A DNA stretch of 64,000 bases from Microvirga mediterraneensis (GTDB lineage Bacteria; Pseudomonadota; Alphaproteobacteria; Rhizobiales; Beijerinckiaceae). The stretch is from positions 4,015,501 to 4,079,500 of the forward strand of contig NZ_JACDXJ010000001.1 of the NCBI RefSeq assembly GCF_013520865.1, written 5' to 3'. Below are positions 1 to 64,000 of this stretch, piece by piece. Numbering within the stretch: position 1 is the stretch's first letter; the number at the start of each line of letters is the position of its first letter. The notes below the pieces were generated by a model. It worked only from the letters and a program-made list of their open reading frames with translations, did no database searches and was not told the origin of the DNA. The translations under genes and the position numbers were made by a program.

Positions 1-92
1 TGAATTGGCATCTCCTTCCAACGCCTTCCAACCTTTATCCCCCATGCCAAGCCGCCGGAGCCTCTCGGCAAGATGGACGTTGGGTCATGGGT

Positions 93-563
93 TCAGGTCA
101 CGTCCGTCGCAATCTTCAGACCGCGCTTGATCGTCTTGAGGGAAATCAGGCTCTTGTACTTGCGCACGACCGGTTGCTCGGTCATCAGCCGCTCGATGAA
201 GGCGTTGTAGCCGTCGAGGTCGCGAGTGGACACAAGAAGCACGTAATCCGCATCCCCCGTGACGTACCAGCATGATTGCACCTCCGGGGCCTCGGAAACC
301 CAACGCTTAAAGGCCTCCAGGGCGCTTCGACGCTCGTTGTCGATCTCCACCTCGACCAGCACCGTCACCGTTCGCCCGAGCGACCGCGGCTCGACCAGTG
401 CAATCACCTTCTCGATGACGCCCTCCCGCTTCAGGCGAGAGATCCTGCGCTGCACGGCGGACGCGGAGAGACCGACCTCGGCGGCGATCACCTCGCTCGA
501 TCGTTCAGCGTCGTCCTGGAGCAGATCGAGGATCAGACGGTCGAAATCATCAAGGCTCGTCAT
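93..563 (-). CDS. Lrp/AsnC family transcriptional regulator
   Basis: This 156-residue protein has the Lrp/AsnC layout. An N-terminal winged helix-turn-helix covers about residues 3-60 (DRLILDLLQDDAERSSEVIA, then a recognition helix around SASAVQRRISRLKREGVIEK). A C-terminal RAM/ACT-like ligand-binding domain covers about 68-150 (GDADYVLLVSTRDLDGYNAF). Family members sense amino acids and control amino-acid metabolism genes. It is transcribed divergently from the PLP-dependent dehydratase that starts 100 bp away, the usual arrangement of a local Lrp-type regulator and its target. The ligand cannot be read from the sequence. The family call is secure and the target is inferred from position. 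Confidence 0.93.
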   Translation of the reverse strand: MTSLDDFDRLILDLLQDDAERSSEVIAAEVGLSASAVQRRISRLKREGVIEKVIALVEPRSLGRTVTVLVEVEIDNERRSALEAFKRWVSEAPEVQSCWYVTGDADYVLLVSTRDLDGYNAFIERLMTEQPVVRKYKSLISLKTIKRGLKIATDVT

Positions 564-662
564 GCGGAAATCGTGCGATACATCAGGTTCTCGAGCGGGC
601 TTTCAGCGCGCCTCGCATAAAAATCGGGAGCAAGCCGCACGGAAGATTGCTACGTTTCTCGC

Positions 663-1622
663 ATGAGCAACACTGACCTGTCACCTGTCCGAATCGCCAA
701 GGCGCGGCACCTGATCGACCCCGTCTTCATGAACTCCGCCCTGCGGACGTCGCCTGCTATCGACCGGCATCTCGGGCTGTCCCTGTGGCTGAAGGACGAG
801 ACTGAAAATCCGATCCGCTCCTTCAAGGGCCGAGGAACCAGCCTGTTCGTCGCCAGCGACCTTGGCGGGCCCACAACCCTTGTCGCGGCCTCCGCAGGCA
901 ATTTCGGCCAAGGCTTGGCCTATGCCGCCGCCAAAGCCGGGCATCGGGTCATCGTCTTTGCCGCCGAGACGGCGAGCCCGCTCAAGATCGACGCCATGCG
1001 CAAGTTCGGGGCCGAGGTCATCCTCCACGGGCAGGATCTCGATGCCGCCAAGGCCCGAGCGAAGACCTTCGCCGCCGAGCGGAGCTTCCGGTTCGTGGAG
1101 GACGGGGCGGAGCCTGCCATCGCCGAGGGTGCGGGCACGATTGCCATGGAAATCACAGACGCGCTGCCGGAGATCGATGCCGTGTTCATTCCGCTCGGCA
1201 ACGGCGCTCTCGCCTCCGGCATGGGGTGCTGGCTCAGGCACCGCTCGCCCAGGACCCGCATCGTCGCCGTCGCGGCCGAAGGAGCGCCCTGCATGGCACA
1301 TTCCTTTACGGCAGGGCGCCCGATGGAGACACCCTCGGTCGACACGATCGCCGACGGCATCGCCGTGCGGGTGCCGGTGCCGTTCGCGGTCGAGTCCTTG
1401 AAGGAGACCGTCGACGAGGTGGCGCTCGTGAGCGATCGGGCCATCCTGGAGGCCATGCGTCTCATTCGGCAGCATCTCGGCCGCGTGGTGGAGCCTGCGG
1501 GCGCCGCAGGCCTGGCCGGACTTCTGACCCGACGACGGGAACATGCGGGTTCCCGTGTAGCAACGGTGCTATGCGGGGCTAACCTCACCCCGCAGCAGAT
1601 CACAGCCTGGCTGCCGGATTAG
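663..1622 (+). CDS. PLP-dependent threonine dehydratase-like enzyme
   Basis: This 319-residue fold-type II PLP enzyme belongs to the serine/threonine dehydratase or diaminopropionate ammonia-lyase-like group. The Schiff-base lysine is K55 in RSFKGRG, preceded by the typical LKDETENP segment. AASAGNFGQGLAYAA matches the substrate/cofactor loop, and IPLGNGALASG stands where the glycine-rich phosphate loop is expected. The chance that it is catabolic threonine dehydratase proper is limited: it is short and has no C-terminal ACT domain. Substrate could be threonine, serine or another beta-hydroxy or amino acid. The divergent Lrp/AsnC gene suggests induction by an amino acid. The ATG start has no strong Shine-Dalgarno. 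Confidence 0.85.
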   Translation: MSNTDLSPVRIAKARHLIDPVFMNSALRTSPAIDRHLGLSLWLKDETENPIRSFKGRGTSLFVASDLGGPTTLVAASAGNFGQGLAYAAAKAGHRVIVFAAETASPLKIDAMRKFGAEVILHGQDLDAAKARAKTFAAERSFRFVEDGAEPAIAEGAGTIAMEITDALPEIDAVFIPLGNGALASGMGCWLRHRSPRTRIVAVAAEGAPCMAHSFTAGRPMETPSVDTIADGIAVRVPVPFAVESLKETVDEVALVSDRAILEAMRLIRQHLGRVVEPAGAAGLAGLLTRRREHAGSRVATVLCGANLTPQQITAWLPD

Positions 1623-1667
1623 CGCCTTCGGCATTCCCCGCCCCTTCTCAGCCGAATGGAGGCCCCG

Positions 1668-2525
1668 ATGTCCCTTCCCCCGGGCGTGACCAGCCGCCCT
1701 GCCCTGACCTTTACGACATCTGCGCTCGCCGAGATCATGACCGCCTGCTTCGAAGGCTATGTCGTGGCTCAGACGATTAACGGAGAGATGTTCAACGCCC
1801 GCTTCCGGCGCGAGACCCTAGACCTGCACGCCAGCCGCGTGTTCGTGGAAGGCGAATGCCCTGTCGCTCTCATCCTTGTGGCCCGTCGTGGCTGGACGGC
1901 GCGGATCGCCGCAATGGGCATCGTCCCGTCTCACCGGGCTCGGGGCCTCGGGCGGATTGCTTTGAGTGAGGTCGTCGACAATCTGCGCAGCCTCGGCGAC
2001 CGCCGTGTGCTGCTCGAGGTCATCGACACCAACGAGCCGGCCGTGCGCCTTTACCGCAGCCTCGGCTTCGAGAGCAGCCGCCGGCTGATCGGCTATCGCC
2101 GACCTGCGGCGGCCGAAGCATCATCTGCCATGGCTCACCTTGTCGACATCGATCCATTGCTCATCGCCCGCAAGCTGGCCGAGGAAGGACCGGCAGATCT
2201 TCCATGGTTCATGGCCCCGGAAACTCTTTCTGCCATGGCCGCACCGGCGCGTGGGCTGTCTCTGGAGGGAGCCGCCTTCGCCCTCGTGGAACCTGCGCCG
2301 CAACCTGCAAGCCTCACCCTGCGTACCCTCTTCGTGAACCGCGACGCGCGGAGACGCGGATTGGGCCGCGCCATGATCTCTGCCCTGTCGGCAACCTATC
2401 CAAAGCATGATCTGCTCGTCACCGCGAACATGCCCGAGGAACTCGCTCTGGACTTCATGGCCCGCATGGGATTCGACCGGACACCGATCGGCCAGTTCGA
2501 GATGTATCTTGAGATCGCTACCTGA
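1668..2525 (+). CDS. Tandem GNAT-domain N-acetyltransferase
   Basis: The product is about 285 residues with two GNAT folds in a row. The first shows the acetyl-CoA signature around GIVPSHRARGLGRIAL with a following LYRSLGFE motif. The second shows TLFVNRDARRRGLGRAM followed by FMARMGFDRT. I chose the ATG at 1668 rather than 1656 because GGAGG at 1658-1662 lies 5 nt upstream of it, inside the longer reading frame. It lies 45 bp downstream of the dehydratase on the same strand and could be co-transcribed. The substrate is unknown. The gene converges on mgtA. Confidence 0.85.
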   Translation: MSLPPGVTSRPALTFTTSALAEIMTACFEGYVVAQTINGEMFNARFRRETLDLHASRVFVEGECPVALILVARRGWTARIAAMGIVPSHRARGLGRIALSEVVDNLRSLGDRRVLLEVIDTNEPAVRLYRSLGFESSRRLIGYRRPAAAEASSAMAHLVDIDPLLIARKLAEEGPADLPWFMAPETLSAMAAPARGLSLEGAAFALVEPAPQPASLTLRTLFVNRDARRRGLGRAMISALSATYPKHDLLVTANMPEELALDFMARMGFDRTPIGQFEMYLEIAT

Positions 2526-2580
2526 CCTTATCATTCAAGGCCGACCGCTAAACCGCAAGGAGGACAAGTGGAAAGGACAC

Positions 2581-5217
2581 TCAGCCCGCAGCTTTCAAGC
2601 CTCTGGAATAGCGTCTTGCAATCGAGCGCTGCTTTGGCAGGGCGAAGCGCTTCAGGATCTCCGCCATCAGAAGGTAGCCCGCCCCAAGAACAGCCAGGAT
2701 CGCCAGGATGGGCCAGGGAAGCGTTACGAATCCTAGGCCCATCCCCATGGGCGACAAGGCCATGAGGAGAGCCACGCCCAGGGTTAAGAGCGAGCTCGCC
2801 ACCAGCACCTTGTTCGGCCCGCTGATCCAAGCCGGCAGGGAGGTCCGGATCAGGAAGACGACGAGAATCTGCGTTGCCGTGGATTCCACGAACCATCCCG
2901 TCCGGAAAACCTCTGCCGATGCACCAAAGCCCTGAAGCAGGACCACGAAAGTCGCGATGTCGAACACGGACGACAGCGGCCCCATGATCAACGAGAAACG
3001 CAAAAGCTCGTGCATGTTCCAGGTATGAGGACGGGCAATCTCGCGCTCATCGACATTGTCGAAGGGAATGCCGGTTTCGCTTACGTCGTAGAGCAGGTTG
3101 TTGAGGAGAACCTGGATCGGCGTCAGCGGGAGGAAGGGCAAGAAAAGCGATGCGAAAGCCATCGACAGCATATTGCCGAAATTCGACGACGTCCCCATTC
3201 GGATGTACTTCATGATGTTCGCATAGGTCCGCCTGCCCTCGGCGACCCCATCCGCTACGACGCCAAGATCGTGCTCGAGCAGGATCATGTCGGCTGCGGC
3301 GCGGGCGACATCGGACGCTCCATCCACGGACAAGCCGGCATCTGCGGCCTTGATGGCAGGAGCGTCATTGATGCCGTCGCCGATGAATCCGACCGTGTGG
3401 CCCTGCGCCTGAAGAGCTCGAACGATCCGCGTCTTCTGATCTGGCGATACGCGAGCGAACAGGTCGGTCTGGACAGCACGCACAGCCAGCGCCTCGTCGC
3501 CGAGCTTGGCAATCTCGGCTCCCGTCAACAAACCATGCGCGGGGACATCGAGGGCCCCGACGATGTGGTGCAGAACCGGCGCGGCATCGCCTGAGATGAT
3601 CTTGATTTTCACCCCGACTGCCTCCAGCCTGGCGATCGCCTGAGCGGCCGAGGCCTTCGGCGGATCGGCGAAGACGCAATAGCCGGAGAAGACGAGGTCC
3701 TGTTCATCGTCAACGGCAGGCCTGTCACGATCCGCAGGTATGCTCCGCCAGGCAACGCCGAGACAACGAAGTCCTTGAGTGGACTTCTCCTCGAGAAGGC
3801 GTTCCAATCTCATCCGGACGTTTGAATCGAGGGCAATTGCGACACTTGTTCCCTGATCGACCCGATCACATCGCGCCAGAATTTCCTCAGGCGCCCCCTT
3901 CACGATCAGAATGCGCTCTCCGTCCTTCGCGGCAAGAACAGAAACGCGTCGACGCTCGAAGTCGAAAGGCACGTCCGCGATCCGCCGCCATGCGTCCAAG
4001 GATTTGTCTTCCGCATGCGCAAGAATGGCGTCATCGAGTGCACTCCTGACGCCGCTCTCGAACCGGCTGTTGACCGTGGCCAATTCGATCACCCTCTCTG
4101 AATCCACTCCATTGAGATCCGGATGACCGACCAATGCGATGCTGGCCTCGGTCAGGGTACCGGTCTTGTCGGTGCACAGAACATCCATGGCCCCAAGATC
4201 ATGGATCGCCGACAGACGCTTCACGACCACCTTGCGGGCTGCCATGCGTACGGCCCCACGCGACAAGGTCACGGTCATGATCATCGGCAGCAGTTCCGGC
4301 GTGAGCCCGACCGCCAATGCCACCGCGAAGAGGAAGGACTCAATCGCTGGTCGATGAAGCATCAGGTTGGCAAGGAGGACGAACAACACCAGGAAGGCCG
4401 TCATGCGCAGGATCAGGATCCCGAAGGCATGCAGCTCCCTTTCGAAGGCGGTGGGCGGCTCCACTGTTCGCAGGGCGGCTGCAATCCCGCCGAACCGGGT
4501 TTGTGCGCCGGTGGCGACCACCAGCATGGTGGCCTCACCGCTCACCAGCGCCGTGCCGCCAAACAGGGCATTGAAGGCTTCCGCCGGCGTGTCCGCATTG
4601 CTCGGTCCGGGCCGCTTCTCGACCGGAAACGGTTCGCCGGTCAGCAATGCCTCGTTCGTGTGGGCCGCCTTGGTGTCGAGCACGATCCCGTCAGCCGGGA
4701 CGAGGTCGCCTGCGCGCAGCAGAACGATGTCGCCAGGCACGATCTCGTCAACCGGCAGGCTGAGCGGCTTTCCGTCCCGCTCCACGGTCGAGCGCACTGC
4801 CACCGAACGCTTGAGAGCGTCGGCCGCAGCTTCGGCGCGATGCTCTTGCGTGACATCGAGTGCAATGGAGAGCCCCAGGATCGTCAGGATGATGCCGAAG
4901 CTTGCCCAGTCGCCGGTAGCGCCGGAGATCAGGGCAGCCGCGATCAGGATGGCAATGAGCGGCTCGACAAGGCGCTTGCCGATCTTCGCAAGAATTCTGC
5001 GGCGCGTCGGCTCGACGGCGACATTGGGGCCGAAGTCCAGCAGACGCCGAGCCGCTTCTTTCGCGGACAATCCATCCTTCCCTGTCCCGCATCGGGTAAG
5101 GCATTCCTCTGTAGGATAGACCCAGAAGCGATCCTGGGCGCCCGCTGGCGCACGCTCAGGATCGGCAAGGCCTTGGCGCACCGCCTTTCGATCCGGAGTC
5201 GAACTCGATTGTATCAT
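2581..5217 (-). CDS. mgtA: Mg2+-importing P-type ATPase (MgtA/MgtB type)
   Basis: This 878-residue P3B-type ATPase imports Mg2+ across the inner membrane. An N-terminal cation-ATPase domain is followed by the first membrane hairpin. The actuator domain carries TGEPFPVEK (TGE loop near residue 192), the phosphorylation site is DKTGTLTEA near residue 348, and the hinge motif GDGINDAPAIKAADAGLSV lies near 611. The C-terminal membrane segments include the family-typical FGNMLSMAFASLFLPFLPLT stretch. Length agrees with MgtA (about 900). It starts 20 bp after the CBS-BON gene on the same strand, so the two are probably one transcript in which the CBS protein could act as a nucleotide- or Mg-responsive partner (inference). 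No Mg2+ riboswitch leader is evident. Confidence 0.95.
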   Translation of the reverse strand: MIQSSSTPDRKAVRQGLADPERAPAGAQDRFWVYPTEECLTRCGTGKDGLSAKEAARRLLDFGPNVAVEPTRRRILAKIGKRLVEPLIAILIAAALISGATGDWASFGIILTILGLSIALDVTQEHRAEAAADALKRSVAVRSTVERDGKPLSLPVDEIVPGDIVLLRAGDLVPADGIVLDTKAAHTNEALLTGEPFPVEKRPGPSNADTPAEAFNALFGGTALVSGEATMLVVATGAQTRFGGIAAALRTVEPPTAFERELHAFGILILRMTAFLVLFVLLANLMLHRPAIESFLFAVALAVGLTPELLPMIMTVTLSRGAVRMAARKVVVKRLSAIHDLGAMDVLCTDKTGTLTEASIALVGHPDLNGVDSERVIELATVNSRFESGVRSALDDAILAHAEDKSLDAWRRIADVPFDFERRRVSVLAAKDGERILIVKGAPEEILARCDRVDQGTSVAIALDSNVRMRLERLLEEKSTQGLRCLGVAWRSIPADRDRPAVDDEQDLVFSGYCVFADPPKASAAQAIARLEAVGVKIKIISGDAAPVLHHIVGALDVPAHGLLTGAEIAKLGDEALAVRAVQTDLFARVSPDQKTRIVRALQAQGHTVGFIGDGINDAPAIKAADAGLSVDGASDVARAAADMILLEHDLGVVADGVAEGRRTYANIMKYIRMGTSSNFGNMLSMAFASLFLPFLPLTPIQVLLNNLLYDVSETGIPFDNVDEREIARPHTWNMHELLRFSLIMGPLSSVFDIATFVVLLQGFGASAEVFRTGWFVESTATQILVVFLIRTSLPAWISGPNKVLVASSLLTLGVALLMALSPMGMGLGFVTLPWPILAILAVLGAGYLLMAEILKRFALPKQRSIARRYSRGLKAAG

Positions 5218-5236
5218 CGCCTAAGTTCCGAAGCGG

Positions 5237-5956
5237 CTATCTTGGGCTGTCGTCCGGCGGAAGGATCACCATTCCGGACACAGGCTCGATCCAGACCAGC
5301 TGATCCTTCACCGACTTTACACCGGGCACGTTCTCCGCGATCACGTGGGCGGCCCTCCGCTCCCGCTCATCGAAGATCGATCCGATAAGTTCAACGGCGC
5401 CGTTCAGCACATTGACCCTGATGAACGACCCACCCCAGTCCTGACTGGCGAGTTCCGCAACGATGGCATTGCGGATCTGCTCGTCGTTCATCATCTCCTG
5501 CGCGCTCGCCGGAGGAAGAGCCTGCGCCAGGGCGCGCATGATATCGGATCGCGTCACGATCCCGATCAAGCTATCGCCCTTGATGACCGGAAGCCGCTTG
5601 ATGTGGCGGCGGCTCATGGCTTCGACGACGTCATCGAGCGTCGCATCGCTTTGAACCGTCACGAGGTCGGCGGACATTACCTCTTCGACCTTGCGGCCAT
5701 GGGCATGGACGAATTCATCCGCGATCCTGCCGGGCCCGACGAGGAATTCCAGCCACGATGGACGTCTGCATTCGGTACCGAGCTCGCTTCGGCGCAGAAG
5801 GTCACCTTCGCTGACAACACCGACCAGGCGGCCGTTGCGTTCGACCACGGGAAGGCCGCTGATCCGATGGGCCAGCATGAGCTTGGCCGCCTCACCGATG
5901 GAGGTCGAAGGCTCGACGCTGATGACCGGCGTGGTCATGACATTCTCGACAATCAC
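5237..5956 (-). CDS. CBS-CBS-BON domain protein
   Basis: This 239-residue cytosolic protein has a CBS pair (about residues 1-60 and 92-148; VMTTPVISVEPSTSIGEAA and VMSADLVTVQSDATLDDVVE) and then a BON domain (about 155-225; VNVLNGAVELIGSIFDERER). CBS pairs bind adenosyl ligands, and BON domains often mediate membrane or polymer contacts. The start is GTG at 5956, overlapping the stop of the upstream ABC-ATPase remnant as GTGA. An in-frame ATG at 5938 gives a product six residues shorter. It sits directly upstream of mgtA (20 bp) and is likely co-expressed. Confidence 0.9.
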   Translation of the reverse strand: MIVENVMTTPVISVEPSTSIGEAAKLMLAHRISGLPVVERNGRLVGVVSEGDLLRRSELGTECRRPSWLEFLVGPGRIADEFVHAHGRKVEEVMSADLVTVQSDATLDDVVEAMSRRHIKRLPVIKGDSLIGIVTRSDIMRALAQALPPASAQEMMNDEQIRNAIVAELASQDWGGSFIRVNVLNGAVELIGSIFDERERRAAHVIAENVPGVKSVKDQLVWIEPVSGMVILPPDDSPR

Positions 5957-6198
5957 GGTACGTCTCCAGACGCTGTGGAAGGGCTCACTCGAAACCCGGA
6001 TGGTGGCAGGGACGTGAGCATCTTGGTGTGGGTCGACTTGCTTGCCTCGTTCGGCCCGACGAGGCCGAATATCTCGCGGAGCCGCACGTCCAGCGACACG
6101 CTGTCGACGGCAACTATCTCACCGAGGCGTCTCGTCAACGCATGCGTTTCGACGATGCCGGGCTCTTCCGGCTCACAACGAGTGTCGGAGTCCGCCAT
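5953..6198 (-). pseudogene. Remnant of an ABC-2 type ATP-binding subunit
   Basis: This 81-codon reading frame contains a recognisable N-terminal piece of a DrrA/CcmA-type ABC ATPase: LTRRLGEIVAVDSVSLDVR, then EIFGLVGPN and TKMLTSLPPSG. It lines up with the second ATPase of the RbbA-like protein at about 10.7 kb (LTRRFGDFTAVDHVNFTIK, then EEIFGFVGSN and MKMLTGLLPSS). The Walker A loop reads GPNEASKST, so both key glycines are lost, and everything after Walker A (signature motif, Walker B, H-loop) is missing. I read it as a decayed gene fragment, not a working protein. Its stop overlaps the CBS gene start (GTGA), so its translation could still couple to that gene. Confidence 0.7.
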
Positions 6199-6368
6199 CC
6201 CTCCTCCTATGAGACACGTTCATAACCTTGGATATCGCAACCCGGACGAACATTGATCTTCGTCAAGCATCTGCCCTCGTAGGATCGATTGATCCTTCGC
6301 AATGTGCGGCTTGGCGGACCCGGGCAGGATAAAGTTCTTGTCGTCTCTCGTACCGATGAGCGAACGCA

Positions 6369-7391
6369 GTGGGCAGTAACCCGTCTCAATCCAAGCTGCA
6401 GGCGAGCCATTGGAGACGGCGCCATTCGCCCCCCGCAGAGGTTGAGAGCATCGGAAAGACACCTTTTGGCCTTCTCGACTTCGTCATGTGGGCGAGCGGC
6501 TGGCATCAGTTTGGGCTGGCGCTTCTGTCTGGGCTCGCCTTTGCCATGGCCGTCGTCCCTCTCGAGCTCCAGCGGCGCATCATCAACGATACGCTCCGAA
6601 GCCATAGTATCCGTGATATCGCAACGCTGGCGGGGATCTATGTGGCGATTGCCCTCGCGGGCGGTTTGATCAAGCTCATCCTGAATCTGTACCGGAGCTG
6701 GGTCGGCGAGAAGGCCGTGCTTCGGCTGAGAACCTCGCTTCTAGCCGACCTCGTCGACCTGGAGACCGAGCATCAGCCGATGAAGGACGGAATCAAGGTT
6801 TCACTGATCATGGATGAGGCCGATCCCATTGGCGGGTTTGTAGGCACCTGCATCTCGGAACCGCTGCTGCAGGGTGGGATCCTGATCAGCGTCTTCGGCT
6901 ACCTGATCCATCTGCAGCCGCTGCTGGCTATGGTTACACTCCTTGTCTTCACGCCTCAACTCGTCTTCGTGCCGCTCATGCAGCGGGCGATCAACCGAAG
7001 GGTTAGCGCCCGCATTGTCGCTCTTCGCCAGATCAGTGTCGGGATTATAGGCGGATACGCGGACATTTCTGCGCCGGGTCTGCGGGAGAACGCATTGGTC
7101 GAGATCGTCTTCAGCCTGAACATGGGCATCTACAAGCTCAAGTTCTCCATGAATTTTTTCATGAACCTTATGCATCAACTCGGCATATGCTCCATCCTGA
7201 CCCTTGGCGGTTACTGGGTCATACAGGGCAAGATGGAGGTTGGGACTATTGTCGCGTTCCTGTCGGGATTGGCTCAGATCAATGATCCATGGGGCGACCT
7301 GGTCAACTGGTACCGGGACCTGCAGGTCACCCAAACCAAGTATCGCCGAATTGTGGGAGCCGTGCAGGATCTCCAGAAAAAAACTCGCTAG
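6369..7391 (+). CDS. Orphan type-1 ABC exporter transmembrane domain
   Basis: The product is up to 340 residues with five to six predicted membrane helices (for example FGLALLSGLAFAMAVVPLEL, IATLAGIYVAIALAGGLIKL, ILISVFGYLIHL, LLAMVTLLVFTPQLVFVPLM) and the ABC_membrane fold of half-transporters. It ends at YRRIVGAVQDLQKKTR, exactly where an exporter would continue into its nucleotide-binding domain. No Walker motifs follow. It may work with an ATPase encoded elsewhere or be a stable orphan membrane domain. The GTG at 6369 lacks a good Shine-Dalgarno. The next in-frame start (ATG 6487) would remove the conserved IGKTPFGLL segment, so I keep the longer form. Confidence 0.75.
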   Translation: MGSNPSQSKLQASHWRRRHSPPAEVESIGKTPFGLLDFVMWASGWHQFGLALLSGLAFAMAVVPLELQRRIINDTLRSHSIRDIATLAGIYVAIALAGGLIKLILNLYRSWVGEKAVLRLRTSLLADLVDLETEHQPMKDGIKVSLIMDEADPIGGFVGTCISEPLLQGGILISVFGYLIHLQPLLAMVTLLVFTPQLVFVPLMQRAINRRVSARIVALRQISVGIIGGYADISAPGLRENALVEIVFSLNMGIYKLKFSMNFFMNLMHQLGICSILTLGGYWVIQGKMEVGTIVAFLSGLAQINDPWGDLVNWYRDLQVTQTKYRRIVGAVQDLQKKTR

Positions 7392-7769
7392 GATCTTTCA
7401 ATGCATTCACAAAGGCCCTGCGGACGGCATACCAATCGTCTTTACATAAGATTGACGGATATGCCGCTCAGTAGAACCTGATTTCATTCTTAGGCCCTAC
7501 ACGCAGCTGTTACACTCGAACTCAGTTGCCAACTGCATGGCCCCAATGAGTGTCTTGTCTGCGGGGAACAATCAGGCGATCCTAATCCAACCCTCGTCAA
7601 CCGCCGCAGCTTCTATCATCAGGAACCGCTGGGTTGCGTAGCCAAGCATGTGCGGTTCACGCCGAGGCTACCGTATCAAGAGGCACAGGAACCAGTTTTC
7701 GTAACGAAATCCAACCATGCGAACTGAACGATATTGCTCGAACGCGCTTCAGCGCTGAGAGGATATGCG
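7392..7769. other. Intergenic region, no gene seen
   Basis: These 378 bp lie between the orphan ABC membrane domain and the cytochrome gene. The only long reading frames have poor coding character and no recognisable product. I see no tRNA, hairpin terminator with a T-run, or copy of the repeats described elsewhere. It presumably holds the promoter of the cytochrome gene. Confidence 0.5.
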
Positions 7770-8258
7770 ATGGACAGATATTCCGCTTCACGATCTTATC
7801 TGTCTCTGATCGCGGCCATGATCATGTGTCTCTCAGGAGGCCCATCCATGAGAGCCATCGCGCAGGAGCAAGACGCTGGCCGCCCGACGTTGGGCGACCT
7901 TATGCTCCTGACCCAATTGAGGCACTTTAAGCTATGGTATGCGCAAAAGGTCGGAAACTGGCCACTTGCCAATTACGAACTGCAGCAGTTCAAGACGACA
8001 ATCGACCGAATTGTTAAGCTGTATCCGACAGCATCGTCGATCGCTCAAGCCAACTTGATCCATGAAAAGACGGATCCGGCCATGCAGGCCCTGCAGCAGG
8101 CTGTCTCAGACCGGGACGGCTCGCGGTTCGAAGCCGCTTTCTTGCAGGTCACGAATGCTTGCAATCAATGCCACCAAGCTGCCGGCGTCGGGTTTATCAC
8201 CGTGCAGGTGCCAACCCACTCGCCATTCGGCAACCAGAACTTCGGACCGGCGCCCTGA
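7770..8258 (+). CDS. Exported c-type cytochrome-like protein
   Basis: The start is set at ATG 7770 because GAGAGGA (7757-7763) sits 6 nt upstream. The product is 162 residues. An N-terminal signal peptide (SYLSLIAAMIMCLSGGPSM, with a likely cleavage after AIAQ) targets it to the periplasm. A single haem-binding motif CNQCH lies near the C-terminus, preceded by a helical region rich in H, K, Q and E. The fold resembles four-helix c'-type or DUF-type small cytochromes rather than classical cytochrome c, since the haem site is C-terminal. It lies 252 bp upstream of the HlyD-RbbA-YhhJ cassette on the same strand; a shared role is only a guess. Confidence 0.75.
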   Translation: MDRYSASRSYLSLIAAMIMCLSGGPSMRAIAQEQDAGRPTLGDLMLLTQLRHFKLWYAQKVGNWPLANYELQQFKTTIDRIVKLYPTASSIAQANLIHEKTDPAMQALQQAVSDRDGSRFEAAFLQVTNACNQCHQAAGVGFITVQVPTHSPFGNQNFGPAP

Positions 8259-8510
8259 TCGGTCGCAACGTCCTGGATTTGGAGCCGACGACCGCTGATC
8301 TGAACCTTCGCATCAGCACGACACATTAGGATCACCGTAAAGGCAAGGTGATCGGGGCCAATGGTAGGAATTCTGTCCTCACAGCCCTTGCCCAGCGCAA
8401 TACCCCCGGATTTGCTCAATATCAATCCGCCTACCGGACAGCAGGTATAGCTTGTCTGCCAAGAGTTAGGGGATGCGCAACATGCTGCATCCAGAGGATT
8501 ACGGATCCCG

Positions 8511-9869
8511 ATGTCCAATGGGTACACAGAGCCAGGACCGAATGATCCTGCCGCAAGGACGGATGTGCGCGAGGGGATGCATCCTCCCCCCTTAGGGAAC
8601 AATGCCGTCACCGTTCAAGGGCAGATCCTGCCGAGACACGAGGGCATCCAACCCGGCCAGCCGTCGCGGTTGCCGGTCATGCAACCAATGCGCCCGCGAT
8701 GGCGCACGCCGTTGCTCGTCGCCCTCCTTGTAATCCTCGCAATGGCGGGATCCGGATATTACTGGTGGCGTCAACATCAGCCGACGCTGCCGCCGGGCTT
8801 TGCCGTGGGAAATGGCAGGTTGGATGCCGATGAGATCAACATCAGCACCAAGTTCGCAGGACGCATCCTCAACCTTTACGTCGACCAGGGTGATCTGGTG
8901 AAGGCCGGCCAAGCGGTCGGTCTTATGGACACACGGGACCTCCAGGCTCAGTTGAAGCAGGCCGAAGCGATGGCTCTCCAGGCGCAACGGGCCGTGGATG
9001 AAGCTCAACAGAATTTGGCGCAGCAGCGGAGTCTGGTATTGAGCACCCAAGCGGCCGCGGTTCAGTCGCAAAAGACCGTTGACGAGGTGAATGCCAATCT
9101 GCTGCAGCAGCAGAGCCAGGTGAAGCTGGCCCAACAGGAGCTCGACCGGACGACTGCGCTGGTGCCAAGAGGGATTGCCACAATCGAGTTGCTCGATCAG
9201 CGCCGGCAGGCGCTGAATGCCGCTGTGGCGGCGGAACGCGCAGCGGTCGCCAGGGTCAGTGTGGCGGAGCAGGCACTCATTTCCGCCCGGCACAATGCCG
9301 ACGCGGCGATATCATCCCGCAATGCGGCGGCAGCCAGGGTGGGCCAGGCTGAAGAAGCGCGCGAAGCGGCCGCACACAATGTCGAGTATTACAACGTGAA
9401 CATTGCGGACAACACGCTCGTTGCGCCACGTGACGGGCCGATCGAATACCGCATCGCCAATATCGGAGAAGTTCTGCCGGCCGGCGGCAAGGTCTTCACC
9501 ATGCTCGACGCGTCTTATGTCTATATGGATATCTTCCTTCCGACAGCGGACGCCGGTCGGGTCAGGATCGGGAGCGAGGCGCGCATCGTTCTCGACGCCT
9601 ATCCTCAAGTCGCTATTCCGGCCAAGGTCGTATACGTGGCCAGCGAGGCGCAGTTCACGCCGAAGACCGTCGAAACGAAGAGCGAGCGTGACAAGCTCAT
9701 GTTCCGGATCCGAATTCGGATCGATCCCGAACGGCTCAAGGGTTATGAGGCTGCGGTAAGAAGTGGCTTGCCGGGTGTTGCCTATGTCCGCACCGACCTG
9801 AATGCGGAATGGCCGCCCAACATGCGTCCAGAACCTGTGCCGGACACGTTGCGAGCGGTGACGCCATGA
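8511..9869 (+). CDS. yhiI: HlyD/YhiI-type membrane fusion protein
   Basis: This 452-residue periplasmic adaptor has a cytoplasmic tail of about 60 residues and one membrane helix (LLVALLVILAMAGSGYYWW, about 64-82). A split biotinyl-lipoyl domain follows (STKFAGRILNLYVDQGDLVKAGQ and later NTLVAPRDGPIEYRI), with a long coiled coil rich in A and Q between the halves (about 140-300) and a C-terminal beta-barrel. It is the first gene of a three-gene cassette with an RbbA-like ATPase/permease (ATGA overlap) and a YhhJ-like permease, matching the E. coli yhiI-rbbA-yhhJ order. It should link the inner-membrane exporter to an outer-membrane channel. The extra-long, Pro-rich N-terminal tail before the membrane helix is unusual. 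Confidence 0.9.
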   Translation: MSNGYTEPGPNDPAARTDVREGMHPPPLGNNAVTVQGQILPRHEGIQPGQPSRLPVMQPMRPRWRTPLLVALLVILAMAGSGYYWWRQHQPTLPPGFAVGNGRLDADEINISTKFAGRILNLYVDQGDLVKAGQAVGLMDTRDLQAQLKQAEAMALQAQRAVDEAQQNLAQQRSLVLSTQAAAVQSQKTVDEVNANLLQQQSQVKLAQQELDRTTALVPRGIATIELLDQRRQALNAAVAAERAAVARVSVAEQALISARHNADAAISSRNAAAARVGQAEEAREAAAHNVEYYNVNIADNTLVAPRDGPIEYRIANIGEVLPAGGKVFTMLDASYVYMDIFLPTADAGRVRIGSEARIVLDAYPQVAIPAKVVYVASEAQFTPKTVETKSERDKLMFRIRIRIDPERLKGYEAAVRSGLPGVAYVRTDLNAEWPPNMRPEPVPDTLRAVTP

Positions 9870-12628
9870 CGAGAGACGGCGCGATTGCAGTTCTTGAGGA
9901 TATTGCGCTTCGTTACGGCCAGACCGTTGCACTTGACGGCATTACTCTCACGATCCCCAGCGGCTGCCTGGCCGGCTTGATCGGGCCGGACGGGGTTGGG
10001 AAATCGTCCCTGCTCGCCATCATGGCCGGCGCCCGGCAGATCCAAGCCGGCAGAGCCTATGTCTTGGGTGGGAATATGGCCGACTCCGCGGTTCGCTCCG
10101 CCCTTTGCCCACGCATAGCCTATATGCCGCAAGGGCTTGGCAAAAATCTTTATCCAGATCTCACCATTCGGGAGAATATCGAGTTCTTCGGCCGTCTGTT
10201 CGAAGAGCCCCGATGCGAGCGCGAAGCCCGCATGGCCGAGCTTCTGTTCAGCACTGGACTTGCACCTTTTGCCGACCGACCGGCCAAGAAACTGTCCGGA
10301 GGAATGAAGCAGAAACTCGGCCTCTGCTGTTCACTGATCCACGATCCGGATCTGCTGATCCTCGATGAGCCGACGACGGGCGTCGATCCCTTGTCCCGTC
10401 GGCAATTCTGGAGGCTCATCGAGCGAATTCGAGCGCGGCGTCCAACGATTTCGGTTCTTGTCGCGACTGCATACATGGAGGAAGCGGAACGATTCGATTG
10501 GCTGGCAGCGGTCGATGCCGGCAGGATCGTGGCAGTTGGATCCCCCTCCCAGCTCGAACGCGCGACCAAGGCCAGCTCTGTCGAAGAGGCCTTCATTGCC
10601 CTGCTCCCGGAGTGCGAGCGTGTCGGCTATCACGCTTTCGCAACATTCCGTCGCCCTGACGCAGATGCTGAACCGGTCATCGTGGCCGAGGATCTGACCC
10701 GCCGGTTCGGGGACTTCACGGCCGTCGACCATGTCAACTTCACAATCAAGAGAGAGGAAATTTTCGGCTTTGTCGGCTCTAATGGTTGCGGCAAGACGAC
10801 CACCATGAAGATGCTCACCGGTCTTCTGCCATCCAGCGAAGGCGAAGTGCGGCTGTTCGGTCGGCCTCTCGATGCGCGAGACCTCAATGCGCGCAAGCGC
10901 GTCGGCTACATGTCCCAGGCATTCTCGCTCTACACCGAGCTGACGGTCCGTCAGAACCTCGATCTCCACGCCCGTTTGTTCCATCTGCCGGTCCAGAAGG
11001 CGAAAGAGCGGATCGCCGAATTGGTCGAAACTCTCGGCTTAGCCGAGTATATGGACGAACAAGCGCAGGATCTGCCCCTCGGGATCCGTCAGCGGCTCTC
11101 ACTGGCGGTCGCCATCGTTCACGAACCCGATCTCCTTATTCTCGACGAGCCGACCTCCGGGGTCGACCCAATCGCGAGGGATCAGTTCTGGAATTTTCTG
11201 ACGGATCTAGCACGCAATCGTGGCATAACGATTTTCGTCTCCACCCACTTCATGAATGAAGCCGAGCGCTGCGACCGTATCGCACTCATGGATTCAGGTC
11301 GTGTTTTGGCAACCGACACGCCGGCCGGATTGATGCAGGCCCGGTCCGCCAAGTCTCTGGAGGAAGCTTTCATCGACTACCTCGAGGACGCGGAACGGAC
11401 GCGCTCCGGCACCGAAGAGCCGAACTTGAGCTTTGAATCGGAGTCTATTGAGAAAGTCGCTCCTTTCTCGCACGGATCGAACATGAAACTTGGCATGAGT
11501 GCACGCTTCAGCTTCAAGCGGCTTGCTGCCTGTACCATCCGGGAGACCCTGGAACTGGCGCGAGATCGCGTCCGGCTCGGCTTTGCCATCCTCGGCACGA
11601 CCTTCCTGATGCTTGTTTTCGGCTTCGGGATTTCCACTGACGTCAACGGCCTCACATTCGCGGTTCTCGACCACGATCGCAGTCACGAGAGCCGATCCTA
11701 TCTTGAGGCTCTACGCGGCTCGACCTACTTCACGGAAAAGCCTCCTCTGACAGATTATGCGGCCCTGGAGAAGCGCCTTGCCGACGGCGAGATCGATGCG
11801 GCCATTGAAATCCCTCCCGGCTTCGGTCGGAATATCATGCGCGGCCAGAGCACAGCGGTTGCGGCGTGGGTCGATGGAGCCCGCCCCTTCATCGCGCAGA
11901 CGATCCGTGGCTATCTGCAAGGTCTCCATCAGCTCTATCTCGGCGACCCTTTGATGAAAACAGGCCAGACGGCGAAGCCTGCCGCTGCGGCCGTCCAGAT
12001 TCGTTTCAAGTACAATCAGAATTTCGACAGCATCTACGCGATGGTCCCGGCACAATTAGCCATGCAACTTGCCCTCTTTCCTGCCATCCTCATGGCGCTT
12101 GCGGTGGTGCGCGAAAAAGAGCTTGGATCGATCACCAACCTCTATGTGACGCCGGTCACCCGTCTCGAGTTTCTTCTGGGAAAGCAGGTTCCGTACGTTG
12201 GATTGGCGATGATCAACTTCGCTCTCATGTTCACCATGGCGCAGCTCGTCTTCCATGTTCCTCTCAAGGGAAGCTTTTTGACCCTGTTTCTTGGAACCTT
12301 GATCTACGTCGTCACGACGACAGCCTACGGAATGCTGGTCTCGACCTTTGCCCGTACGCAGATCGCCGCCCTCTTCGGAACGGCGATCCTGACTGTTCTG
12401 CCGGCGACGATGTTCGCCGGCATGCTCGTGCCGGTTTCGTCCCTGACAGGAATGGCCCAAATCATGGGGCGTTTTTTCCCGATGACATACTATCTTCCAA
12501 TCAGTGTCGGCACCTTCACCAAAGGGCTCGGCTTCCGCGATCTTTACGCCGAAATTCTCGTTCTCGTGGCGTTCGTACCGGCACTGACGACTTTCACCCT
12601 GTTGCTGCTCCGCAAACAGGAGCGCTAG
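9866..12628 (+). CDS. rbbA: RbbA/YhiH-like double ABC ATPase fused to permease
   Basis: The 920-residue protein has two ABC ATPase domains and a C-terminal ABC-2 permease. ATPase 1 has Walker A GPDGVGKSS (about residue 40), signature LSGGMKQKL and Walker B LLILDEPTTGVDP. ATPase 2 has Walker A GSNGCGKTT (about 304), the RbbA-typical variant signature LPLGIRQRL and Walker B LLILDEPTSGVDP. From about 545 on there are six membrane helices of ABC2_membrane type. E. coli RbbA (YhiH, 911 residues) has the same architecture and was described as ribosome-associated, but the permease points to export. ATG 9866 overlaps the upstream stop (ATGA), so translation is coupled. The substrate is unknown. Confidence 0.92.
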   Translation: MTRDGAIAVLEDIALRYGQTVALDGITLTIPSGCLAGLIGPDGVGKSSLLAIMAGARQIQAGRAYVLGGNMADSAVRSALCPRIAYMPQGLGKNLYPDLTIRENIEFFGRLFEEPRCEREARMAELLFSTGLAPFADRPAKKLSGGMKQKLGLCCSLIHDPDLLILDEPTTGVDPLSRRQFWRLIERIRARRPTISVLVATAYMEEAERFDWLAAVDAGRIVAVGSPSQLERATKASSVEEAFIALLPECERVGYHAFATFRRPDADAEPVIVAEDLTRRFGDFTAVDHVNFTIKREEIFGFVGSNGCGKTTTMKMLTGLLPSSEGEVRLFGRPLDARDLNARKRVGYMSQAFSLYTELTVRQNLDLHARLFHLPVQKAKERIAELVETLGLAEYMDEQAQDLPLGIRQRLSLAVAIVHEPDLLILDEPTSGVDPIARDQFWNFLTDLARNRGITIFVSTHFMNEAERCDRIALMDSGRVLATDTPAGLMQARSAKSLEEAFIDYLEDAERTRSGTEEPNLSFESESIEKVAPFSHGSNMKLGMSARFSFKRLAACTIRETLELARDRVRLGFAILGTTFLMLVFGFGISTDVNGLTFAVLDHDRSHESRSYLEALRGSTYFTEKPPLTDYAALEKRLADGEIDAAIEIPPGFGRNIMRGQSTAVAAWVDGARPFIAQTIRGYLQGLHQLYLGDPLMKTGQTAKPAAAAVQIRFKYNQNFDSIYAMVPAQLAMQLALFPAILMALAVVREKELGSITNLYVTPVTRLEFLLGKQVPYVGLAMINFALMFTMAQLVFHVPLKGSFLTLFLGTLIYVVTTTAYGMLVSTFARTQIAALFGTAILTVLPATMFAGMLVPVSSLTGMAQIMGRFFPMTYYLPISVGTFTKGLGFRDLYAEILVLVAFVPALTTFTLLLLRKQER

Positions 12629-12645
12629 GTTCGGTGAACTGGGTT

Positions 12646-13773
12646 ATGCGGAAGATATCGAACATTTTCTGGCTCGGAACGAAGGAGCTGCGAAGCTTCC
12701 TGCATGATATCGTCTTGCTCAGTCTCGTCATCTACAGCTTCTCTCTTGCAATCATAGCGCAAGCGCAAAGCAGCTCACAAGAAGTCCACAATGCATCGAT
12801 CGCTATCGTCGACGAGGACAACTCGAACCTGTCGCGAAGCATACGACATGCATTCCTCGCTCCTTATTTTCAGACACCGCAGCTGATCGCCGAAAGCGAG
12901 GTGGTCCCATTGATGAATGCGGGCCGGTATACTTTTGTCATCGACATCCCTCCGCGCTTCGAAGCCGATACTCTCGCGGGACGTCAGCCGGAAATACAAC
13001 TCAACGTCGATGCGACCGCCATGGTGCAAGCCGGACTGGGGTCGAGCTACGCACAGCAGATCATCTCCAGAGAGATCGATGCCTTCATGTCTCGCGTCGA
13101 AAAGGCCCATCCACCCGTGGTCGATCTCGTCGTGCGTATTGCCTTTAACCCCAATGCTGAGACAGGGTGGTTCACCAGCGTTATGGGCATCATCAACAGC
13201 ATCACGATGCTCGCTATCATTCTTGCCGGAGCGGCCATCGTTCGCGAGCGCGAGCACGGCACATTGGACCACCTCCTCGTCATGCCGCTGACTCCGTTCG
13301 AAATTGCGGCATCGAAAATCTGGGCAAACGGCTTCATTATCATCGCAGCAGCGGGCTTTTCCTTGTACATCGTGGTCAAGGGCGTGTTGCACGTACCGAT
13401 CACAGGCTCAATCCCACTGTTCTTGCTTGGAACCGCAGCTTATCTTTTCTTTGCCACGGCCATCGGGGTCTTCCTCGGAACGATTGCGCGTTCAATGCCG
13501 CAACTCGGCCTTCTCTATCTCCTGGTCTATCTGCCCTTGGCCATGTTGTCGGGCAGCAATACGCCGCTTGAAAGTATGCCGTCTTGGCTGGCGGCGATCC
13601 TACAGATCTCGCCGACAGTCCATTTCGTCAGCTTCGCACAGGCCATTCTTTATAGAGGAGCTGGATTTGACGTGGTCTGGCCGGAGTTCCTGATCGTCGT
13701 TCTCATCGGCGGCGTCTTTCTTGCGCTAGGACTATTACGCTTTCGCAATATGACGTCCACCGCAGCAATGTGA
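12646..13773 (+). CDS. yhhJ: YhhJ-like ABC-2 permease
   Basis: This 375-residue inner-membrane permease has one N-terminal helix, a large periplasmic domain (about 45-170; IAIVDEDNSNLSRSI, DIPPRFEADTLAGRQPEIQL) and five C-terminal helices. REREHGTLDHLLVMPLTPFE is the hallmark ABC-2 cytoplasmic motif. From memory it tracks E. coli YhhJ along its full length, including NIFWLGTKELRS at the N-terminus and LAQAILYRGAGF-like FAQAILYRGAGF near the end. I use ATG 12646; an in-frame GTG at 12634, 11 nt after AGGAG (12618-12622), is a real alternative and would add four residues. It forms the transport complex with the RbbA-like protein and the HlyD-type adaptor upstream. Confidence 0.9.
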   Translation: MRKISNIFWLGTKELRSFLHDIVLLSLVIYSFSLAIIAQAQSSSQEVHNASIAIVDEDNSNLSRSIRHAFLAPYFQTPQLIAESEVVPLMNAGRYTFVIDIPPRFEADTLAGRQPEIQLNVDATAMVQAGLGSSYAQQIISREIDAFMSRVEKAHPPVVDLVVRIAFNPNAETGWFTSVMGIINSITMLAIILAGAAIVREREHGTLDHLLVMPLTPFEIAASKIWANGFIIIAAAGFSLYIVVKGVLHVPITGSIPLFLLGTAAYLFFATAIGVFLGTIARSMPQLGLLYLLVYLPLAMLSGSNTPLESMPSWLAAILQISPTVHFVSFAQAILYRGAGFDVVWPEFLIVVLIGGVFLALGLLRFRNMTSTAAM

Positions 13774-13882
13774 CGGTTGTTCGACTCTAGCGCCGGTCGG
13801 GCAGTAAAAGATCCGGTTCCATTCGACAGCGGGTCCTGCAATCCCATTACTTCCTTTTGGGACACTCGAACCTGATCCATCG

Positions 13883-14215
13883 TCACTGGCCAAGGCATCC
13901 GGGGCTTGCAAACAATCTGCCGTTCATTGGAGTGACCTGACAGGAGGCGGATGATACCGGAAGAACAATCGCGATATTGTTTGCCGAAGGCCCAAGTGGC
14001 GGGGCGAGCGCGATGGGATCGAAAGCACTCATTGGCACATAATTTGAACCGACGAGGTAAACCGGCATCGGGCGATAGAAACCGCGCGGCGTCACTCGCA
14101 AGACAAGAGGGCGGCTGTTTTCGTTCCGACGAATGTTGGATTGGGCACCGGCCTGCGAGGGAGAGATTACGGAAGTCATTCCGGCTATGGTCAAGATTGT
14201 AAGTGTTCTGCGCAT
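13883..14215 (-). CDS. Small secreted protein of unknown function
   Basis: The product is 110 residues. The start ATG at 14215 has a strong Shine-Dalgarno (GAGGAGGG, 7 nt upstream). An N-terminal signal peptide (MRRTLTILTIAGMTSVISP, then SQAGAQ as cleavage region) predicts export. The mature part is rich in P, S and N, has two Cys (about 102-120 region, SASCQ and SPGCLG) and includes a PMPVYLVGSNYVPMSAFDP stretch. I do not recognise the family. It converges on the yhhJ-like gene. The strong ribosome binding site and signal peptide argue that it is real. Confidence 0.65.
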   Translation of the reverse strand: MRRTLTILTIAGMTSVISPSQAGAQSNIRRNENSRPLVLRVTPRGFYRPMPVYLVGSNYVPMSAFDPIALAPPLGPSANNIAIVLPVSSASCQVTPMNGRLFASPGCLGQ

Positions 14216-14658
14216 GAGCCGCCCTCCTCTCCTGAGCAGATCTGCCGGGGCACCCCTTCAATAATCCTAAGCTGCTCTACGCTGTTTGCTTGACCGTCTG
14301 AGCCATCGTCTTGACATTGAAGGACATGGCTCACTGAGCGAAGCAAGATCATGTATCATGGGAAAAGTGGTCCCGGATTTCGGCAAAAAACCATGCTCTG
14401 TTCAGAGAGTGGAGCATCGGACCCGAAGTTGGTTTGGACCTTTAAGTCTGTCTCCTTGTTGATTGAGACTATCGCGCGGGCGCCATAAAATGAGCGCGGG
14501 GGCCGACCTCCATCAAATCGGCAGCGTCCCAATCCCGGAGCAGCGATAGGCGACTGCCCTCCTATCCCTTTGGGATTCTATATCGGTGATCGGCACATTT
14601 GTTCTCAGAACATGGTTGACGTATGTTTCGCCAATGTGAGTAGTGGGCGCGCCCGATT
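14216..14658. other. Intergenic region with decayed repeat
   Basis: These 443 bp between two divergent small genes hold one degraded copy of the double-hairpin repeat (listed separately) and a short hairpin near 14451-14470 (GTCTC ... GAGAC). No convincing gene is present. The region must also contain the promoters of both flanking genes, which I could not place confidently. Confidence 0.5.
14352..14440 (-). repeat. Degenerate copy A of the double-hairpin element
   Basis: The order of blocks (GGAAAAGTGGTCCCGG, then CCATGCTC, then GAGCATCGGACCC) matches the copy at 52454-52565 but with many mismatches and an incomplete second hairpin. It is the most diverged of six copies in the window, so the family is not all recent. 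Confidence 0.55.
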
Positions 14659-15084
14659 GTGAGGGTTGTGTTGATTGAACTCATTCCCGATGCAGAGAGA
14701 CTGTCAAAGGTCTTCAGTGAGGCAGCCGCACCAGCCTTCTTCCTGGGCGCCGTTGCCGGATTCATCTCGATTCTGATGTCCCGGCTTTCGGACGTGATGG
14801 GGCGTATGAGAAGAGGAGAACCAGAGGCCGGAGACGATCGCGACTATCTCTTGGAGCGGGCGCGGCTCTTGCTGAGTGCGATCAGATTGTCTCTGGCTGG
14901 CGGTCTCTGCACGACGTTGCTTCTCGCGCTCGCGTTTCTTGGTGCACTCCTGCAATTACCCCATATCTATGGCGCGGCCATGCTGTTTCTCTTAGCGACC
15001 GCCTTCGTCGGACTGTCTCTTCTCCGCTTTTTCCAGGAGGTTCATGTCAGTCTTGAGGAGCTGAAGCGTTTCCGAAGAGAGTAA
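14659..15084 (+). CDS. DUF2721-like small membrane protein
   Basis: This 141-residue protein starts at GTG 14659. It has an N-terminal membrane segment (PAFFLGAVAGFISILMSRL), a charged linker (RRGEPEAGDDRDYLLERARLL) and two further hydrophobic helices (LAGGLCTTLLLALAFLGALL, AAMLFLLATAFVGLSLLRFF), ending in a charged helix. The layout fits the DUF2721 family of inner-membrane proteins of unknown role. It stands alone, between two intergenic regions. A second start (TTG/GTG a few codons inside) cannot be ruled out. Confidence 0.75.
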   Translation: MRVVLIELIPDAERLSKVFSEAAAPAFFLGAVAGFISILMSRLSDVMGRMRRGEPEAGDDRDYLLERARLLLSAIRLSLAGGLCTTLLLALAFLGALLQLPHIYGAAMLFLLATAFVGLSLLRFFQEVHVSLEELKRFRRE

Positions 15085-15211
15085 CCATACAGTACACTCT
15101 GAACTTCATCGCAGCTGGGAGCATGCGCGAGATCGCCGACGCGCCTTGAGCTGGATGCTGAGTGGCGCTTCGCCCTACGCGCAGTTGTCTTTCGACGATC
15201 TGAATTGATTG

Positions 15212-17587
15212 CTATTGCCGCGCCATCATCACGCGCAACCTGTCCTCCGGCTTGATCAGGTGACTGAAATCGTCCTGCCCGGTATCGAGCTGCACCCAAT
15301 TGATCGTGCCGGTGAAGTGTCCGTTATGCGCCGGATAGTCCGGAACCACGAGAGAGCCGCTTTCATACCCGATGTCGGTACTCTCCTCTGCGGAGAAGAG
15401 CAGCGGCTCGGTCTGCGGAATACGGTCCCGGCCAACCTCCTGGCCATCATAGTACAGGGTGAGAGTACCGCCCCTGCCGAGACCGCCGCCGTCATAGGCA
15501 AACTCCGCTCTGACCTGGTGCGTACCCGCTGGAAGCGGCTGCCGGGCCTTTGCCCGATAAAGATCCAGGCCGAAATAGTTGTAGGCGAACGTCGCCTTGC
15601 CATCCTCCATGTAAAGGCTCCAGCCGCCGAACCGTCCGCCCTGGGCGATGATGATGCCCTCCGTGGCATGATTCATGACGGCGACCTCCGCCGTGATCGA
15701 GAAGGAAACATTCTTCATCGACAAGACGGCGTGCTCGGAGAGTCTGCCCATACCGGGGAACAGCATCTGGGAATGCCCCTGCACGAGGACCGGACGCCCG
15801 GCTATGACAGGATTGAAACGCTCCACGAGCCGGTCATCAAGCGGGAACACGTTGTATTTCACCGCCTCGATGGCAAACATCAGATGCAGCTCTTTGAGCT
15901 TCTCCGGCATCTTTTGGGCGAGATCATCAACCTGGGTCCAGTCCTTGGACCCGTCATAAAGCTCCCAGGTGTCCTGGTCGAAGGGTATCGTGCTGTTGGT
16001 CGTCACGACCCAGGGCGTGCGGTGCTTGGTGATCGCGCTCCAGCCCTTGTAGTAGATGCCGCGGTTGCCGAACATCTCGAAATACTGGACGTCGTGGCGT
16101 TCCTCTGCGTTGGCTTCGTCGAAGCTGTAGCCCATGGAGACGCCTTCCATGGGGCTTTGGGTGATCCCGTTGACCATCTCAGGTTCAGGCAGCCCTGCTG
16201 CCTCAAGGATCGTCGGCGCCACATCGATCACATGGCTGAACTGGTGACGCAGCTCGCCCTTGGCCTTGATCCCATTCGGCCAATGCACGATCGTTCCGTT
16301 GCGTGTGCCGCCCCAGTGCGAGGCTATCTGCTTTGTCCACTGATACGGCGTGCACATGGCATGAGCCCAACCGACGGCATAATGATTATAGGCTGTCGGC
16401 GTGCCGAACTCGTCGATATGCGCCTTCAGGAATTCCGGGGTCTCGATGCCGCTGATGCCGTTGAGAAGCAGTGCTTCATTGAACGTGCCCTGTAACGTGC
16501 CCTCGGCGCTCGCGCCATTGTCGCCGATGATATAGTAGACCAACGTGTCGTCGAGGATGCCGAGGTCCTCCAGGACGGCGATCAGGCGCCCGACCTGATG
16601 ATCGGCGTGTTCCAAGAAGCCAGCATAAACCTCCATCTGGCGCGCGAGAACGGGCTTCAGTTCGTCCGGCATGTCGGCCCAAGCCGGGATCTCGTCGTGG
16701 CGCTTCGTGAGCTCGCAATCTCCGGGGATCACCCCGAGTTCCTTCTGGCGTGCGAAGGTCAAGTCGCGCTGCCGATCCCATCCGTGATCGAATTTACCCT
16801 TGTACTTGTCCGCCCATTCCTTCGGCACATGGTGGGGCGCGTGGGTTGCGCCGGGAGCGAAGTAGATGAAGAAGGGCTTGTCGCCGCCCGCCAGTGCCTT
16901 TTGCTGGCGCACCCAGTTGATCGCCTTGTCGGCCAGATCCTCGGTCAGGTGGTAGCCTTCCTCCGCTGTGCGAGGGGGAGCCACAGCCGTGGTTCCTTCA
17001 AAAAGTTCCGGCTCATATTGATTGCACTCGCCCCCGATGAAACCATAGAAGTACTCGAACCCTCCGCCGCCCGTGGGCCATTGGTCAAAGGGGCCTGTCG
17101 GACCGGTTTGCCAGGTTGGAACCTCGTGGCATTTGCCGAAGTGAGCTGTCGCATACCCGTTCAGTTTCAGGATCTCGGGGAGCAGCGCCTTGGTATTGGG
17201 CCGAAGTGAGTTGTAGCCGGGAGCGGAGGTCGCCGCTTCCGTGACGCATCCCATTCCGACGCTGTGATGATTGCGCCCTGTCAGGAGGGCCGAGCGGGTG
17301 GGAGAGCACAGCGCCGTGGTATGAAACCGGGTGTATTTGAGCCCGGTCGCGGATAGTCGTTCCGCCGTAGGCGTACTGACGGGGCCGCCGAAGGCACTCG
17401 ATGCGCCGAAGCCGACATCATCGAGCAGCACCACCAGGACGTTCGGCGCTCCCTTGGGCGGTCGCAGAGGCTCGATCGGGGAGAACTTCGTGTTGGGATC
17501 CTTGGCATCGTAGGTCGTCAGGCGCACCTGTGTGCGATCCGGGATGGGAAGGATAGAGCGCTGGATGCCGTCTCGTCCGTTGATCAT
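15212..17587 (-). CDS. Arylsulfatase (formylglycine-dependent sulfatase)
   Basis: This 791-residue type I sulfatase hydrolyses sulfate esters. The catalytic Cys94 in C-S-P-T-R must be converted to formylglycine. The metal-binding DD pair is at 56-57 (VVLLDDVGFG), and GRNHHSVGMG, GATHAPHHVPKEW and DNGASAEGTLQG supply the other conserved active-site segments. The catalytic domain ends near residue 560. The rest is a C-terminal beta domain like the arylsulfatase A/B group of Pseudomonas size. The start has GAGG 6 nt upstream. No N-terminal signal peptide is visible, so it is probably cytoplasmic, and no formylglycine-generating enzyme lies in the window. Confidence 0.93.
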   Translation of the reverse strand: MINGRDGIQRSILPIPDRTQVRLTTYDAKDPNTKFSPIEPLRPPKGAPNVLVVLLDDVGFGASSAFGGPVSTPTAERLSATGLKYTRFHTTALCSPTRSALLTGRNHHSVGMGCVTEAATSAPGYNSLRPNTKALLPEILKLNGYATAHFGKCHEVPTWQTGPTGPFDQWPTGGGGFEYFYGFIGGECNQYEPELFEGTTAVAPPRTAEEGYHLTEDLADKAINWVRQQKALAGGDKPFFIYFAPGATHAPHHVPKEWADKYKGKFDHGWDRQRDLTFARQKELGVIPGDCELTKRHDEIPAWADMPDELKPVLARQMEVYAGFLEHADHQVGRLIAVLEDLGILDDTLVYYIIGDNGASAEGTLQGTFNEALLLNGISGIETPEFLKAHIDEFGTPTAYNHYAVGWAHAMCTPYQWTKQIASHWGGTRNGTIVHWPNGIKAKGELRHQFSHVIDVAPTILEAAGLPEPEMVNGITQSPMEGVSMGYSFDEANAEERHDVQYFEMFGNRGIYYKGWSAITKHRTPWVVTTNSTIPFDQDTWELYDGSKDWTQVDDLAQKMPEKLKELHLMFAIEAVKYNVFPLDDRLVERFNPVIAGRPVLVQGHSQMLFPGMGRLSEHAVLSMKNVSFSITAEVAVMNHATEGIIIAQGGRFGGWSLYMEDGKATFAYNYFGLDLYRAKARQPLPAGTHQVRAEFAYDGGGLGRGGTLTLYYDGQEVGRDRIPQTEPLLFSAEESTDIGYESGSLVVPDYPAHNGHFTGTINWVQLDTGQDDFSHLIKPEDRLRVMMARQ

Positions 17588-17873
17588 GCTGAGCCTCGTT
17601 CCGATCTTCGCTCATCTGTACTGACGCCCGCGCAGGCGCTATCGACCCTCATCTGCCGAGGCACCATGATCCTGAACGCGTCGGGCGTTGAACGGCGCCC
17701 CTGGCCTCGGCAGGATCATACCGATCCGCTGAGCCGCCACTTCAGGTACTCTGGCGAGAAGGTCAGACATCATGGTCATGGCGGGCTCCCGACATCGCAA
17801 CCCCGCCCAGGCGAGGCCGTCGCTCTGGCAAACGCCACATTGGGACCATAGGAAATGCGGGGAGCTGCTCTGA
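17588..17873. other. Intergenic region, at most a doubtful 46-codon ORF
   Basis: Upstream of the arylsulfatase I find only a minus-strand 46-codon frame (17639-17779). It has GGGAG before its ATG but no recognisable product and no strong coding character, so I do not call it. The arylsulfatase promoter is expected here. Confidence 0.45.
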
Positions 17874-18005
17874 TCAAGGCAGCCAGACACGGCGGCACAT
17901 CCTCGTCTCGAAGAAGATGTTGCGCGCATCGAGCCAGATCGTCAACGGATCATCAGGATAGGGTTCGAAGGCTGCCCAGGCTTTGTCGGATGACCAAAAA
18001 GGCAT
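17874..18005 (-). CDS. Putative 43-residue small protein
   Basis: This short reading frame starts at ATG 18005 and ends with TGA at 17874. A strong Shine-Dalgarno, GGGAGGAG, lies upstream with 9 nt to this ATG (another ATG 5 nt nearer is in a different frame). The peptide begins MPFWSSDKAWAAFEPYPDD, continues through PLTIWLDARN and ends MCRRVWLP. It is rich in W, F and D, with codons ending mostly in C or G, which looks like real coding sequence. I do not recognise the family. It could also be the stub of a longer, truncated gene. Confidence 0.45.
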   Translation of the reverse strand: MPFWSSDKAWAAFEPYPDDPLTIWLDARNIFFETRMCRRVWLP

Positions 18006-18270
18006 GCCATGACACTCCTCCCGCTCAGCCAAACTCAATCAGGAGGATAGAACCTAAATTGTGCCAAGAATTTATATCGATTCCCTACTTAGGAGGAGGT
18101 GGCTGTGGTGCCCTCTCTCCCGATTCACGATCGTCGCTCTGTGGGGAACTTCATTGAACCGCCTTGCTATCGCTGAGTGCGACCGGCAGGAATACTGTCA
18201 GCTCTGCCAGGGGACCTGCCGGTTCAGGTAACTCTTTGAGTCTCTGAGATTTTTATGAGGCAGAGAAGGA

Positions 18271-18345
<75 letters not shown>

Positions 18346-18494
18346 ACAGATGTGGCGTGTACATAATCGGCCAGATGGCGGCTGGCAACAGCGTTTTGCG
18401 CAAGGTCGTATATCTGGAAGAAAGACTGAATTCTCCCCTTGCGGCGCCCCCGCCTCGCCGCTATAAGACCGGCCTCCCGGGAATTTCTCGGTGT

Positions 18495-18571
18495 CGGAGT
18501 GTAGCGCAGTCTGGTAGCGCACCACGTTCGGGACGTGGGGGTCGCAGGTTCAAATCCTGCCACTCCGACCA
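18495..18571 (+). tRNA. tRNA-Pro (anticodon CGG)
   Basis: The cloverleaf is complete. The acceptor CGGAGTG pairs with CACTCCG, the anticodon stem CCACG/CGTGG holds loop TTCGGGA with anticodon CGG, the T arm is GCAGG-TTCAAAT-CCTGC, and the 3' end is A plus encoded CCA. It lies 149 bp from and opposite to tRNA-Gln. Confidence 0.96.
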
Positions 18572-18665
18572 TTCTCCTCACAGAAATGGTCGATCGAAGC
18601 ACAGGGCATCGTCCCTGTCTGATGCAGGTTGGTCGTCGGCACGGCGCGCTTCCCCGTACCGACCG

Positions 18666-18983
18666 TCAATGCGTCGAGAAGCGTCCGTCCTCCTGGTAGG
18701 TCTCATAATGAAGTGTCTGGGCTGGAACCGCCTCGCGCTGGGCCTTGGGCCAGTCCTGCGGGGTTTCGTTGGCTTGAGGCATGTAACGCGGACGGAACCT
18801 CAGATCGACAAGGCTACGCAGTTCCGGAGCTGCGAGGTCCAGCACATTCGCGTCGCGCCAGCGGCGATGAAGCTTGGCCTTGCCGAACATACGGCCCCAG
18901 AAGCCCATCACTTCTTCCTCGACCTGCAGGACAATGCGGCCGGTGAAGGTTTTGCGAAGATTGAAACGTCCCGTCAGAGCCAT
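18666..18983 (-). CDS. Hypothetical protein, 105 residues
   Basis: The start is placed at ATG 18983, with GAGGAGA 6 nt upstream, inside a longer open frame. The protein begins MALTGRFNLRKTFTGRIVLQ and contains EEEVMGFWGRMFGKAKLHRR, WRDANVLDLAAPELRSL and a Pro/Gln-rich C-terminal half. No signal peptide or membrane segment is present. I do not recognise a family. The strong ribosome binding site and GC-ending codons support a real gene, next to the tRNA-Pro. Confidence 0.7.
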   Translation of the reverse strand: MALTGRFNLRKTFTGRIVLQVEEEVMGFWGRMFGKAKLHRRWRDANVLDLAAPELRSLVDLRFRPRYMPQANETPQDWPKAQREAVPAQTLHYETYQEDGRFSTH

Positions 18984-19304
18984 TCGACTCTCCTCAACTC
19001 TTAATTCTTCAAAACGCGGATCGCCTAAGGCGCAGCTATCGACCAAGGACCATCCAACCCTGGCTTAGGCACGCGGTTGAATGCTTTCCTGTTAGCCAAT
19101 GCCGTTGCACAGCAAGGGTTCCGGCCTTTCCTGCCATCGACAAGTTGTCACAGGAGCGATGTGCGCCACGTCACGAATGCGCGCCGCTCGACATCAAATA
19201 AGGCGCCCTGCGCGAAGGTTCAGCGGAAGGGGCGATCAAATAATCGGGAGAAGAAAAGTCTTTGAGGCTCATCGGAAACGTCTAACCGCCGTCGGCAATC
19301 GGCA
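18984..19304. other. Intergenic region, nothing recognised
   Basis: These 321 bp lie between two minus-strand small genes. Short frames on both strands lack ribosome binding sites and coding character. I see no hairpin terminator or repeat copy. Confidence 0.45.
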
Positions 19305-19376
19305 TCACGCCCGACGCGGCTTGGAGGTGAGATCGATAGTGACGAGTTGCCCGGTTTTCGGATCGAGGATGGTCAT
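19305..19376 (-). CDS. Putative 23-residue microprotein
   Basis: An ATG at 19376 is preceded by a perfect Shine-Dalgarno, AGGAGG, at 7 nt spacing and opens a 23-codon frame ending TGA at 19305. The peptide is MTILDPKTGQLVTIDL followed by TSKPRRA: two short beta-like strands and a basic tail. The wobble positions favour C and G. It is far below the usual calling threshold but is better supported than most short frames here. Function unknown. Confidence 0.5.
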   Translation of the reverse strand: MTILDPKTGQLVTIDLTSKPRRA

Positions 19377-19579
19377 GCAAGCCTCCTGTTCTGTTGGCGT
19401 AGGAGAAACGCCCGAGTCGTGAGCCGGATCAAACCGTGTTGGGAACGTGGTAAGCAACTCGTTACCGGAAGCTTCGCGTTGAAGACTGGGAAGATCGGAG
19501 CGGAACCTGTATCGGGGCTTCGCTCATGGGCGGATCGGCGAAGCCGTCCGCTCCCCCCTCTGAAGCTTGGAGATTTCTG

Positions 19580-19981
19580 ATGAATACCGATCGGCTCGAG
19601 ACCGTCTGGGCGCCGCGCCTTCTCAGCATCCTGCGCATCGTCGCCGCTCTCATCTTCATGGCGCATGGGACGCAGAAGCTCCTCGGTTTCCCGGCCTCGC
19701 CCAATCCTGGACCGGCCGCTTTCAGCCTTCCCTGGATTGCCGGCGTTCTGGAGATCGTGGGTGGAGCACTCCTGATCCCCGGCCTGTTCGTGCGCCCGGT
19801 CGCTTTCGTCCTCTCGGGCCTTATGGCCGCCGCCTATTGGATCGCCCATGCTCCCCGCAGCCCCTACCCCGTTCTGAACGGTGGCGACGCGGCCATTCTC
19901 TACTGCTTCGTTTTCCTGTTCATCGCAGCGGCTGGCGGCGGCGCATGGAGCCTGGATCGGGCTCTTCGCGCAGGCCGCTAA
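19580..19981 (+). CDS. DoxX family membrane protein
   Basis: This 133-residue inner-membrane protein starts at ATG 19580, with GGAGA 6 nt upstream. It has four membrane helices (LLSILRIVAALIFMAHGTQK, LPWIAGVLEIVGGALLIPG, PVAFVLSGLMAAAYWIAHA, AILYCFVFLFIAAAGGGAWS) and the DoxX hallmark HGTQKLLGF in helix 1. Family members are small quinone- or thiol-linked membrane proteins, many without known function. It converges on the stress-protein gene. Confidence 0.9.
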   Translation: MNTDRLETVWAPRLLSILRIVAALIFMAHGTQKLLGFPASPNPGPAAFSLPWIAGVLEIVGGALLIPGLFVRPVAFVLSGLMAAAYWIAHAPRSPYPVLNGGDAAILYCFVFLFIAAAGGGAWSLDRALRAGR

Positions 19982-20042
19982 AGCGGATCGAACACGTCGA
20001 AGAGTGGAAGGCGAATGGCAGGAGATACCTTTCCTCGTCTTC

Positions 20043-20741
20043 CTATTCCGGCTTCGTGCCGGTCGGGCGGCGAAGGCGCTCGTCCTCCACCTCGACATGG
20101 AGTGTATGGTCGCCCTCATCCTCGTCGAGGGGGATGGGCATGAGATCCGTGGTCAGGCCCGTGGTGGTGGAGGCGGCGGCGCCGATTGGAGGAGCCGGAG
20201 CCTCATCCTGTTCCCTGGCCGCCTCCATCGCCTCTTCGCTCGGCTCGACTTCGCCCTCATCGTCGAGAATCCGCACGACCCTGTCCCGTTGCGCCTCGTC
20301 GACCTTCACGGTGACGAGCGCACCGCCGCGACGGACGCCCTCCGCATAATTCTGCGCTTCCTCGTCGCCGAGCCCGGCATCGACCAGCGCGCCTGCGAGG
20401 CCGCCGACGGCGGCTCCGGCGCCCGCTCCCACGAGGGTCGAAACGATCCATCCCGCGGCGATCACGGGCCCGAAGCCCGGAACGGCAACCGTGCCGAGTC
20501 CTGCCAGGAGTCCGGCTCCGGCCCCGGCGACCGTGCCGGCCGCGGCGGTGGCTCCGGCGAATTCGTGAGGCGCCCCCTCCTTGTCGAAGGAGCGCGTCGC
20601 GTAATGCGTATGGGCATCGTTGAAGTTGTTGGAGACCAGGCTGATCTCGAAATTCGGCACATGGGCTGCCTCGAGCCGCTGAACGGCCCGCGCGGCTTCG
20701 TCGTAAGTATCGAAGAAGGCGGTGATTCTGCGCTCGGCCAT
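20043..20741 (-). CDS. General stress protein 17M-like protein with glycine-zipper core
   Basis: This 232-residue protein starts at ATG 20741, with GGAGGG 6 nt upstream. The N-terminal domain (about 1-55; RITAFFDTYDEAARAVQRLE) fits the general stress protein 17M / YflT-like fold. The middle (about 60-125) is a Gly/Ala-rich hydrophobic segment with glycine zippers (GTVAGAGAGLLAGLG, GAGAGAAVGGLAGALVDAG). A second domain follows (about 130-165; GGALVTVKVDEAQRDRVVRI), then an acidic disordered tail. The arrangement suggests a membrane-associated stress protein. The role is inferred from family only. Confidence 0.75.
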   Translation of the reverse strand: MAERRITAFFDTYDEAARAVQRLEAAHVPNFEISLVSNNFNDAHTHYATRSFDKEGAPHEFAGATAAAGTVAGAGAGLLAGLGTVAVPGFGPVIAAGWIVSTLVGAGAGAAVGGLAGALVDAGLGDEEAQNYAEGVRRGGALVTVKVDEAQRDRVVRILDDEGEVEPSEEAMEAAREQDEAPAPPIGAAASTTTGLTTDLMPIPLDEDEGDHTLHVEVEDERLRRPTGTKPE

Positions 20742-20915
20742 GGGAGCCCTCCAGTTTCGAGACGGTCGCAAGGCTAATGAGCGGCTGGCCGGCCCGGTTC
20801 CCCCTTGGCCTATCGCTCCAGCGGATGCGCGTCCATGCCGCCTTCCAGCGCGGGATATTCCTTGATACATTCCAACAAAAGGTGCCCGGAAAGGGTGATT
20901 TGGGGGCTTCCCGTT

Positions 20916-21206
20916 ATGCGACATATCCACCTGGACGACGGTCTGCGGCTGCGTTTTCCCGGCCGCACCGAGGATTTCGATCAGGGCGTCGAGATCGGCA
21001 TGATTGCCGTGTTGATGGATCAGGGCCTGGGCGAGTTCTCGCGCTGGATCGCCCGGTCGAACCTCAGCCAGGTCGAGGCCATCGCCAAGCAGATGGGCTA
21101 CCGGATCGAGGACAATGGCGGCGACGAGGAATGGGCCGACATCACCTTCCTCCATGGCACCGCGAAGGCCAAGCCCAAGCTGCGGCTGGTGCATTCGGTC
21201 GGCTGA
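20916..21206 (+). CDS. Conserved hypothetical protein, 96 residues
   Basis: The start is set at ATG 20916 (GGGGG about 9 nt upstream), because the longer frame upstream has no coding look. The protein begins MRHIHLDDGLRLRFPGR and contains GVEIGMIAVLMDQGLGEFSR and EDNGGDEEWADITF. It is a small cytosolic alpha/beta protein with no signal peptide. I do not know its function. It is divergent from the stress-protein gene and converges on bioY. Confidence 0.65.
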   Translation: MRHIHLDDGLRLRFPGRTEDFDQGVEIGMIAVLMDQGLGEFSRWIARSNLSQVEAIAKQMGYRIEDNGGDEEWADITFLHGTAKAKPKLRLVHSVG

Positions 21207-21229
21207 TCCGCCGGCCCGATCCGATCCTC

Positions 21230-21259
21230 AAAAAGAAGAAGCCGCCCGAAGGCGGCTTC
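21230..21259 (-). terminator. Intrinsic terminator downstream of bioY
   Basis: A 9-bp perfect stem (GAAGCCGCC/GGCGGCTTC, 21238-21246 and 21251-21259) has a CGAA/TTCG tetraloop. It is followed on the minus strand by a T-rich run (TTCTTCTTTTT), 27 bp after the bioY stop. Confidence 0.85.
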
Positions 21260-21285
21260 CGGAAGACATTGCGTCGCGAACCCGA

Positions 21286-21894
21286 TCAGGCCTTGCCGCC
21301 GCGGCGGGTCACGGACCAGGCCGCCTGCATCAGGGCCACGGCCAGGGCGGTCTTCACCAGGGTTGCCGCCATGAAGGGCGCCGCGCCCACGGTCCAGGCC
21401 TTCGCGAAGGGCATGACCAGCGACAGCTGGCCCAGGCCGAAGGCGAAGATCACCGCATGACCGATGGTCATCATGATGATGACGCGCGGGAGCGAACGAT
21501 CCCAACCGCGCTCGGCCATGAAGCCCATGACGACGGCCGCGGCCAGGAAGCCGATGAGGAAGCCTCCGGTCGGGCCCATGAGGTAACCGATTCCAGCCGT
21601 CGGACCGGCGAAGACCGGCATGCCCATGGCGCCCTGAGCGAGATAGAGGCCGACGGTCGCGCCGCCGAGGCGCCAGCCGTAGGACGCACCGATGAGCAGC
21701 ACGACCAGGGTCTGCAGCGTCAGAGGAACGTAAGGCAGGGGCACCTGCACCTTGGCGGAAAGGGTGAGGAGCGCCGTGCCGACGGCCATCAGGACGATGG
21801 CGCGGAGGGCCGCGAAGCGGGCATCGTCCCGGGACGGCCAGAGCAGGCCGACGAGGGTCGACGGAGAAGACAGCGAAGAGACGCCGGTCGTCAT
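21286..21894 (-). CDS. bioY: Biotin transporter BioY
   Basis: This 202-residue S-component imports biotin. The start ATG 21894 has GGAG about 9 nt upstream; the longer frame is not needed. It has six hydrophobic helices and the BioY signatures VPLPYVPLTLQTLVVLLIG and GPTAGIGYLMGPTGGFLIGF. No ECF ATPase (bioM) or T-component (bioN) gene is adjacent, so it acts alone or with distant partners. I found no BioR-type operator upstream. A strong intrinsic terminator follows it. Confidence 0.93.
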   Translation of the reverse strand: MTTGVSSLSSPSTLVGLLWPSRDDARFAALRAIVLMAVGTALLTLSAKVQVPLPYVPLTLQTLVVLLIGASYGWRLGGATVGLYLAQGAMGMPVFAGPTAGIGYLMGPTGGFLIGFLAAAVVMGFMAERGWDRSLPRVIIMMTIGHAVIFAFGLGQLSLVMPFAKAWTVGAAPFMAATLVKTALAVALMQAAWSVTRRGGKA

Positions 21895-22020
21895 GAATTG
21901 AATCTCCAGATCGTTCCGCCATTCGCGCGGCGGCTCATGAAGCCTTATACGGAGGTCCGGCCCATGCCTCAAGCGAAGGTTCGGGCATTTGCCGCTGCTG
22001 TGGACACGCAACGGCCCCAT

Positions 22021-22062
22021 ATCCGATCCAAAACCCAGGTCCACTTTTCCGCACGATGCGCT
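22021..22062 (+). repeat. Partial copy B of the double-hairpin element
   Basis: Only the right half of hairpin 2 is present (GGTCCACTTTTCCGCACGATGCGCT), identical over 20+ bases to the end of the copy at 43808-43920. It lies 41 bp upstream of the MBL-hydrolase gene. Confidence 0.75.
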
Positions 22063-22103
22063 AGGAAGCGCCGGATGCCTATCGCCTCCCTGAGGATTCC
22101 TGC

Positions 22104-23015
22104 ATGGCCGACGATCTCACCTTCGACATCCGCGCTCCGGCCCAATCGGGCGAATGCGTGCGCGTGAGCCCCCTCGTACGCAGAACCGTCGCCCGAAATC
22201 CGGGGCCCATCACGTTCACCGGAACCTGCAGCTACATCGTCGGTTCGGGGAACGTGGCCCTCATCGATCCCGGCCCCGATGTGCCCGGCCATATCGAGAC
22301 CCTTCTCGACGCGGTGAGGGGCGAGACCGTGACCCACATCCTCGTCACGCACACCCACAAGGACCACTCGCCGGCTGCTCGCGCCCTCCAAGCCGCCACG
22401 GGAGCCGAGATCGTCGGCTGCGCGCCTCATCACAGCGCCCGCCCCCTGTTCTCGGGCGAGGTCAATTCGCTGGAAGCGAGCTCCGACAAGGATTACACGC
22501 CCGATCGCGAACTGCGTGAGGGCGACGCGGTCGAAGGTCCCGGCTGGACCCTGGAGGCGCTCGCGACGCCCGGACACATGGCGAACCACCTCGCCTTCGT
22601 TCTGCCCGAGGAGAAGGCGCTTTTCTCCGGCGACCACGTGATGGCCTGGTCCACGACCGTGATCGCGCCCCCCGACGGATCGATGAGCGCCTTCATGGAC
22701 TCGCTCGACAAGCTGAAGGGTCGCGAGGAAACGCTCTACTGGCCCGGCCATGGAGGCCCCGTGCAGGAACCGCAGCGGTTCGTGCGGGCCCTCATCCATC
22801 ACCGGCGCCAGCGCGAGGCCTCGATCCTCAACCGGCTCAAGGCCGGCGACCGGACGATCCCCGAGATCGTGGCGGCGATCTACCAGGGCCTGAACCCGGC
22901 CTTGGTCGGAGCCGCGGGGCTCTCGGTCTTCGCCCATCTGGAAGATCTTGTCGCCAAGGGACAGGCAAGCGTCGAGGGCCTGCCGGCCCTGGACAGCGAG
23001 TACCGGCCCGCCTGA
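22104..23015 (+). CDS. MBL-fold metallo-hydrolase (LACTB2-like)
   Basis: This 303-residue protein has GAGGA 7 nt before its ATG. Metal ligands lie in HTHKDHSP (HxHxDH motif, about 90), TPGHMANH (about 155) and SGDHV (about 178). The C-terminal ~60 residues (RREASILNRLKAGD, then TIPEIVAAIYQGLNP) match the winged-helix tail of the LACTB2/beta-lactamase-like group. Relatives are nucleases or thioesterases, and the substrate here is not evident. It ends 4 bp before a full copy of the double-hairpin repeat. Confidence 0.9.
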   Translation: MADDLTFDIRAPAQSGECVRVSPLVRRTVARNPGPITFTGTCSYIVGSGNVALIDPGPDVPGHIETLLDAVRGETVTHILVTHTHKDHSPAARALQAATGAEIVGCAPHHSARPLFSGEVNSLEASSDKDYTPDRELREGDAVEGPGWTLEALATPGHMANHLAFVLPEEKALFSGDHVMAWSTTVIAPPDGSMSAFMDSLDKLKGREETLYWPGHGGPVQEPQRFVRALIHHRRQREASILNRLKAGDRTIPEIVAAIYQGLNPALVGAAGLSVFAHLEDLVAKGQASVEGLPALDSEYRPA

Positions 23016-23018
23016 TTA

Positions 23019-23152
23019 GAGCCTCGGACCCAAAAGTGGACACCACTTTTGGGATTCATCCGATGCTCCAACTCTTGGCTGGCGCATCGGAAAGACCGGA
23101 AAACCGGGTCCACTTTTCGCTGACGCGGCCCTCCGAGTCCGTCCGATGCGCT
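23019..23152 (+). repeat. Full copy C of the double-hairpin element
   Basis: Hairpin 1 (GAGCCTCGGACCCAAAAGTG ... ATCCGATGCTC) and hairpin 2 (GCGCATCGG ... CCGATGCGCT) both occur, with extra bases in hairpin 2. The copy fills the gap between two convergent genes, and its last two bases overlap the stop codon of the DUF1499 gene (TAG at 23153-23151). Confidence 0.85.
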
Positions 23153-23930
23153 AGCGCACCGCGATCGCCAGGTTCGAGGCCTCTTCGAGGAAGGCGCGGA
23201 TATAGCCCGCATTGGCCCCCAGATCGTGGCTGCCGAAGCGGGAGGCGGAGCGGATGTCGATGCGCGTGCCATCGACGCGCGGGCGCACCCGCACCGTGAT
23301 GTCGCTCGGCATCTTGAGCAGGCGGGAACGGTCGACCGCCTCCAGCCGTCCCAGGCCGATGCGCCCGCCGGGCGGCACGGCCTCGATCACCTGCCAGCCC
23401 AGATTGTGGGCGGCCTTCTCCACGATGGCGAAGGCCTCCTCCGGGCCGATATCCAGCGTGAGCGGCGCGATCTGCACATAGGCGGCCCGCTGCATCTCCC
23501 GCGCTTCCGGCGCAACATCGGGCGGGATACGCCCGTCACGGGCCGCCAGGGCGGCGCGCGAGCGGGAAAAGCCCGGCGGATCGTCCGTGTCGGTGCTGAC
23601 ATCGGTGATCGGCGGCAGGGTGGCGGCCTTGAGCGCCATGAAGCCCGGATAGGCGAGAACGAGCGCCGCGATGAGCAGCCCCTTGACGGCACTGCCCAGC
23701 CCCCGGCGCCCCTCCTGCCAGATGCGGACGAAGCTCAGCAAGGACATGGCGACCGCCACGAGCGCGATCGCAATGCCTGCGCCGAGCGCGATGAAGCCCG
23801 ATGGATAATCGATTCGGCCGAAGCGGATGAGCAGCGTTGCGAGCAAAGTCACGACGAGCGCGAACGATGCCAGGGCGGGAGACCATTTCGCCGGGCGGGA
23901 GACCGGTTCTTCGATGATGAGACGGCGCAT
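23151..23930 (-). CDS. DUF1499 domain membrane protein
   Basis: This 259-residue protein has three N-terminal membrane helices (about 16-38, 43-67, 81-101; SFALVVTLLATLLIRF, LGAGIAIALVAVAMSLLSF, GLLIAALVLAYPGFMALKA) and a DUF1499 domain from about 108 to the end (ITDVSTDTDDPPGF, DIRSASRFGSHDLGANAGYI). The DUF1499 part is probably periplasmic. Its start overlaps the stop of the M48 protease gene (ATGA at 23930), so the two are translationally coupled. The stop codon lies in the end of a repeat copy, which suggests the original C-terminus may have been slightly altered. Confidence 0.88.
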   Translation of the reverse strand: MRRLIIEEPVSRPAKWSPALASFALVVTLLATLLIRFGRIDYPSGFIALGAGIAIALVAVAMSLLSFVRIWQEGRRGLGSAVKGLLIAALVLAYPGFMALKAATLPPITDVSTDTDDPPGFSRSRAALAARDGRIPPDVAPEAREMQRAAYVQIAPLTLDIGPEEAFAIVEKAAHNLGWQVIEAVPPGGRIGLGRLEAVDRSRLLKMPSDITVRVRPRVDGTRIDIRSASRFGSHDLGANAGYIRAFLEEASNLAIAVR

Positions 23931-25012
23931 CAGGTCGTCTTACAAATCTCTTTGAGCGCGCGCCACTCCTCTTGGCTGAGAAGCGGCTCGCCTTGTTGGG
24001 ACGGTACCTGTTTTTCCAAAGCTTTCAGCCGTTGATCGGTAACCGGGTGGGTAGACAGAAAAGCCGGAATGTTGAAATCGTTCCCGCCTTCCCCATCATC
24101 CTTGCCTTCGATGCGTTTGAGCAACAGGGCCATGGGATGGGCGGGGCGCCCCAGAGCCGTCATCGTTTGTCCCGCAAAACCGTCCGCGGCGGCTTCAGCC
24201 TCGCGGGAATAGGCGCTGTCGACGAGATAGCGGCTGACGAAAACGATAGCGCCGCCCCCCGTCACGTCGCCGAACAGGAGACCGAGCAGATAAGAGGTCC
24301 CGCCGGCCTGGATCATCTTGCGAAGACCGTCCCGGTGCGCGACATGGCCCATCTCATGGGCCAGCACGCCTGCGATCTCGTCGGGGGCTTCGGCTTTGTC
24401 GAGAAGGGCGCTGAACAGGTAGATCCGGCCGCCGGGCAGGGCGATGGCATTGGGAACCTTGGATTCGAGCACCGCGATATCGACATCGACCGGTAGATCC
24501 CCATTCCTCATCAGCCGGGCCCTCAGCGTCTTCATCGCCGCGAGACCACGCGGCTCCTCGCAGATCTTGCCGCTGAAGATCGCCCGCACCTGATTGTCCA
24601 CAGCCTTTCCCAGGTGCTGCTCATAAGATGCCGGGATGAGCGGCGTCAGGCGCTCCGCCAGGATCGGAAGCAGATAGAAGACGCACAGAAGGATCGAGGC
24701 CGCTGCGGAGATCGACCAGAACAGGATTTGACCGGTCCGCTCCCGGCCGTGGCCGGTCTCGAGATGGCGGCAATGGAGCCGGATGGTCTCCTGATCGGCC
24801 GCATCGGTGACGTCGAGCCGGGCGAGCGGCGGCCCGCTCTCGCAGGTCAGTCGCAGTGTGCCGTCGGGCGCATCCTTGCGCCGCACGTTGCCGACGGGCC
24901 AGGAAGCGATCCATTCGGATCCGTCATGAATGTCGAGACTGGATGCGCTGACCTTCAGGACGACCGGCCTGCGACGGGCGCTCTCCCCATCATAGAACAC
25001 CGCATCCGTCAT
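23930..25012 (-). CDS. M48-family zinc metalloprotease
   Basis: The 360-residue protein starts at ATG 25012, with GAGG 7 nt upstream. The N-terminal ~90 residues form a small beta domain (DUF7092-like; SARRRPVVLKVSASSLDIHD). A membrane helix follows (about 95-115; LFWSISAAASILLCVFYLLP), then the M48 peptidase with HEMGH zinc motif (about 227) and a second-glutamate region (SREAEAAADGFA). It belongs to the BepA/YcaL/Oma1-like group that degrades misfolded envelope proteins. It sits between the DUF898 gene (8 bp upstream) and the DUF1499 gene (overlapping), an envelope-related operon. Confidence 0.92.
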   Translation of the reverse strand: MTDAVFYDGESARRRPVVLKVSASSLDIHDGSEWIASWPVGNVRRKDAPDGTLRLTCESGPPLARLDVTDAADQETIRLHCRHLETGHGRERTGQILFWSISAAASILLCVFYLLPILAERLTPLIPASYEQHLGKAVDNQVRAIFSGKICEEPRGLAAMKTLRARLMRNGDLPVDVDIAVLESKVPNAIALPGGRIYLFSALLDKAEAPDEIAGVLAHEMGHVAHRDGLRKMIQAGGTSYLLGLLFGDVTGGGAIVFVSRYLVDSAYSREAEAAADGFAGQTMTALGRPAHPMALLLKRIEGKDDGEGGNDFNIPAFLSTHPVTDQRLKALEKQVPSQQGEPLLSQEEWRALKEICKTT

Positions 25013-25020
25013 GATTTACC

Positions 25021-26271
25021 TCATATGCCGACGTTGAAGTCGAGCGCGTCAGCAAGGCCTTCGCCGAGCAATCCGGCCGGCTGCCCCGCCGCCACGACGG
25101 CATCGATCGAATGAAGGTTTGCGACCGTCGTCGTCGTGACGACGGCTGCCCACAGGCCGCGTACGAGGAAGTAGCGTTGAAGGACGCCAAAACCAAGCAG
25201 GAACACGAGATAGGCTATGGCGATCAGGGTGCCGAGGCTGAACGTCGCCACGGTTACCTCGCCGCTCTTCAGCGCTGCCATGGTGTCCTGAAGGAACATC
25301 CCGGCCACGACAGTGGCAATGCCGACCAGAGCGGAAAATGCGACCGCGAACCCGATGGAGGAGAAGATCAGTTTGAAGAACAGACCATAAAACGTGCCAA
25401 GTCGAAGTTTACTCGCAATGGACACGTCGCCGAAGCGCAGACCGTCGATATGCCAGCGCGTGAAGATCGCCATTGCAAGCGGAAGGAGGACCACGCCGGC
25501 AATGAACAGCACCAGAGCCCCTAAAATTGCGAGACCCGCGCGAGTTGTCGAATAGTGAGGAAAGAACATTATGGCGGCCGGGGACGTACCCAGAATTGCG
25601 AGAGCGATCCCCACGACGAGCGCGACCAATCCCAAAACCCAGATCCACCATCCGCGTTTGAACAGCGACCAGCCCGTCCCGGCGAAGCCGCCTTGTACGC
25701 TGCCGAAATAGGTGTGGCGCATCCGGTAGCGCTCCAGGGAGGCCGTCGCCCATGGCAGAGCGAGGCCGAGCGTCAGAAAGGTTGCGATATCCCACAGGAT
25801 CGCACGACCGGCATAAGCCCAGCCCGATCCCTTCATCCAGAAGCGGATCCCACGGAACATCGTCCGGCTTGCCCGGTACTTGCGGGCGCGATAGCTGCCG
25901 AAATGGGCCAGCACATACATGACGAGGACCAGCGGTACGCTGGCGAAGGCATACCGCTCCTCGGCCATGAAAGTGAGAATGGCGTAGGCGATGTAGATCG
26001 GCCCGAGCACCGCCAGGGCGATCAGGAAGCCGATCAGCAGCTCCTTCGCCGTCCCCGTATACTCGAACGACTCTCCCTCGACCTGCGTATTCGCCCAGAG
26101 ATGGCGCCGCAGCTTGGTGATCATCCAGAACCGATAAAATCCGAAGGTCGGGATCTGGAACAGGCTTCCGGCGATCAGGAGTTTCAGAAAATCGCGCCCG
26201 CGCCCGGAGAAGGCCATGGGAGAAGCCTGAGGAGCGGAAAGACGGAAGCCAGGGTCGTACGAGGTCGTCAT
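25021..26271 (-). CDS. YjgN family membrane protein (DUF898)
   Basis: This 416-residue polytopic membrane protein starts at ATG 26271 (AGAAGG about 10 nt upstream; the longer frame lacks support). Family motifs FGFYRFWMITKLRRHLW and EGESFEYTGTAKELLIGF open the protein, and about eight hydrophobic helices follow. YjgN proteins often sit next to an M48 protease with the same N-terminal beta domain, exactly as here (8 bp gap). The joint role is not known to me. Confidence 0.88.
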   Translation of the reverse strand: MTTSYDPGFRLSAPQASPMAFSGRGRDFLKLLIAGSLFQIPTFGFYRFWMITKLRRHLWANTQVEGESFEYTGTAKELLIGFLIALAVLGPIYIAYAILTFMAEERYAFASVPLVLVMYVLAHFGSYRARKYRASRTMFRGIRFWMKGSGWAYAGRAILWDIATFLTLGLALPWATASLERYRMRHTYFGSVQGGFAGTGWSLFKRGWWIWVLGLVALVVGIALAILGTSPAAIMFFPHYSTTRAGLAILGALVLFIAGVVLLPLAMAIFTRWHIDGLRFGDVSIASKLRLGTFYGLFFKLIFSSIGFAVAFSALVGIATVVAGMFLQDTMAALKSGEVTVATFSLGTLIAIAYLVFLLGFGVLQRYFLVRGLWAAVVTTTTVANLHSIDAVVAAGQPAGLLGEGLADALDFNVGI

Positions 26272-26470
26272 GGTTATCGGCCTTCTCGGAAGAGACAGCC
26301 ATGCGTAACACAATGTTGAAACTTTAGAACGCGACTAGGCGATCGCCCTTTCGGTATCCACGGGAATTGCGCACAACGGAGAGCACGACCGGCCGCCTGC
26401 CGTTTCACAGGGGTGACGGCGTGAACGGTTTGAATATAAACTATCCGCTTGCACCTGGAGCCCTAAGCCT

Positions 26471-26959
26471 TTGACGTCTCTCTCGCCAGCCCCTGCTCCC
26501 GTCGAGACCGCCGATCCTCTGCGGATCTGGTTTCGCTTCATCCGCCTGAACCGCCGGGCGACCAATGCGGTCGCCGCGGAGCTGAAGGAATTGGGCCTGT
26601 CGATTCCGCAGTTCGACCTGCTCTCCACGCTCACGGAACGCGAGGGCATGAGCCAGCAGGAGCTGGCGGAGCGGCTCTACGTCACCAAGGGCAACGTCTC
26701 GGGACTGCTCGACCGCATGGTCGAAGCAGGCCTTGTCGAGCGGCGCTCGATCCCCGGCGACCGGCGATCCAATGCCCTGTACCTGACCGCGAAAGGCCGC
26801 GACCTCGCGAATCGCGGGATCGCCGCGCAGCGGGCCTATGTGATGCGCACGCTCGGGACGCTTCCGTCTCAGGACCTGGCCGACCTCGAGCGCATCGTCC
26901 TGGCCTGGCGCGACAAAGCACGGGCCGAGGAAGCCGCTTCCGGCCCCAAACCCCGATAA
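26471..26959 (+). CDS. MarR family transcriptional regulator
   Basis: This 162-residue protein starts at TTG 26471. The winged helix is clear: MSQQELAERLYVTKGNVSGLL (about 56-76) as HTH and RSIPGDRRSNALYLTAKG as wing with the MarR-typical D-R-R. Dimerisation helices lie at both ends. The patatin-like gene follows after 7 bp and is probably its co-transcribed target or partner. The AT-rich stretch around 26428-26445 upstream (TTTGAATATAAAC) may contain promoter or operator, but I could not define a clean palindrome. Confidence 0.92.
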   Translation: MTSLSPAPAPVETADPLRIWFRFIRLNRRATNAVAAELKELGLSIPQFDLLSTLTEREGMSQQELAERLYVTKGNVSGLLDRMVEAGLVERRSIPGDRRSNALYLTAKGRDLANRGIAAQRAYVMRTLGTLPSQDLADLERIVLAWRDKARAEEAASGPKPR

Positions 26960-26966
26960 GGTCTCG

Positions 26967-27812
26967 ATGTTCGACGCGGTAGCCTTCGCGGGCGGCGGCA
27001 ACCGCTGCTACTGGCAGGGCGGCTTCTGGGAGGCGGCCGCTCCCCTGCTCGGCCTGAAGCCCGAAATGGTCGTCGGCGTGAGCGCGGGCGCTTGGTCGGC
27101 CTGCTACAGCCTTCTCGGGCTCGGCCGTCGGGTGAACGAAATGGTGGCGGAGGGCTGCAGCCTGGGGCGCCGCAATTTCGAATGGCGCGCCTGGCGCAGC
27201 GAAGGCTCGCCCTGGCCGGTCTCGCTCATGTACCGCAGTCTGATCGAGGCGATCATCGACGAAACCGCCCTGGCACACCTGAAGCAGGGTCCGAACACCC
27301 TGATCGGGCTCGCCCGCAAGCCACGCCGCCTGCCCCTGTCGGTCGCCATTCCGCTGGGCATCGCGACCTATCAGATCGAGAAGAAATGGCATTCCCCGGT
27401 TCATCCGCGCGGCGGCAGGGCCCTGGGATTCCGCCCGGAATTCGTCCAGGTGCGGGATCTGGCCTCGCCCGCGGAACTCTCGGCCGCCCTGATGGCGAGC
27501 GCCAGCGTACCGCCCTTCATGCCGGTCGGCCGCATCGGCGGCATGGCGGCCCTGGATGGCGGGCTCGTGGACAACGTGCCGACGGAACCCCTCCTCCCGG
27601 TCGAAGAGCAGGGCGGCAGGACGCTCGTCATTCTCTCGCGCCTCTACCGCGCTTTCCCGAAGGTGAAGGGCCGCACCTACATCCAGCCCTCCGAACCCGT
27701 CCCGGTCGGGCAGTTCGACATCACCAACCCGGCGGGGATCCGCAAGGCCTACGAGATGGGATTGAGGGATGGAGAAGCCTTCGCAAGGGGTGCGGGCGCG
27801 CACCGCGTCTAA
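26967..27812 (+). CDS. Patatin-like phospholipase
   Basis: The 281-residue protein has the patatin elements in order: oxyanion loop FAGGGNRCYW (about 7-16), nucleophile elbow GVSAGAW (Ser about 40) and catalytic Asp in DGGLVDN (about 195). It is shorter than ExoU or typical RssA-type proteins but complete. It is expected to hydrolyse acyl ester bonds of lipids. It is tightly linked to the MarR gene (7 bp), suggesting that the regulator responds to a lipid or membrane-active compound (inference). Confidence 0.9.
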   Translation: MFDAVAFAGGGNRCYWQGGFWEAAAPLLGLKPEMVVGVSAGAWSACYSLLGLGRRVNEMVAEGCSLGRRNFEWRAWRSEGSPWPVSLMYRSLIEAIIDETALAHLKQGPNTLIGLARKPRRLPLSVAIPLGIATYQIEKKWHSPVHPRGGRALGFRPEFVQVRDLASPAELSAALMASASVPPFMPVGRIGGMAALDGGLVDNVPTEPLLPVEEQGGRTLVILSRLYRAFPKVKGRTYIQPSEPVPVGQFDITNPAGIRKAYEMGLRDGEAFARGAGAHRV

Positions 27813-28039
27813 TGCCGTCCGACTGTAGAAGGTTCAATGGAAGGCTCGTTGATGACCGCGGGGCGGTGTTCGTCTGCGAATTTCTTCAGAATGTTGCACC
27901 GTTAAGGATTGATTCAGCTTGAAAAGTTCATCTGCTGCCAAGCCAGCACATGATCACAGGTCTGCCCCAAAGCGGTCACAGGCGAGCGGATCATAAAACG
28001 CAGGTTGAGCCAACAGCCTCAATATTCCGGAGAGGATCC

Positions 28040-28228
28040 ATGACCCAACAGGTTTCAGAGCAGAACATCCGAACGGGCGAACAGAACGCCGCCCGCTCCA
28101 TTCCGGCCTTCAAGGCCGTCGCGCTACCGGCCCTCGCGGCAGCCGTCCAGGCAGCCAAGCCGCAGCAGAACCCGCCGAAGACGTCCGATCTTCCGGCGTT
28201 CCTTCGCAAGGAAGCCATGCTGGACTGA
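28040..28228 (+). CDS. Hypothetical protein, 62 residues
   Basis: The ATG at 28040 has GGAGAGGA closely upstream. The peptide begins MTQQVSEQNIRTGEQNAARS, has a low-complexity Ala/Pro/Gln middle (AVALPALAAAVQAAKPQQNP) and ends FLRKEAMLD. It looks intrinsically disordered. A strong hairpin terminator follows its stop, which supports it as a transcription unit. Family not recognised. Confidence 0.6.
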   Translation: MTQQVSEQNIRTGEQNAARSIPAFKAVALPALAAAVQAAKPQQNPPKTSDLPAFLRKEAMLD

Positions 28229-28244
28229 CCGGCCTGCAAAACAA

Positions 28245-28272
28245 AAAGAGCGCCCACGAGGCGCTCTTTTCA
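28245..28272. terminator. Bidirectional intrinsic terminator
   Basis: An 11-bp perfect stem, AAAAGAGCGCC/GGCGCTCTTTT, has a 5-nt loop (28257-28261) and A/T flanks on both sides. It separates the 62-residue gene from the convergent L,D-transpeptidase gene and can serve both. Confidence 0.88.
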
Positions 28273-28290
28273 TATCCGATGGCGCTCGCC

Positions 28291-28878
28291 TTATCGGACG
28301 ATGACCTTGGTGTTGAGCGCGACGCGGTTGTAGAGGTCGATCACGTCGATGTTGCGCATCCGGATGCAGCCCGAGGACACCGCGTGGCCGATCTTCTCCG
28401 GCTCGTTGGTGCCGTGGATGCGATAGAGCGTGTCCTTGTTGCCCTCGTAGAGATAGAGCGCCCGCGCGCCGAGCGGATTGGCCGGGCCGCCCTTCGTGTA
28501 CTGGACATGGGGCCAGCGCGCCTTCATCTCGGCCGGTGGGTTCCAGTCCGGCCATTCCGCCTTGCGGGCGATGCTGGCCGTGCCGGTCCAACCATAGGCC
28601 TCATCGCCGACGGCGACGCCGTAGCGGATCGCCTTCTTGTTGGGCTGCACGTAGTAGAGCTGCCGCTCCTTGGTATCGACCACGATGGTGCCCGGGGCCT
28701 CGCCCGTGGGATCGTCGATCATGTAGCGGCCGTAACGCGGGTCGTCCTCCGCCGTCGGAACCTGCGCCATCCATTCGGTGTCGCGGGCCGAGACCTGAGG
28801 GTCCGGAACGCCTTTGAAATTACAGCCGGCGAGGGCCGTGATCATTGCCAAAAGAAGGGGCAGACGGGAAAGGCGCAT
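28291..28878 (-). CDS. L,D-transpeptidase lipoprotein (YkuD domain)
   Basis: The product is 195 residues from ATG 28878. The N-terminus is a lipoprotein signal with lipobox LAGC (MRLSRLPLLLAMITALAGCN). The YkuD domain (about 65-195) ends in the catalytic motif HGTNEPEKIGHAVSSGCIRM, with the nucleophilic Cys in SSGC. It should form 3-3 peptidoglycan cross-links or attach proteins to peptidoglycan at the periplasmic face. It has its own terminator and no operon partner. Confidence 0.93.
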   Translation of the reverse strand: MRLSRLPLLLAMITALAGCNFKGVPDPQVSARDTEWMAQVPTAEDDPRYGRYMIDDPTGEAPGTIVVDTKERQLYYVQPNKKAIRYGVAVGDEAYGWTGTASIARKAEWPDWNPPAEMKARWPHVQYTKGGPANPLGARALYLYEGNKDTLYRIHGTNEPEKIGHAVSSGCIRMRNIDVIDLYNRVALNTKVIVR

Positions 28879-29067
28879 TGTGTAAAGCTCTGCAAGCTCG
28901 GCTCGGGCCAAGACGGAGGTCCGTTTCAGCCGGGTTATAGACCGGAAGGTCGGCAAATCGAATCGAAACACACCATGGCACGGCTACGCATCAAAGAGTG
29001 TTGCATCGCAACAACATAGACAGCCGCTCATGCCACTGCGACACTCCCGGCGGCCCTTTACGCAAGA

Positions 29068-30015
29068 ATGCACATGTCCACGCTTTACATCACCCATCCG
29101 GCCTGCCTCGAACACCAGACGCCGATGGGACACCCTGAACGGCCCGACCGCATCCGCGCCATCGAGCGTGCGCTGGAAAAGGAGCGGTTCACCTCGCTCG
29201 TCCGCGAGCAGGCGCCGATGGCCGAGATGGAGAGCCTGACCCTCGCCCATCCCCGAGACTACATCGTCCGGCTGCGGGATATCAGCCCCCGAGAAGGGTT
29301 AGTCAGGATTGACGAGGACACGGTGATGTCGCCGGGCACCTACGAGGCGGCGCTGCGAGGCGCCGGCGGGGCCGTGCTGGCCGTGGACGAGGTCATGTCC
29401 GGCCGGGCCACCAACGCCTTCGTGGCCATGCGCCCGCCCGGGCACCATGCGGAACGCACGCGGGCCATGGGCTTCTGCTTCTTCAACAACGCGGCCATCG
29501 CGGCCCGCCACGCCCAGAAGCGCCATGGCGCCGAGCGCATCGCGATCTTCGACTGGGACGTGCACCACGGCAACGGTACGCAGGACATCTTCTGGTCGGA
29601 TGCCAGCGTGCTCTATTGCTCGACCCACGAGGCCCCCCTGTATCCCGGGACCGGTGCCCTGTCCGAGACCGGCGAGTACGACACCATCGTCAACGCGCCG
29701 CTCAACGCGGGCGACGGCAGCGAGGCGTTCCGGGAAGCGGTCGAAACCGCGATCCTGCCCCGGATCCACGATTTCGCCCCCGACCTGATCGTCATCTCGG
29801 CGGGCTTCGACGCCCATTGGCGCGATCCGCTCGCGAGCCTGAACCTGATGGAATCTGACTTCGCCTGGGCGACCCAGAAGCTGATGGCCCTGGCCGAGCG
29901 CCATTGCGGCCAGCGGATCGTTTCGGTTCTCGAAGGCGGCTACGACCTCGAGGGCCTGTCGAGATCGACGGCCTTCCACCTCGACGCCCTCATGGGTCGC
30001 GAGACGGGGGTGTGA
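29068..30015 (+). CDS. Histone deacetylase-like amidohydrolase
   Basis: The 315-residue protein carries all class II HDAC/acetylpolyamine amidohydrolase blocks: GHPERPDRIRAIERAL, RPPGHHAER, GFCFFNNAAIAARHA, the zinc-site DWDVHHGNGTQDIF, and SAGFDAHWRDPL with EGGYDL near the end. It should deacetylate an acetylated lysine, polyamine or small molecule in the cytosol; the true substrate is unknown. The first ATG (29068) and the second (29074) are both possible, and neither has a clear Shine-Dalgarno. Confidence 0.92.
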   Translation: MHMSTLYITHPACLEHQTPMGHPERPDRIRAIERALEKERFTSLVREQAPMAEMESLTLAHPRDYIVRLRDISPREGLVRIDEDTVMSPGTYEAALRGAGGAVLAVDEVMSGRATNAFVAMRPPGHHAERTRAMGFCFFNNAAIAARHAQKRHGAERIAIFDWDVHHGNGTQDIFWSDASVLYCSTHEAPLYPGTGALSETGEYDTIVNAPLNAGDGSEAFREAVETAILPRIHDFAPDLIVISAGFDAHWRDPLASLNLMESDFAWATQKLMALAERHCGQRIVSVLEGGYDLEGLSRSTAFHLDALMGRETGV

Positions 30016-30089
30016 GCGAGGTGGCGTGAACCACTGCCGCCATGGCCAGCTTCGTCCTGGCCATCCCAGTTCGGTGAAGCACCAACGCT

Positions 30090-30188
30090 GTCATCCCCGG
30101 CGGTCCACAGGACCGGGAAGGGGATCAACGATCAAGCGCGTCACGATGGTTTCCCTTCCCCTCCGCTTCGCTCCGGCCGGGAATGACA
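30090..30188. repeat. GTCATTCCCGGCC-type palindromic element, copy 1
   Basis: It is bounded by GTCATCCCCGG and CCGGGAATGAC, with internal CGGGAAGGGGATC and TTCCCTTCCCCTCCGC arms. It lies between the convergent HDAC-like and RibB-X genes, with a shorter hairpin (ATCACCGGCACAAGGCCGGTGAT, first 20 bases at 30209-30228) just after it. Confidence 0.8.
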
Positions 30189-30262
30189 CCCAGAGTGCTT
30201 CATGCAATCGAGATCACCGGCACAAGGCCGGTGATGACGTGAAGAGGCCGAGAGAACTCACC

Positions 30263-31552
30263 TCAACACTCGATGGGCTCTTCACCGAGCAGCTCGATCC
30301 CGAAGCCGGAGAGGCCCACATAGGACCGGCTCGACGTCGCGAGATTGCGGATCGACGCGACGCCGAGATCCCGCAGGATCTGTGCGCCGAGGCCGATCTC
30401 GCGCCATTGGCTGGACCGCATCGCTTCGGACTCCGTCTCGTCGCTGTCGGAGAACGAGGTCGTCGGCACGCCGGCGGTGCCGTCGCGCAGGTAGACGAGG
30501 ACGCCCCGGCCCTCCTTGACGAAGCGCTGGAGGGCCGCGTTCACGGTCTTGCCGCCCTCGAACACGTCGGTGAGCGCATTGGCCCGGTGCAGGCGCACGG
30601 GAATGTTCGTGCCGTCGCCGATGCGGCCATGGACGAGCGCGATGTGCTGCACACTGTCGAACGGCGTCGAATAGGCATAGCCCGTGAACGAACCCCATTG
30701 CGTCTCGACCGGGAAGGTGGCGATCCGCTCGACGAGCTTCTCCCGCGCCTGACGGTAGGCGATGAGGTCGGCGACCGAGATGCGTTTGAGCGCGTGCTGC
30801 TCGGCGAAGGCGTCGATCTGCGGCCCCTTCATGACCGTGCCATCGTCGTTGGCGAGCTCGCAGATCACGCCGACGGGCGGCAGGTTCGCGAGCTTGCAGA
30901 GGTCGACGGCGGCCTCCGTGTGGCCGGAGCGCATGAGCACGCCGCCATCCTTGGCGATCAGCGGGAAGACATGGCCGGGGCGCACGAAATCGGCCGCACC
31001 CATGTTGTTGTTGGCGAGCGCCCGCACCGTGTTCGAGCGCTGCTCGGCGGAGATGCCGGTGGTCAGCCCGTGCTTCACGTCCACCGTGACGGTGAACGCC
31101 GTGCCGAGCGGAGCGTCGTTCGACTGGACCATCGGGTCGAGCCGCAGGCGTCGGGCCTCCGCAACGGTAAGCGGCGCGCAGACGATCCCGCAGGTGTTGC
31201 GGATGATGAAGGCCATCTTCTCCGGCGTGCAGAGCGAGGCGGCGACGATGAGGTCGCCCTCGTTCTCGCGGTCGTCGTCGTCGGTCACGATGACGATCTC
31301 ACCACGGGCGAAAGCCTCGATGGCTTCGGTAACGGAGTGGGACATCCATGTCTCCTTGGCGGATTCGGGCAGGAAATCGTTGGGTGTGACGGCCCCGCGC
31401 GTTTCGCGGGCGATCACTTCGGCGGTGTCGCGGGACAGCCAGGCGTGGTCCGAATTGCACATCTGGGTGATGGCCCCGGGCGTCACGCCAATCCGGCGCG
31501 CGAACGCGACGCGCGACACACCGTTGCGGGACAACCAGTCAGCCAGTTTCAT
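30263..31552 (-). CDS. ribB: RibB-X (DHBP synthase) with N-terminal HTH
   Basis: The 429-residue frame encodes three parts. Residues 1-62 are a Cro/YdaS-like helix-turn-helix (MKLADWLSRNGVSRVAFARR, then IGVTPGAITQM). Residues 70-270 are 3,4-dihydroxy-2-butanone-4-phosphate synthase (TDDDDRENEGDLIVAA acidic metal site; RPGHVFPL, RSGHTEAAVDL). Residues 280-429 resemble GTP cyclohydrolase II but lack its zinc cysteines (RLHRANALTDVFEG), as in the RibX-type domains of other Rhizobiales. It makes the four-carbon riboflavin precursor. An in-frame ATG at 31345 has an excellent Shine-Dalgarno (AAGGAGA, 6-7 nt), so plain RibB-X may also be made. A perfect palindrome lies 25 bp upstream of the long start. 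Confidence 0.88.
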   Translation of the reverse strand: MKLADWLSRNGVSRVAFARRIGVTPGAITQMCNSDHAWLSRDTAEVIARETRGAVTPNDFLPESAKETWMSHSVTEAIEAFARGEIVIVTDDDDRENEGDLIVAASLCTPEKMAFIIRNTCGIVCAPLTVAEARRLRLDPMVQSNDAPLGTAFTVTVDVKHGLTTGISAEQRSNTVRALANNNMGAADFVRPGHVFPLIAKDGGVLMRSGHTEAAVDLCKLANLPPVGVICELANDDGTVMKGPQIDAFAEQHALKRISVADLIAYRQAREKLVERIATFPVETQWGSFTGYAYSTPFDSVQHIALVHGRIGDGTNIPVRLHRANALTDVFEGGKTVNAALQRFVKEGRGVLVYLRDGTAGVPTTSFSDSDETESEAMRSSQWREIGLGAQILRDLGVASIRNLATSSRSYVGLSGFGIELLGEEPIEC

Positions 31553-31576
31553 GAAGCTGAATTAGCCGAGGCGTGG

Positions 31577-31595
31577 ATTTTAGTAAAACTAAAAT
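31577..31595 (-). promoter_or_regulatory. Palindromic operator candidate upstream of HTH-RibB-X
   Basis: Perfect 8-bp arms ATTTTAGT and ACTAAAAT are separated by three A residues, in an AT-rich island within GC-rich flanks, 24 bp before the start codon of the HTH fusion. A TTGCAA box further upstream could be a -35 element. It is the natural candidate binding site for the encoded HTH (autoregulation), or for another repressor. Confidence 0.6.
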
Positions 31596-31755
31596 TTGCA
31601 ATGGAGGCTTTGCAAAAACCGCCTGAAATGGAGGGCGGGAACCAGCGAGCCCTCCTCGTCGCCACCGGCCTTGTGCCGGTGATCCCGATGGCCTGTAGCG
31701 CCGCCCCCCCTATCGAGATGGCCGGCACGAGGCCGGCCATGACGTCGAGGAGGCC

Positions 31756-32871
31756 TCAGCCCTCGAACGGCCAGGACGGCCCCTGCCCCACCTGGCCGCG
31801 ATGGCGCAGGAGGTGATCGGCCAGGACGCAGGCGACCATCGCCTCGCCGACCGGCACCGCCCGGATGCCCACGCAGGGGTCGTGCCGCCCCTTGGTCCGC
31901 ACCTCGGCCTCGCCGCCCGTGCGGGTGACGCTCGACCGGGGGGTGAGGATCGACGAGGTCGGCTTCACGGCGAAGCGGCACACCACGGGCTGGCCGGTGG
32001 AGATGCCGCCGAGCACGCCGCCGGCATGGTTCGACAGGAAGGTCGGCGCCCCCTGATTGCCGGGGCGCATCTCGTCCGCGTTCTCCTCGCCGCGCAAAGC
32101 TGCCGCCGCGAAGCCGTCGCCGATCTCCACGCCCTTGACCGCGTTGATGGACATCAGCGCCGAGGCGAGGTCGGAATCGAGCTTGCCGTAGATCGGCGCG
32201 CCGAGACCCGCCGGAACGCCCTCGGCCACGATCTCCAGGACCGCCCCGATGGAGGAGCCGTCCTTGCGCAGGCCGTCGAGATATTCCTCGTAGAACTGGG
32301 CCGCCTTCGCATCCGGGCAGAAGAACGGATTGCGCGCCACCTCGTCCCAATCCCAGTTGTTCCGGTCGATGGCATGCGGCCCCATCTGGACGAGCGCGCC
32401 GCGGATGGTGATGCCCGGCAGTACCTTTCGGGCGATGGCGCCCGCGGCCACGCGGGCGGCGGTCTCGCGGGCCGAGGAGCGCCCGCCGCCGCGATAGTCG
32501 CGGATGCCGTATTTCACGTCGTAGGTGAAATCCGCATGCCCCGGCCGGTAGGAATTCTTGATCTCAGAGTAGTCCTTGGAGCGCTGGTCCACGTTCTCGA
32601 TCAGGAGCGCGATCGGCGTCCCGGTCGTCACCTGCCGTCCCGTGCGCTCGTCGATGAAGACACCCGACAGGATCTTGACCTGGTCCGGCTCCTGGCGCTG
32701 GGTCGTGAAGCGCGACTGACCCGGACGGCGGCGGTCGAGCTCCGCCTGGATCTCGGCGGCCTCGAGCGGGATCATGGGCGGGCAGCCATCGACCACGCAG
32801 CCCAGGGCAGGCCCATGGCTTTCGCCGAAGGTGGTGACACGGAACAGGTGGCCGAACGTATTGTGGGACAT
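31756..32871 (-). CDS. aroC: Chorismate synthase
   Basis: The 371-residue enzyme converts 5-enolpyruvylshikimate-3-phosphate to chorismate with reduced FMN. The start is ATG 32871 ([20 protein letters not shown], the conserved first motif). [40 protein letters not shown] and the C-terminal [30 protein letters not shown] are the remaining signatures. Full length. It lies in a minus-strand housekeeping run (J-protein, fabI, histidine phosphatase, aroC, ribB). FMN dependence gives a loose metabolic link to the adjacent riboflavin gene. Confidence 0.97.
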
Positions 32872-33019
32872 GGCGCTTCTTCGATGTTCAGCGCGTCTTA
32901 AAACCAAAGCGCCCCGGTGTCACGCGCGATGCAATGCCGGTTTTCAAAGAGCCAGCACCTTTGGGCCCGCAGCGTGCGCTGCGAGCCTGAAGGTCAGTCG
33001 AGGGAGGGTGCGGTGTGTC

Positions 33020-33170
33020 GCCCGGCTCGCTGTGAGGGTGAGAGTGGAAGAGCCGGACGGCGCCTCGCACGCGGTTCTTTTCAGGTGGACCAGCTGGGGA
33101 GCGCCCAAGGTCGACCTCCCGCGACCACAGGCGTGCGAGGCCTGCGGCGGGACCGCCTCCCGCCCCGCAC
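33020..33170 (-). ncRNA. Candidate structured RNA or unknown inverted element
   Basis: GCCTCGCACGC (33062-33072) is perfectly complementary to GCGTGCGAGGC (33131-33141). Inside it, GTGG (33085-33088) pairs with CCAC (33125-33128) and GGGAG (33097-33101) pairs with CTCCC (33116-33120), giving one nested branch. Next to it GGCGGGA (33146-33152) pairs with TCCCGCC (33158-33164) around a CCGCC loop. Strand and ends are guesses; the aroC leader side is assumed. It matches no RNA family I can name. Confidence 0.35.
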
Positions 33171-33275
33171 TGGCTGACGCCTCGCGAGCGCGCCCCTCGG
33201 CGGGCGGGAATACGAACGATATAGCCGAGCTTGTCCGCCCTGTCAAGAACAAAGTGAGAACATGCCATCCGCCCG

Positions 33276-33380
33276 ACGATCCCTCCTCCTGAGGAGCAGC
33301 GCAGCGGCGTCCCGAAGGATCGTCCAGGGCTCTCCAGCTCCTCCTTCGCGACGCCACGGCGTGGCGCCTCAGGATGAGGG
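33276..33380. repeat. CCTCATCCTGAGG-type palindromic element, copy 1
   Basis: It is bounded by CTCCTCCTGAGGAGC and GCCTCAGGATGAGGG, with an internal CGAAGGATCG core. It matches in layout the copy at 51644-51754. Such elements are common between genes in Rhizobiales. Confidence 0.7.
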
Positions 33381-33453
33381 TGGAGGAATGTAAGGAAGAC
33401 GTGAATGGCCGCAGCATGTGCGGCCATGACATAGAAGAACGCCCATCCGCACC

Positions 33454-33873
33454 TCACCGATAGGGATAGCAATCGGCGCGGTTGAGGGTGAGGCCGAAAT
33501 GGTGGCCCAGAGCGGCGATAGCCTCCTCGTGCTCCAGGTAGGGATCGCTGTTCTCGGGACCGACGATGATGATCCTGAAGCCCGGGTCGCGCCGGCCCTC
33601 CGGCGGCAGCATGGCGGTGACGAGGGTCTTGCCCTCCGCATCCCTCAGAGTCAGGAACAGGGGCATCATGCGCTGCACGTGGGCTTTGAGGCCGATATTC
33701 CGCTCGATAAAGGGAGAGGAGGCCGACTGATAGCCGTTCGCCGCAGCCTCCCAGGCATTGCGGAAATGCTTCTCGACCGCGTGGTGCATGGCGTCGGATT
33801 CGAGCGCGGCCTCGCCTTCCGTCTCGATCCGGAACCAGGTCTTCGCCCCCGGCGCATCGCAGATATATTGCAT
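33454..33873 (-). CDS. Conserved hypothetical protein, 139 residues
   Basis: The protein begins MQYICDAPGAKTWFRIETEG and contains AMHHAVEKHFRNAWEAA, NIGLKAHVQRMMPLFLTL and a C-terminal LGHHFGLTLNRADCYPYR. It is cytosolic, with no signal or membrane segment, and of balanced composition. It lies 48 bp after the histidine phosphatase gene on the same strand and is probably co-transcribed with it. I do not recognise a function. Confidence 0.75.
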   Translation of the reverse strand: MQYICDAPGAKTWFRIETEGEAALESDAMHHAVEKHFRNAWEAAANGYQSASSPFIERNIGLKAHVQRMMPLFLTLRDAEGKTLVTAMLPPEGRRDPGFRIIIVGPENSDPYLEHEEAIAALGHHFGLTLNRADCYPYR

Positions 33874-33921
33874 GTCCTGACAACGCGGCAGCGCGGCGAA
33901 GGTTGGCCCCGCGCGCTCCCG

Positions 33922-34515
33922 TCACACCCAGCGGTAGCTGCGCCCTTCGATCATGAGCACCCGGCCCTGCCAGATGTCCATGCTGGCGGCCTGACGGGAG
34001 TTCACCCCGCAGCAGATCGCGAGGAAAGCCCGGGCGACGCCGCCATGGGCGACGATCACCGTGTCGCGGGTGAGATCGTCCAGGATCGGGCGGACGCGCT
34101 CGACCAGCATGGCGTAGCTCTCGCCCCCGCCGGGGGGCGCGTAATGCCATTTGTCCTGCTCGCGCAGGGCCGCGAGCGACGGCTCGGCCTTGCGGACCTC
34201 TTTCCAGGTCATGCCCTCCCAGGACCCGAAGGTCAGCTCGACCAAGCGGTCGTCGAGCTTGTAGGCTTCAGGATGCAGGCCGAGGGTCCTGCGCAGGATC
34301 TCCATGGTCTCGCGGGTGCGGGTCATGGGGCTCGCCACATAGGCGAGGTCCTCCACATGCGGCGCGAGCGCCTGGAGCTTGCGGCCGGCCTCTTCGGCCT
34401 GGACGCGCCCGACATCGTTGAGCGGAATGTCCTTCTGGCCCTGGAGCCTGCCCTCCAGATTCCAGTCCGTCTCGCCATGGCGAATGAAATAGATCGTGGG
34501 GCGGGACGCGATCAC
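33922..34515 (-). CDS. Histidine phosphatase family protein
   Basis: The 197-residue protein of the phosphoglycerate mutase-like superfamily has the RHGETDWN catalytic motif (about 12-19), the second arginine region SPMTRTRETMEI, the catalytic acid ELTFGSWEGMTW, and the second His in IVAHGGVARAF. Relatives dephosphorylate sugar phosphates or alpha-ribazole phosphate; the substrate here is open. It starts 22 bp after fabI, so it is very likely in one operon with it. Confidence 0.92.
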   Translation of the reverse strand: MIASRPTIYFIRHGETDWNLEGRLQGQKDIPLNDVGRVQAEEAGRKLQALAPHVEDLAYVASPMTRTRETMEILRRTLGLHPEAYKLDDRLVELTFGSWEGMTWKEVRKAEPSLAALREQDKWHYAPPGGGESYAMLVERVRPILDDLTRDTVIVAHGGVARAFLAICCGVNSRQAASMDIWQGRVLMIEGRSYRWV

Positions 34516-34537
34516 TGCGGAATCCGATACGCTGGAA

Positions 34538-35362
34538 CTAATCTTTGTCGAGGGAGAGATCCGGCGCTTCCGGGTTCTTCATGCCGACCACGTGGTAGCC
34601 CGCATCCACATGCAGGATCTCGCCGGTCATGCCGCGCGACATGTCGGACACGAGATAGGCGGCGGTCTCACCGACCTCCTCGATGGTGACCGTGCGGCGC
34701 AGGGGCGAGTTGTACTCGTTCCACTTCAGAATGTAGCGGAAATCGCCGATGCCGGAGGCGGCCAGCGTCTTGATCGGTCCCGCCGAGATCGCGTTGACGC
34801 GGATGTTCTTGGGGCCGAGATCGGCCGCCAGGTAGCGCACCGACGCCTCGAGCGCCGCCTTGGCCACGCCCATGACGTTGTAGTGCGGCATCCACTTCTC
34901 GGCGCCGTAATAGGTGAGCGTCAGCAGCGAGCCGCCGTCGTTCATGAGCTTCTCGGCGCGCTGGGCGATGGCCGTGAAGGAATAGCAGGAGATCAGGAGC
35001 GACTTGGTGAAGTTGCCCTCGGAGGTCTCGACATAGCGGCCGGTGAGCTCGTCCTTGTCGGAGAAGGCGATGCAATGGATCACGAAGTCGATGGAGCCCC
35101 AGAGGCGCTTCACTTCCTCGAACACGGCGTCGATGGTGGCGCCGTCCGTCACGTCGCAATGGCCGACCACATGGGCGTCGAGTTCCTTTGCGAGAGGCTC
35201 GACGCGCTTCTTCAGGGCATCGCCCTGATAGGTGAAGGCGAGTTCCGCTCCGTGCTGGCGGGCCGCCTGAGCAATGCCCCAGGCGATCGAACGGTTGTTC
35301 GCCACGCCCATCACCAAGCCACGCTTACCGGCCAGAATGCCGGTGGCCTTTGTCTCCGCCAT
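34538..35362 (-). CDS. fabI: Enoyl-[acyl-carrier-protein] reductase (NADH)
   Basis: The 274-residue SDR-type enzyme does the last reduction of fatty-acid elongation in the cytosol. The FabI-type glycine motif GVANNRSIAWGIA is present, as are the catalytic Tyr and Lys in YNVMGVAK (Y-x6-K) with the upstream LTYYGAEK tyrosine, and NAISAGPIKTLAASGIGDF near the substrate loop. This is the triclosan- and diazaborine-target family. It leads a run with the histidine phosphatase gene. An element of the GTCATTCCCGGCC family lies upstream. Confidence 0.96.
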   Translation of the reverse strand: MAETKATGILAGKRGLVMGVANNRSIAWGIAQAARQHGAELAFTYQGDALKKRVEPLAKELDAHVVGHCDVTDGATIDAVFEEVKRLWGSIDFVIHCIAFSDKDELTGRYVETSEGNFTKSLLISCYSFTAIAQRAEKLMNDGGSLLTLTYYGAEKWMPHYNVMGVAKAALEASVRYLAADLGPKNIRVNAISAGPIKTLAASGIGDFRYILKWNEYNSPLRRTVTIEEVGETAAYLVSDMSRGMTGEILHVDAGYHVVGMKNPEAPDLSLDKD

Positions 35363-35707
35363 GATTCACCTAGATCGTCACTGGACAGCTCAAGAAAGAA
35401 CGGCCTCTTTAGCCGACCGAGCGACCACGGGGAAGCCCTCTTGAGCCAGCCGTTCGGACAATCGCGCCGTTCTTGAGACATTCTCTCGATGTCATCACCG
35501 GGCTCGTCCCGGTGATCCCGATTGGAAAGGCACGACGCTTCACCGGATCGGGATGGGCGGCGCAAGGCCGGCCATGACGTGAGTGGGTGTCATTCCCGGC
35601 CGAAGAGCAGCGAAGGGGAAGGGAATCCACGATCAGGCGCAACGCCATGGATCCCCTTCCCGGTCCTTAAGGACCGCCGGGGATGACACCGGCTCGTGAG
35701 GCCGACC
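35363..35707. other. Intergenic region filled by repeats
   Basis: These 345 bp between fabI and the J-protein gene hold a small hairpin unit (GTCATCACCGGGCTCGTCCC-type, about 35490-35520), a related half-unit (GGCCGGCCATGACG, about 35567-35580) and a full GTCATTCCCGGCC element (35588-35690). No gene is visible, and the fabI promoter should lie within the first ~100 bp. Confidence 0.6.
35588..35690. repeat. GTCATTCCCGGCC-type palindromic element, copy 2
   Basis: It is bounded by GTGTCATTCCCGGCCGAAG and CCGGGGATGACACC, with internal GGGGAAGGGAATCCACGATC and GGATCCCCTTCCCGG arms. It is very close in sequence to copies at 44909, 53255 and 59065. Confidence 0.85.
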
Positions 35708-36661
35708 CTACTTCGCGTTGGCCGAGCGGCGCTTGCGGGCATATTCCATCAGGTCTTCGTCCACGACCTCGGGCAGCCTGATCTCCGTGGTCACGAAGAG
35801 GTCGCCGTGGCCGGACTTGGTGGGCAGGCCCTTGCCGCGCAGGCGGAAGGTGCGGCCGGAATTGGTCATGGGCGGGATCTTCATCTCGACCGAGCCGGTC
35901 AGGGTCGGCACCCGCACGGTGCCACCGAGGATCGCTTCCTCGATTTCGACCGGAAGCCGCAGGCGCAGGTCCGAGCCCTCGGGCGTGAAGCGCTCGTGGG
36001 GGGCAAAATTGATCGTGAGCAGCGCATCGCCCGGATCGATCCCGGGGGCGCCCTGCCCCAGACCGCGCAGGCGGATCACCTGGCCGTTGCTCACGCCCTT
36101 GGGGATCACCACGTCCACGTCGCGGCCGGTGGAGAGCCTGATGCGCTTCTTGGCCTCCTGGGCCACGTCCTCCAGGGTCACGGTCAGGGTGGCGGCCACG
36201 TCCTCGCCCTTCTGGGAGCGGGCACGGCCCTGGCGCGGAGTTTCGCCGCCGGAGCGGAAAGCCTCGGCGAAGAACTGGGAGAAGACGTCCTCGCCCGGAT
36301 CGGCGCCGAAATGGCTCCGGCTCGAGCGGCGGGAGCCGCCGCCGAAGCCGGAGAAGCCGCTGAAACCGGCAAAATCCTCCGGCCGCGCGCCGCCGCGTCC
36401 GCCACCGCCGCCGAACCCCTCGAACCCTTGGAAGCGCGGCTTGCCCTCCGCGTCGATCTCGCCCCGGTCGAACTGGGCGCGCTTTCCGGCATCGCCGAGG
36501 ATCTCGTAGGCGGCATTCGCCTCGGCGAACTTGTCCTTCGCCTTGGGATCGTCCTTGTTGCTGTCGGGATGATAGGTCTTGGCGAGCTTGCGGAACGCCT
36601 TCTTGATCTCCGCTTCGCTCGCCGAGCGGGATACGCCTAGAACGTCGTAGGGGTTTCGCAT
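35708..36661 (-). CDS. J-domain co-chaperone (CbpA/DnaJ-like)
   Basis: The product is 317 residues from ATG 36661. The J domain (about 1-70) contains the HPD motif ([15 protein letters not shown]). A Gly/Phe-rich linker follows (about 78-130; [34 protein letters not shown]), then the two beta-barrel C-terminal domains (about 160-310). The zinc-finger domain is absent, so this is a type II (CbpA-like) J protein that stimulates DnaK. A GTG/ATG four codons upstream (36673) is possible but less supported. It is divergent from nothing; pdxH lies beyond the lipoprotein gene. Confidence 0.93.
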
Positions 36662-36695
36662 CGTGGATTCCATGAACCGTCAGATTGGGAGCTTA

Positions 36696-36748
36696 GAGCA
36701 TCGGGCCCGAAAAGTGGCCTTGCACTTTCGGGATCCGATCCGATGCTC
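36696..36748 (+). repeat. Half copy D of the double-hairpin element (hairpin 1 only)
   Basis: GAGCATCGGGCCCGAAAAGTG and CACTTTCGGGATCCGATCCG, ending GATGCTC, form hairpin 1. Hairpin 2 is absent. It lies between the J-protein start and the lipoprotein stop. Confidence 0.8.
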
Positions 36749-36859
36749 GTCTTCAGAGCTGAGGCATCGTCCGGACCCGGAGGATGCCCCGGGGCTCAAC
36801 GGGTTTGACGGTCATATGGGCGAAGTGTTGCGCCTTTGCAACGCCTTTGCCCGTAAGAG

Positions 36860-37285
36860 CTAGACCTTGGCCGAGGCCTTGAGGGGCTTGACGTCCTTGA
36901 TCGCCCAGTCGCCCCCGGAGGGCCGGCAGGCCGTTCCGTGCAGGGAGGAAGACGAGGGACCGTTCAGATGGGCCGAGAAGGCGCGGCAGATCTCGTCGTT
37001 CTTCACGAAAGGCGCGCCCATGGGCGTGAAGGTGCCTTTCATGGTCGTGGCGGGATTGTCCCAGGACACCTGGGTGCCGGGTCCCTGCGGATCGAGCGCG
37101 ACGGCCAGGGCCGCCTTGGCCCGGCGCCAGTCCTCCTGGTCGAGGTCGGCGGACAAGGGGGTATCGGTCCGGGCCGTGATGGTGCCGGTGGATTTCGGCT
37201 CCTCGTCGTCGAGAGCCGAGAGGCCGAAGGAGAAGCTGCATGCGCTCGTGGACAGGGCGACAAGGCCGACGACCAACAGCTTCAT
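36860..37285 (-). CDS. Putative surface lipoprotein (RT0821/17 kDa-type)
   Basis: The product is 141 residues from ATG 37285 (GGAG about 9 nt upstream). The N-terminus is a lipoprotein signal ending in the lipobox STSAC (MKLLVVGLVALSTSAC). The mature part has a short acidic segment (LDDEEPKSTGTITARTD) and a compact domain with WDNPATTMKGTFTP and HGTACRPSGGDWAIKDV. The C-terminal domain resembles the RT0821/Lpp0805 surface-protein group. It is divergent from pdxH. Confidence 0.8.
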   Translation of the reverse strand: MKLLVVGLVALSTSACSFSFGLSALDDEEPKSTGTITARTDTPLSADLDQEDWRRAKAALAVALDPQGPGTQVSWDNPATTMKGTFTPMGAPFVKNDEICRAFSAHLNGPSSSSLHGTACRPSGGDWAIKDVKPLKASAKV

Positions 37286-37383
37286 GGCTTCGCTCCGGAC
37301 AACATCTGATCTATAACGGCGCGCATTGATCCACGTCACGCGTCGGATCCCCCAGAACCAAAAGTCACAGTACGAGATAACCA

Positions 37384-37992
37384 TTGAACCCGTTAACAAC
37401 CGGTGACTTCACTGAATCGGAAGAGCCCTTCGCCCTCTTCAAAACCTGGCTCGCGGAGGCCGAGGCCTCGGAGCCGAACGACCCCAACGCCATGGCGCTG
37501 GCGACCGTCGACGAGACCGGGCTGCCGAACGTCCGCATGGTGCTGCTGAAGGGCTTCGACGAGAACGGCTTCGTGTTCTACACCAACACGGAATCGAACA
37601 AGGGCCGCGAGCTGCTGGGCCAGAAGAAGGCGGCCCTCGTCCTTCACTGGAAGAGCCTGCGCCGTCAGGTGCGGGCCCGGGGCCCCGTGACCGTCGTCAG
37701 CGACGCGGAAGCGGACACCTACTTCCAGAGCCGTCCCCGCGACAGCCGCATCGGCGCCTGGGCGAGCCAGCAGTCGCGTCCGCTGGAAAGCCGCTTCGCC
37801 CTCGAAAAGGCGGTGGCGCTCAACACGGCGAAATACGCCATCGGCGAGGTGCCGCGCCCGCCCTACTGGACGGGCTTCCGCATCGCGCCTGTCTCCATCG
37901 AGTTCTGGCAGGACAAGCCGTTCCGCCTTCACGACCGCGTCGTCTTCACCCGCGACGGCGAGGGCTGGCGGAAAGTGCGGCTTTATCCGTGA
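37384..37992 (+). CDS. pdxH: Pyridoxine/pyridoxamine 5'-phosphate oxidase
   Basis: The 202-residue FMN enzyme oxidises PNP or PMP to the active cofactor PLP. The TTG start at 37384 keeps the conserved N-terminal [66 protein letters not shown] and the C-terminal VRLYP complete the family signature. Full length. It is divergent from the lipoprotein gene and is followed after 61 bp by an SDR gene. PLP supply serves enzymes such as the dehydratase at the start of the window. Confidence 0.96.
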
Positions 37993-38053
37993 TCCCATAG
38001 ACCTCAGCCCTGAACTGGGATAGGGGTCTGCCCCCTCTCGGAAAGAAACCCAG

Positions 38054-38809
38054 ATGTCCGCATCGCCCAGCAATTCCCGCCGCATCATGCTGCTCACCGG
38101 CGCCAGCCGGGGGATCGGGCATGCGACCGTCAAGCGCTTCTCGGCGGCCGGGTGGCGGGTCATCACCTGCTCGCGGCACGGCTTTCCGGAAAACTGCCCC
38201 TGGGAGATGGGACCGGAGGATCACCTCCAGGTCGATCTCGCCGATGCGCAGGACACCCACCGCGCCATCGCCGAGGTGAAGGAGCGGCTCGCCGCCGAGG
38301 GCGGCTGCCTCCATGCGTTGGTGAACAACGCGGGCATCTCCCCCAAGGGACCGGGCGGCTCGCGGCTGGACGCCATCCACACCACCCACGACGATTGGCT
38401 GCGCGTGTTCCAGGTGAACTTCTTCGCCTCGATCATGCTGGCCCGCGGGTTGCAGGACGAACTCACCAAGGCCAAGGGCTCGGTAGTGAACGTGACCTCC
38501 ATCGCGGGCTCCCGCGTCCATCCCTTCGCGGGCGCGGCCTATGCCACGTCCAAGGCGGCGCTGGCGGCGCTGACCCGCGAGATGGCGGCCGATTTCGGGC
38601 CGCTGGGCGTTCGCGTCAACGCGATCTCCCCGGGCGAGATCGACACCTCGATCCTCTCGCCCGGCACGGAGAAGATCGTCGAGCAATTGCCGATGCGCCG
38701 CCTCGGCACCCCCGACGAGGTCGCCAAGGCGATCTATTTCCTCTGCACGGACGCGAGCTCCTACGTGACCGGCGCGGAACTGCACATCAACGGCGGCCAG
38801 CACGTCTAG
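38054..38809 (+). CDS. SDR family oxidoreductase
   Basis: The 251-residue classical short-chain dehydrogenase has the nucleotide-binding motif TGASRGIGHAT, NNAGIS, catalytic Ser in VTSIAGS, Y-x3-K in YATSKAALAAL, and the NAISPGEIDTSIL segment. It is probably an NAD(P)H-dependent reductase of a small molecule; substrate unknown. It lies 61 bp downstream of pdxH on the same strand. Confidence 0.92.
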   Translation: MSASPSNSRRIMLLTGASRGIGHATVKRFSAAGWRVITCSRHGFPENCPWEMGPEDHLQVDLADAQDTHRAIAEVKERLAAEGGCLHALVNNAGISPKGPGGSRLDAIHTTHDDWLRVFQVNFFASIMLARGLQDELTKAKGSVVNVTSIAGSRVHPFAGAAYATSKAALAALTREMAADFGPLGVRVNAISPGEIDTSILSPGTEKIVEQLPMRRLGTPDEVAKAIYFLCTDASSYVTGAELHINGGQHV

Positions 38810-38820
38810 GCGGGTGATCC

Positions 38821-39255
38821 ATGCTCCTGCGGTCTGCCGAACCCAGAGATGGCAAATGCACATCCCTGCTTGCAGCCGCTCTGGTCCTTGGCTCGGCGCT
38901 GACGGTCCATAGCCAGGAAGTTCCCGAGAAAAATCCATTCGCCGCCCCGGACATGCAGCCGTCGTACCGGGCTAAATGCCATGAAGTCCGTGAACTGACC
39001 AAAGATCGCGAAACCGGCGCGACCCGGGTCGATTTCAGCGTGACGGGTCCCCTCGCCCTCGTGCATTTCGACGGGACCCTCGCCTATCTCGGCCTATGCG
39101 GCACCGCGCCCGACCCGAAGGTCCTCTGCGTCACCTACCAGACCAACGACATGAAGGTCGGCGACGTGGTGACTATCGCGGGCGGCTACAGCCGCCCGAA
39201 CCCGGATTTCATCGTCCTGGACCCATGCCTCGCGCGACGGCCGGAGGAGCCGTAA
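38821..39255 (+). CDS. Putative exported protein, 144 residues
   Basis: It starts 11 bp after the SDR stop. The first 32 residues contain a signal-like hydrophobic stretch (LLAAALVLGSALTVHS, then QE). The mature part carries four Cys (KCHEV, GLCGT, VLCVT, DPCLA), likely in disulfides, and a beta-rich middle (GDVVTIAGGYSRPNPDFIVL). I do not recognise a family. An internal start near 38830-38860 would shorten the signal. Confidence 0.7.
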   Translation: MLLRSAEPRDGKCTSLLAAALVLGSALTVHSQEVPEKNPFAAPDMQPSYRAKCHEVRELTKDRETGATRVDFSVTGPLALVHFDGTLAYLGLCGTAPDPKVLCVTYQTNDMKVGDVVTIAGGYSRPNPDFIVLDPCLARRPEEP

Positions 39256-39278
39256 GGGCACGCATTTCGCGGTCCGGC

Positions 39279-41258
39279 CTAATCGAGGCGCACGTCGAGC
39301 GACAGCTCGCTCCGGAAGGCGTGGCTCAGGGTTCTGGCGAATGTGGCCGTCAGATGATGGCGGTCCCGATAGACCAAGATGCCGCCGATCACGGTCGGGC
39401 ACCGCTCGGAATCGCATAGATATTTCGTGAGATCGAGCACAGGACGCTTCAGTTCCCGGGCGGTCGTGAGAACGGGATCCTTTCTGAAGACATCATCCCG
39501 TGTCGGCGCGCAGTCGACGCTCCGGTTCCCGCTCGTGGCCAGACATTTGTCCGCATCGAACTTGAGCCAGGGCGTCGACCTTATGGCGCGCACATCGAGC
39601 CCCATGGCCGTGAGCCGCGACCACGCCTCCGCCATGCCCTTCAGGACCGTCTCGGGATAGGCCGGCGACTGCGCGATCAGGACCAGATCGGGCCGCTCGC
39701 GCTCAAGCCAGGCGATCACGTTCTTCGACCATTCGAGACATTCGGTATAAAGGCGCTTGAAGGGGGGATGGTAGAATGCCTCCAGCGAGAACAGGCATGC
39801 GGACTTCGACAAGCCGTGGAATTGGATCGAGCCCTTACGCGCGAGTTCCTCGAAGGCGGGATAGAAATGGCCCGCGTGTGAATCCCCGATCATGACGATC
39901 TTCATCCTGGCGGCCCGATTGCCGTAAGTGCATGTCAGGACTTCCGTCTTACGCTGATCCTGGTGGCATTTGGTCTTGTAGATGGACGGCACGTCCGCTT
40001 TCACGTGCTCGGGCCTTGGGATGAAGTTGGCGAGATCCTCGTTCCGCCAATCGTAGCGGGGATCGATCATCGCCCGTATTCCGGGCCGGTCCGTCCCTGA
40101 AGCGACCTGTCCCGGTTCCTGTCCGCTCGCCACGAGATAACCCGCCCCGAGCGCAAGGGTCGCCGCCACGCAGGCCGCCCCCGTGGCTATCGTTCTTCCA
40201 ATCGGGATGAGGCCCGACCTGAAACGATCCTCGACGAACACCTTGCTGACATGGGCAAGGCCGCAAGAAGCAAAGAGGATCAGAGCACCGGCCGCAAGAC
40301 CTGGATTGCGTTCCGTCACCTCCGCATAGACGACAATAAGGGGCCAGTGCCAGAGGTAGAGCGAATAGGATATGTCGCCGAGATACTGAAACGGCCTGGA
40401 GTTCAAAAGGATGCGGCCGGACCAGGCCTCCTGCGCGCCGCTTGAGGTGATAACGGCCGCTGCGGCCAGAGTTGGGAGCAGCGCCGCATAACCCGGAAAT
40501 TGCGTGTTCTCGTCGAAAGCGAGGCTCGCGGCCACGATCCCGAGGATGCCGACCAGCCCCAGTACGGCCCGCAGAGGATCGGAGACCCGTCCGGGAGCAA
40601 GGAAAACAGCCAAGGCGCCGCCGAGCGCCAGCTCCCAGGCCCGGGTCGTGGTCGCGAAATAGGCGGTGCCAGGGTCGAGGGGCGTGAGATAGACGGAATA
40701 GGCGAGAGAGCCGGCTCCCACGGCAGTGAAGATCCAGCCGAAAGCCTTGCGGGCCTCCACGCCTGCCTTGCGCGCGGCGACGAGCATGGGAAACAGGATC
40801 AGAGGCCAGATGATGTAATATTGCTCTTCGACGGACAGGGACCAGAAATGATTCATGGGTCCTTTCGTGTCGCCCGCTAGGTAATCCACGGCTTGAGCCG
40901 CCAGGAACCAGTTCTGGACATAGGCCGCGCTGGCGACGATGCCGCTGACGATGTCCGGCCATTGTCCCTTCGGGAAGAGCGGGATGCTCAGCGCGACTGC
41001 GACGGACACCACGGTCGCAGCCGGTAGCAGGCGCCGGATGCGGCGGGCATAGAACCGCAGGATATCGATCCTGCCTTCGGCCTTGAACTCCTTGAAGAGG
41101 GAGCCGGTGATCAGAAAACCCGAAATGACGAAGAAGACGTCGACGCCGACGTAACCGCCAGGCAGTATTTCAGGCCAGACATGATAGACCAATACGGACA
41201 GGACGGCGATGGCCCGAAGTCCCTGCACCTCTTTGATGACTTGATGAGAAGGATGCAT
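39279..41258 (-). CDS. OafA/YrhL-type O-acyltransferase with SGNH domain
   Basis: The 659-residue inner-membrane protein has about ten helices of the acyltransferase-3 family (residues 1-370), with the family motifs IKEVQGLRAIAVLSVLVYH, GVDVFFVISGFLITG and HFWSLSVEEQYYIIWP. A periplasmic SGNH hydrolase-like domain follows (about 430-659) with IGDSHAGHFYPAF and the catalytic His in YRDRHHLTATFA. It should O-acetylate a surface polysaccharide or other periplasmic glycan. A hairpin directly before the start codon masks the only Shine-Dalgarno-like stretch. Confidence 0.93.
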   Translation of the reverse strand: MHPSHQVIKEVQGLRAIAVLSVLVYHVWPEILPGGYVGVDVFFVISGFLITGSLFKEFKAEGRIDILRFYARRIRRLLPAATVVSVAVALSIPLFPKGQWPDIVSGIVASAAYVQNWFLAAQAVDYLAGDTKGPMNHFWSLSVEEQYYIIWPLILFPMLVAARKAGVEARKAFGWIFTAVGAGSLAYSVYLTPLDPGTAYFATTTRAWELALGGALAVFLAPGRVSDPLRAVLGLVGILGIVAASLAFDENTQFPGYAALLPTLAAAAVITSSGAQEAWSGRILLNSRPFQYLGDISYSLYLWHWPLIVVYAEVTERNPGLAAGALILFASCGLAHVSKVFVEDRFRSGLIPIGRTIATGAACVAATLALGAGYLVASGQEPGQVASGTDRPGIRAMIDPRYDWRNEDLANFIPRPEHVKADVPSIYKTKCHQDQRKTEVLTCTYGNRAARMKIVMIGDSHAGHFYPAFEELARKGSIQFHGLSKSACLFSLEAFYHPPFKRLYTECLEWSKNVIAWLERERPDLVLIAQSPAYPETVLKGMAEAWSRLTAMGLDVRAIRSTPWLKFDADKCLATSGNRSVDCAPTRDDVFRKDPVLTTARELKRPVLDLTKYLCDSERCPTVIGGILVYRDRHHLTATFARTLSHAFRSELSLDVRLD

Positions 41259-41261
41259 GAT

Positions 41262-41282
41262 GCCCTGCAGGTCCGGCAGGGC
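41262..41282 (-). promoter_or_regulatory. Hairpin over the ribosome binding site of the acyltransferase
   Basis: In the mRNA, GCCCTGC (41282-41276) pairs with GCAGGGC (41268-41262) around a 7-nt loop and ends 3 nt before the ATG at 41258. The AGGG in the second arm is the only plausible Shine-Dalgarno, so it is sequestered when the hairpin forms. Confidence 0.5.
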
Positions 41283-41436
41283 TTTCTGCGTCTGCCAGAT
41301 CCTGTCGGCTGATACTCACGATCGTTTTCGATGGCAAGCCGGATAGGTCACTCTCTGGCCGCGCACATCGACCCTAAGGGCGCGCGAGGGACGGGACTCG
41401 ACAATACCCGGCGCAGACCCTCGCGCCTGCCTCGGT

Positions 41437-42504
41437 TCAAGCCGCCTCGGCGGGCCAGGCTCCGACATAGCGCGATTGCGGCCGGATGATGCGGCCGACC
41501 TTCTCCTGCTCGATGTCGTGGGCCACCCAGCCCGCCGTGCGGCCGGCGGCGAAGAGGGGCGTGAAGCCCTCGCGCGGGACGCCCAGGGCGTCGAGCAGGA
41601 TCGCCGTATAGAACTCCACGTTGGTGTCTAGCCGGCGGCCGGGCTTGCGGCGCTCCAGCACCTTCAGGGCCGTCACCTCCACGGCTTCGGCGAAGGCGAT
41701 GCGGTCGCTGCGTCCCTTCAGCCGGCCGACGGCGGCCATGAGCACGTCCGCCCGCGGGTCGCGCACCCGGTAGATGCGGTGGCCGAAGCCCATGAGGCGC
41801 TCGCCCCTGGCCATGGCGTCGTCGAGCCAGGCTTCCGCATTCTCGATGGAGCCGATCGCATCGAGCATGTCGAGCACCGGACCGGGCGCGCCGCCGTGGA
41901 GCGGCCCCTTCAGGGCGCAGAGACCGGCCACCACCGAGGACAGGATTCCCGCCTGGGTCGAGGCGACCACGCGCGCCGTGAAGGTCGAGGCGTTGAGCCC
42001 GTGGTCGATCACCGTCACGAGATAGGTATCGAGCCCCTGCGCCTCGTCCGACGCCACGGGCGCGTCGCGCATCATGCGCAGGATATCGGCCGCGTGTCCC
42101 GCACGGGCGTCGGGCTCCACAGGCGCGAGGCCTTGAGCCCCGCGCACCGCCATGGCGGCGGCAACGCCAGCCGCCCCTACGGCGAGAACGGGATGATCCT
42201 CCTCCGCATCAGGCAGGCTCGACAGCAGCAGCCGCATCCCCTCGACCGGAGTGAGGCCCGTCAGCCGGTCGGCCAGGCGCGCGAGATGCCGGTAGGCCCT
42301 GACCCGTGCCCTGCCGAGAAGCGCGCGCGGATCGGCGACATTCGGGACAAGGCCGGTCCAGAGCATCGCCACCACGTCCTCGAAGGACACGTGGCCCGCC
42401 AGTTCTTCCAGGTCGTGCCCGCAGATGATCAGGCGCCCTGCCTCGCCGTCCACATGGCTGAGGGCGGTCTCGGCCGCCACGACGTCGTCAAGTCCGATAC
42501 TCAT
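41437..42504 (-). CDS. Citrate synthase family protein
   Basis: The 355-residue enzyme has the citrate/2-methylcitrate synthase fold without the long N-terminal region of the TCA enzyme. Catalytic parts are present: HGLNASTFTARV (first His region), GPLHGGAPGPV (His), GFGHRIYRVRDPRA and DTNVEFYTAILL (Asp). The short form suggests methylcitrate synthase-like or a paralogue; substrate not certain. A second, HTH-bearing citrate synthase gene is transcribed divergently with only 74 bp between starts. Confidence 0.9.
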   Translation of the reverse strand: MSIGLDDVVAAETALSHVDGEAGRLIICGHDLEELAGHVSFEDVVAMLWTGLVPNVADPRALLGRARVRAYRHLARLADRLTGLTPVEGMRLLLSSLPDAEEDHPVLAVGAAGVAAAMAVRGAQGLAPVEPDARAGHAADILRMMRDAPVASDEAQGLDTYLVTVIDHGLNASTFTARVVASTQAGILSSVVAGLCALKGPLHGGAPGPVLDMLDAIGSIENAEAWLDDAMARGERLMGFGHRIYRVRDPRADVLMAAVGRLKGRSDRIAFAEAVEVTALKVLERRKPGRRLDTNVEFYTAILLDALGVPREGFTPLFAAGRTAGWVAHDIEQEKVGRIIRPQSRYVGAWPAEAA

Positions 42505-42562
42505 GAACTGTCTCCTTCATCGGGGCAGCTTCACGCCGGTCTTGCGCAACGGTCAATCTTGA

Positions 42563-42578
42563 ATCAACATATCAACAT
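42563..42578. promoter_or_regulatory. Tandem ATCAACAT repeats before HTH-citrate synthase
   Basis: Two exact head-to-tail copies of ATCAACAT (42563-42570 and 42571-42578) end at the ATG of the HTH-citrate synthase, inside the 74-bp intergenic space shared with the divergent citrate synthase. They are a candidate binding site for the encoded HTH or another regulator of both genes. Confidence 0.4.
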
Positions 42579-43712
42579 ATGGGCGCTCCATCTTTTGACC
42601 TCGCATCGGCCGAAGAGGCCTCGTCGCGCCTCGGCATCAGCCGGGCGAGCCTCTATGCCTATGTGAGCCGGGGTCTGATCCGCTCCTTCTCGTCTCCGCA
42701 CGATCCCCGCCAGCGGCTCTATGCGATCGAGGACCTGGAGGCCCTGGTAGAGCGCAAGGCGCGCTTCCGCCGCCCCGCCGTCGCGGCAGCGACCGCCCTC
42801 GATTGGGGCCTGCCGGTGCTGGAAACGACCATCGCCCAGATCAAGGACGGCCGCCTCTTCTATCGCGGGCAGGACGCCATCGCCCTGGCCGGAACCGCCA
42901 CCCTCGAGGATGCCGCCAGAATCCTGGTCGGCTCCCTGCGCGCGGATGCTTTCCTCGAATCCTCCCGTATCCCCGCCCCCCTGCCCGCCCCGGCCTTCGG
43001 CCTCCATGGTTTCGTCACCCAGGCGGTCCGCCTTCTGTCGGAACCGGCCCCGAAGGAGGCCAGGGCCGCGGAAGTGGCCGCGATCCTGCGCCTGACGGCT
43101 GCCGCCGCCAGCGGCGCCGACCCGGGCATCGCGCCGCTCCATCGGCACCTGGCCGCCGCCTGGAAAGCTTCGCCGCAGGCAAGCGATGCGATCCGGCGCG
43201 CCCTCGTTCTCTGCGCCGACCATGAACTCAGCTCGTCCACCTTCGCCGTTCGGGTCACCGCCTCGACCGGCGCCTCCCTGCGCCATGCGGTGATCGCCGG
43301 GCTCGTCGCCTTGAGCGGGCCCTATCATGGCGGCATGACGGAGCGGGTCCGGGCCTTCCTGGACGATCCCGCGAGGGCTCCCCGGCCCGGCTTCCGGCAC
43401 CGCCTCTACCCGGAGGGCGACCCCAGGGCTCAGGCCCTCTTGGAAAACGTACCGCTCCTGGCCTCGGACGCCACGACCCTGAAGATCCTGGCGGACGCGT
43501 CCGGCGGCAGCCCCGGCATCGACGTCGCCCTCGTCATGATGGAGCGGGCCTACGGACTGCCGGTTGGAGCGGCGTTTGCGATCTTCGCGATCGGGCGAAC
43601 GGCCGGATGGCTCGCCCATGCCGTCGAGCAGCGCAGCCAGGCAGCCCTGATCCGCCCCCGGGCCCGCTACGTGGCGGCCGATGACCCACCGCCCCGAAAC
43701 CCCCCCTCATGA
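42579..43712 (+). CDS. Citrate synthase-like protein with N-terminal HTH
   Basis: The 377-residue protein has an N-terminal MerR/excisionase-type helix-turn-helix (about 5-65; ASAEEASSRLGISRASLYAY and LYAIEDLEALVERKARF). Residues 75-370 are a citrate-synthase domain. The three active-site regions are kept: DHELSSSTFAVRV, GPYHGGM and GFRHRLYPEGDPRA, with Asp in GIDVALVMMERAYG. It may sense a citrate-pathway acyl-CoA or 2-oxoacid and regulate the divergent citrate synthase, or be an enzyme with a DNA-binding tail. Its stop overlaps the Nudix start (ATGA). Confidence 0.85.
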   Translation: MGAPSFDLASAEEASSRLGISRASLYAYVSRGLIRSFSSPHDPRQRLYAIEDLEALVERKARFRRPAVAAATALDWGLPVLETTIAQIKDGRLFYRGQDAIALAGTATLEDAARILVGSLRADAFLESSRIPAPLPAPAFGLHGFVTQAVRLLSEPAPKEARAAEVAAILRLTAAAASGADPGIAPLHRHLAAAWKASPQASDAIRRALVLCADHELSSSTFAVRVTASTGASLRHAVIAGLVALSGPYHGGMTERVRAFLDDPARAPRPGFRHRLYPEGDPRAQALLENVPLLASDATTLKILADASGGSPGIDVALVMMERAYGLPVGAAFAIFAIGRTAGWLAHAVEQRSQAALIRPRARYVAADDPPPRNPPS

Positions 43713-44268
43713 CCTCCGACCGCCTCTATCCCGCCCGCCCGATCCTCGCCGCCTCCGTGGCGGTGCTCCGGGACGGGCGCATCCTGCTCGCCGCTCGCGG
43801 CAAGCCCGAGCATCGGACCTAAAAGTGGACTTGCACTTTTGGGTTTCATCCGATGCTCTACTCCTTGAAGAGCGCATCGTGAGGGCGGAAAACCGGACCC
43901 ACTTTTCCGCACGATGCGCTGGTGAAGGCCTGTTCTCGCTCCCCGGCGGCATGGTCGAGACCGGCGAGACCCTGGGCGAGGCCGCTCTTCGGGAACTTCG
44001 TGAGGAGGTCGGGGTTGAGGCCAAGCTTATCGGCTTGATCGCCCCGGTCGAATTCATTGAAAGGGACGAGAAAGGCCATATAAAGCATCACGTCGTCATC
44101 GCCGCCCACGCTGCCCGCTGGGTTTCGGGCGAGCCCCAGACAGGTCCGGAAGCAAAGGAAATCCGTTGGGTCACGGAACGGGACATCGCCGATCTGCCGA
44201 TGACGGCAGGCCTCACGGGGATTCTGAAGCAGGCCTTCGGGCTCGCGGGCGAGGCTTCATCCACATGA
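43709..44268 (+). pseudogene. Nudix hydrolase gene interrupted by a repeat element
   Basis: The gene starts at ATG 43709, overlapping the upstream stop (ATGA). Its first 33 codons (RPILAASVAVLRDGRILLAA, then RGKP) are a normal Nudix N-terminus. At 43808 a 113-bp double-hairpin element enters, bringing a stop (TAA 43820-43822) and a frameshift. From 43921 the rest resumes in another frame with a perfect Nudix box, GGMVETGETLGEAALRELRE then EVGV. Deleting 43808-43920 gives RGKP-GEGLFSLPGG, a correct Nudix sequence. A longer +1 frame from 43681 reads through the element but replaces the first beta strands with nonsense. Probably inactive. Confidence 0.8.
43808..43920 (+). repeat. Full copy E of the double-hairpin element, inside a Nudix gene
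   Basis: Hairpin 1 has perfect 10-bp outer arms GAGCATCGGA/TCCGATGCTC and inner CTAAAAGTG/CACTTTTGGG. Hairpin 2 has AGCGCATCGTG/CACGATGCGCT with inner CGGAAAA/TTTTCCG. Spacer about 12 bp. It is the best-preserved copy of the family in this window. Confidence 0.92.
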
Positions 44269-44840
44269 AGCGCTCCGGCCTTCTGCTCGCCCTTCCGGCC
44301 CTGCTGCTTGCGGTAGCGCAGCCCGCGCAGGCTCAGAGCTTCTTCGAGCGGCTGTTCGGCGTTCCGCCACGGCCGCAGCCGGGCCAGCCCGTCCCGCAGC
44401 AGCAATACCGCCCCGCGCCGCAATATCGACAGCAGCAGCCGCAGCAACAGCAGCGGCGCCCACAGCCGCAGCAATCGCAGAAACCCTCCAGCCAGCCGCA
44501 GCAGCAGGCGGAGCCCGCTCCGGCGGTCGAGCCGCCGCCCGCCCCTTACGAGAAGGAATTGCTGCGCCTTGCGGAGATCATGGGATCGCTTGCCCTGCTG
44601 CGCCCTCTCTGCAGCGCGTCCGACGGCCCTGAATGGAGCCGCCGCATGCAGGTTCTGCTCGAGGCGGAAGGGACGACGCCCGGCCGCCGTGAGCGTCTCG
44701 CGGGGGCCTACAACAAGGGCTACCAGGCCTACGCCCTCACCTACCGGGTCTGCACCCCGTCGGCCCAGGAGGCCTCCGTGCGCTTCCTGAGCGAAGGCGA
44801 GCATCTCGCCCGCAACATCACCGGCCGCTACGGCGGGTGA
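44265..44840 (+). CDS. TIGR02301 family exported protein
   Basis: The product is 191 residues from ATG 44265, overlapping the Nudix stop (ATGA). It has a signal peptide (LLLALPALLLAVAQPAQAQ), then a Pro/Gln-rich segment (about 35-85, repeated QPQQQQ) and a helical C-terminal domain (about 95-191; YEKELLRLAEIMGSLALLRP, CSASDGPEW, YRVCTPSAQEA) with two conserved Cys. This is a Rhizobiales-typical family of unknown function, probably periplasmic. Confidence 0.85.
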   Translation: MKRSGLLLALPALLLAVAQPAQAQSFFERLFGVPPRPQPGQPVPQQQYRPAPQYRQQQPQQQQRRPQPQQSQKPSSQPQQQAEPAPAVEPPPAPYEKELLRLAEIMGSLALLRPLCSASDGPEWSRRMQVLLEAEGTTPGRRERLAGAYNKGYQAYALTYRVCTPSAQEASVRFLSEGEHLARNITGRYGG

Positions 44841-45235
44841 GCGGAAGCAAAGGCGGACTTTCCTCATAGCGCCCGATCCAGGGTGTCCGGTCGGGTATTG
44901 ATCTCCAGTGTCATTCCCGGCCGAAGCGCAGCGGAGGAGAAGGGAATCCATGATCAGGCGCAGCGCGATGGATCCCCTTCCCTCGCATTCGGCTTGGCCT
45001 GAGGATGACAGCGAAGCGCGTTCCTCGGCGTTGTGCGTCACGGTGGCAGGATGGCCATGTTCATGCACGGGTGGCCCTGCGCGGCCAGTGTTGCACCGGC
45101 GCCTCTTATCCACATTTTTCGGGAAATCCCCTCTCGCGTTAACCTCCTTGCAAGGTGATGCTGGCGGCGGGTCGGCGCGACGTCTAGAAATGATTCAACC
45201 GAACTCGCGCGCCGCCCCTCAAAGGGGCCTGGATC
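44841..45235. other. Intergenic region with one repeat, no gene
   Basis: These 395 bp hold a GTCATTCCCGGCC element (44909-45011) and an unexplained remainder. An exact DnaA-box sequence TTATCCACA occurs at 45106-45114 but is single. No convincing gene is present. The promoter of the 87-residue gene should lie near its 3' end. Confidence 0.5.
44909..45011. repeat. GTCATTCCCGGCC-type palindromic element, copy 3
   Basis: It is bounded by GTGTCATTCCCGGCCGAAGC and CTGAGGATGACAGC, with internal GAGAAGGGAATCCATGATCA and GGATCCCCTTCCCTCG. Confidence 0.85.
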
Positions 45236-45499
45236 ATGAACGACAACAACGTCCCTCTCGACGAGCTGCCCGAACTCAGCGCCCTCAAGCAGGCGGCCCT
45301 GAGCTATGTGACCGAGGCCTTCGCCGAGGCCGAGCTCGACGGGCTCGACGGCGATTGCATGGCGCAGGCCGCCCTGTTCGCGGCCTTCACCGAACTCGTC
45401 GCCACCTATGGCGAGGATGCCGTTGCGGAATACGCGGCGACGCTCGCCGACAAGATCCGCGGTGGCGCCTTCTCCATGGTGGGCGCGCTGAAGCATTGA
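45236..45499 (+). CDS. Conserved hypothetical acidic protein, 87 residues
   Basis: It starts at ATG 45236. It is an acidic, all-helical protein (LPELSALKQAALSYVTEAFA, EAELDGLDGDCMAQAALFAA, YGEDAVAEYAATLADKIRGG). No signal peptide or membrane segment. The regular helix pattern and codon use support a real gene. It is followed 16 bp later by a VOC-family gene on the same strand. Function unknown. Confidence 0.75.
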   Translation: MNDNNVPLDELPELSALKQAALSYVTEAFAEAELDGLDGDCMAQAALFAAFTELVATYGEDAVAEYAATLADKIRGGAFSMVGALKH

Positions 45500-45515
45500 G
45501 GGCATCGGCTCGGCC

Positions 45516-45911
45516 ATGAAGAAAGGCACCACCCTGCGGGTTGCTCGACCGACGGATCGGCTCGACGACGTCGTGCGCTTCTATCGTGATGGTCTGGGCC
45601 TGGAGATCATCGCCGCTTTCGACCAACATGACGGCTTCGATGGCCGGATGCTGGGCCATCCGCAGGCCCCCTGGCATCTCGAATTCACGCAGCACCGCGA
45701 CCATGCGGCCGGGAGCGCTCCGACACAGGACAACCTGCTCGTCTTCTATCTGCCCGATCGCGCGGAATGGGAAGCCGCGGTACAGCGGATGCGGGACAAT
45801 GGATATGCGCCAGTCCCCTCCTTCAATCCTTATTGGGATCGCGAGGGCATCACCTTCGAAGATCCCGACGGCTATCGCGTCGTGCTGCAGAACATGGACT
45901 GGGTGAAGTAG
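45516..45911 (+). CDS. VOC (glyoxalase/bleomycin-resistance) family protein
   Basis: The 131-residue protein has the two beta-alpha-beta-beta-beta units of the VOC superfamily: RLDDVVRFYRDGLGLEIIA at the N-terminus and YWDREGITFEDPDGYRVVLQ near the C-terminus, with metal-ligand candidates H (HLEFTQH) and E (FEDPDG). Relatives are glyoxalases, dioxygenases or drug-binding proteins; which applies here is not evident. Confidence 0.88.
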   Translation: MKKGTTLRVARPTDRLDDVVRFYRDGLGLEIIAAFDQHDGFDGRMLGHPQAPWHLEFTQHRDHAAGSAPTQDNLLVFYLPDRAEWEAAVQRMRDNGYAPVPSFNPYWDREGITFEDPDGYRVVLQNMDWVK

Positions 45912-46046
45912 AGTCGTCGCACTGTCATTCCGGGGCGGCTTGTTACAACCAAGCCCGAATGCTTTGTGCCCCTCCTCGCCATAAGCGGCACAAGGCTGGC
46001 CATGGCGAAGAGGGAGGCGAAATGTCGGTTAAAAGCGTCTAGGAAA

Positions 46047-47381
46047 TCACCCGCCCAGGGTCTCCTCGAACCGCACCACCTCTCCTTGAGAAGGCGCTTC
46101 CAGCGATCCGTCCCACATCACCACATTGCCGCGCACGACCGTGCCGATCGGCCATCCCGTCACCTTCTTGCCGTCGTAGGGCGTCCAACCGCATTTGGAG
46201 GCGATCCAGTCGTTGGTGATCGTCTCCGTGCGCTTCAGGTCGACCACGGTGAAATCGGCGTCGTAGCCCACGGCGATGCGGCCCTTGTTGGCGATGCCGA
46301 AGAGGCGCTTGGGGCCGGCGCTCGTAAGGTCCACGAAACGCTCCAGTGTGAGCCTGCTCGCATTCACGTGGTCGAGCATGATCGGCACCAGGGTCTGCAC
46401 GCCGGTCATGCCGGAGGGCGTGTTGGGATAGGTCTTGTCCTTCTCCTCGCGCGTATGCGGCGCGTGGTCGGAGCCGAGGACGTCGGCGATGCCCTCGTCC
46501 AGTCCCTGCCAGAGGGCTGCGCGATGAAGCTCGTCGCGCACGGGCGGGTTCATCTGGATGTATGTGCCTAGGCGCTCGTAATCCTCCGGCCCCGCCAGCG
46601 TCAGATGATGCGGCGTGACCTCGACGGTCACGAGGTCCTTGTGGTTCTTCAGAAGCGCCATCTCCTCGGCCGTGGTGATGTGCAGCACGTGGATGCGCGC
46701 GCCCGTCTCGCGGGAGATGCGCACGAGACGCTGCGTGCAGGCGAGCGCCACCTCGGCCGAGCGCCACACGGGATGCGAGCGCGGATCGCCCTCGACGCGC
46801 AGTCCCTTGCGCTCGCGCAGCATCGCCTCGTCCTCGGAATGGAAGGCGGCGCGGCGACGGGTGCGGCGCAGGATGCTGGCGATGCCCTCGTCGTCCTCCA
46901 CCAGAAGGGAGCCCGTGGACGAGCCCATGAACACCTTGATGCCGGCGGCGCCCGGCAGGCGCTCCAGCTCCGGCACGTGGGCGGCGTTCTCGTGCGTGCC
47001 GCCGACCCAGAAGGCGAAGTCGCAGTGCATCCGGTGATGGCCGCGGCGCACCTTGTCGGCGAGGGCCTCCGGCGTCGTGGTCTGGGGGTCGGTGTTGGGC
47101 ATCTCGAACACCGCCGTGACGCCGCCCATGACAGCCGCGCGGGAGCCCGTTTCGAGGTCTTCCTTGTGGTCGAGGCCGGGCTCGCGGAAATGCACCTGGC
47201 TGTCGATGACGCCCGGCAGGATATGCAGGCCCCGGCAATCGATCTCCCGCGCGGCGGAGGCTCGGGACAGGTCGCCGATGGCGGCGATCCGCCCGTCGCG
47301 CACGCCGATGTCGCGCTCGACGCGTCCGTCGTGATTCACGACGATGCCGCCTTTGAGGATCAGGTCGAAGGTTTGGGGCAT
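46047..47381 (-). CDS. pyrC: Dihydroorotase
   Basis: The product is 444 residues from ATG 47381. It is a class I cyclic amidohydrolase that forms dihydroorotate in de novo pyrimidine synthesis. GVIDSQVHFREPGLDHKED carries the HxH metal site and DHAPHTREEKDKTYP the catalytic Asp and His. The metal-bridging Lys position is not certain in the middle segment (AAGIKVFMGSSTGSLLVEDD contains a candidate K). Allantoinase- and hydantoinase-like paralogues cannot be fully excluded. It is divergent from ygfZ with 72 bp between starts. Confidence 0.9.
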   Translation of the reverse strand: MPQTFDLILKGGIVVNHDGRVERDIGVRDGRIAAIGDLSRASAAREIDCRGLHILPGVIDSQVHFREPGLDHKEDLETGSRAAVMGGVTAVFEMPNTDPQTTTPEALADKVRRGHHRMHCDFAFWVGGTHENAAHVPELERLPGAAGIKVFMGSSTGSLLVEDDEGIASILRRTRRRAAFHSEDEAMLRERKGLRVEGDPRSHPVWRSAEVALACTQRLVRISRETGARIHVLHITTAEEMALLKNHKDLVTVEVTPHHLTLAGPEDYERLGTYIQMNPPVRDELHRAALWQGLDEGIADVLGSDHAPHTREEKDKTYPNTPSGMTGVQTLVPIMLDHVNASRLTLERFVDLTSAGPKRLFGIANKGRIAVGYDADFTVVDLKRTETITNDWIASKCGWTPYDGKKVTGWPIGTVVRGNVVMWDGSLEAPSQGEVVRFEETLGG

Positions 47382-47453
47382 GGCAATCTCATCCCTTGAG
47401 GCCGCTGCGGAACGGGCATATGTCACGCTTGTAACGATAAGGAGAGCGGGCAC

Positions 47454-48332
47454 ATGCCGTCAGTCCATCTGGCCGACCGGGGCGTGGTAAGGGTTTCGGG
47501 CGAGGACGCCAAGAGTTTTCTCGACAACCTCATCACCTGCGACCTGGACCGCGTGTCGCCGCACGCCGCCCGCCTCGGCGCCCTCCTGACGCCGCAGGGC
47601 AAGATCCTGTTCGACTTTCTCGTCTTCCAGGCTCCCGCCGAGATCGGCGGGGCCTATTATCTCGACGTGCTCAAGGTCTTCGCGCCCGATCTCGCCAAGC
47701 GCCTCGGCTTCTACAAGCTGCGGGCCAAGGTGGCGGTCGAGGACCTGTCCGAATCCCTGGCCGTCGTGGCCGGCTGGGATGCGCCGCGGCCGGACGACGA
47801 GGCCGGGTTCGTGGTGGAGGACCCTCGCCTGCCCGAGCTTGGCTGGCGGGCCATCGTGGCGACCCAGGATGCGGCCGAGTTCGGCCGGGATCCGGCCGAC
47901 ACCTACCTCGCCCATCGCATCGCGCTGGGCGTGCCGGAGGGCGGCCGCGATTTCCTGTTCGGCGAGGCCTTCCCGCACGAGGCCCTGATGGACCAGCTCC
48001 ACGGGGTCGATTTCGACAAGGGCTGCTATGTGGGCCAGGAAGTGGTCTCGCGCATGCAGCACCGGGGCACGGCCCGCACCCGGATCGTGCCGGCCGTCTA
48101 TGAAGGCGGGTTCGCGGCCGATGTGGGCGTCGAGGTGACGGCCGGGGGGAAGGCCTTGGGCCAGACCGGCATGGGGATCGAAGGCAGGGGGCTCCTGATG
48201 ATCCGCCTCGACCGGGCGGCGGATGCGATTGCCGCCGGCGAGACGATCAGGGCCGGGGGCATTCCCGTGAAGCTCGAAAAGCCCGCCTGGATCCGGTTCC
48301 CGTTCCCGGGCGAAGCCGAGCTTCCATCTTAA
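47454..48332 (+). CDS. ygfZ: Folate-binding Fe-S assembly protein YgfZ
   Basis: The 292-residue protein of the GcvT-like family has the diagnostic KGCYVGQEVVSRMQHRG motif (about 182-198; the conserved Cys is in it). The N-terminus has SFLDNLITCDLDRVSP, typical for the folate-binding domain. It supports assembly or repair of Fe-S cluster enzymes in the cytosol. Fe-S enzymes nearby include the RNA methyltransferase at 60.7 kb. Full length. Confidence 0.93.
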   Translation: MPSVHLADRGVVRVSGEDAKSFLDNLITCDLDRVSPHAARLGALLTPQGKILFDFLVFQAPAEIGGAYYLDVLKVFAPDLAKRLGFYKLRAKVAVEDLSESLAVVAGWDAPRPDDEAGFVVEDPRLPELGWRAIVATQDAAEFGRDPADTYLAHRIALGVPEGGRDFLFGEAFPHEALMDQLHGVDFDKGCYVGQEVVSRMQHRGTARTRIVPAVYEGGFAADVGVEVTAGGKALGQTGMGIEGRGLLMIRLDRAADAIAAGETIRAGGIPVKLEKPAWIRFPFPGEAELPS

Positions 48333-48441
48333 AATTCCAGCCAAGCTCGCGGAACAAGAAGAACTCCAGGTCAGTTATATACCACTGGGCTGGACCATGT
48401 GCCGAAGAAGCGCACGGACGGCCTTGCTGGGGAATTTCCGA

Positions 48442-50388
48442 ATGAGTGCAGTATCAGGTGAAACGACACCGACGCAGGAGAGGCGTTTTCAACTCCTCGT
48501 CGACGCGGTCACCGATTATGCCATCTACATGCTCGATCCGACCGGCACCATCGTGAGCTGGAATCCGGGAGCCCAGCGCTTCAAGGGTTATGTGGAAAGC
48601 GAGATCATCGGCAAGCATTTCTCGCGCTTCTACACGGACGAGGATCTTGCGACGGACCTGCCGAAGCGCGCCCTCGAGACCGCGGCGCGCGAGGGCAAGT
48701 TCGAAGCGGAGGGCTGGCGCGTCCGCAAGGACGGGACCCGCTTCTGGGCGCATGTGGTCATCGATCCGATCCGCGACCGCCAGGGCCAACTGCTCGGCTT
48801 CGCCAAGATCACCCGTGACCTCACCGAGAGGAAGAGGACCGAGGAAGCCCTCAAGGAAAGCGAGGAGCGTTTCCGCCTGCTGGTTCAGGGGGTGACGGAC
48901 TATTCCATCTTCATGCTCGACCCGCAGGGCCATGTGACGAACTGGAATGCCGGCGCGCAGCGTATCAAGGGATATGACGAGAGCGAGATCGTCGGATGTC
49001 ATTTCTCGCAATTCTACACCGAGCACGATCGCGCCGCCGGCTTGCCGAAGAGGGCATTGGAAACGGCGGCGCGCGAGGGCAAGTTCGAGGCGGAAGGCTG
49101 GCGCGTCCGCAAGGATGGGACGCAGTTCTGGGCGAACGTCATCATCGATCCGATCCGCAACGAGCTGGGTGATCTCATCGGCTTCGCGAAGATCACGCGC
49201 GACATCACCGAGCGCCGGAAGGCGCAGGAAGCTCTCGAAGAGGCGCAGGCCGCGCTTTTCCAGGCCCAGAAGATGGAGGCGGTCGGACAGCTCACCGGCG
49301 GAGTGGCGCACGACTTCAACAATCTCCTGACGATCATCGTCAACAACCTGGATCTCCTGACCCGCAACGCGCGCGACCCGCGCGACATCAAGCTGATCGA
49401 AAGCGCGCAGCGCGCCGCCGAACGCGGCGCGAAGCTGACACAGCAGCTGCTCGCCTTCTCGCGCCGCCAGCCCCTCCAGCCCAACGCGCACAATCCGAAC
49501 GCGCTCATCGAGGGCTTCGAAACGGTGCTGCGCCGGGCCTGCGGCGAACTGATCCGGCTGCAGCTCTCGCTCGCTCCGCGCGTGCGGTGGATTTCCGTCG
49601 ACGCGCCGCAATTCGAATCGGCCCTTCTCAACCTCGTCGTCAATGCCCGCGATGCCATGCCGGAAGGCGGCTCCCTCAAGATCATGACGGGCAATGTCAC
49701 CCTCGATGAGAAGGACGCCGCTGCGACATCCCTGCCCCCCGGCCTTTATGTGTCGGTCGCCGTGCAGGACACGGGAATCGGCATGTCGCCCGATGTCGTC
49801 TCCCGCGTCTTCGAGCCCTTCTTCACCACCAAGGAGATCGGCAAGGGGACAGGGCTGGGACTGAGCCAGGTGTACGGGTTCGTCACCCAGTCGGGCGGGC
49901 ACATCAAGGTCGACAGCACGCCGGGCCAGGGCACAAAGGTCACCATGCTCCTGCCGGCCCAGGAGAGCGGCGAGGATGCGCCCGAGGAGGAAGGCGACAA
50001 GGAACGTCCCATCCGGGACAGCGCGGGAACCGTGCTGATCGTGGAGGACGAGCCGGCGGTCCGGGAGGTGGCGAGCGACATCTTCGACAGCCTTGGCTAC
50101 GACGTGGTGACGGCGAACGACGCCAACGAGGCGATCGAGGTGCTCGAAAGCAATCCCGGCATCGACATATTGTTCAGCGACGTGATCATGCCCAACGGCA
50201 TGAACGGGGTCGAGCTGTCCCGAAAGGCCCGCGAGATGCGGCCGGACCTCAAGATCCTGCTCGCCTCCGGCTATCCCATGTCGGCCCTGCCCTCGGACGG
50301 CCTGGGCACGGGCGTTTCCTTCATCAGCAAGCCCTATCGCTGGACGGAACTGGCCGAGAAGCTGCGGGTGCTCCGGACCGGGGCGTGA
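48442..50388 (+). CDS. PAS-PAS hybrid histidine kinase
   Basis: The product is 648 residues from ATG 48442 (another in-frame start lies at 48397). Two near-identical PAS domains (about 12-125 and 138-255; both read TDYxIxMLDPxG then GWRVRKDGTxFWA) are followed by a HisKA H-box GQLTGGVAHDFNNLL (His290), an HATPase domain (VVNARDAMPEGG, GTGLGLSQVYGF) and a C-terminal receiver with phospho-acceptor Asp580 (FSDVIMPNG). No membrane segment, so it is a soluble sensor. PAS ligand unknown. No separate response regulator is adjacent. The duplicated PAS units look recent. Confidence 0.95.
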   Translation: MSAVSGETTPTQERRFQLLVDAVTDYAIYMLDPTGTIVSWNPGAQRFKGYVESEIIGKHFSRFYTDEDLATDLPKRALETAAREGKFEAEGWRVRKDGTRFWAHVVIDPIRDRQGQLLGFAKITRDLTERKRTEEALKESEERFRLLVQGVTDYSIFMLDPQGHVTNWNAGAQRIKGYDESEIVGCHFSQFYTEHDRAAGLPKRALETAAREGKFEAEGWRVRKDGTQFWANVIIDPIRNELGDLIGFAKITRDITERRKAQEALEEAQAALFQAQKMEAVGQLTGGVAHDFNNLLTIIVNNLDLLTRNARDPRDIKLIESAQRAAERGAKLTQQLLAFSRRQPLQPNAHNPNALIEGFETVLRRACGELIRLQLSLAPRVRWISVDAPQFESALLNLVVNARDAMPEGGSLKIMTGNVTLDEKDAAATSLPPGLYVSVAVQDTGIGMSPDVVSRVFEPFFTTKEIGKGTGLGLSQVYGFVTQSGGHIKVDSTPGQGTKVTMLLPAQESGEDAPEEEGDKERPIRDSAGTVLIVEDEPAVREVASDIFDSLGYDVVTANDANEAIEVLESNPGIDILFSDVIMPNGMNGVELSRKAREMRPDLKILLASGYPMSALPSDGLGTGVSFISKPYRWTELAEKLRVLRTGA

Positions 50389-50484
50389 CGACCATCGCCG
50401 CATGTGATGCGCAACATCGGGATTTTTGATTGGTCTGGGCCTTCGTGAATCGCTAGCATCCGCGCTCCATCGCCCGGGAACGCC

Positions 50485-51132
50485 ATGTACCAGCCGCCTC
50501 ATTTTCGCGAGGACGACCTCGCGGTCCAGCATGCCCTCATCCAGGCCCATCCGCTCGGGCTCCTGGTGACGTTCGGCAGCGCCGGGATCGAGGCCAACCC
50601 GATTCCCTTCGTGCTCGACGCGTCCGCCTCGCCTCTCGGAACCCTCAAGGCCCATCTCTCCCGCGCCAACCCGCAATGGCGGAACATCGACCCCGAGCAA
50701 GAGGCTCTCGTGGTCTTCCAGGGTCCGGAGACCTACATCACGCCGTCCTGGTACGCGGCGAAGCGCGAGCACGGGAAGGTCGTGCCGACCTGGAACTACG
50801 CCATCGTCCAGGCGCGCGGCCGCCTGACGGTCAAGGACGACCCGGACTGGCTGCTGCAGCAGATCGGCGCGATGACGGACGTGCAGGAAGCTCCGCGGCC
50901 GGAGCCGTGGGCCGTGAGCGATGCGCCGGCGCCCTTCGTGGCCGCGCAGCTCAAGGGCATCATCGGGGCCGAGATCGAGATCGCGCGAATCGAAGGCAAG
51001 TGGAAGGTGAGCCAGAACCGCGCCGAGGGCGACCGGCTCGGCGTGTCGGCCGGCCTGCGGCTCACCGGGGACGACGCGGCGCACCGTATGGCGGATCTGG
51101 TCGATGCGCGGGGAGCCCCGTCCCATGGATGA
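50485..51132 (+). CDS. FMN-binding PaiB-type protein
   Basis: The 215-residue protein begins MYQPPHFREDDLAVQHALIQ and has HPLGLLVTFGSAG, VVFQGPETYITPSWYAAKRE and VPTWNYAIVQARGRL, all PaiB-family landmarks. PaiB binds FMN and is annotated as a transcriptional regulator in Bacillus, often paired with a GNAT protein (PaiA). Here too a GNAT gene overlaps it by 8 bp (ATGGATGA). The regulatory role is by family only. Confidence 0.92.
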   Translation: MYQPPHFREDDLAVQHALIQAHPLGLLVTFGSAGIEANPIPFVLDASASPLGTLKAHLSRANPQWRNIDPEQEALVVFQGPETYITPSWYAAKREHGKVVPTWNYAIVQARGRLTVKDDPDWLLQQIGAMTDVQEAPRPEPWAVSDAPAPFVAAQLKGIIGAEIEIARIEGKWKVSQNRAEGDRLGVSAGLRLTGDDAAHRMADLVDARGAPSHG

Positions 51133-51595
51133 CGGAAACCGCCCGAGGATCGAGCCCTGCACCCTCCAGTCGCTGGAGGAATGGGCCAACCTGCGCCACG
51201 CCCTCTGGCCTGATGGCCCAGTGCAGGAGCACCGCTCCGACGCGCAGGCCATGCTCTGGGAGCAGAGGAAGGCCGTGGCCTTTCTCGTGCGCCTGCCCGA
51301 CGGCACGGCCGCAGGCTTTGCCGAGGCCGCCCTGCGCCATGACTACGTGAATGGATGCGCCACGTCGCCCGTGGCCTTCCTCGAAGGGATCTATGTCGAG
51401 CCGGAACACCGCCACCGGGGCCTCGCCCGGCTGCTGTGCCGGGCCGTCGAGGATTGGGCGAGGCGCCTCGGCTGCCGCGAATTCGCCTCCGACGTGCTCC
51501 TCGACAACACCGCCTCGCAGAACATGCACCGGGCGCTGGGCTTCGAGGAGACGGAGCGGGTCGTGTATTTCCGGAAGCCGCTGTCGGGCGGGTGA
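51125..51595 (+). CDS. AAC(6')-like aminoglycoside N-acetyltransferase
   Basis: The product is 156 residues from ATG 51125. It follows the chromosomal AAC(6')-I group closely: RHDYVNGCATSPVAFLEGIY, VEPEHRHRGLARLLCRAVED, CREFASDVLLDN and the C-terminal MHRALGFEETERVVYF block, which I recognise from that family. Length agrees (about 145-160). It should transfer acetyl from acetyl-CoA to an amino group. True antibiotic resistance needs proof, and a metabolic amine is possible. The gene overlaps PaiB by 8 bp, so it is co-translated. Not on a mobile element. Confidence 0.82.
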   Translation: MDDGNRPRIEPCTLQSLEEWANLRHALWPDGPVQEHRSDAQAMLWEQRKAVAFLVRLPDGTAAGFAEAALRHDYVNGCATSPVAFLEGIYVEPEHRHRGLARLLCRAVEDWARRLGCREFASDVLLDNTASQNMHRALGFEETERVVYFRKPLSGG

Positions 51596-51643
51596 TGAGG
51601 GTTTCCTTGGGATCCAAACTCATCACGCAGCAACAACCTGGGC

Positions 51644-51754
51644 CCTCATCCTGAGGGGATTGCGTCAGCAATCCGTCTCGAAGGACGAGGGCACGTCCCG
51701 TGCGCTCTGGACGATCCTTCGAGACGCAGACTGCGTCTGCTCCTCAGGATGAGG
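51644..51754. repeat. CCTCATCCTGAGG-type palindromic element, copy 2
   Basis: It is bounded by CCTCATCCTGAGGGGATTGC and TCCTCAGGATGAGG. Inner arms are CGTCTCGAAGGACG/GGACGATCCTTCGAGACG and TGCGTCAGCA/GCAGACTGCGTC. It lies between the AAC(6')-like gene and tag. Confidence 0.85.
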
Positions 51755-51859
51755 TGAGAGGGTGTAAGGGGCCCGGCGATGGCAGTGAGCCGTTGAATTC
51801 CCCGTCCTCCCCGCACCGCCTCTCTTCCCGTTTCGACACGGCCCCGCTACACAGGCTTC

Positions 51860-52579
51860 ATGACCGACGGACTGATCCTGCATCCCGACAACAAGGCCCG
51901 CTGCTGGTGGCCCGGCACCGATCCCTTCTATGTGGCGTATCACGACACGGAATGGGGCGTGCCGGAATTCGACGACCGCGCCCTGTTCGAAAAACTCATT
52001 CTCGACGGCTTCCAGGCGGGCCTGTCCTGGATCACGATCCTGCGCAAGCGCGAGAACTTCCGCAGCGCCTTCGCGGGATTCGAACCGGCGGTGATCGCCC
52101 GTTTCGATCAGGCGCAGGTCGAGGCGCTGATGCTCGATACCGGCATCGTGCGCAACCGCGCCAAGATCGAGGCGACGATCGCCGGCGCCCGCGCCTGGCT
52201 CGTCATTCAGGAGCGCGGCGGCTTCTCGCGCTTCCTGTGGGATTTCATCGACGGTCGGCCGGTGCAGACCAATGCAAAGACCCGCAAGGACGTGCCGACC
52301 GAAACGGAGATCTCGCGCAGGATCTCGAAGGCGCTCAAGAAGGAAGGGTTCAACTTCGTCGGTCCCACCATCGTCTACGCATTCATGCAGGCGGTCGGCA
52401 TGGTGAACGATCATCTCACCGGCTGCTATCGCCACGCGGAATGCGCCGAACTGGCGCATCGTGCGGAAAAGTGGTCCCGGTTTTCCGCTTCGAACGATAC
52501 GCCAATTAAGGAAGAGAGCATCGGATCAACCCCAAAAGTGGCTTCCACTTTTGGGTCCGATGCTCCCGAGAAGCTCTGA
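51860..52579 (+). CDS. tag: DNA-3-methyladenine glycosylase I with repeat-derived tail
   Basis: The 239-residue frame begins with a typical Tag: CWWPGTDPFYVAYHDTEWGV, LILDGFQAGLSWITILRKRE, KKEGFNFVGPTIVYAFMQAV. The zinc ligands are present (Cys near the N-terminus, YHDTEWG His, then DHLTGCYRHAEC with His and Cys). It excises 3-methyladenine from alkylated DNA. A normal family member ends soon after HAEC. Here codons from about 199 on (HRAEKWSRFSASNDTPIKEE and following) lie in a copy of the double-hairpin repeat, giving a foreign ~41-residue tail. Its TGA overlaps the next ATG (TGATG). Confidence 0.93.
   Translation: MTDGLILHPDNKARCWWPGTDPFYVAYHDTEWGVPEFDDRALFEKLILDGFQAGLSWITILRKRENFRSAFAGFEPAVIARFDQAQVEALMLDTGIVRNRAKIEATIAGARAWLVIQERGGFSRFLWDFIDGRPVQTNAKTRKDVPTETEISRRISKALKKEGFNFVGPTIVYAFMQAVGMVNDHLTGCYRHAECAELAHRAEKWSRFSASNDTPIKEESIGSTPKVASTFGSDAPEKL
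52454..52565 (-). repeat. Full copy F of the double-hairpin element, inside tag
   Basis: The order is reversed relative to copy E: hairpin 2 (GCGCATCGTGCGGAAAAGTG ... CGAACGATACGCC) comes first, then a spacer, then hairpin 1 (GAGCATCGGATCAACCCCAA ... GGTCCGATGCTC). 112 bp. It ends 13 bp before the next start codon. Confidence 0.92.
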
Positions 52580-53172
52580 TGGCGAAGGAACCGCGCGTCT
52601 GGCAGCGGATGCTCTCAGGCCGCCGCCTCAACCTGCTCGATCCCTCGCCGCTCGACGTCGAGCTCGACGACATTGCCCACGGCCTCGCCCGCGTGGCGCG
52701 CTGGAACGGGCAGACCGTCGGCCCGCATATCTTTTCCGTCGCGCAGCACAGCCTGCTCGTGGAGGGCATTGCGAGTCACATCGCCCCGGACATGTCGCGC
52801 GAATGGCGCCTCGCGGTGCTGCTGCACGACGCGCCGGAATACGTCATCGGCGACATCATCTCGCCGTTCAAGGCCGTGATCGGCGATGCCTATAAGACCA
52901 TCGAGGCGGGGCTGCTCGGCGCCATCCATCTGCATTTCGGCCTGCCCGCCCAACCGGCCGCCGCTCTCAAGCGCTTCATCAAGCAGGCCGACCGGCAGGC
53001 GGCCTTTCTGGAGGCGACTCATCTCGCCGGCTTCGGCCGCGAGGAAGGCATCAAGTTCTTCGGGCGTCCCGAGCCCCTGCCCCGCGCCGTGCTCGCGCTC
53101 CTGGAGCCGTGGCCGGTCGCCGAGGCGGAGGAGCGTTACCGGGAGAAGGTGACGGCGGCACTGGCGCGGTGA
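52579..53172 (+). CDS. HD-domain hydrolase (YfbR/5'-nucleotidase-like)
   Basis: The 197-residue protein starts at ATG 52579, one base overlapping tag's stop (TGATG). HD-domain metal ligands are visible: H in SVAQHSLLV, HD in LLHDAPEYVIGD, and a later D (KQADRQAA). YfbR-type enzymes hydrolyse nucleoside 5'-monophosphates. The N-terminus (RMLSGRRLNLLDPSPLDVEL) is typical for this subgroup. It is translationally coupled to tag despite the repeat inserted just upstream. Confidence 0.88.
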   Translation: MAKEPRVWQRMLSGRRLNLLDPSPLDVELDDIAHGLARVARWNGQTVGPHIFSVAQHSLLVEGIASHIAPDMSREWRLAVLLHDAPEYVIGDIISPFKAVIGDAYKTIEAGLLGAIHLHFGLPAQPAAALKRFIKQADRQAAFLEATHLAGFGREEGIKFFGRPEPLPRAVLALLEPWPVAEAEERYREKVTAALAR

Positions 53173-53254
53173 GGGGTGGCCTCAAGCCAGTCTAACCCTT
53201 TTACGTCATCACCGGCTCGGTGCCGGTGATCTCGATGCGGAAAACGTCCCCCCA

Positions 53255-53351
53255 TGTCATCCCCGGCCGGAGCGCAGCGGAGGGGAAGGGAAACCACCCG
53301 CATGCTCAGCGCCTTGGATCCCCTTCCCGCACTGTGTGCGCCGGGGATGAC
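53255..53351. repeat. GTCATTCCCGGCC-type palindromic element, copy 4
   Basis: It is bounded by TGTCATCCCCGGCCGGAGCG and CCGGGGATGACAAC. A shorter unit (GTCATCACCGGCTCGGTGCC, 53205-53224) lies just before it and a half-unit (CCCGGCCATGACAG) just after. Confidence 0.85.
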
Positions 53352-53435
53352 AACGACGCACGCGGCACAAGCCCGGCCATGACAGGGAGGCCTCACCGTG
53401 CCATACCGCTCCCGCCCCCACTCCGAGACCGCCCC

Positions 53436-53954
53436 ATGCCCACCCTGCACGTCTGTCCCCTATCCCGCCTGCACGAGACCGTGGCGGCGGCACGCGCCAG
53501 CCATGTGGTGAGCCTCATGGGGGCCAGCGCGACGGTGGAGCGTCCGGCCGGCATCGCGGCCGAGCGCCATCTCTTCATCGGCGTCAGCGACATCGTGGAG
53601 CCCCTGGAGGGCTATGTCCTGCCGGGGATGGAGCATATCGAGCAGCTTCTCGCGTTCGTGCGGGACTGGGGCCGGGAGAGCCCTCTCCTGTTCCATTGCT
53701 GGGCCGGGATCAGCCGTTCCACGGCCGCCGCCTATATCGCCGCCTGCGCGCTCGCGCCGGAGCGTCGTGAGGATGAGCTCGCGTGGGCCCTTCGGGAGGC
53801 GTCCCCTAGCGCGACGCCGAACGCCCGCTTCGTCGCGCTCGCCGACGATCTCCTGGGCCGCCGGGGCCGGATGGTCGATGCGGTCCGCGCCATCGGCCGG
53901 GGCGCGGAGGCTATGGAGGGCACACCCTTCATGTTACAGCTTAACGGGGGCTAG
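53436..53954 (+). CDS. Tyrosine/dual-specificity phosphatase-like protein
   Basis: The product is 172 residues from ATG 53436, with weak Shine-Dalgarno. The signature HCWAGISRST (about 88-97) is the cysteine phosphatase P-loop C-x5-R. An upstream acidic residue (SDIVEPLEG) could be the general acid. The family includes small protein-tyrosine and sugar/lipid phosphatases; the target is unknown. It is flanked by repeats upstream and by the DUF2339 gene downstream (50 bp). Confidence 0.85.
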   Translation: MPTLHVCPLSRLHETVAAARASHVVSLMGASATVERPAGIAAERHLFIGVSDIVEPLEGYVLPGMEHIEQLLAFVRDWGRESPLLFHCWAGISRSTAAAYIAACALAPERREDELAWALREASPSATPNARFVALADDLLGRRGRMVDAVRAIGRGAEAMEGTPFMLQLNGG

Positions 53955-54004
53955 CCTGATTCCGGTCGGGAACGCGGTCCACTGGTGTATTCGGGGAGCC
54001 CTTC

Positions 54005-56701
54005 GTGGACGACATGCTGCTTGGCCTTGCCATCCTCCTGGCGGTCCTGATCGGACTTGGTTCTCCCGTTATCGCCGTCGCGGGTCTCGTCACCGCCGTC
54101 AGGGCACGGCGGAACCTTCAACACCTCCTCCTGCGCCTCGACCGTCTCGAGGGTGAGCTGCGCGCGGCCCGACGCCCTGGCGATCTCGCGGCGGAACCGG
54201 CCGCCGAGCCCACTCCACCGCCCGAACGCGTCCCGGAAGCGGCCGCCCCTCGGCCGGAGCCCGAGGCGACGCAGACGACTTCCGTCCCGCCGATCCCAGC
54301 CGGCACACCCCGGCCCGCTCTGCCCGGTGCGGGTTTCGAGGAAAAGCTCGGCTCGCGCTGGGCCGTATGGGTCGGCGGCGTGGCACTGGCCCTCGGCGGG
54401 ATCTTCCTCGTGCGCTATTCCATCGAGCAGAACCTCCTCAGCCCCGGAACGCGCATCACGCTCGGCATTCTCTTCGCGCTCGCCCTGACCGGCGCAGGAG
54501 AATGGATGCGCCGTCGCGAGCGCAGATTCGGCCTGCCCGGCATTCCCAGCGCCAATGTGCCCAGCATCCTCACGGCGGCGGGCATCTGCACGGCCTTCGC
54601 CTCGGCCTATGCGGCCTATGCGCTTTATGATCTCATCGGCCCCGCCACGACCTTCGTGCTGCTGGGGCTCATCGCCGTCCTGGCCATGGTCGCCTCGACC
54701 CTGCACGGTCCGGCCCTCGCGGCCCTCGGCCTTGTCGGCGCCTTGGGAAGCCCGCTTCTCGTTTCCTCGAACGACCCGCAGCCCTGGGCACTGGTGATCT
54801 ACCTCGCCTTCGTGGTGCTGCCGGCCTATGGCGTGGCGCGTCTCCGCCTGTGGCGCTGGCTCGCCCTCGCGGCCGCCATGGGAGCCCTGGCCTGGGCCCT
54901 GCCGATCTTCCTGGTCGACCAAGCCAATACGCTGCCCGCCATGGTGCATCTCGTGCTCCAGGCCGGGTTTGCCGCCTTTTTCCTCGCCGTCGATCCCTAC
55001 CGCCATGTCCCGGACGAGGAGGCGCGGACGGACTGGGCCGCGAGCGCCGCCCTCGCCGCCTTCGCCCTGGCCGGGATCGTCGTGACGAGTTCCGTCGCCA
55101 CGGGGGACGGACGTCCCGTCTTCGTCGCGGCCCTGGCTCTCGTGCTGCTGGCGGCCGGCTTTCGAACAGCCTCCGTCGCGTCGGCCATGGGGAGCGCGGC
55201 CCTGCTGGCGGCGGGCGCCCTGCTGGCCTGGCCCTTGGCCAGCGAGATCGGGGATGCGCCGGAAAACCTGTTCTACCCGTCGGGCGACGTCTTCGCCGTC
55301 CGGCCCCATGCCCTGAGCACCTATCTGGCCCTCGCCGCGCTCCTGCCCGCCTTCATCGCCGGAGCGGCCCTGCTGCGGCTGGCCATTTCGAGGAATCCTC
55401 GCCTGCCGGTTGCCGCTTGGTACGCCGGTGCGGCGAGCGCCGGGCCGCTGCTCGCGCTTGTCGCCGCCTATTGGCGGGTCACGAATTTCGAGCACAGCCT
55501 GTCCTTTGCCATCGTGGCGGGTGTGCTCGGCCTCGCCTTCGTGCTGGCCTCGCAATGGCTGATGCGCCGAAGCGACAACGGAGCCATCCGGCTCGGCCTC
55601 GGGGCAACCGCCTCCGCGGCCCTGGGCGCGCTCGCCCTCGGCCTCACCTTCGCCCTGGACAAGGGCATGCTGACCGTCGCCTTCGCCCTCGCGGCGCTCG
55701 GCACGGCCTGGATTTCGGAACGAATCGCCATTCCGGCCCTGCGCTATGCGGTGGGCGCCATCGGTGTGATCATCCTCGGACGGCTGATCTGGGACCCGAC
55801 CATCGTGGGTGGCGATCCGGGCCCGGTCATCGTCAACTGGCTCCTCTGGGGCTACGGCGTTCCCGCCATCGCTTTCCTGGCCGCGTCCCGCCTGCTCGAA
55901 CGTACGGGACGCGACTGGACCGTCCGTCTGACGGAGAGCCTCGGCATCGCCTTCGCGGCCTTCCTTGTCTTCTTCGAGATCCGCCATGCGCTCCATGCCG
56001 GGGATCCGCTGGCCGCAACCACCGATCTCCTGGAGATCGGGCTCGTTGCGACAGAAAGCCTCGTCTTCGCCATCGTCCTCACGCGCCTGGACATCCGGCG
56101 ATCCGACCCGGTCTATCGCTGGGGCTCGCTGATCTTCAGGACCCTGTCCCTTGCCCTCTGCGCGGGCGGACTGCTTCTCGTCGCCAATCCGCTGCTGACG
56201 GAGGACGAGATCCGGGGCGGGACACTCTTCAACGCGCTGATCCTGGCCTACCTGCTGCCTGCCCTCCTGGCCGCCGGATTGGCCCTCATCGAACGACGCG
56301 GGCGGCCGCCCTCCTACAGCCTGTTCTCGGCGGCTTTGAGCCTGCTCCTGTTCTCGGCCTATGTGGGGCTGGCGATCAGGCGGATCGCCGTGGGACCTCA
56401 AGTGGCGCTGTGGCTCGGCTTCTCCCAGGGCGAGCAATGGAGCTATTCGCTGGCCCTGCTCCTCATCGGAATCCTCCTGCTCGGCCTCGGATTCGCCTTC
56501 AACAGCCGCCCCGCCCGCCTGGTCTCGGCGGCCTATCTGGTTCTGGCGGTGCTGAAAGTCTTCGTCGTCGACCTCGCCAATCTGGAGGGCGTGATGCGCG
56601 CCCTGTCATTTATCGGGCTCGGGCTTGTTCTCATCGGCATCGGTCTCGTCTATCAGAGACTTCTCGCGCGCCGACCAAGCGATGCCGCAATTCCATCGTG
56701 A
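54005..56701 (+). CDS. DUF2339 family polytopic membrane protein
   Basis: The 898-residue protein starts at GTG 54005. One N-terminal helix is followed by a charged, Pro-rich linker (about 40-100) and then some 24-26 hydrophobic helices to the end ([20 protein letters not shown] opens the DUF2339 domain). Very Ala/Leu/Gly-rich. Large uncharacterised inner-membrane proteins of this type are widespread in Proteobacteria. No catalytic motif is visible. An 828-codon antisense open frame across it is a codon-bias artefact. Confidence 0.88.
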
Positions 56702-56735
56702 GATAGGCAGGAACAAAGATTTGACGGATATCCGC

Positions 56736-56984
56736 ATGACCGACACCGCCTCCATCAAGACCCTCCCCTTCGAGAAGGCCCTGGCCGAGCTGGAGGAGAT
56801 CGTCCGTCGTCTCGAGCGCGGCGATGTGCCCCTGGAGGATTCGATCGCGATCTACGAGCGCGGCGAGGCCCTGAAGAAGCATTGCGAGCAGCTCCTCAAG
56901 AAAGCCGAGGCCCGCATCGAGAAGATCACCATCGGGCCCGACGGCGCTGCCTCCGGCACGGCTCCGCTGGACGTGGCGGAATGA
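56736..56984 (+). CDS. xseB: Exodeoxyribonuclease VII small subunit
   Basis: The 82-residue all-helical protein contains the family motif [20 protein letters not shown] and [20 protein letters not shown]. It forms ExoVII with XseA, which is not in the window. It precedes dxs by about 85-100 bp, the xseB-dxs order common in Proteobacteria. The start ATG 56736 is chosen over a longer frame without support. Confidence 0.95.
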
Positions 56985-57068
56985 GCGTTTCGGCAAGAAA
57001 GCCTCGTGTCGCGTTTGACCAAGGCCCCGCCTGACCTTATCTCCTGGAGATGGCCTCCGGCTTAAAGC

Positions 57069-58991
57069 TTGGCGAGTAAAACGTTGTCCACACCCCTCCT
57101 CGACTCCATCAAGACCCCGGACGATCTGCGTCAATTGCCCGAAAACCAGCTCCGGCAGGTCGCGGACGAGCTGCGGACGGAGACGATCAGCGCCGTGTCC
57201 GTCACCGGTGGGCACCTGGGCGCGGGCCTGGGCGTCGTCGAGCTGACGGTGGCGCTGCATTACGTGTTCGATACGCCCCGCGACCGGCTGATCTGGGACG
57301 TGGGCCACCAGGCCTACCCGCACAAGATCCTCACCGGGCGCCGGGACCGGATCCGGACCCTGCGCCAGGCCGATGGGCTGTCGGGCTTCACCAAGCGGTC
57401 CGAGAGCGAATACGATCCCTTCGGGGCGGCCCATTCCTCCACGTCGATTTCCGCCGGCCTCGGCATGGCCGTGGCGCGGGACCTGGAGGGCAAGAAGAAC
57501 AACGTCATCGCCGTGATCGGCGACGGGGCCATGTCGGCCGGCATGGCCTATGAGGCCATGAACAACGCGGGCGCCATGCATTCGCGCCTCATCGTCATCC
57601 TCAACGACAACGACATGTCCATCGCGCCCCCCACTGGCGCCATGTCGTCCTATCTCGCCCGTCTCGTGTCCGGCGGCACCTATCGGGGCATCCGCGAGAC
57701 GGCCAAGCAGCTGGCCAAGAAGCTGCCGAAATTCATCTACGACAAGGCCGCCAAGGCCGAGGAATTCGCCCGCGGCTTCTGGACCGGCGGCACCCTGTTC
57801 GAGGAGCTCGGCTTCTACTATGTGGGCCCCATCGACGGCCACAACCTCGACCACCTGCTGCCGATCCTCAAGAACGTCCGCGACACCGGGACGGGGCCGA
57901 TCCTCGTCCATGTGGTGACCAAGAAGGGCAAGGGCTACGCCCCCGCCGAGGCCGCCGCCGACAAGTATCACGGGGTCGTCACCTTCGACGTGGTGACGGG
58001 CGCGCAGACCAAGGCCAAGGCCAACGCGCCCTCCTACACCAAGGTGTTCGGCGAGAGCCTGATCAAGGAAGCGCAGGCCGACGACAAGATCGTGGCCGTC
58101 ACGGCCGCCATGCCCTCGGGAACGGGGATCGACCTCTTCGGCAAGGAATTCCCCGCCCGCACCTTCGACGTGGGAATCGCCGAGCAGCACGCGGTGACCT
58201 TCGCGGCCGGCATGGCCACGGAGGGCTACAAGCCGTTCTGCGCCATCTATTCCACCTTCATGCAGCGCGCCTACGACCAGGTGGTGCACGACGTGGCGAT
58301 CCAGAACCTGCCCGTGCGCTTCGCCCTCGACCGGGCGGGCCTCGTGGGCGCCGACGGGGCGACCCATGCGGGTTCCTTCGACGTCGCCTATCTCGGCTGC
58401 CTGCCCAACATGGTGGTGATGGCGGCCGCCGACGAGGCCGAGCTGGTCCACATGGTGGCGACCGCCGCGGCCCATGATTCCGGCCCCATCGCCTTCCGCT
58501 ACCCGCGCGGCGAGGGCGTGGGCGTCGACATGCCCGAGAAAGGCATTCCGCTCACCATCGGCAAGGGCCGGATCGTCAAGGAAGGCAGCCGCATCGCTCT
58601 CCTGTCCCTCGGCACCCGCCTGTCGGAGGCCCTGAAGGCCGCCGAGGAGCTGGAGGCGCGCGGCCTGTCCACCACCGTGGCGGATGCCCGCTTCGCCAAG
58701 CCCCTGGACGAGGAGCTGATCCTAGCGCTCGCCCGCGACCACGAGGTCCTCGTGACCGTCGAGGAGGGCTCTATCGGCGGCTTCGGTTCCTATGTGCTGC
58801 AGCTTCTCGCCGACAAGGGCGCCCTCGACCGGGGCACCCTGAAGGTCCGCTCCATGGTCCTGCCGGACATCTACCAGGACCAGGACAAGCCCGAGCGCAT
58901 GTACGCCAAGGCCGGCCTCGACGCCGCCGGCATCGTCACCCGCGTGTTCGAGGCCCTGGGCCAGGAAGAGGCGCGGAAGGTTCGGGCGTAA
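57069..58991 (+). CDS. dxs: 1-deoxy-D-xylulose-5-phosphate synthase
   Basis: The 640-residue thiamine-diphosphate enzyme makes DXP from pyruvate and glyceraldehyde-3-phosphate, the first step of MEP isoprenoid synthesis. [18 protein letters not shown], the ThDP motif [18 protein letters not shown] through [11 protein letters not shown], and [19 protein letters not shown], with [15 protein letters not shown] in the C-terminal half, identify it. TTG 57069 is the longest start; TTG 57084 is equally plausible. It lies after xseB; a repeat and the SOD gene follow. Confidence 0.97.
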
Positions 58992-59064
58992 CGGACGAGT
59001 TCTCACCCTCTCACGTCATCGCCGGCCTTGTGCCGGTGATCTCGCTTCCGTGAGGCGCCCTCCG

Positions 59065-59162
59065 TGTCATTCCCGGCCGGAGCAAAGCGGAGGGGAAGGG
59101 AATCCATCGCTCCACGCATGATCGTGGATCCCCTTCCCGGCCGACGGCCGCCGGGGATGACA
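59065..59162. repeat. GTCATTCCCGGCC-type palindromic element, copy 5
   Basis: It is bounded by GTGTCATTCCCGGCCGGAGC and CCGGGGATGACAGC, with internal GGGGAAGGGAATCCATCGCT and GGATCCCCTTCCCGG. It lies between the convergent dxs and SOD genes. Confidence 0.85.
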
Positions 59163-59170
59163 GCAGGTGC

Positions 59171-59884
59171 TTAAACCGTCAGCGTCCCCGCCCTGGCGGC
59201 CGCATAGCGCTCGCCGATCCGGTTCCAGTCGAGCACGTTCCACCATGCCTTGAGATAGTCGGGCCGGCGGTTCTGGTATTTCAGGTAATAGGCGTGCTCC
59301 CACACGTCATTGCCCATCAGGACCCGCTGCCCATCCATCAGGGGCGTGTCCTGGTTGGGCCGCGTCGTCAGGGCGAGCTTGCCGTCGCGGGACACGGTGA
59401 CGAAGACCCAACCGGAGCCGAACTGCTTCTCGCCGGCGGTGTTGAAATCCGTCTGGAACTTCTGGAAGCCGCCGAGATCCCGGTCGATGGCGGCTTTCAG
59501 GTCGCCCGAAGGCTCGCCGCCCTGGCCGCCCATGATCTGCCAGAACATGGTGTGGTTGGCATGTCCGCCGCCGTTGTTGCGCACGGCCGTGCGGATCGAC
59601 TCGGGCACCTTGGTCAAATTCGCCAGCATGTCCTGCAGGGGCATCCTGGCCGCCTCGGCGTTCTGGGCGAGGGCCGCGTTGAGGTTGTTGACATAGGCCG
59701 CATGATGCTTGTCATGGTGGATCTCCATGGTCTGCGCATCGATATGCGGCTCGTTCTTGGAGGGCGCATAGGGCAGCGGATCGAGCTTGAACGGTCCCGT
59801 CGGGGCTTGCGCCCAGGCGCGGGGAATGGCAGCGCTGGCGGCCAGCAGGGTTGCACCGGTCAGAAGATGGCGACGGCTCAGCAT
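59171..59884 (-). CDS. Exported Fe/Mn superoxide dismutase
   Basis: The product is 237 residues. The N-terminus is a twin-arginine signal (MLSRRHLLTGATLLAASAAI, cleavage near AWAQA), so it is predicted to be folded in the cytoplasm and exported by Tat to the periplasm. The metal ligands are kept: H in MEIHHDKHH, H in HANHTMFW, and D and H in DVWEHAYYLKY. SodB/SodA relatives are usually cytosolic, so an exported Fe/Mn SOD is notable. Iron or manganese preference cannot be read. It stands alone after a repeat. Confidence 0.92.
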   Translation of the reverse strand: MLSRRHLLTGATLLAASAAIPRAWAQAPTGPFKLDPLPYAPSKNEPHIDAQTMEIHHDKHHAAYVNNLNAALAQNAEAARMPLQDMLANLTKVPESIRTAVRNNGGGHANHTMFWQIMGGQGGEPSGDLKAAIDRDLGGFQKFQTDFNTAGEKQFGSGWVFVTVSRDGKLALTTRPNQDTPLMDGQRVLMGNDVWEHAYYLKYQNRRPDYLKAWWNVLDWNRIGERYAAARAGTLTV

Positions 59885-59988
59885 GGGACCTCCGTTGGCC
59901 TGTTGGGATTGTGCACGGAAGATGTTGTAGGGCGGAACTTGGTTCCGGCACCTGAAGGGATCGTGATCCAGATGAGTTCGAGGCTTCC

Positions 59989-60717
59989 ATGACCCGCAAG
60001 CGCGCCGACGTGGTTCTCGTCGAGCGCGGCTTCTTCGCGAGCCGCGCCCGGGCGCAGGAGGCCATCGCAGCCGGTCTCGTGACCGTGAACGGGCTGGTCA
60101 TCCGCAAGGCGTCCGACGGGGTGCCCGAGGAGGCCGTCATCACGGCCGAGCAGCCGCACCCCTACGTGTCCCGCGGCGGCGTGAAGCTGGCGGCGGCGCT
60201 CGATGCCTTCCACATCGACCCGAGGGAAAAGATCTGCCTCGACATCGGGGCCTCCACGGGCGGCTTCACGGAAGTGCTGCTGAAGCGCGGCGCCGCCCAT
60301 GTCTACGCGGTGGATGTGGGGCACGCCCAGCTCCATCCCACCATCGTGGGCAATGCGCGTGTGACCAATCTCGAAGGCACGGATGCCCGTTCGTTGAACG
60401 CGGACCTCGTCCCTCAGCCGGCCGATCTTCTCGTGTCCGACGTGAGCTTCATCTCGTTGAAGCTCGTCCTGCCTCCGGCGATCGCCTTCCTGAAGCCCCG
60501 GGCGGAACTCGCCGTTCTCGTGAAGCCGCAATTCGAGGCCGGGCGCGATCACGTGAAGAAGGGCATCGTGCGCGACGAGGCGGTGCATCGCACCGTCTGC
60601 GAGGACCTGTCATCCTTCGTGACATCCCTCGGCTTTGACGTTATCGGGCTCATCCCGTCCCCCATCGAGGGTGGCGACGGCAACCGTGAATTTTTGTTGG
60701 GAGCCCGCCGTGGCTGA
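59989..60717 (+). CDS. tlyA: TlyA family rRNA methyltransferase
   Basis: The 242-residue protein has an N-terminal S4 RNA-binding domain (about 5-65; RADVVLVERGFFASRARAQE) and an FtsJ-type methyltransferase domain (SAM motif DIGASTGGFTEVLLKRGA, about 84-101; VSDVSFISLKLVLPP). TlyA 2'-O-methylates rRNA in mycobacteria; elsewhere it is often mis-called hemolysin A. It overlaps the next gene by 8 bp (GTGGCTGA). The downstream partner is also an RNA methyltransferase, so the pair is a small RNA-modification operon. Confidence 0.93.
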   Translation: MTRKRADVVLVERGFFASRARAQEAIAAGLVTVNGLVIRKASDGVPEEAVITAEQPHPYVSRGGVKLAAALDAFHIDPREKICLDIGASTGGFTEVLLKRGAAHVYAVDVGHAQLHPTIVGNARVTNLEGTDARSLNADLVPQPADLLVSDVSFISLKLVLPPAIAFLKPRAELAVLVKPQFEAGRDHVKKGIVRDEAVHRTVCEDLSSFVTSLGFDVIGLIPSPIEGGDGNREFLLGARRG

Positions 60718-61969
60718 ACAGGTCATCATCAGGCGCCTCGGCGCGAAAGCCGACGGCATTGCCGAGACGTCGTCCGGTCCCGTCTTCGTGCCGAAGGTGC
60801 TGCCGGGCGAGACCGTCACCATCGAGCGCGATGGGTCGCATGCGCGCCTCGTCAGCGTCGACGTGGCGTCGCCCGAGCGCGAGACACCCTTCTGCCCCTA
60901 TTTCGATGCATGCGGCGGCTGTGCCACGCAGCACATGAAGCACGGCTTCTATCAAGCCTGGAAGCAGGAGACGCTCGTCCATACCCTGCGCCAAGCGCGC
61001 ATCGAAACCGCCGTCGCGCCGCTCATCGACGCCCATGGCGAGGGGCGGCGCCGCGTGACGCTGCATGTGCGCTTTCCCGACCGCGCCATGCATGTGGGCT
61101 TCATGGCCCCGCGCAGCCACCAGATCGTGGAGATCGACTTCTGCCCCGTCACGGAGCCCGCGCTGCGAGAGAAGGCACCCGCCATCGCGCGCGCCATCGG
61201 CGAGCACCTGAAAGGCCCGCGCAAGCCCCTCGACATCCAGATCACCGCGACGCAGACCGGCTTCGACGTGGACGTGCGCGGCTACGGCCCGCTGAAGGAT
61301 CAGGACCGGATCCGCCTCATCGACCTTGCGGCAAGCCTCGACCTCTCGCGCCTGTCGATCCACGGTGACGTGATCGTGGAGCGGCGCCCGCCCGCGATCG
61401 CGATGGGCCGCGCTGCTGTCGTGCCGCCCGCGGGCTCGTTCCTGCAGGCGACGAAACTCGGCGAGGAGACGCTGGCCGGCCTCGTCGCCGAGGCTTGCTC
61501 CCGCGCCAAGCGCGTGGCCGATCTCTTCGCCGGAGCAGGCCCGTTCGCGTTGCGGCTCGCCGAGAACGCCGACGTTCACGCGGTGGAGTTCGACAAGGGC
61601 GCGATGGTGGCCCTCGACAAGGCCGCCCGTGCGACGCCCGGCCTGCGCCGCGTCACGACGGAAGCGCGCGACCTCTTCCGCCGTCCGCTGCTGACTCCGG
61701 AGCTCAACGCCTTCGACGCCGTGGTGCTCGACCCGCCGCGCGCGGGCGCGGAGGCACAGGCGAAGCAGCTCGCGGCATCGAAAGTCCCGCTCGTGATCAG
61801 CGTCTCCTGTGACGCGGCCACCTTCGCCCGCGACGCCGCGATCCTCATGAGCAGCGGCTACCGCCTGGAACGCGTCGTTCCGGTCGACCAGTTCAAGCAC
61901 TCGCCGCATCTCGAGGTCGTGGGAGTTCTGCGGCGGGACGCGGCAAGGAAACCGCCTCGACGCGGGTGA
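60710..61969 (+). CDS. TrmA/RlmCD-type RNA uracil-C5 methyltransferase
   Basis: The product is 419 residues from GTG 60710 (GGGAG about 6 nt upstream), overlapping tlyA by 8 bp. A TRAM-like N-terminus is followed by a Cys cluster for a [4Fe-4S] centre (CPYFDACGGCATQH), the SAM motif DLFAGAGPFALRLAENADV, and the catalytic Cys in SVSCDAATFARD. It should form 5-methyluridine in rRNA or tRNA. Whether the target is rRNA or tRNA is not clear, so no symbol is given. Confidence 0.92.
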   Translation: MAEQVIIRRLGAKADGIAETSSGPVFVPKVLPGETVTIERDGSHARLVSVDVASPERETPFCPYFDACGGCATQHMKHGFYQAWKQETLVHTLRQARIETAVAPLIDAHGEGRRRVTLHVRFPDRAMHVGFMAPRSHQIVEIDFCPVTEPALREKAPAIARAIGEHLKGPRKPLDIQITATQTGFDVDVRGYGPLKDQDRIRLIDLAASLDLSRLSIHGDVIVERRPPAIAMGRAAVVPPAGSFLQATKLGEETLAGLVAEACSRAKRVADLFAGAGPFALRLAENADVHAVEFDKGAMVALDKAARATPGLRRVTTEARDLFRRPLLTPELNAFDAVVLDPPRAGAEAQAKQLAASKVPLVISVSCDAATFARDAAILMSSGYRLERVVPVDQFKHSPHLEVVGVLRRDAARKPPRRG

Positions 61970-61989
61970 GGCGTGGACCGGCTTCGGCT

Positions 61990-63102
61990 TCAGTGCAACA
62001 TCGGATAATAGGTGAGCCGTTCGCTTGCCAGCGTGAGTCCCAGGCCCGGCAGAACCCTCTCGTAAAGGATGTGCGCGCCTACCTTACGGCCCGCCTCGAA
62101 CTCGTCGTAGAGCGTCAGGCAAACACCGTGGGACAGCATCACGGTCGCGCGCGGCAGCTTGCCGATGGCAGCGGCAGCTTTGGTGGCGCGAACCAGCTTG
62201 TCCGACGGCACCTTGAACTTGTTGTCGCCGATCTCGGCCCGAACGGCTTCGTGAATCGCGGTGACGCTCTCGGGCTCGTCGTTCTGATAAAGGCGGGTCG
62301 CTTTGGCGGCCGCCCCTATGATGGCACGCGCGGCGTTCGGATCGGTCCTCGCGAATTCCTTATGCACTTCGAGCGCAAAGGAGTTGAGAGCCCAACTGAT
62401 CGAGCCGAGAGTGAAGTTTTCCTGGAAATTCAGACTTGGAGAAGCGGTCGTGTCCGTGATGCTCGCGCTCATGTTCTTGCGGCCGAGGCTGACGAGCGTC
62501 ACCGAGACCGATTGTCCCGACCAGAGCCCCTCCCACTCTTCGGGCTTCTTCGAAGTGTTGATCCGTGATGTACGAGGACCCGTTCCCTGAGGTCCGAAAA
62601 GTGGGCTGCTCACGTGCTGCGGCTTACGCCTGATCGCAAAGACCGCATTGGCATCGTTGGCGATCGGCGCATTGGCGATGATGTAGGGCGGGAACAGGAT
62701 GGCATCGATCCAAGCCTCCACATCGCCATCCGTCATCTTCACCCAATTCGGCGGCGGCGCGCCATCGATCTGATTGGCTCCTTCGAAGACTTCGCTCGGA
62801 TCCCCGCTGAAGTCCTCGACGATCTTGATCGACGACTCGTTGCCGCCAATGAAGGGATTGTCCCACCAGAGGTCGATGAACTCCGTCCCTGCTCCGGAGG
62901 AAATTCGATACCGGGCGCGTCCTTCCGTTCCGGTCATGAAGCCATCGGATTCGGTCCGCCACTCACCGACGGCCTTGGGCGCGACGGTTTGCGGCGGAAA
63001 CCACGGATCCGTGTAGATGCCATGATCGAGATGCTCGCTCTCACGAACAAGCGTCTCGTCGGTCAAATTCTTGAAGAAGCAATGCACGGATCGGGCGGCC
63101 AT
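61990..63102 (-). CDS. Aegerolysin-like N-terminal domain protein of unknown function
   Basis: The product is 370 residues from ATG 63102, which has AAGGAGGG 5-6 nt upstream; earlier ATGs are less likely. The N-terminal ~110 residues (SVHCFFKNLTDETLVRESEH, TESDGFMTGTEGRARYRISS and IDLWWDNPFIGGNES) resemble the aegerolysin/Crystal-ET79 beta-sandwich that binds membranes. This is pattern matching only. The rest (about 115-370) is unrecognised, with a Thr/Ser-rich middle and a C-terminal helical part (AARAIIGAAAKATRLYQ, KLVRATKAAAAIGKL). No signal peptide. Its leader is AT-rich compared with the window. Could be a toxin or antifungal effector; unproven. Confidence 0.55.
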   Translation of the reverse strand: MAARSVHCFFKNLTDETLVRESEHLDHGIYTDPWFPPQTVAPKAVGEWRTESDGFMTGTEGRARYRISSGAGTEFIDLWWDNPFIGGNESSIKIVEDFSGDPSEVFEGANQIDGAPPPNWVKMTDGDVEAWIDAILFPPYIIANAPIANDANAVFAIRRKPQHVSSPLFGPQGTGPRTSRINTSKKPEEWEGLWSGQSVSVTLVSLGRKNMSASITDTTASPSLNFQENFTLGSISWALNSFALEVHKEFARTDPNAARAIIGAAAKATRLYQNDEPESVTAIHEAVRAEIGDNKFKVPSDKLVRATKAAAAIGKLPRATVMLSHGVCLTLYDEFEAGRKVGAHILYERVLPGLGLTLASERLTYYPMLH

Positions 63103-63427
63103 GTTTCCCTCCTTTGACATCATGTCCACACAGGGCCGACGGACATCGGCCTGAGCATCAGAGACTCAACTGGACCAGGGATCGCTGTACCGTTTTAGCG
63201 CTCGCACGAAATTGCAATGCGGCCACGCCCGGAAAGAGGTACTACAGAGGAGATATGATTGTTCCGGGCAATACGTATGTTATGCGGCGCGATCTTTACT
63301 GCAACATACCATGCTTATTTTGCTACTTAACTTATATTTAGTCAATCTTCTGAAGACATGGTTCGTTTCTGAGATAAAGAATCCCGCCCGGCCTCGCATA
63401 AACTTTCACCTCAGGCGGCCGCACCGA
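63103..63427. other. AT-rich intergenic region
   Basis: These 325 bp contain an unusually AT-rich stretch (about 63280-63350) and a candidate promoter for the aegerolysin-like gene. I see no gene except a doubtful 28-codon plus-strand frame (63255-63341) that I do not call. Confidence 0.5.
63317..63345 (-). promoter_or_regulatory. Candidate sigma-70 promoter of the aegerolysin-like gene
   Basis: On the minus strand TTGACT (63345-63340) is followed after 17 bp by CAAAAT (63322-63317). It lies about 215 bp upstream of the start codon in an AT-rich patch. The -10 match is imperfect. Confidence 0.4.
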
Positions 63428-64000
63428 TCAGAACAAGCTCCCCTGCTCGTCCTCGTCGCTCGAAAGCGGCTTCTTCACCTTGGGCTTCTTCTCCTTCACC
63501 GGCGCGGGCTCCGGCCGGGCGAGCGGTTCCATGAGGCCCGGATCGTCGTTCTCGACCTTGTTCACGCGGCTGGAGACCGGCACGAGGTCGAGCCAGTCGT
63601 CGGGACAGGGACGCACGAGGCGCATTACGTCGGCGCGCTCGTCGCGCACATCGAGCCATGCGGCGATGTCGTCCTCGGAGAGGATCACGGGCATGCGGTC
63701 GTGCACGGCGGAGAGCGTTCCGTTGGCATCCGTGGTCACGATGGCGGCGGTATCGATCTCGGCCCCGTCCGGGCTCATATAGGTTTCCCACAGGCCCGCC
63801 ATCGGCATGGGCTTGCGGCTGCGCGGGCGGATCAGGAACGGGGTCTTCTCCTTTCCCTCCCGCCGCCATTCATAGAAGCCGTCTGCGAGGAAGATGCAGC
63901 GCCGGCGCTTCAGGGCCGCCTTGAAGGTCGGCTTGGTCTCCAGCGTCTCGCCGCGCGCGTTGATGACGAGGGGAAAGTCCTTCGGGTCCTTTACCCAGGA
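63428..64000 (-). CDS. SRAP (YedK/HMCES-like) protein, 3' part
   Basis: The last 190 codons are in the window; the gene runs off the right end. The frame shows the SRAP core NARGETLETKPTFKAALKRR, ADGFYEWRREGKEKTPFLIR and MAGLWETYMSPDGAE, then a Lys/Pro-rich tail ending EDEQGSLF. The family forms a thiazolidine cross-link with abasic sites in single-stranded DNA through an N-terminal Cys that is outside the window. It is often DNA-damage induced. The His corresponding to the second active-site residue is in TLSAVHDRMPVIL. Confidence 0.93.
   Translation of the reverse strand, partial: SWVKDPKDFPLVINARGETLETKPTFKAALKRRRCIFLADGFYEWRREGKEKTPFLIRPRSRKPMPMAGLWETYMSPDGAEIDTAAIVTTDANGTLSAVHDRMPVILSEDDIAAWLDVRDERADVMRLVRPCPDDWLDLVPVSSRVNKVENDDPGLMEPLARPEPAPVKEKKPKVKKPLSSDEDEQGSLF

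Follow-up and report, generated by a model that had tools for sequence, protein, structure and literature searches.

A Cro/C1-type DNA-binding head on the riboflavin enzyme RibBX of Microvirga, with a candidate operator and a conserved internal start

The fused gene and its surroundings

The window (by which we mean the whole stretch of 64,000 nucleotides that was analysed) carries on its reverse strand an open reading frame, 30263-31552, that encodes a protein of 429 aa whose nearest named relatives are from Microvirga species. An uninterrupted frame joining an HTH to RibB and a further domain X had been proposed in the initial annotation, and both the ORF list and the sequence bear this out, with all 429 codons open from the ATG at 31552 to the stop. 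The functional unit is larger than the region originally marked (31343-31600), running from about 31600 to 30263. Its features, together with the gene that precedes it, are the following:

31756-32871, reverse strand: aroC (chorismate synthase, a name read from the sequence), upstream and in the same direction, with 203 nt from its stop to the HTH ATG
31577-31595, no strand: candidate operator dyad ATTTTAGT-TTT-ACTAAAAT, core TTTAG-N5-CTAAA, supported by conservation in Microvirga and co-occurrence with the HTH
31582-31587, reverse strand: predicted -35 box TTTACT (TTGAAC or TTGACT in other loci), inside the operator, from the pattern in 82 loci and the sequence
31559-31564, reverse strand: predicted -10 box TAATTC, with 6 nt between it and the ATG, on the same basis
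31550-31552, reverse strand: start codon of the long form and predicted transcription start (C at -1 in 64 of 82 loci, Shine-Dalgarno rare)
31373-31552, reverse strand: Cro/C1-type HTH, residues 1-60 (MKLADWL...GAVTPNDF), from profile matches and a dN/dS of 0.076
31346-31372, reverse strand: variable linker, residues 61-69, containing an internal Shine-Dalgarno (codons 61-72 have dN 0.171 and dS 0.264)
31352-31357, reverse strand: internal Shine-Dalgarno AAGGAG, 6 nt before the in-frame ATG 31345; GGAG is common in linkers
31343-31345, reverse strand: internal ATG, predicted start of a short (plain) RibBX; the linker window holds a start codon in 114/114 fusions
30755-31327, reverse strand: DHBP synthase (RibB) domain, residues 76-266 (PF00926, 6e-82)
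30284-30727, reverse strand: X domain, a relative of GTP cyclohydrolase II (GCHII) without its cysteine motif, residues 276-423 (PF00925, GTP_cyclohydro2, 5.6e-28)

The enzyme part thus consists of a DHBP synthase domain followed by a GCHII-like one, and it is the only match to PF00926 in the genome, while a gene with a stronger match to PF00925 than that of the X domain (a separate RibA-like gene) is found elsewhere. In an alignment to the RibBA 4i14 the stretch SECLTGDVFGSRRCDC of the latter lies opposite HRANALTDVF, where there is no cysteine; the missing cysteines are those that bind zinc in GCHII. The absence of the cysteine motif of 4i14 from the X domain identifies the enzyme as RibBX, a label that comes from PMC10012899 and stands for a RibB whose fused GCHII-like X domain lacks GCHII activity. 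The RibBX described there has the same core of RibB plus a degenerate GCHII, has lost the cysteine motif and is likewise accompanied by a separate RibA-like gene; the available text of that paper mentions no DNA-binding head, operator or second start.

The assignment of the first 60 residues to the Cro/C1-type HTH holds at the level of the profile, since the window protein itself remains below the Pfam cut-off of 23 bits for HTH_3 (15.7 bits for the whole protein, 19.9 for a 69-aa piece). HTH_3 is matched at 0.001 by 32/41 members of the HTH alignment (best 9.8e-8), and the only PDB matches of the HTH profile at E <= 0.1 are the phage Cro proteins 8co2 and 8c7k (E 0.002-0.003). Across 26 Microvirga loci the HTH is under purifying selection (the dN/dS given above, from dN 0.049 and dS 0.646); the corresponding dN and dS are 0.018 and 0.427 for RibB, against which the linker codons 61-72 stand out by a high dN and a low dS, although these are 12 codons only. 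We have used only the HTH part of a structure model of the 429-aa protein (mean pLDDT 62, pTM 0.43, with a poor RibB part). Its helices, 3-9, 14-21, 25-33 and 41-50, are of modest confidence (pLDDT 58-83 in blocks of ten), and the pLDDT is below 50 in residues 57-71, which span the linker.

The operator and its coupling to the HTH

A palindrome just before the start had also been noticed initially. The sequence ATTTTAGTTTTACTAAAAT occupies positions 31577-31595 exactly and is separated by 24 nt from the ATG 31552. A search of the 5.35-Mb genome allowing up to 2 mismatches gave no second copy (reversed-pattern controls gave 0), and 0.02 copies of its 17-bp core are expected in the window by chance. 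A single site at this tolerance points to the control of a single gene, and speaks against a wider regulon. We have compared 26 Microvirga loci (the window and 25 Microvirga-titled loci). All were retrieved through an HTH query, and relatives lacking the HTH are accordingly not among them. The 17-bp core is identical in the 26 loci and ends 25 nt before the ATG in 25. The 19-bp dyad contains 1.99 bits of information per position, as against 0.53 for the 38 positions upstream and 1.27 downstream, where the -10 box lies.

The initial annotation had suggested a search for co-occurrence of HTH and palindrome. In 48 genomes of the genus the HTH is joined to the enzyme in one conserved frame in 36, and the dyad (at most 1 mismatch) appears in 33 of these 36 but in none of the 12 genomes without HTH (Fisher 6.5e-9, uncorrected for kinship; 10 of the 12 were sampled for the locus comparison described below). 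Each of the 33 genomes has it once, on the HTH's own contig, at a distance of 23-25 nt upstream of the HTH ATG. Of the three HTH-containing genomes that lack it, two (G436 and G334) carry a symmetric variant, ATTTAAG...CTTAAAT, and the contig of the third (G1071) starts inside the HTH. Variant sites are found in four genomes of the genus, G314, G1061 and the same G436 and G334.

Across the HTH-containing loci of other genera the operator dyad changes SYMMETRICALLY, and the site becomes TTxAG-N5-CTyAA. A scan blind to the presence of the HTH, allowing at most 1 mismatch in the 8 fixed letters within 75 nt, recovered this site in 73/82 loci with HTH, in 1/29 loci without it and in 0/82 and 0/82 of two control windows; the 29 loci without HTH and the loci with HTH from family group f1 were drawn from the best-scoring matches listed, not at random. 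Farther upstream, in a stretch of 300 nt, the pattern appears in 5 of the 82 loci. The single site in a locus without HTH (G466) has one mismatch and is non-complementary at x and y. The nine HTH-containing loci that lack a TTxAG-type site are the four from group f23, which have another dyad, and L065, L099, L101, L105 and L113.

The two variable letters are informative in their own right. They are complementary in 62/73 sites (x/y is C/G in 37, T/A in 21, A/T in 2 and G/C in 2) and non-complementary in 11. Among the 62 complementary loci the best predictors of x within the HTH are residues 30 and 26 (0.88 and 0.75 bits), with Q30/G26 going mostly with x = T, and A or G30 and A26 with x = C; G272 and G241 are exceptions, and these numbers are inflated by kinship. 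Both residues fall in the second helix of the HTH pair, which the modest-confidence model places at 25-33. Taken as a whole, the coincidence of HTH and site, the symmetric changes and the covariation give good comparative support to the original suggestion that the HTH reads the palindrome, i.e., that an operator in the gene's own promoter is coupled to its DNA-binding domain.

Promoter, two starts and a proposed mode of action

To locate the promoter we have anchored the 82 HTH-containing loci at the ATG. TTG is then the commonest triplet at -35 to -33, TA stands at -12/-11 in 60% of the loci, T is commonest at -7, and C occupies -1 in most of them (see the feature list). The spacer is of 17 nt in 58/82 loci, and 59/82 have 6 nt between the best -10 box and the ATG. 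A combined promoter score of at least 7 is reached by 77% of the loci, as compared with 7% of letter shuffles. These box positions fit a transcription start (+1) at the A of the ATG, and a Shine-Dalgarno at dG <= -5 precedes the first start codon in only 4/114 fusions. The mRNA is accordingly predicted to be leaderless: its 5' end looks to coincide with the HTH ATG to within one or two nucleotides. No match was obtained in the window with a strict E. coli-type promoter scan, which leaves the marked boxes unscored; a search for an intrinsic terminator in 31500-31800 found none.

The second start was examined in 114 fusions, made up of the 82 loci (the window, those of L049-L128 that have the head, and L154-L187 minus four CoaBC loci) plus L002-L033. 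The four CoaBC loci (L180-L182 and L184) and L188-L193, which are stand-alone or other, were excluded. Since L002-L033 partly repeat genomes listed under G handles, the 91 unique linkers (4-16 codons long) provide the safer number. An in-frame start codon lies before RibB in every fusion (85 ATG, 27 GTG and 2 TTG), and is preceded by a Shine-Dalgarno of dG <= -5 in 107/114 and <= -7 in 78/114; in a background of 753 equal-width windows inside the HTH these thresholds are reached by 61 and 18. GGAG is found within 21 nt before the internal start in 66/91 unique linkers as against 236/5358 HTH windows (4.4%). In the window, the AAGGAG at 31357-31352 matches the initial reading of a Shine-Dalgarno before an internal ATG, and the conservation of that start in every fusion examined supports well, by comparison, its proposed role as the beginning of plain RibB. 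We read this Shine-Dalgarno and start as a ribosome entry site that has been kept.

These observations suggest, on comparative grounds, that HTH-RibBX is probably an enzyme and also the repressor of its own promoter, with a plain enzyme made from the same gene. The RibB dimer would present two Cro-like HTHs to the dyad TTTTAG-N5-CTAAAA, and the bound protein, by covering the -35 box, would keep RNA polymerase off. The long form would be translated from the leaderless message starting at the HTH ATG, and a second entry of ribosomes, at the internal Shine-Dalgarno and ATG 31345, would give a plain RibBX unable to bind DNA. Read-through mRNA from aroC, on which the HTH ATG lacks both a 5' end and a Shine-Dalgarno, would yield mainly the plain enzyme. 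The X domain or the active site may in addition tune DNA binding via flavin or substrate. Comparison supports the coupling of operator and HTH, the promoter geometry and a conserved internal start, from which we infer repression upon binding, the production of both proteins, a leaderless mRNA and a tuning of the binding by the X domain or active site.

Autorepression might be real with only the long protein being made, the internal Shine-Dalgarno and start being leftovers of an ancestral RibB gene. The internal start does lie at the N terminus of RibB, and relatives without HTH mostly have M or V at the same place. Synonymous shuffling, moreover, gave no excess of Shine-Dalgarno strength beyond that dictated by the amino acids (a mean fraction of 0.45 of the draws reached the observed strength), so that the signal is carried by the amino acids and the start codons, not by codon choice, and selection at the codon level is rejected. 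We nevertheless consider this explanation unlikely, as the start is retained by all the fusions, from eight family groups (f23 included), and the Shine-Dalgarno by nearly all, despite the changes in the linker. Locus L032 is instructive here: it has ATA in place of the ATG codon of L031, with GGAGG-TTCC-GTG directly after.

Instead of plain autorepression, the fusion could act as an activator, or its repression could require a bound ligand (FMN, for instance). The positions of the sites in other genera bear on this alternative. In 41/73 loci, the window included, the best site lies over the -35 box, with its end 20-28 nt ahead of the ATG, a usual place for a repressor. In 31/73 it is located beyond the -35 on the upstream side, with its end 44-57 nt ahead of the ATG, an arrangement that could serve activation or cooperativity. 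The distal sites often have a weaker proximal partner: of these 31 loci, 13 contain a proximal site as well if at most one mismatch is allowed, and 22 do if two are allowed (0 and 1 of 31 in a control stretch), the remainder having a degenerate proximal site or none. Many genera therefore appear to employ a pair of sites spaced by about 26 bp, with a minority lacking a clear proximal one. In the RibBX of Shewanella the X domain is described as regulating the activity of RibB in a way that is not understood (PMC10012899), which would suit a ligand-dependent switch. Given the proximal placement in the window and in most loci, we regard activation or strict ligand dependence as a poor candidate to take the place of autorepression by the fusion.

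Much less probable is that the palindrome belongs to another regulator and stands before HTH-RibB by coincidence. The link between HTH and palindrome was indeed drawn from sequence evidence only, but such a coincidence would have to account for the distribution within the genus (33/36 against 0/12 genomes) and for symmetric changes that follow HTH residues, and a search of the genome with the HTH profile yields, apart from the fusion, just a distant 73-codon frame (E 2.5e-5). That the real start is ATG 31345, with the HTH frame upstream untranslated or decayed, is scarcely credible: the first ATG does lack a Shine-Dalgarno, yet the HTH is under purifying selection, the HTH and linker of the translated fusions contain no stop, and the position of the promoter makes the HTH ATG +1.

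Riboswitch control, known systems and the history of the fusion

Bacterial riboflavin genes are usually discussed as riboswitch-controlled, and the FMN riboswitch (RF00050) is their well-known control element. It was proposed initially that the fusion replaces it. A search for RF00050 gave no match in the window or in the genome, and a leaderless mRNA would leave no room for an FMN riboswitch. In the order, however, the RibB motif was found within 1.5 kb (both strands) of 0/10 FMN-riboswitch loci, in 8/10 of which the frames after the riboswitch look, by eye, like RibD, RibH or EamA-type transporters. Avoidance between fusion and riboswitch is non-significant (4/28 against 55/171, p 0.07, on the assumption that all 199 riboswitch-scanned genomes are also in the genome draw of the HTH profile). 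A replacement of the FMN riboswitch by HTH-RibBX is thus weakly supported.

Enzymes that repress their own gene by means of a DNA-binding domain are a known kind, with RbkR, BirA, PutA and NadR as examples; the archaeal RbkR is an HTH fused to riboflavin kinase. HTH-RibBX resembles them in that a cofactor or metabolic enzyme carries a DNA-binding domain (and, if our reading is right, in autorepression), and it differs in the enzyme, in the Cro/C1-type HTH, in the leaderless-type promoter, in the conserved internal start and in the single genome site. The HTH is like that of phage Cro-type repressors, here fused to an enzyme. In Wolbachia, the DNA-binding proteins wBmxR1 and wBmxR2 bind the promoter of the bifunctional riboflavin gene ribA (PMC3518464). 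Unlike HTH-RibBX these are separate proteins, they regulate a ribA reporter positively according to a section title of that paper, and their site is of 20 nt and located 109 nt upstream of the ATG (PMC3518464). In the text available from the literature searched, which included PMC10012899, PMC3518464 and PMC12542839 and covered few subscription journals, no description of an HTH-RibB fusion, of its operator or of its two starts was found. The text of a 2025 riboflavin review has 0 occurrences of 'DNA-binding', 'transcriptional repressor' and 'RbkR'. The enzyme-autorepressor is therefore a kind already known, and the HTH-RibB system is one that we have not found described.

The HTH profile is matched at <=1e-10 by 80 of 397 genomes of the order. 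The strong hits (about 94-131 bits) lie in frames of at least 397 codons in seven family groups (f1, f20, f28, f35, f36, f42 and f50), and the loci sampled from each of them were HTH-RibB, so that head and enzyme share one conserved frame throughout. The stop or frameshift between HTH and RibB that would have spoken against the fusion was not seen: the hits of at least 93 bits and all 36 hits of the genus are in frames of at least 397 codons, although some short HTH ORFs, which may be true splits or contig ends, exist among the proteins searched. Weaker hits include HTH-RibB in f23 (4 loci) and HTH-CoaBC in f32 (7 loci by eye, one of them confirmed with TIGR00521).

A tree of 56 RibBX cores requires at least 5 changes in the presence of the HTH and is compatible with either direction of change. 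HTH and operator agree in 53/56 of its rows, and in 5 independent pairs the operator went in the same direction in 3.8 on average and in the opposite one never (sign test p 0.125, from few pairs). The genes without HTH lie behind aroC (within 1 kb) in 28/29 cases, with a median of 20 nt between the aroC stop and the start of the protein match, and those with HTH have aroC within 1 kb upstream in 52/82, with a median of about 82 nt. As for the source of the head, 64 viral contigs encode relatives of the HTH at 29-46% identity, which together with the phage Cro matches in the PDB makes a phage origin likely. The site TTxAG-N5-CTyAA is not enriched before the sampled viral relatives (2/63 against 1/63), and a derivation of the exact operator from them is hence unsupported.

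A broader scenario can be outlined tentatively. A phage Cro-type head may have been domesticated onto RibBX early in the order, creating a leaderless, dual-start feedback loop whose head and operator were gained or dropped together in several lineages, ribBX riding behind aroC where they are missing. The design would have arisen again in the second type of HTH-RibB and in HTH-CoaBC, and the X domain might serve to sense flavin or a substrate. An enzyme that reads its own promoter, if as widespread as this suggests, would explain the control of vitamin B2 synthesis in genomes of the order without an FMN riboswitch, and it offers a testable role for the puzzling X domain. It would also provide a natural case of a repressor head and an operator that come, go and change together. 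If the scenario is true, fusions of an HTH to coenzyme enzymes are a recurrent alternative to riboswitches that works through DNA.

In L188 a Cro-like gene lies beside a divergent XRE-type frame and is preceded by TTTCAGCTTGACTGAA; a search with the L188 protein for a viral origin of the operator found none. At the level of the class, 13 of 385 genomes match the HTH profile at 1e-8, eight of them distant, and the two strong hits outside the order both belong to group f94, in frames of 443 codons.

The head on a coenzyme A enzyme and the arrangement of operator sites

The HTH head is not restricted to riboflavin enzymes. In the family group f32 (loci L234-L240) the same small HTH type is carried by CoaBC as fusion partner, an assignment that for L235 rests on a TIGR00521 match (406 bits) and for the other loci was made by eye. 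A dyad, ATTAC-N7-GTAAT, was found in L235, L237 and L238, and with one mismatch in L236, overlapping in all four a TAATAT box located 6 nt before the ATG. Because these HTH-CoaBC loci show the dyad over a box so placed, the design of head, putative operator and leaderless-type start seems to turn up again in a coenzyme A enzyme.

Among the 73 headed RibBX loci with a site, 31 (e.g., L082-L087 and L156-L179) have a distal operator 44-57 nt before the ATG, often accompanied by a weaker proximal one at about 25 nt, with a spacing of about 26 bp between both; a cooperative pair is possible.

Diverged fusions and phage-like relatives

The f23 loci L183, L185, L186 and L187 are diverged HTH-RibB fusions, with a different dyad, around ATTAGC...GCTAAT, upstream of the ATG, near it and covering the -10. 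Perhaps the head was recruited independently here. A sequence resembling this dyad, CAGCAATGCTAAT, appears in the viral relatives L242 and L252. At another locus, L188, a stand-alone Cro-like gene adjoins a divergent XRE-type frame and is preceded by TTTCAGCTTGACTGAA:

L188, 1232-1504 (-), stand-alone Cro-like gene

This looks like a prophage immunity region that employs the half-site of the RibB fusions.

Probable wider spread of the fusion and possible decay of its operator

Strong HTH matches in 443-codon frames of two f94 genomes outside the Rhizobiales (G531 and G753) are probably the same fusion, which would mean transfer or a wider history. HTH-only ORFs of 72-87 aa (P0131, P0133, P0135, P0138, P0143, P0146 and others) may be true HTH/RibB splits, frameshifts or contig ends; their sequence stops within the linker, and some lie on long contigs. 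One headless relative (L053, genome G466), whose sister lineages possess the head, retains TGAGCCGGGCTTAA directly before the ATG, possibly a decayed operator.

Other features of the window and its genome

Similar, repeat-like GC-rich hairpins flank the HTH-RibBX gene on both sides, and besides this gene and the RibA-like one the genome (G000) holds a third, weaker GCHII-like match.

window 31718-31740 and ~30210-30240, GC-rich hairpins, ATGGCCGGC...GCCGGCCAT and ACCGGCCTTGTGCCGGT
G000:C1:4466801-4467256 (+), weaker GCHII-like match, lying within a frame of 539 codons
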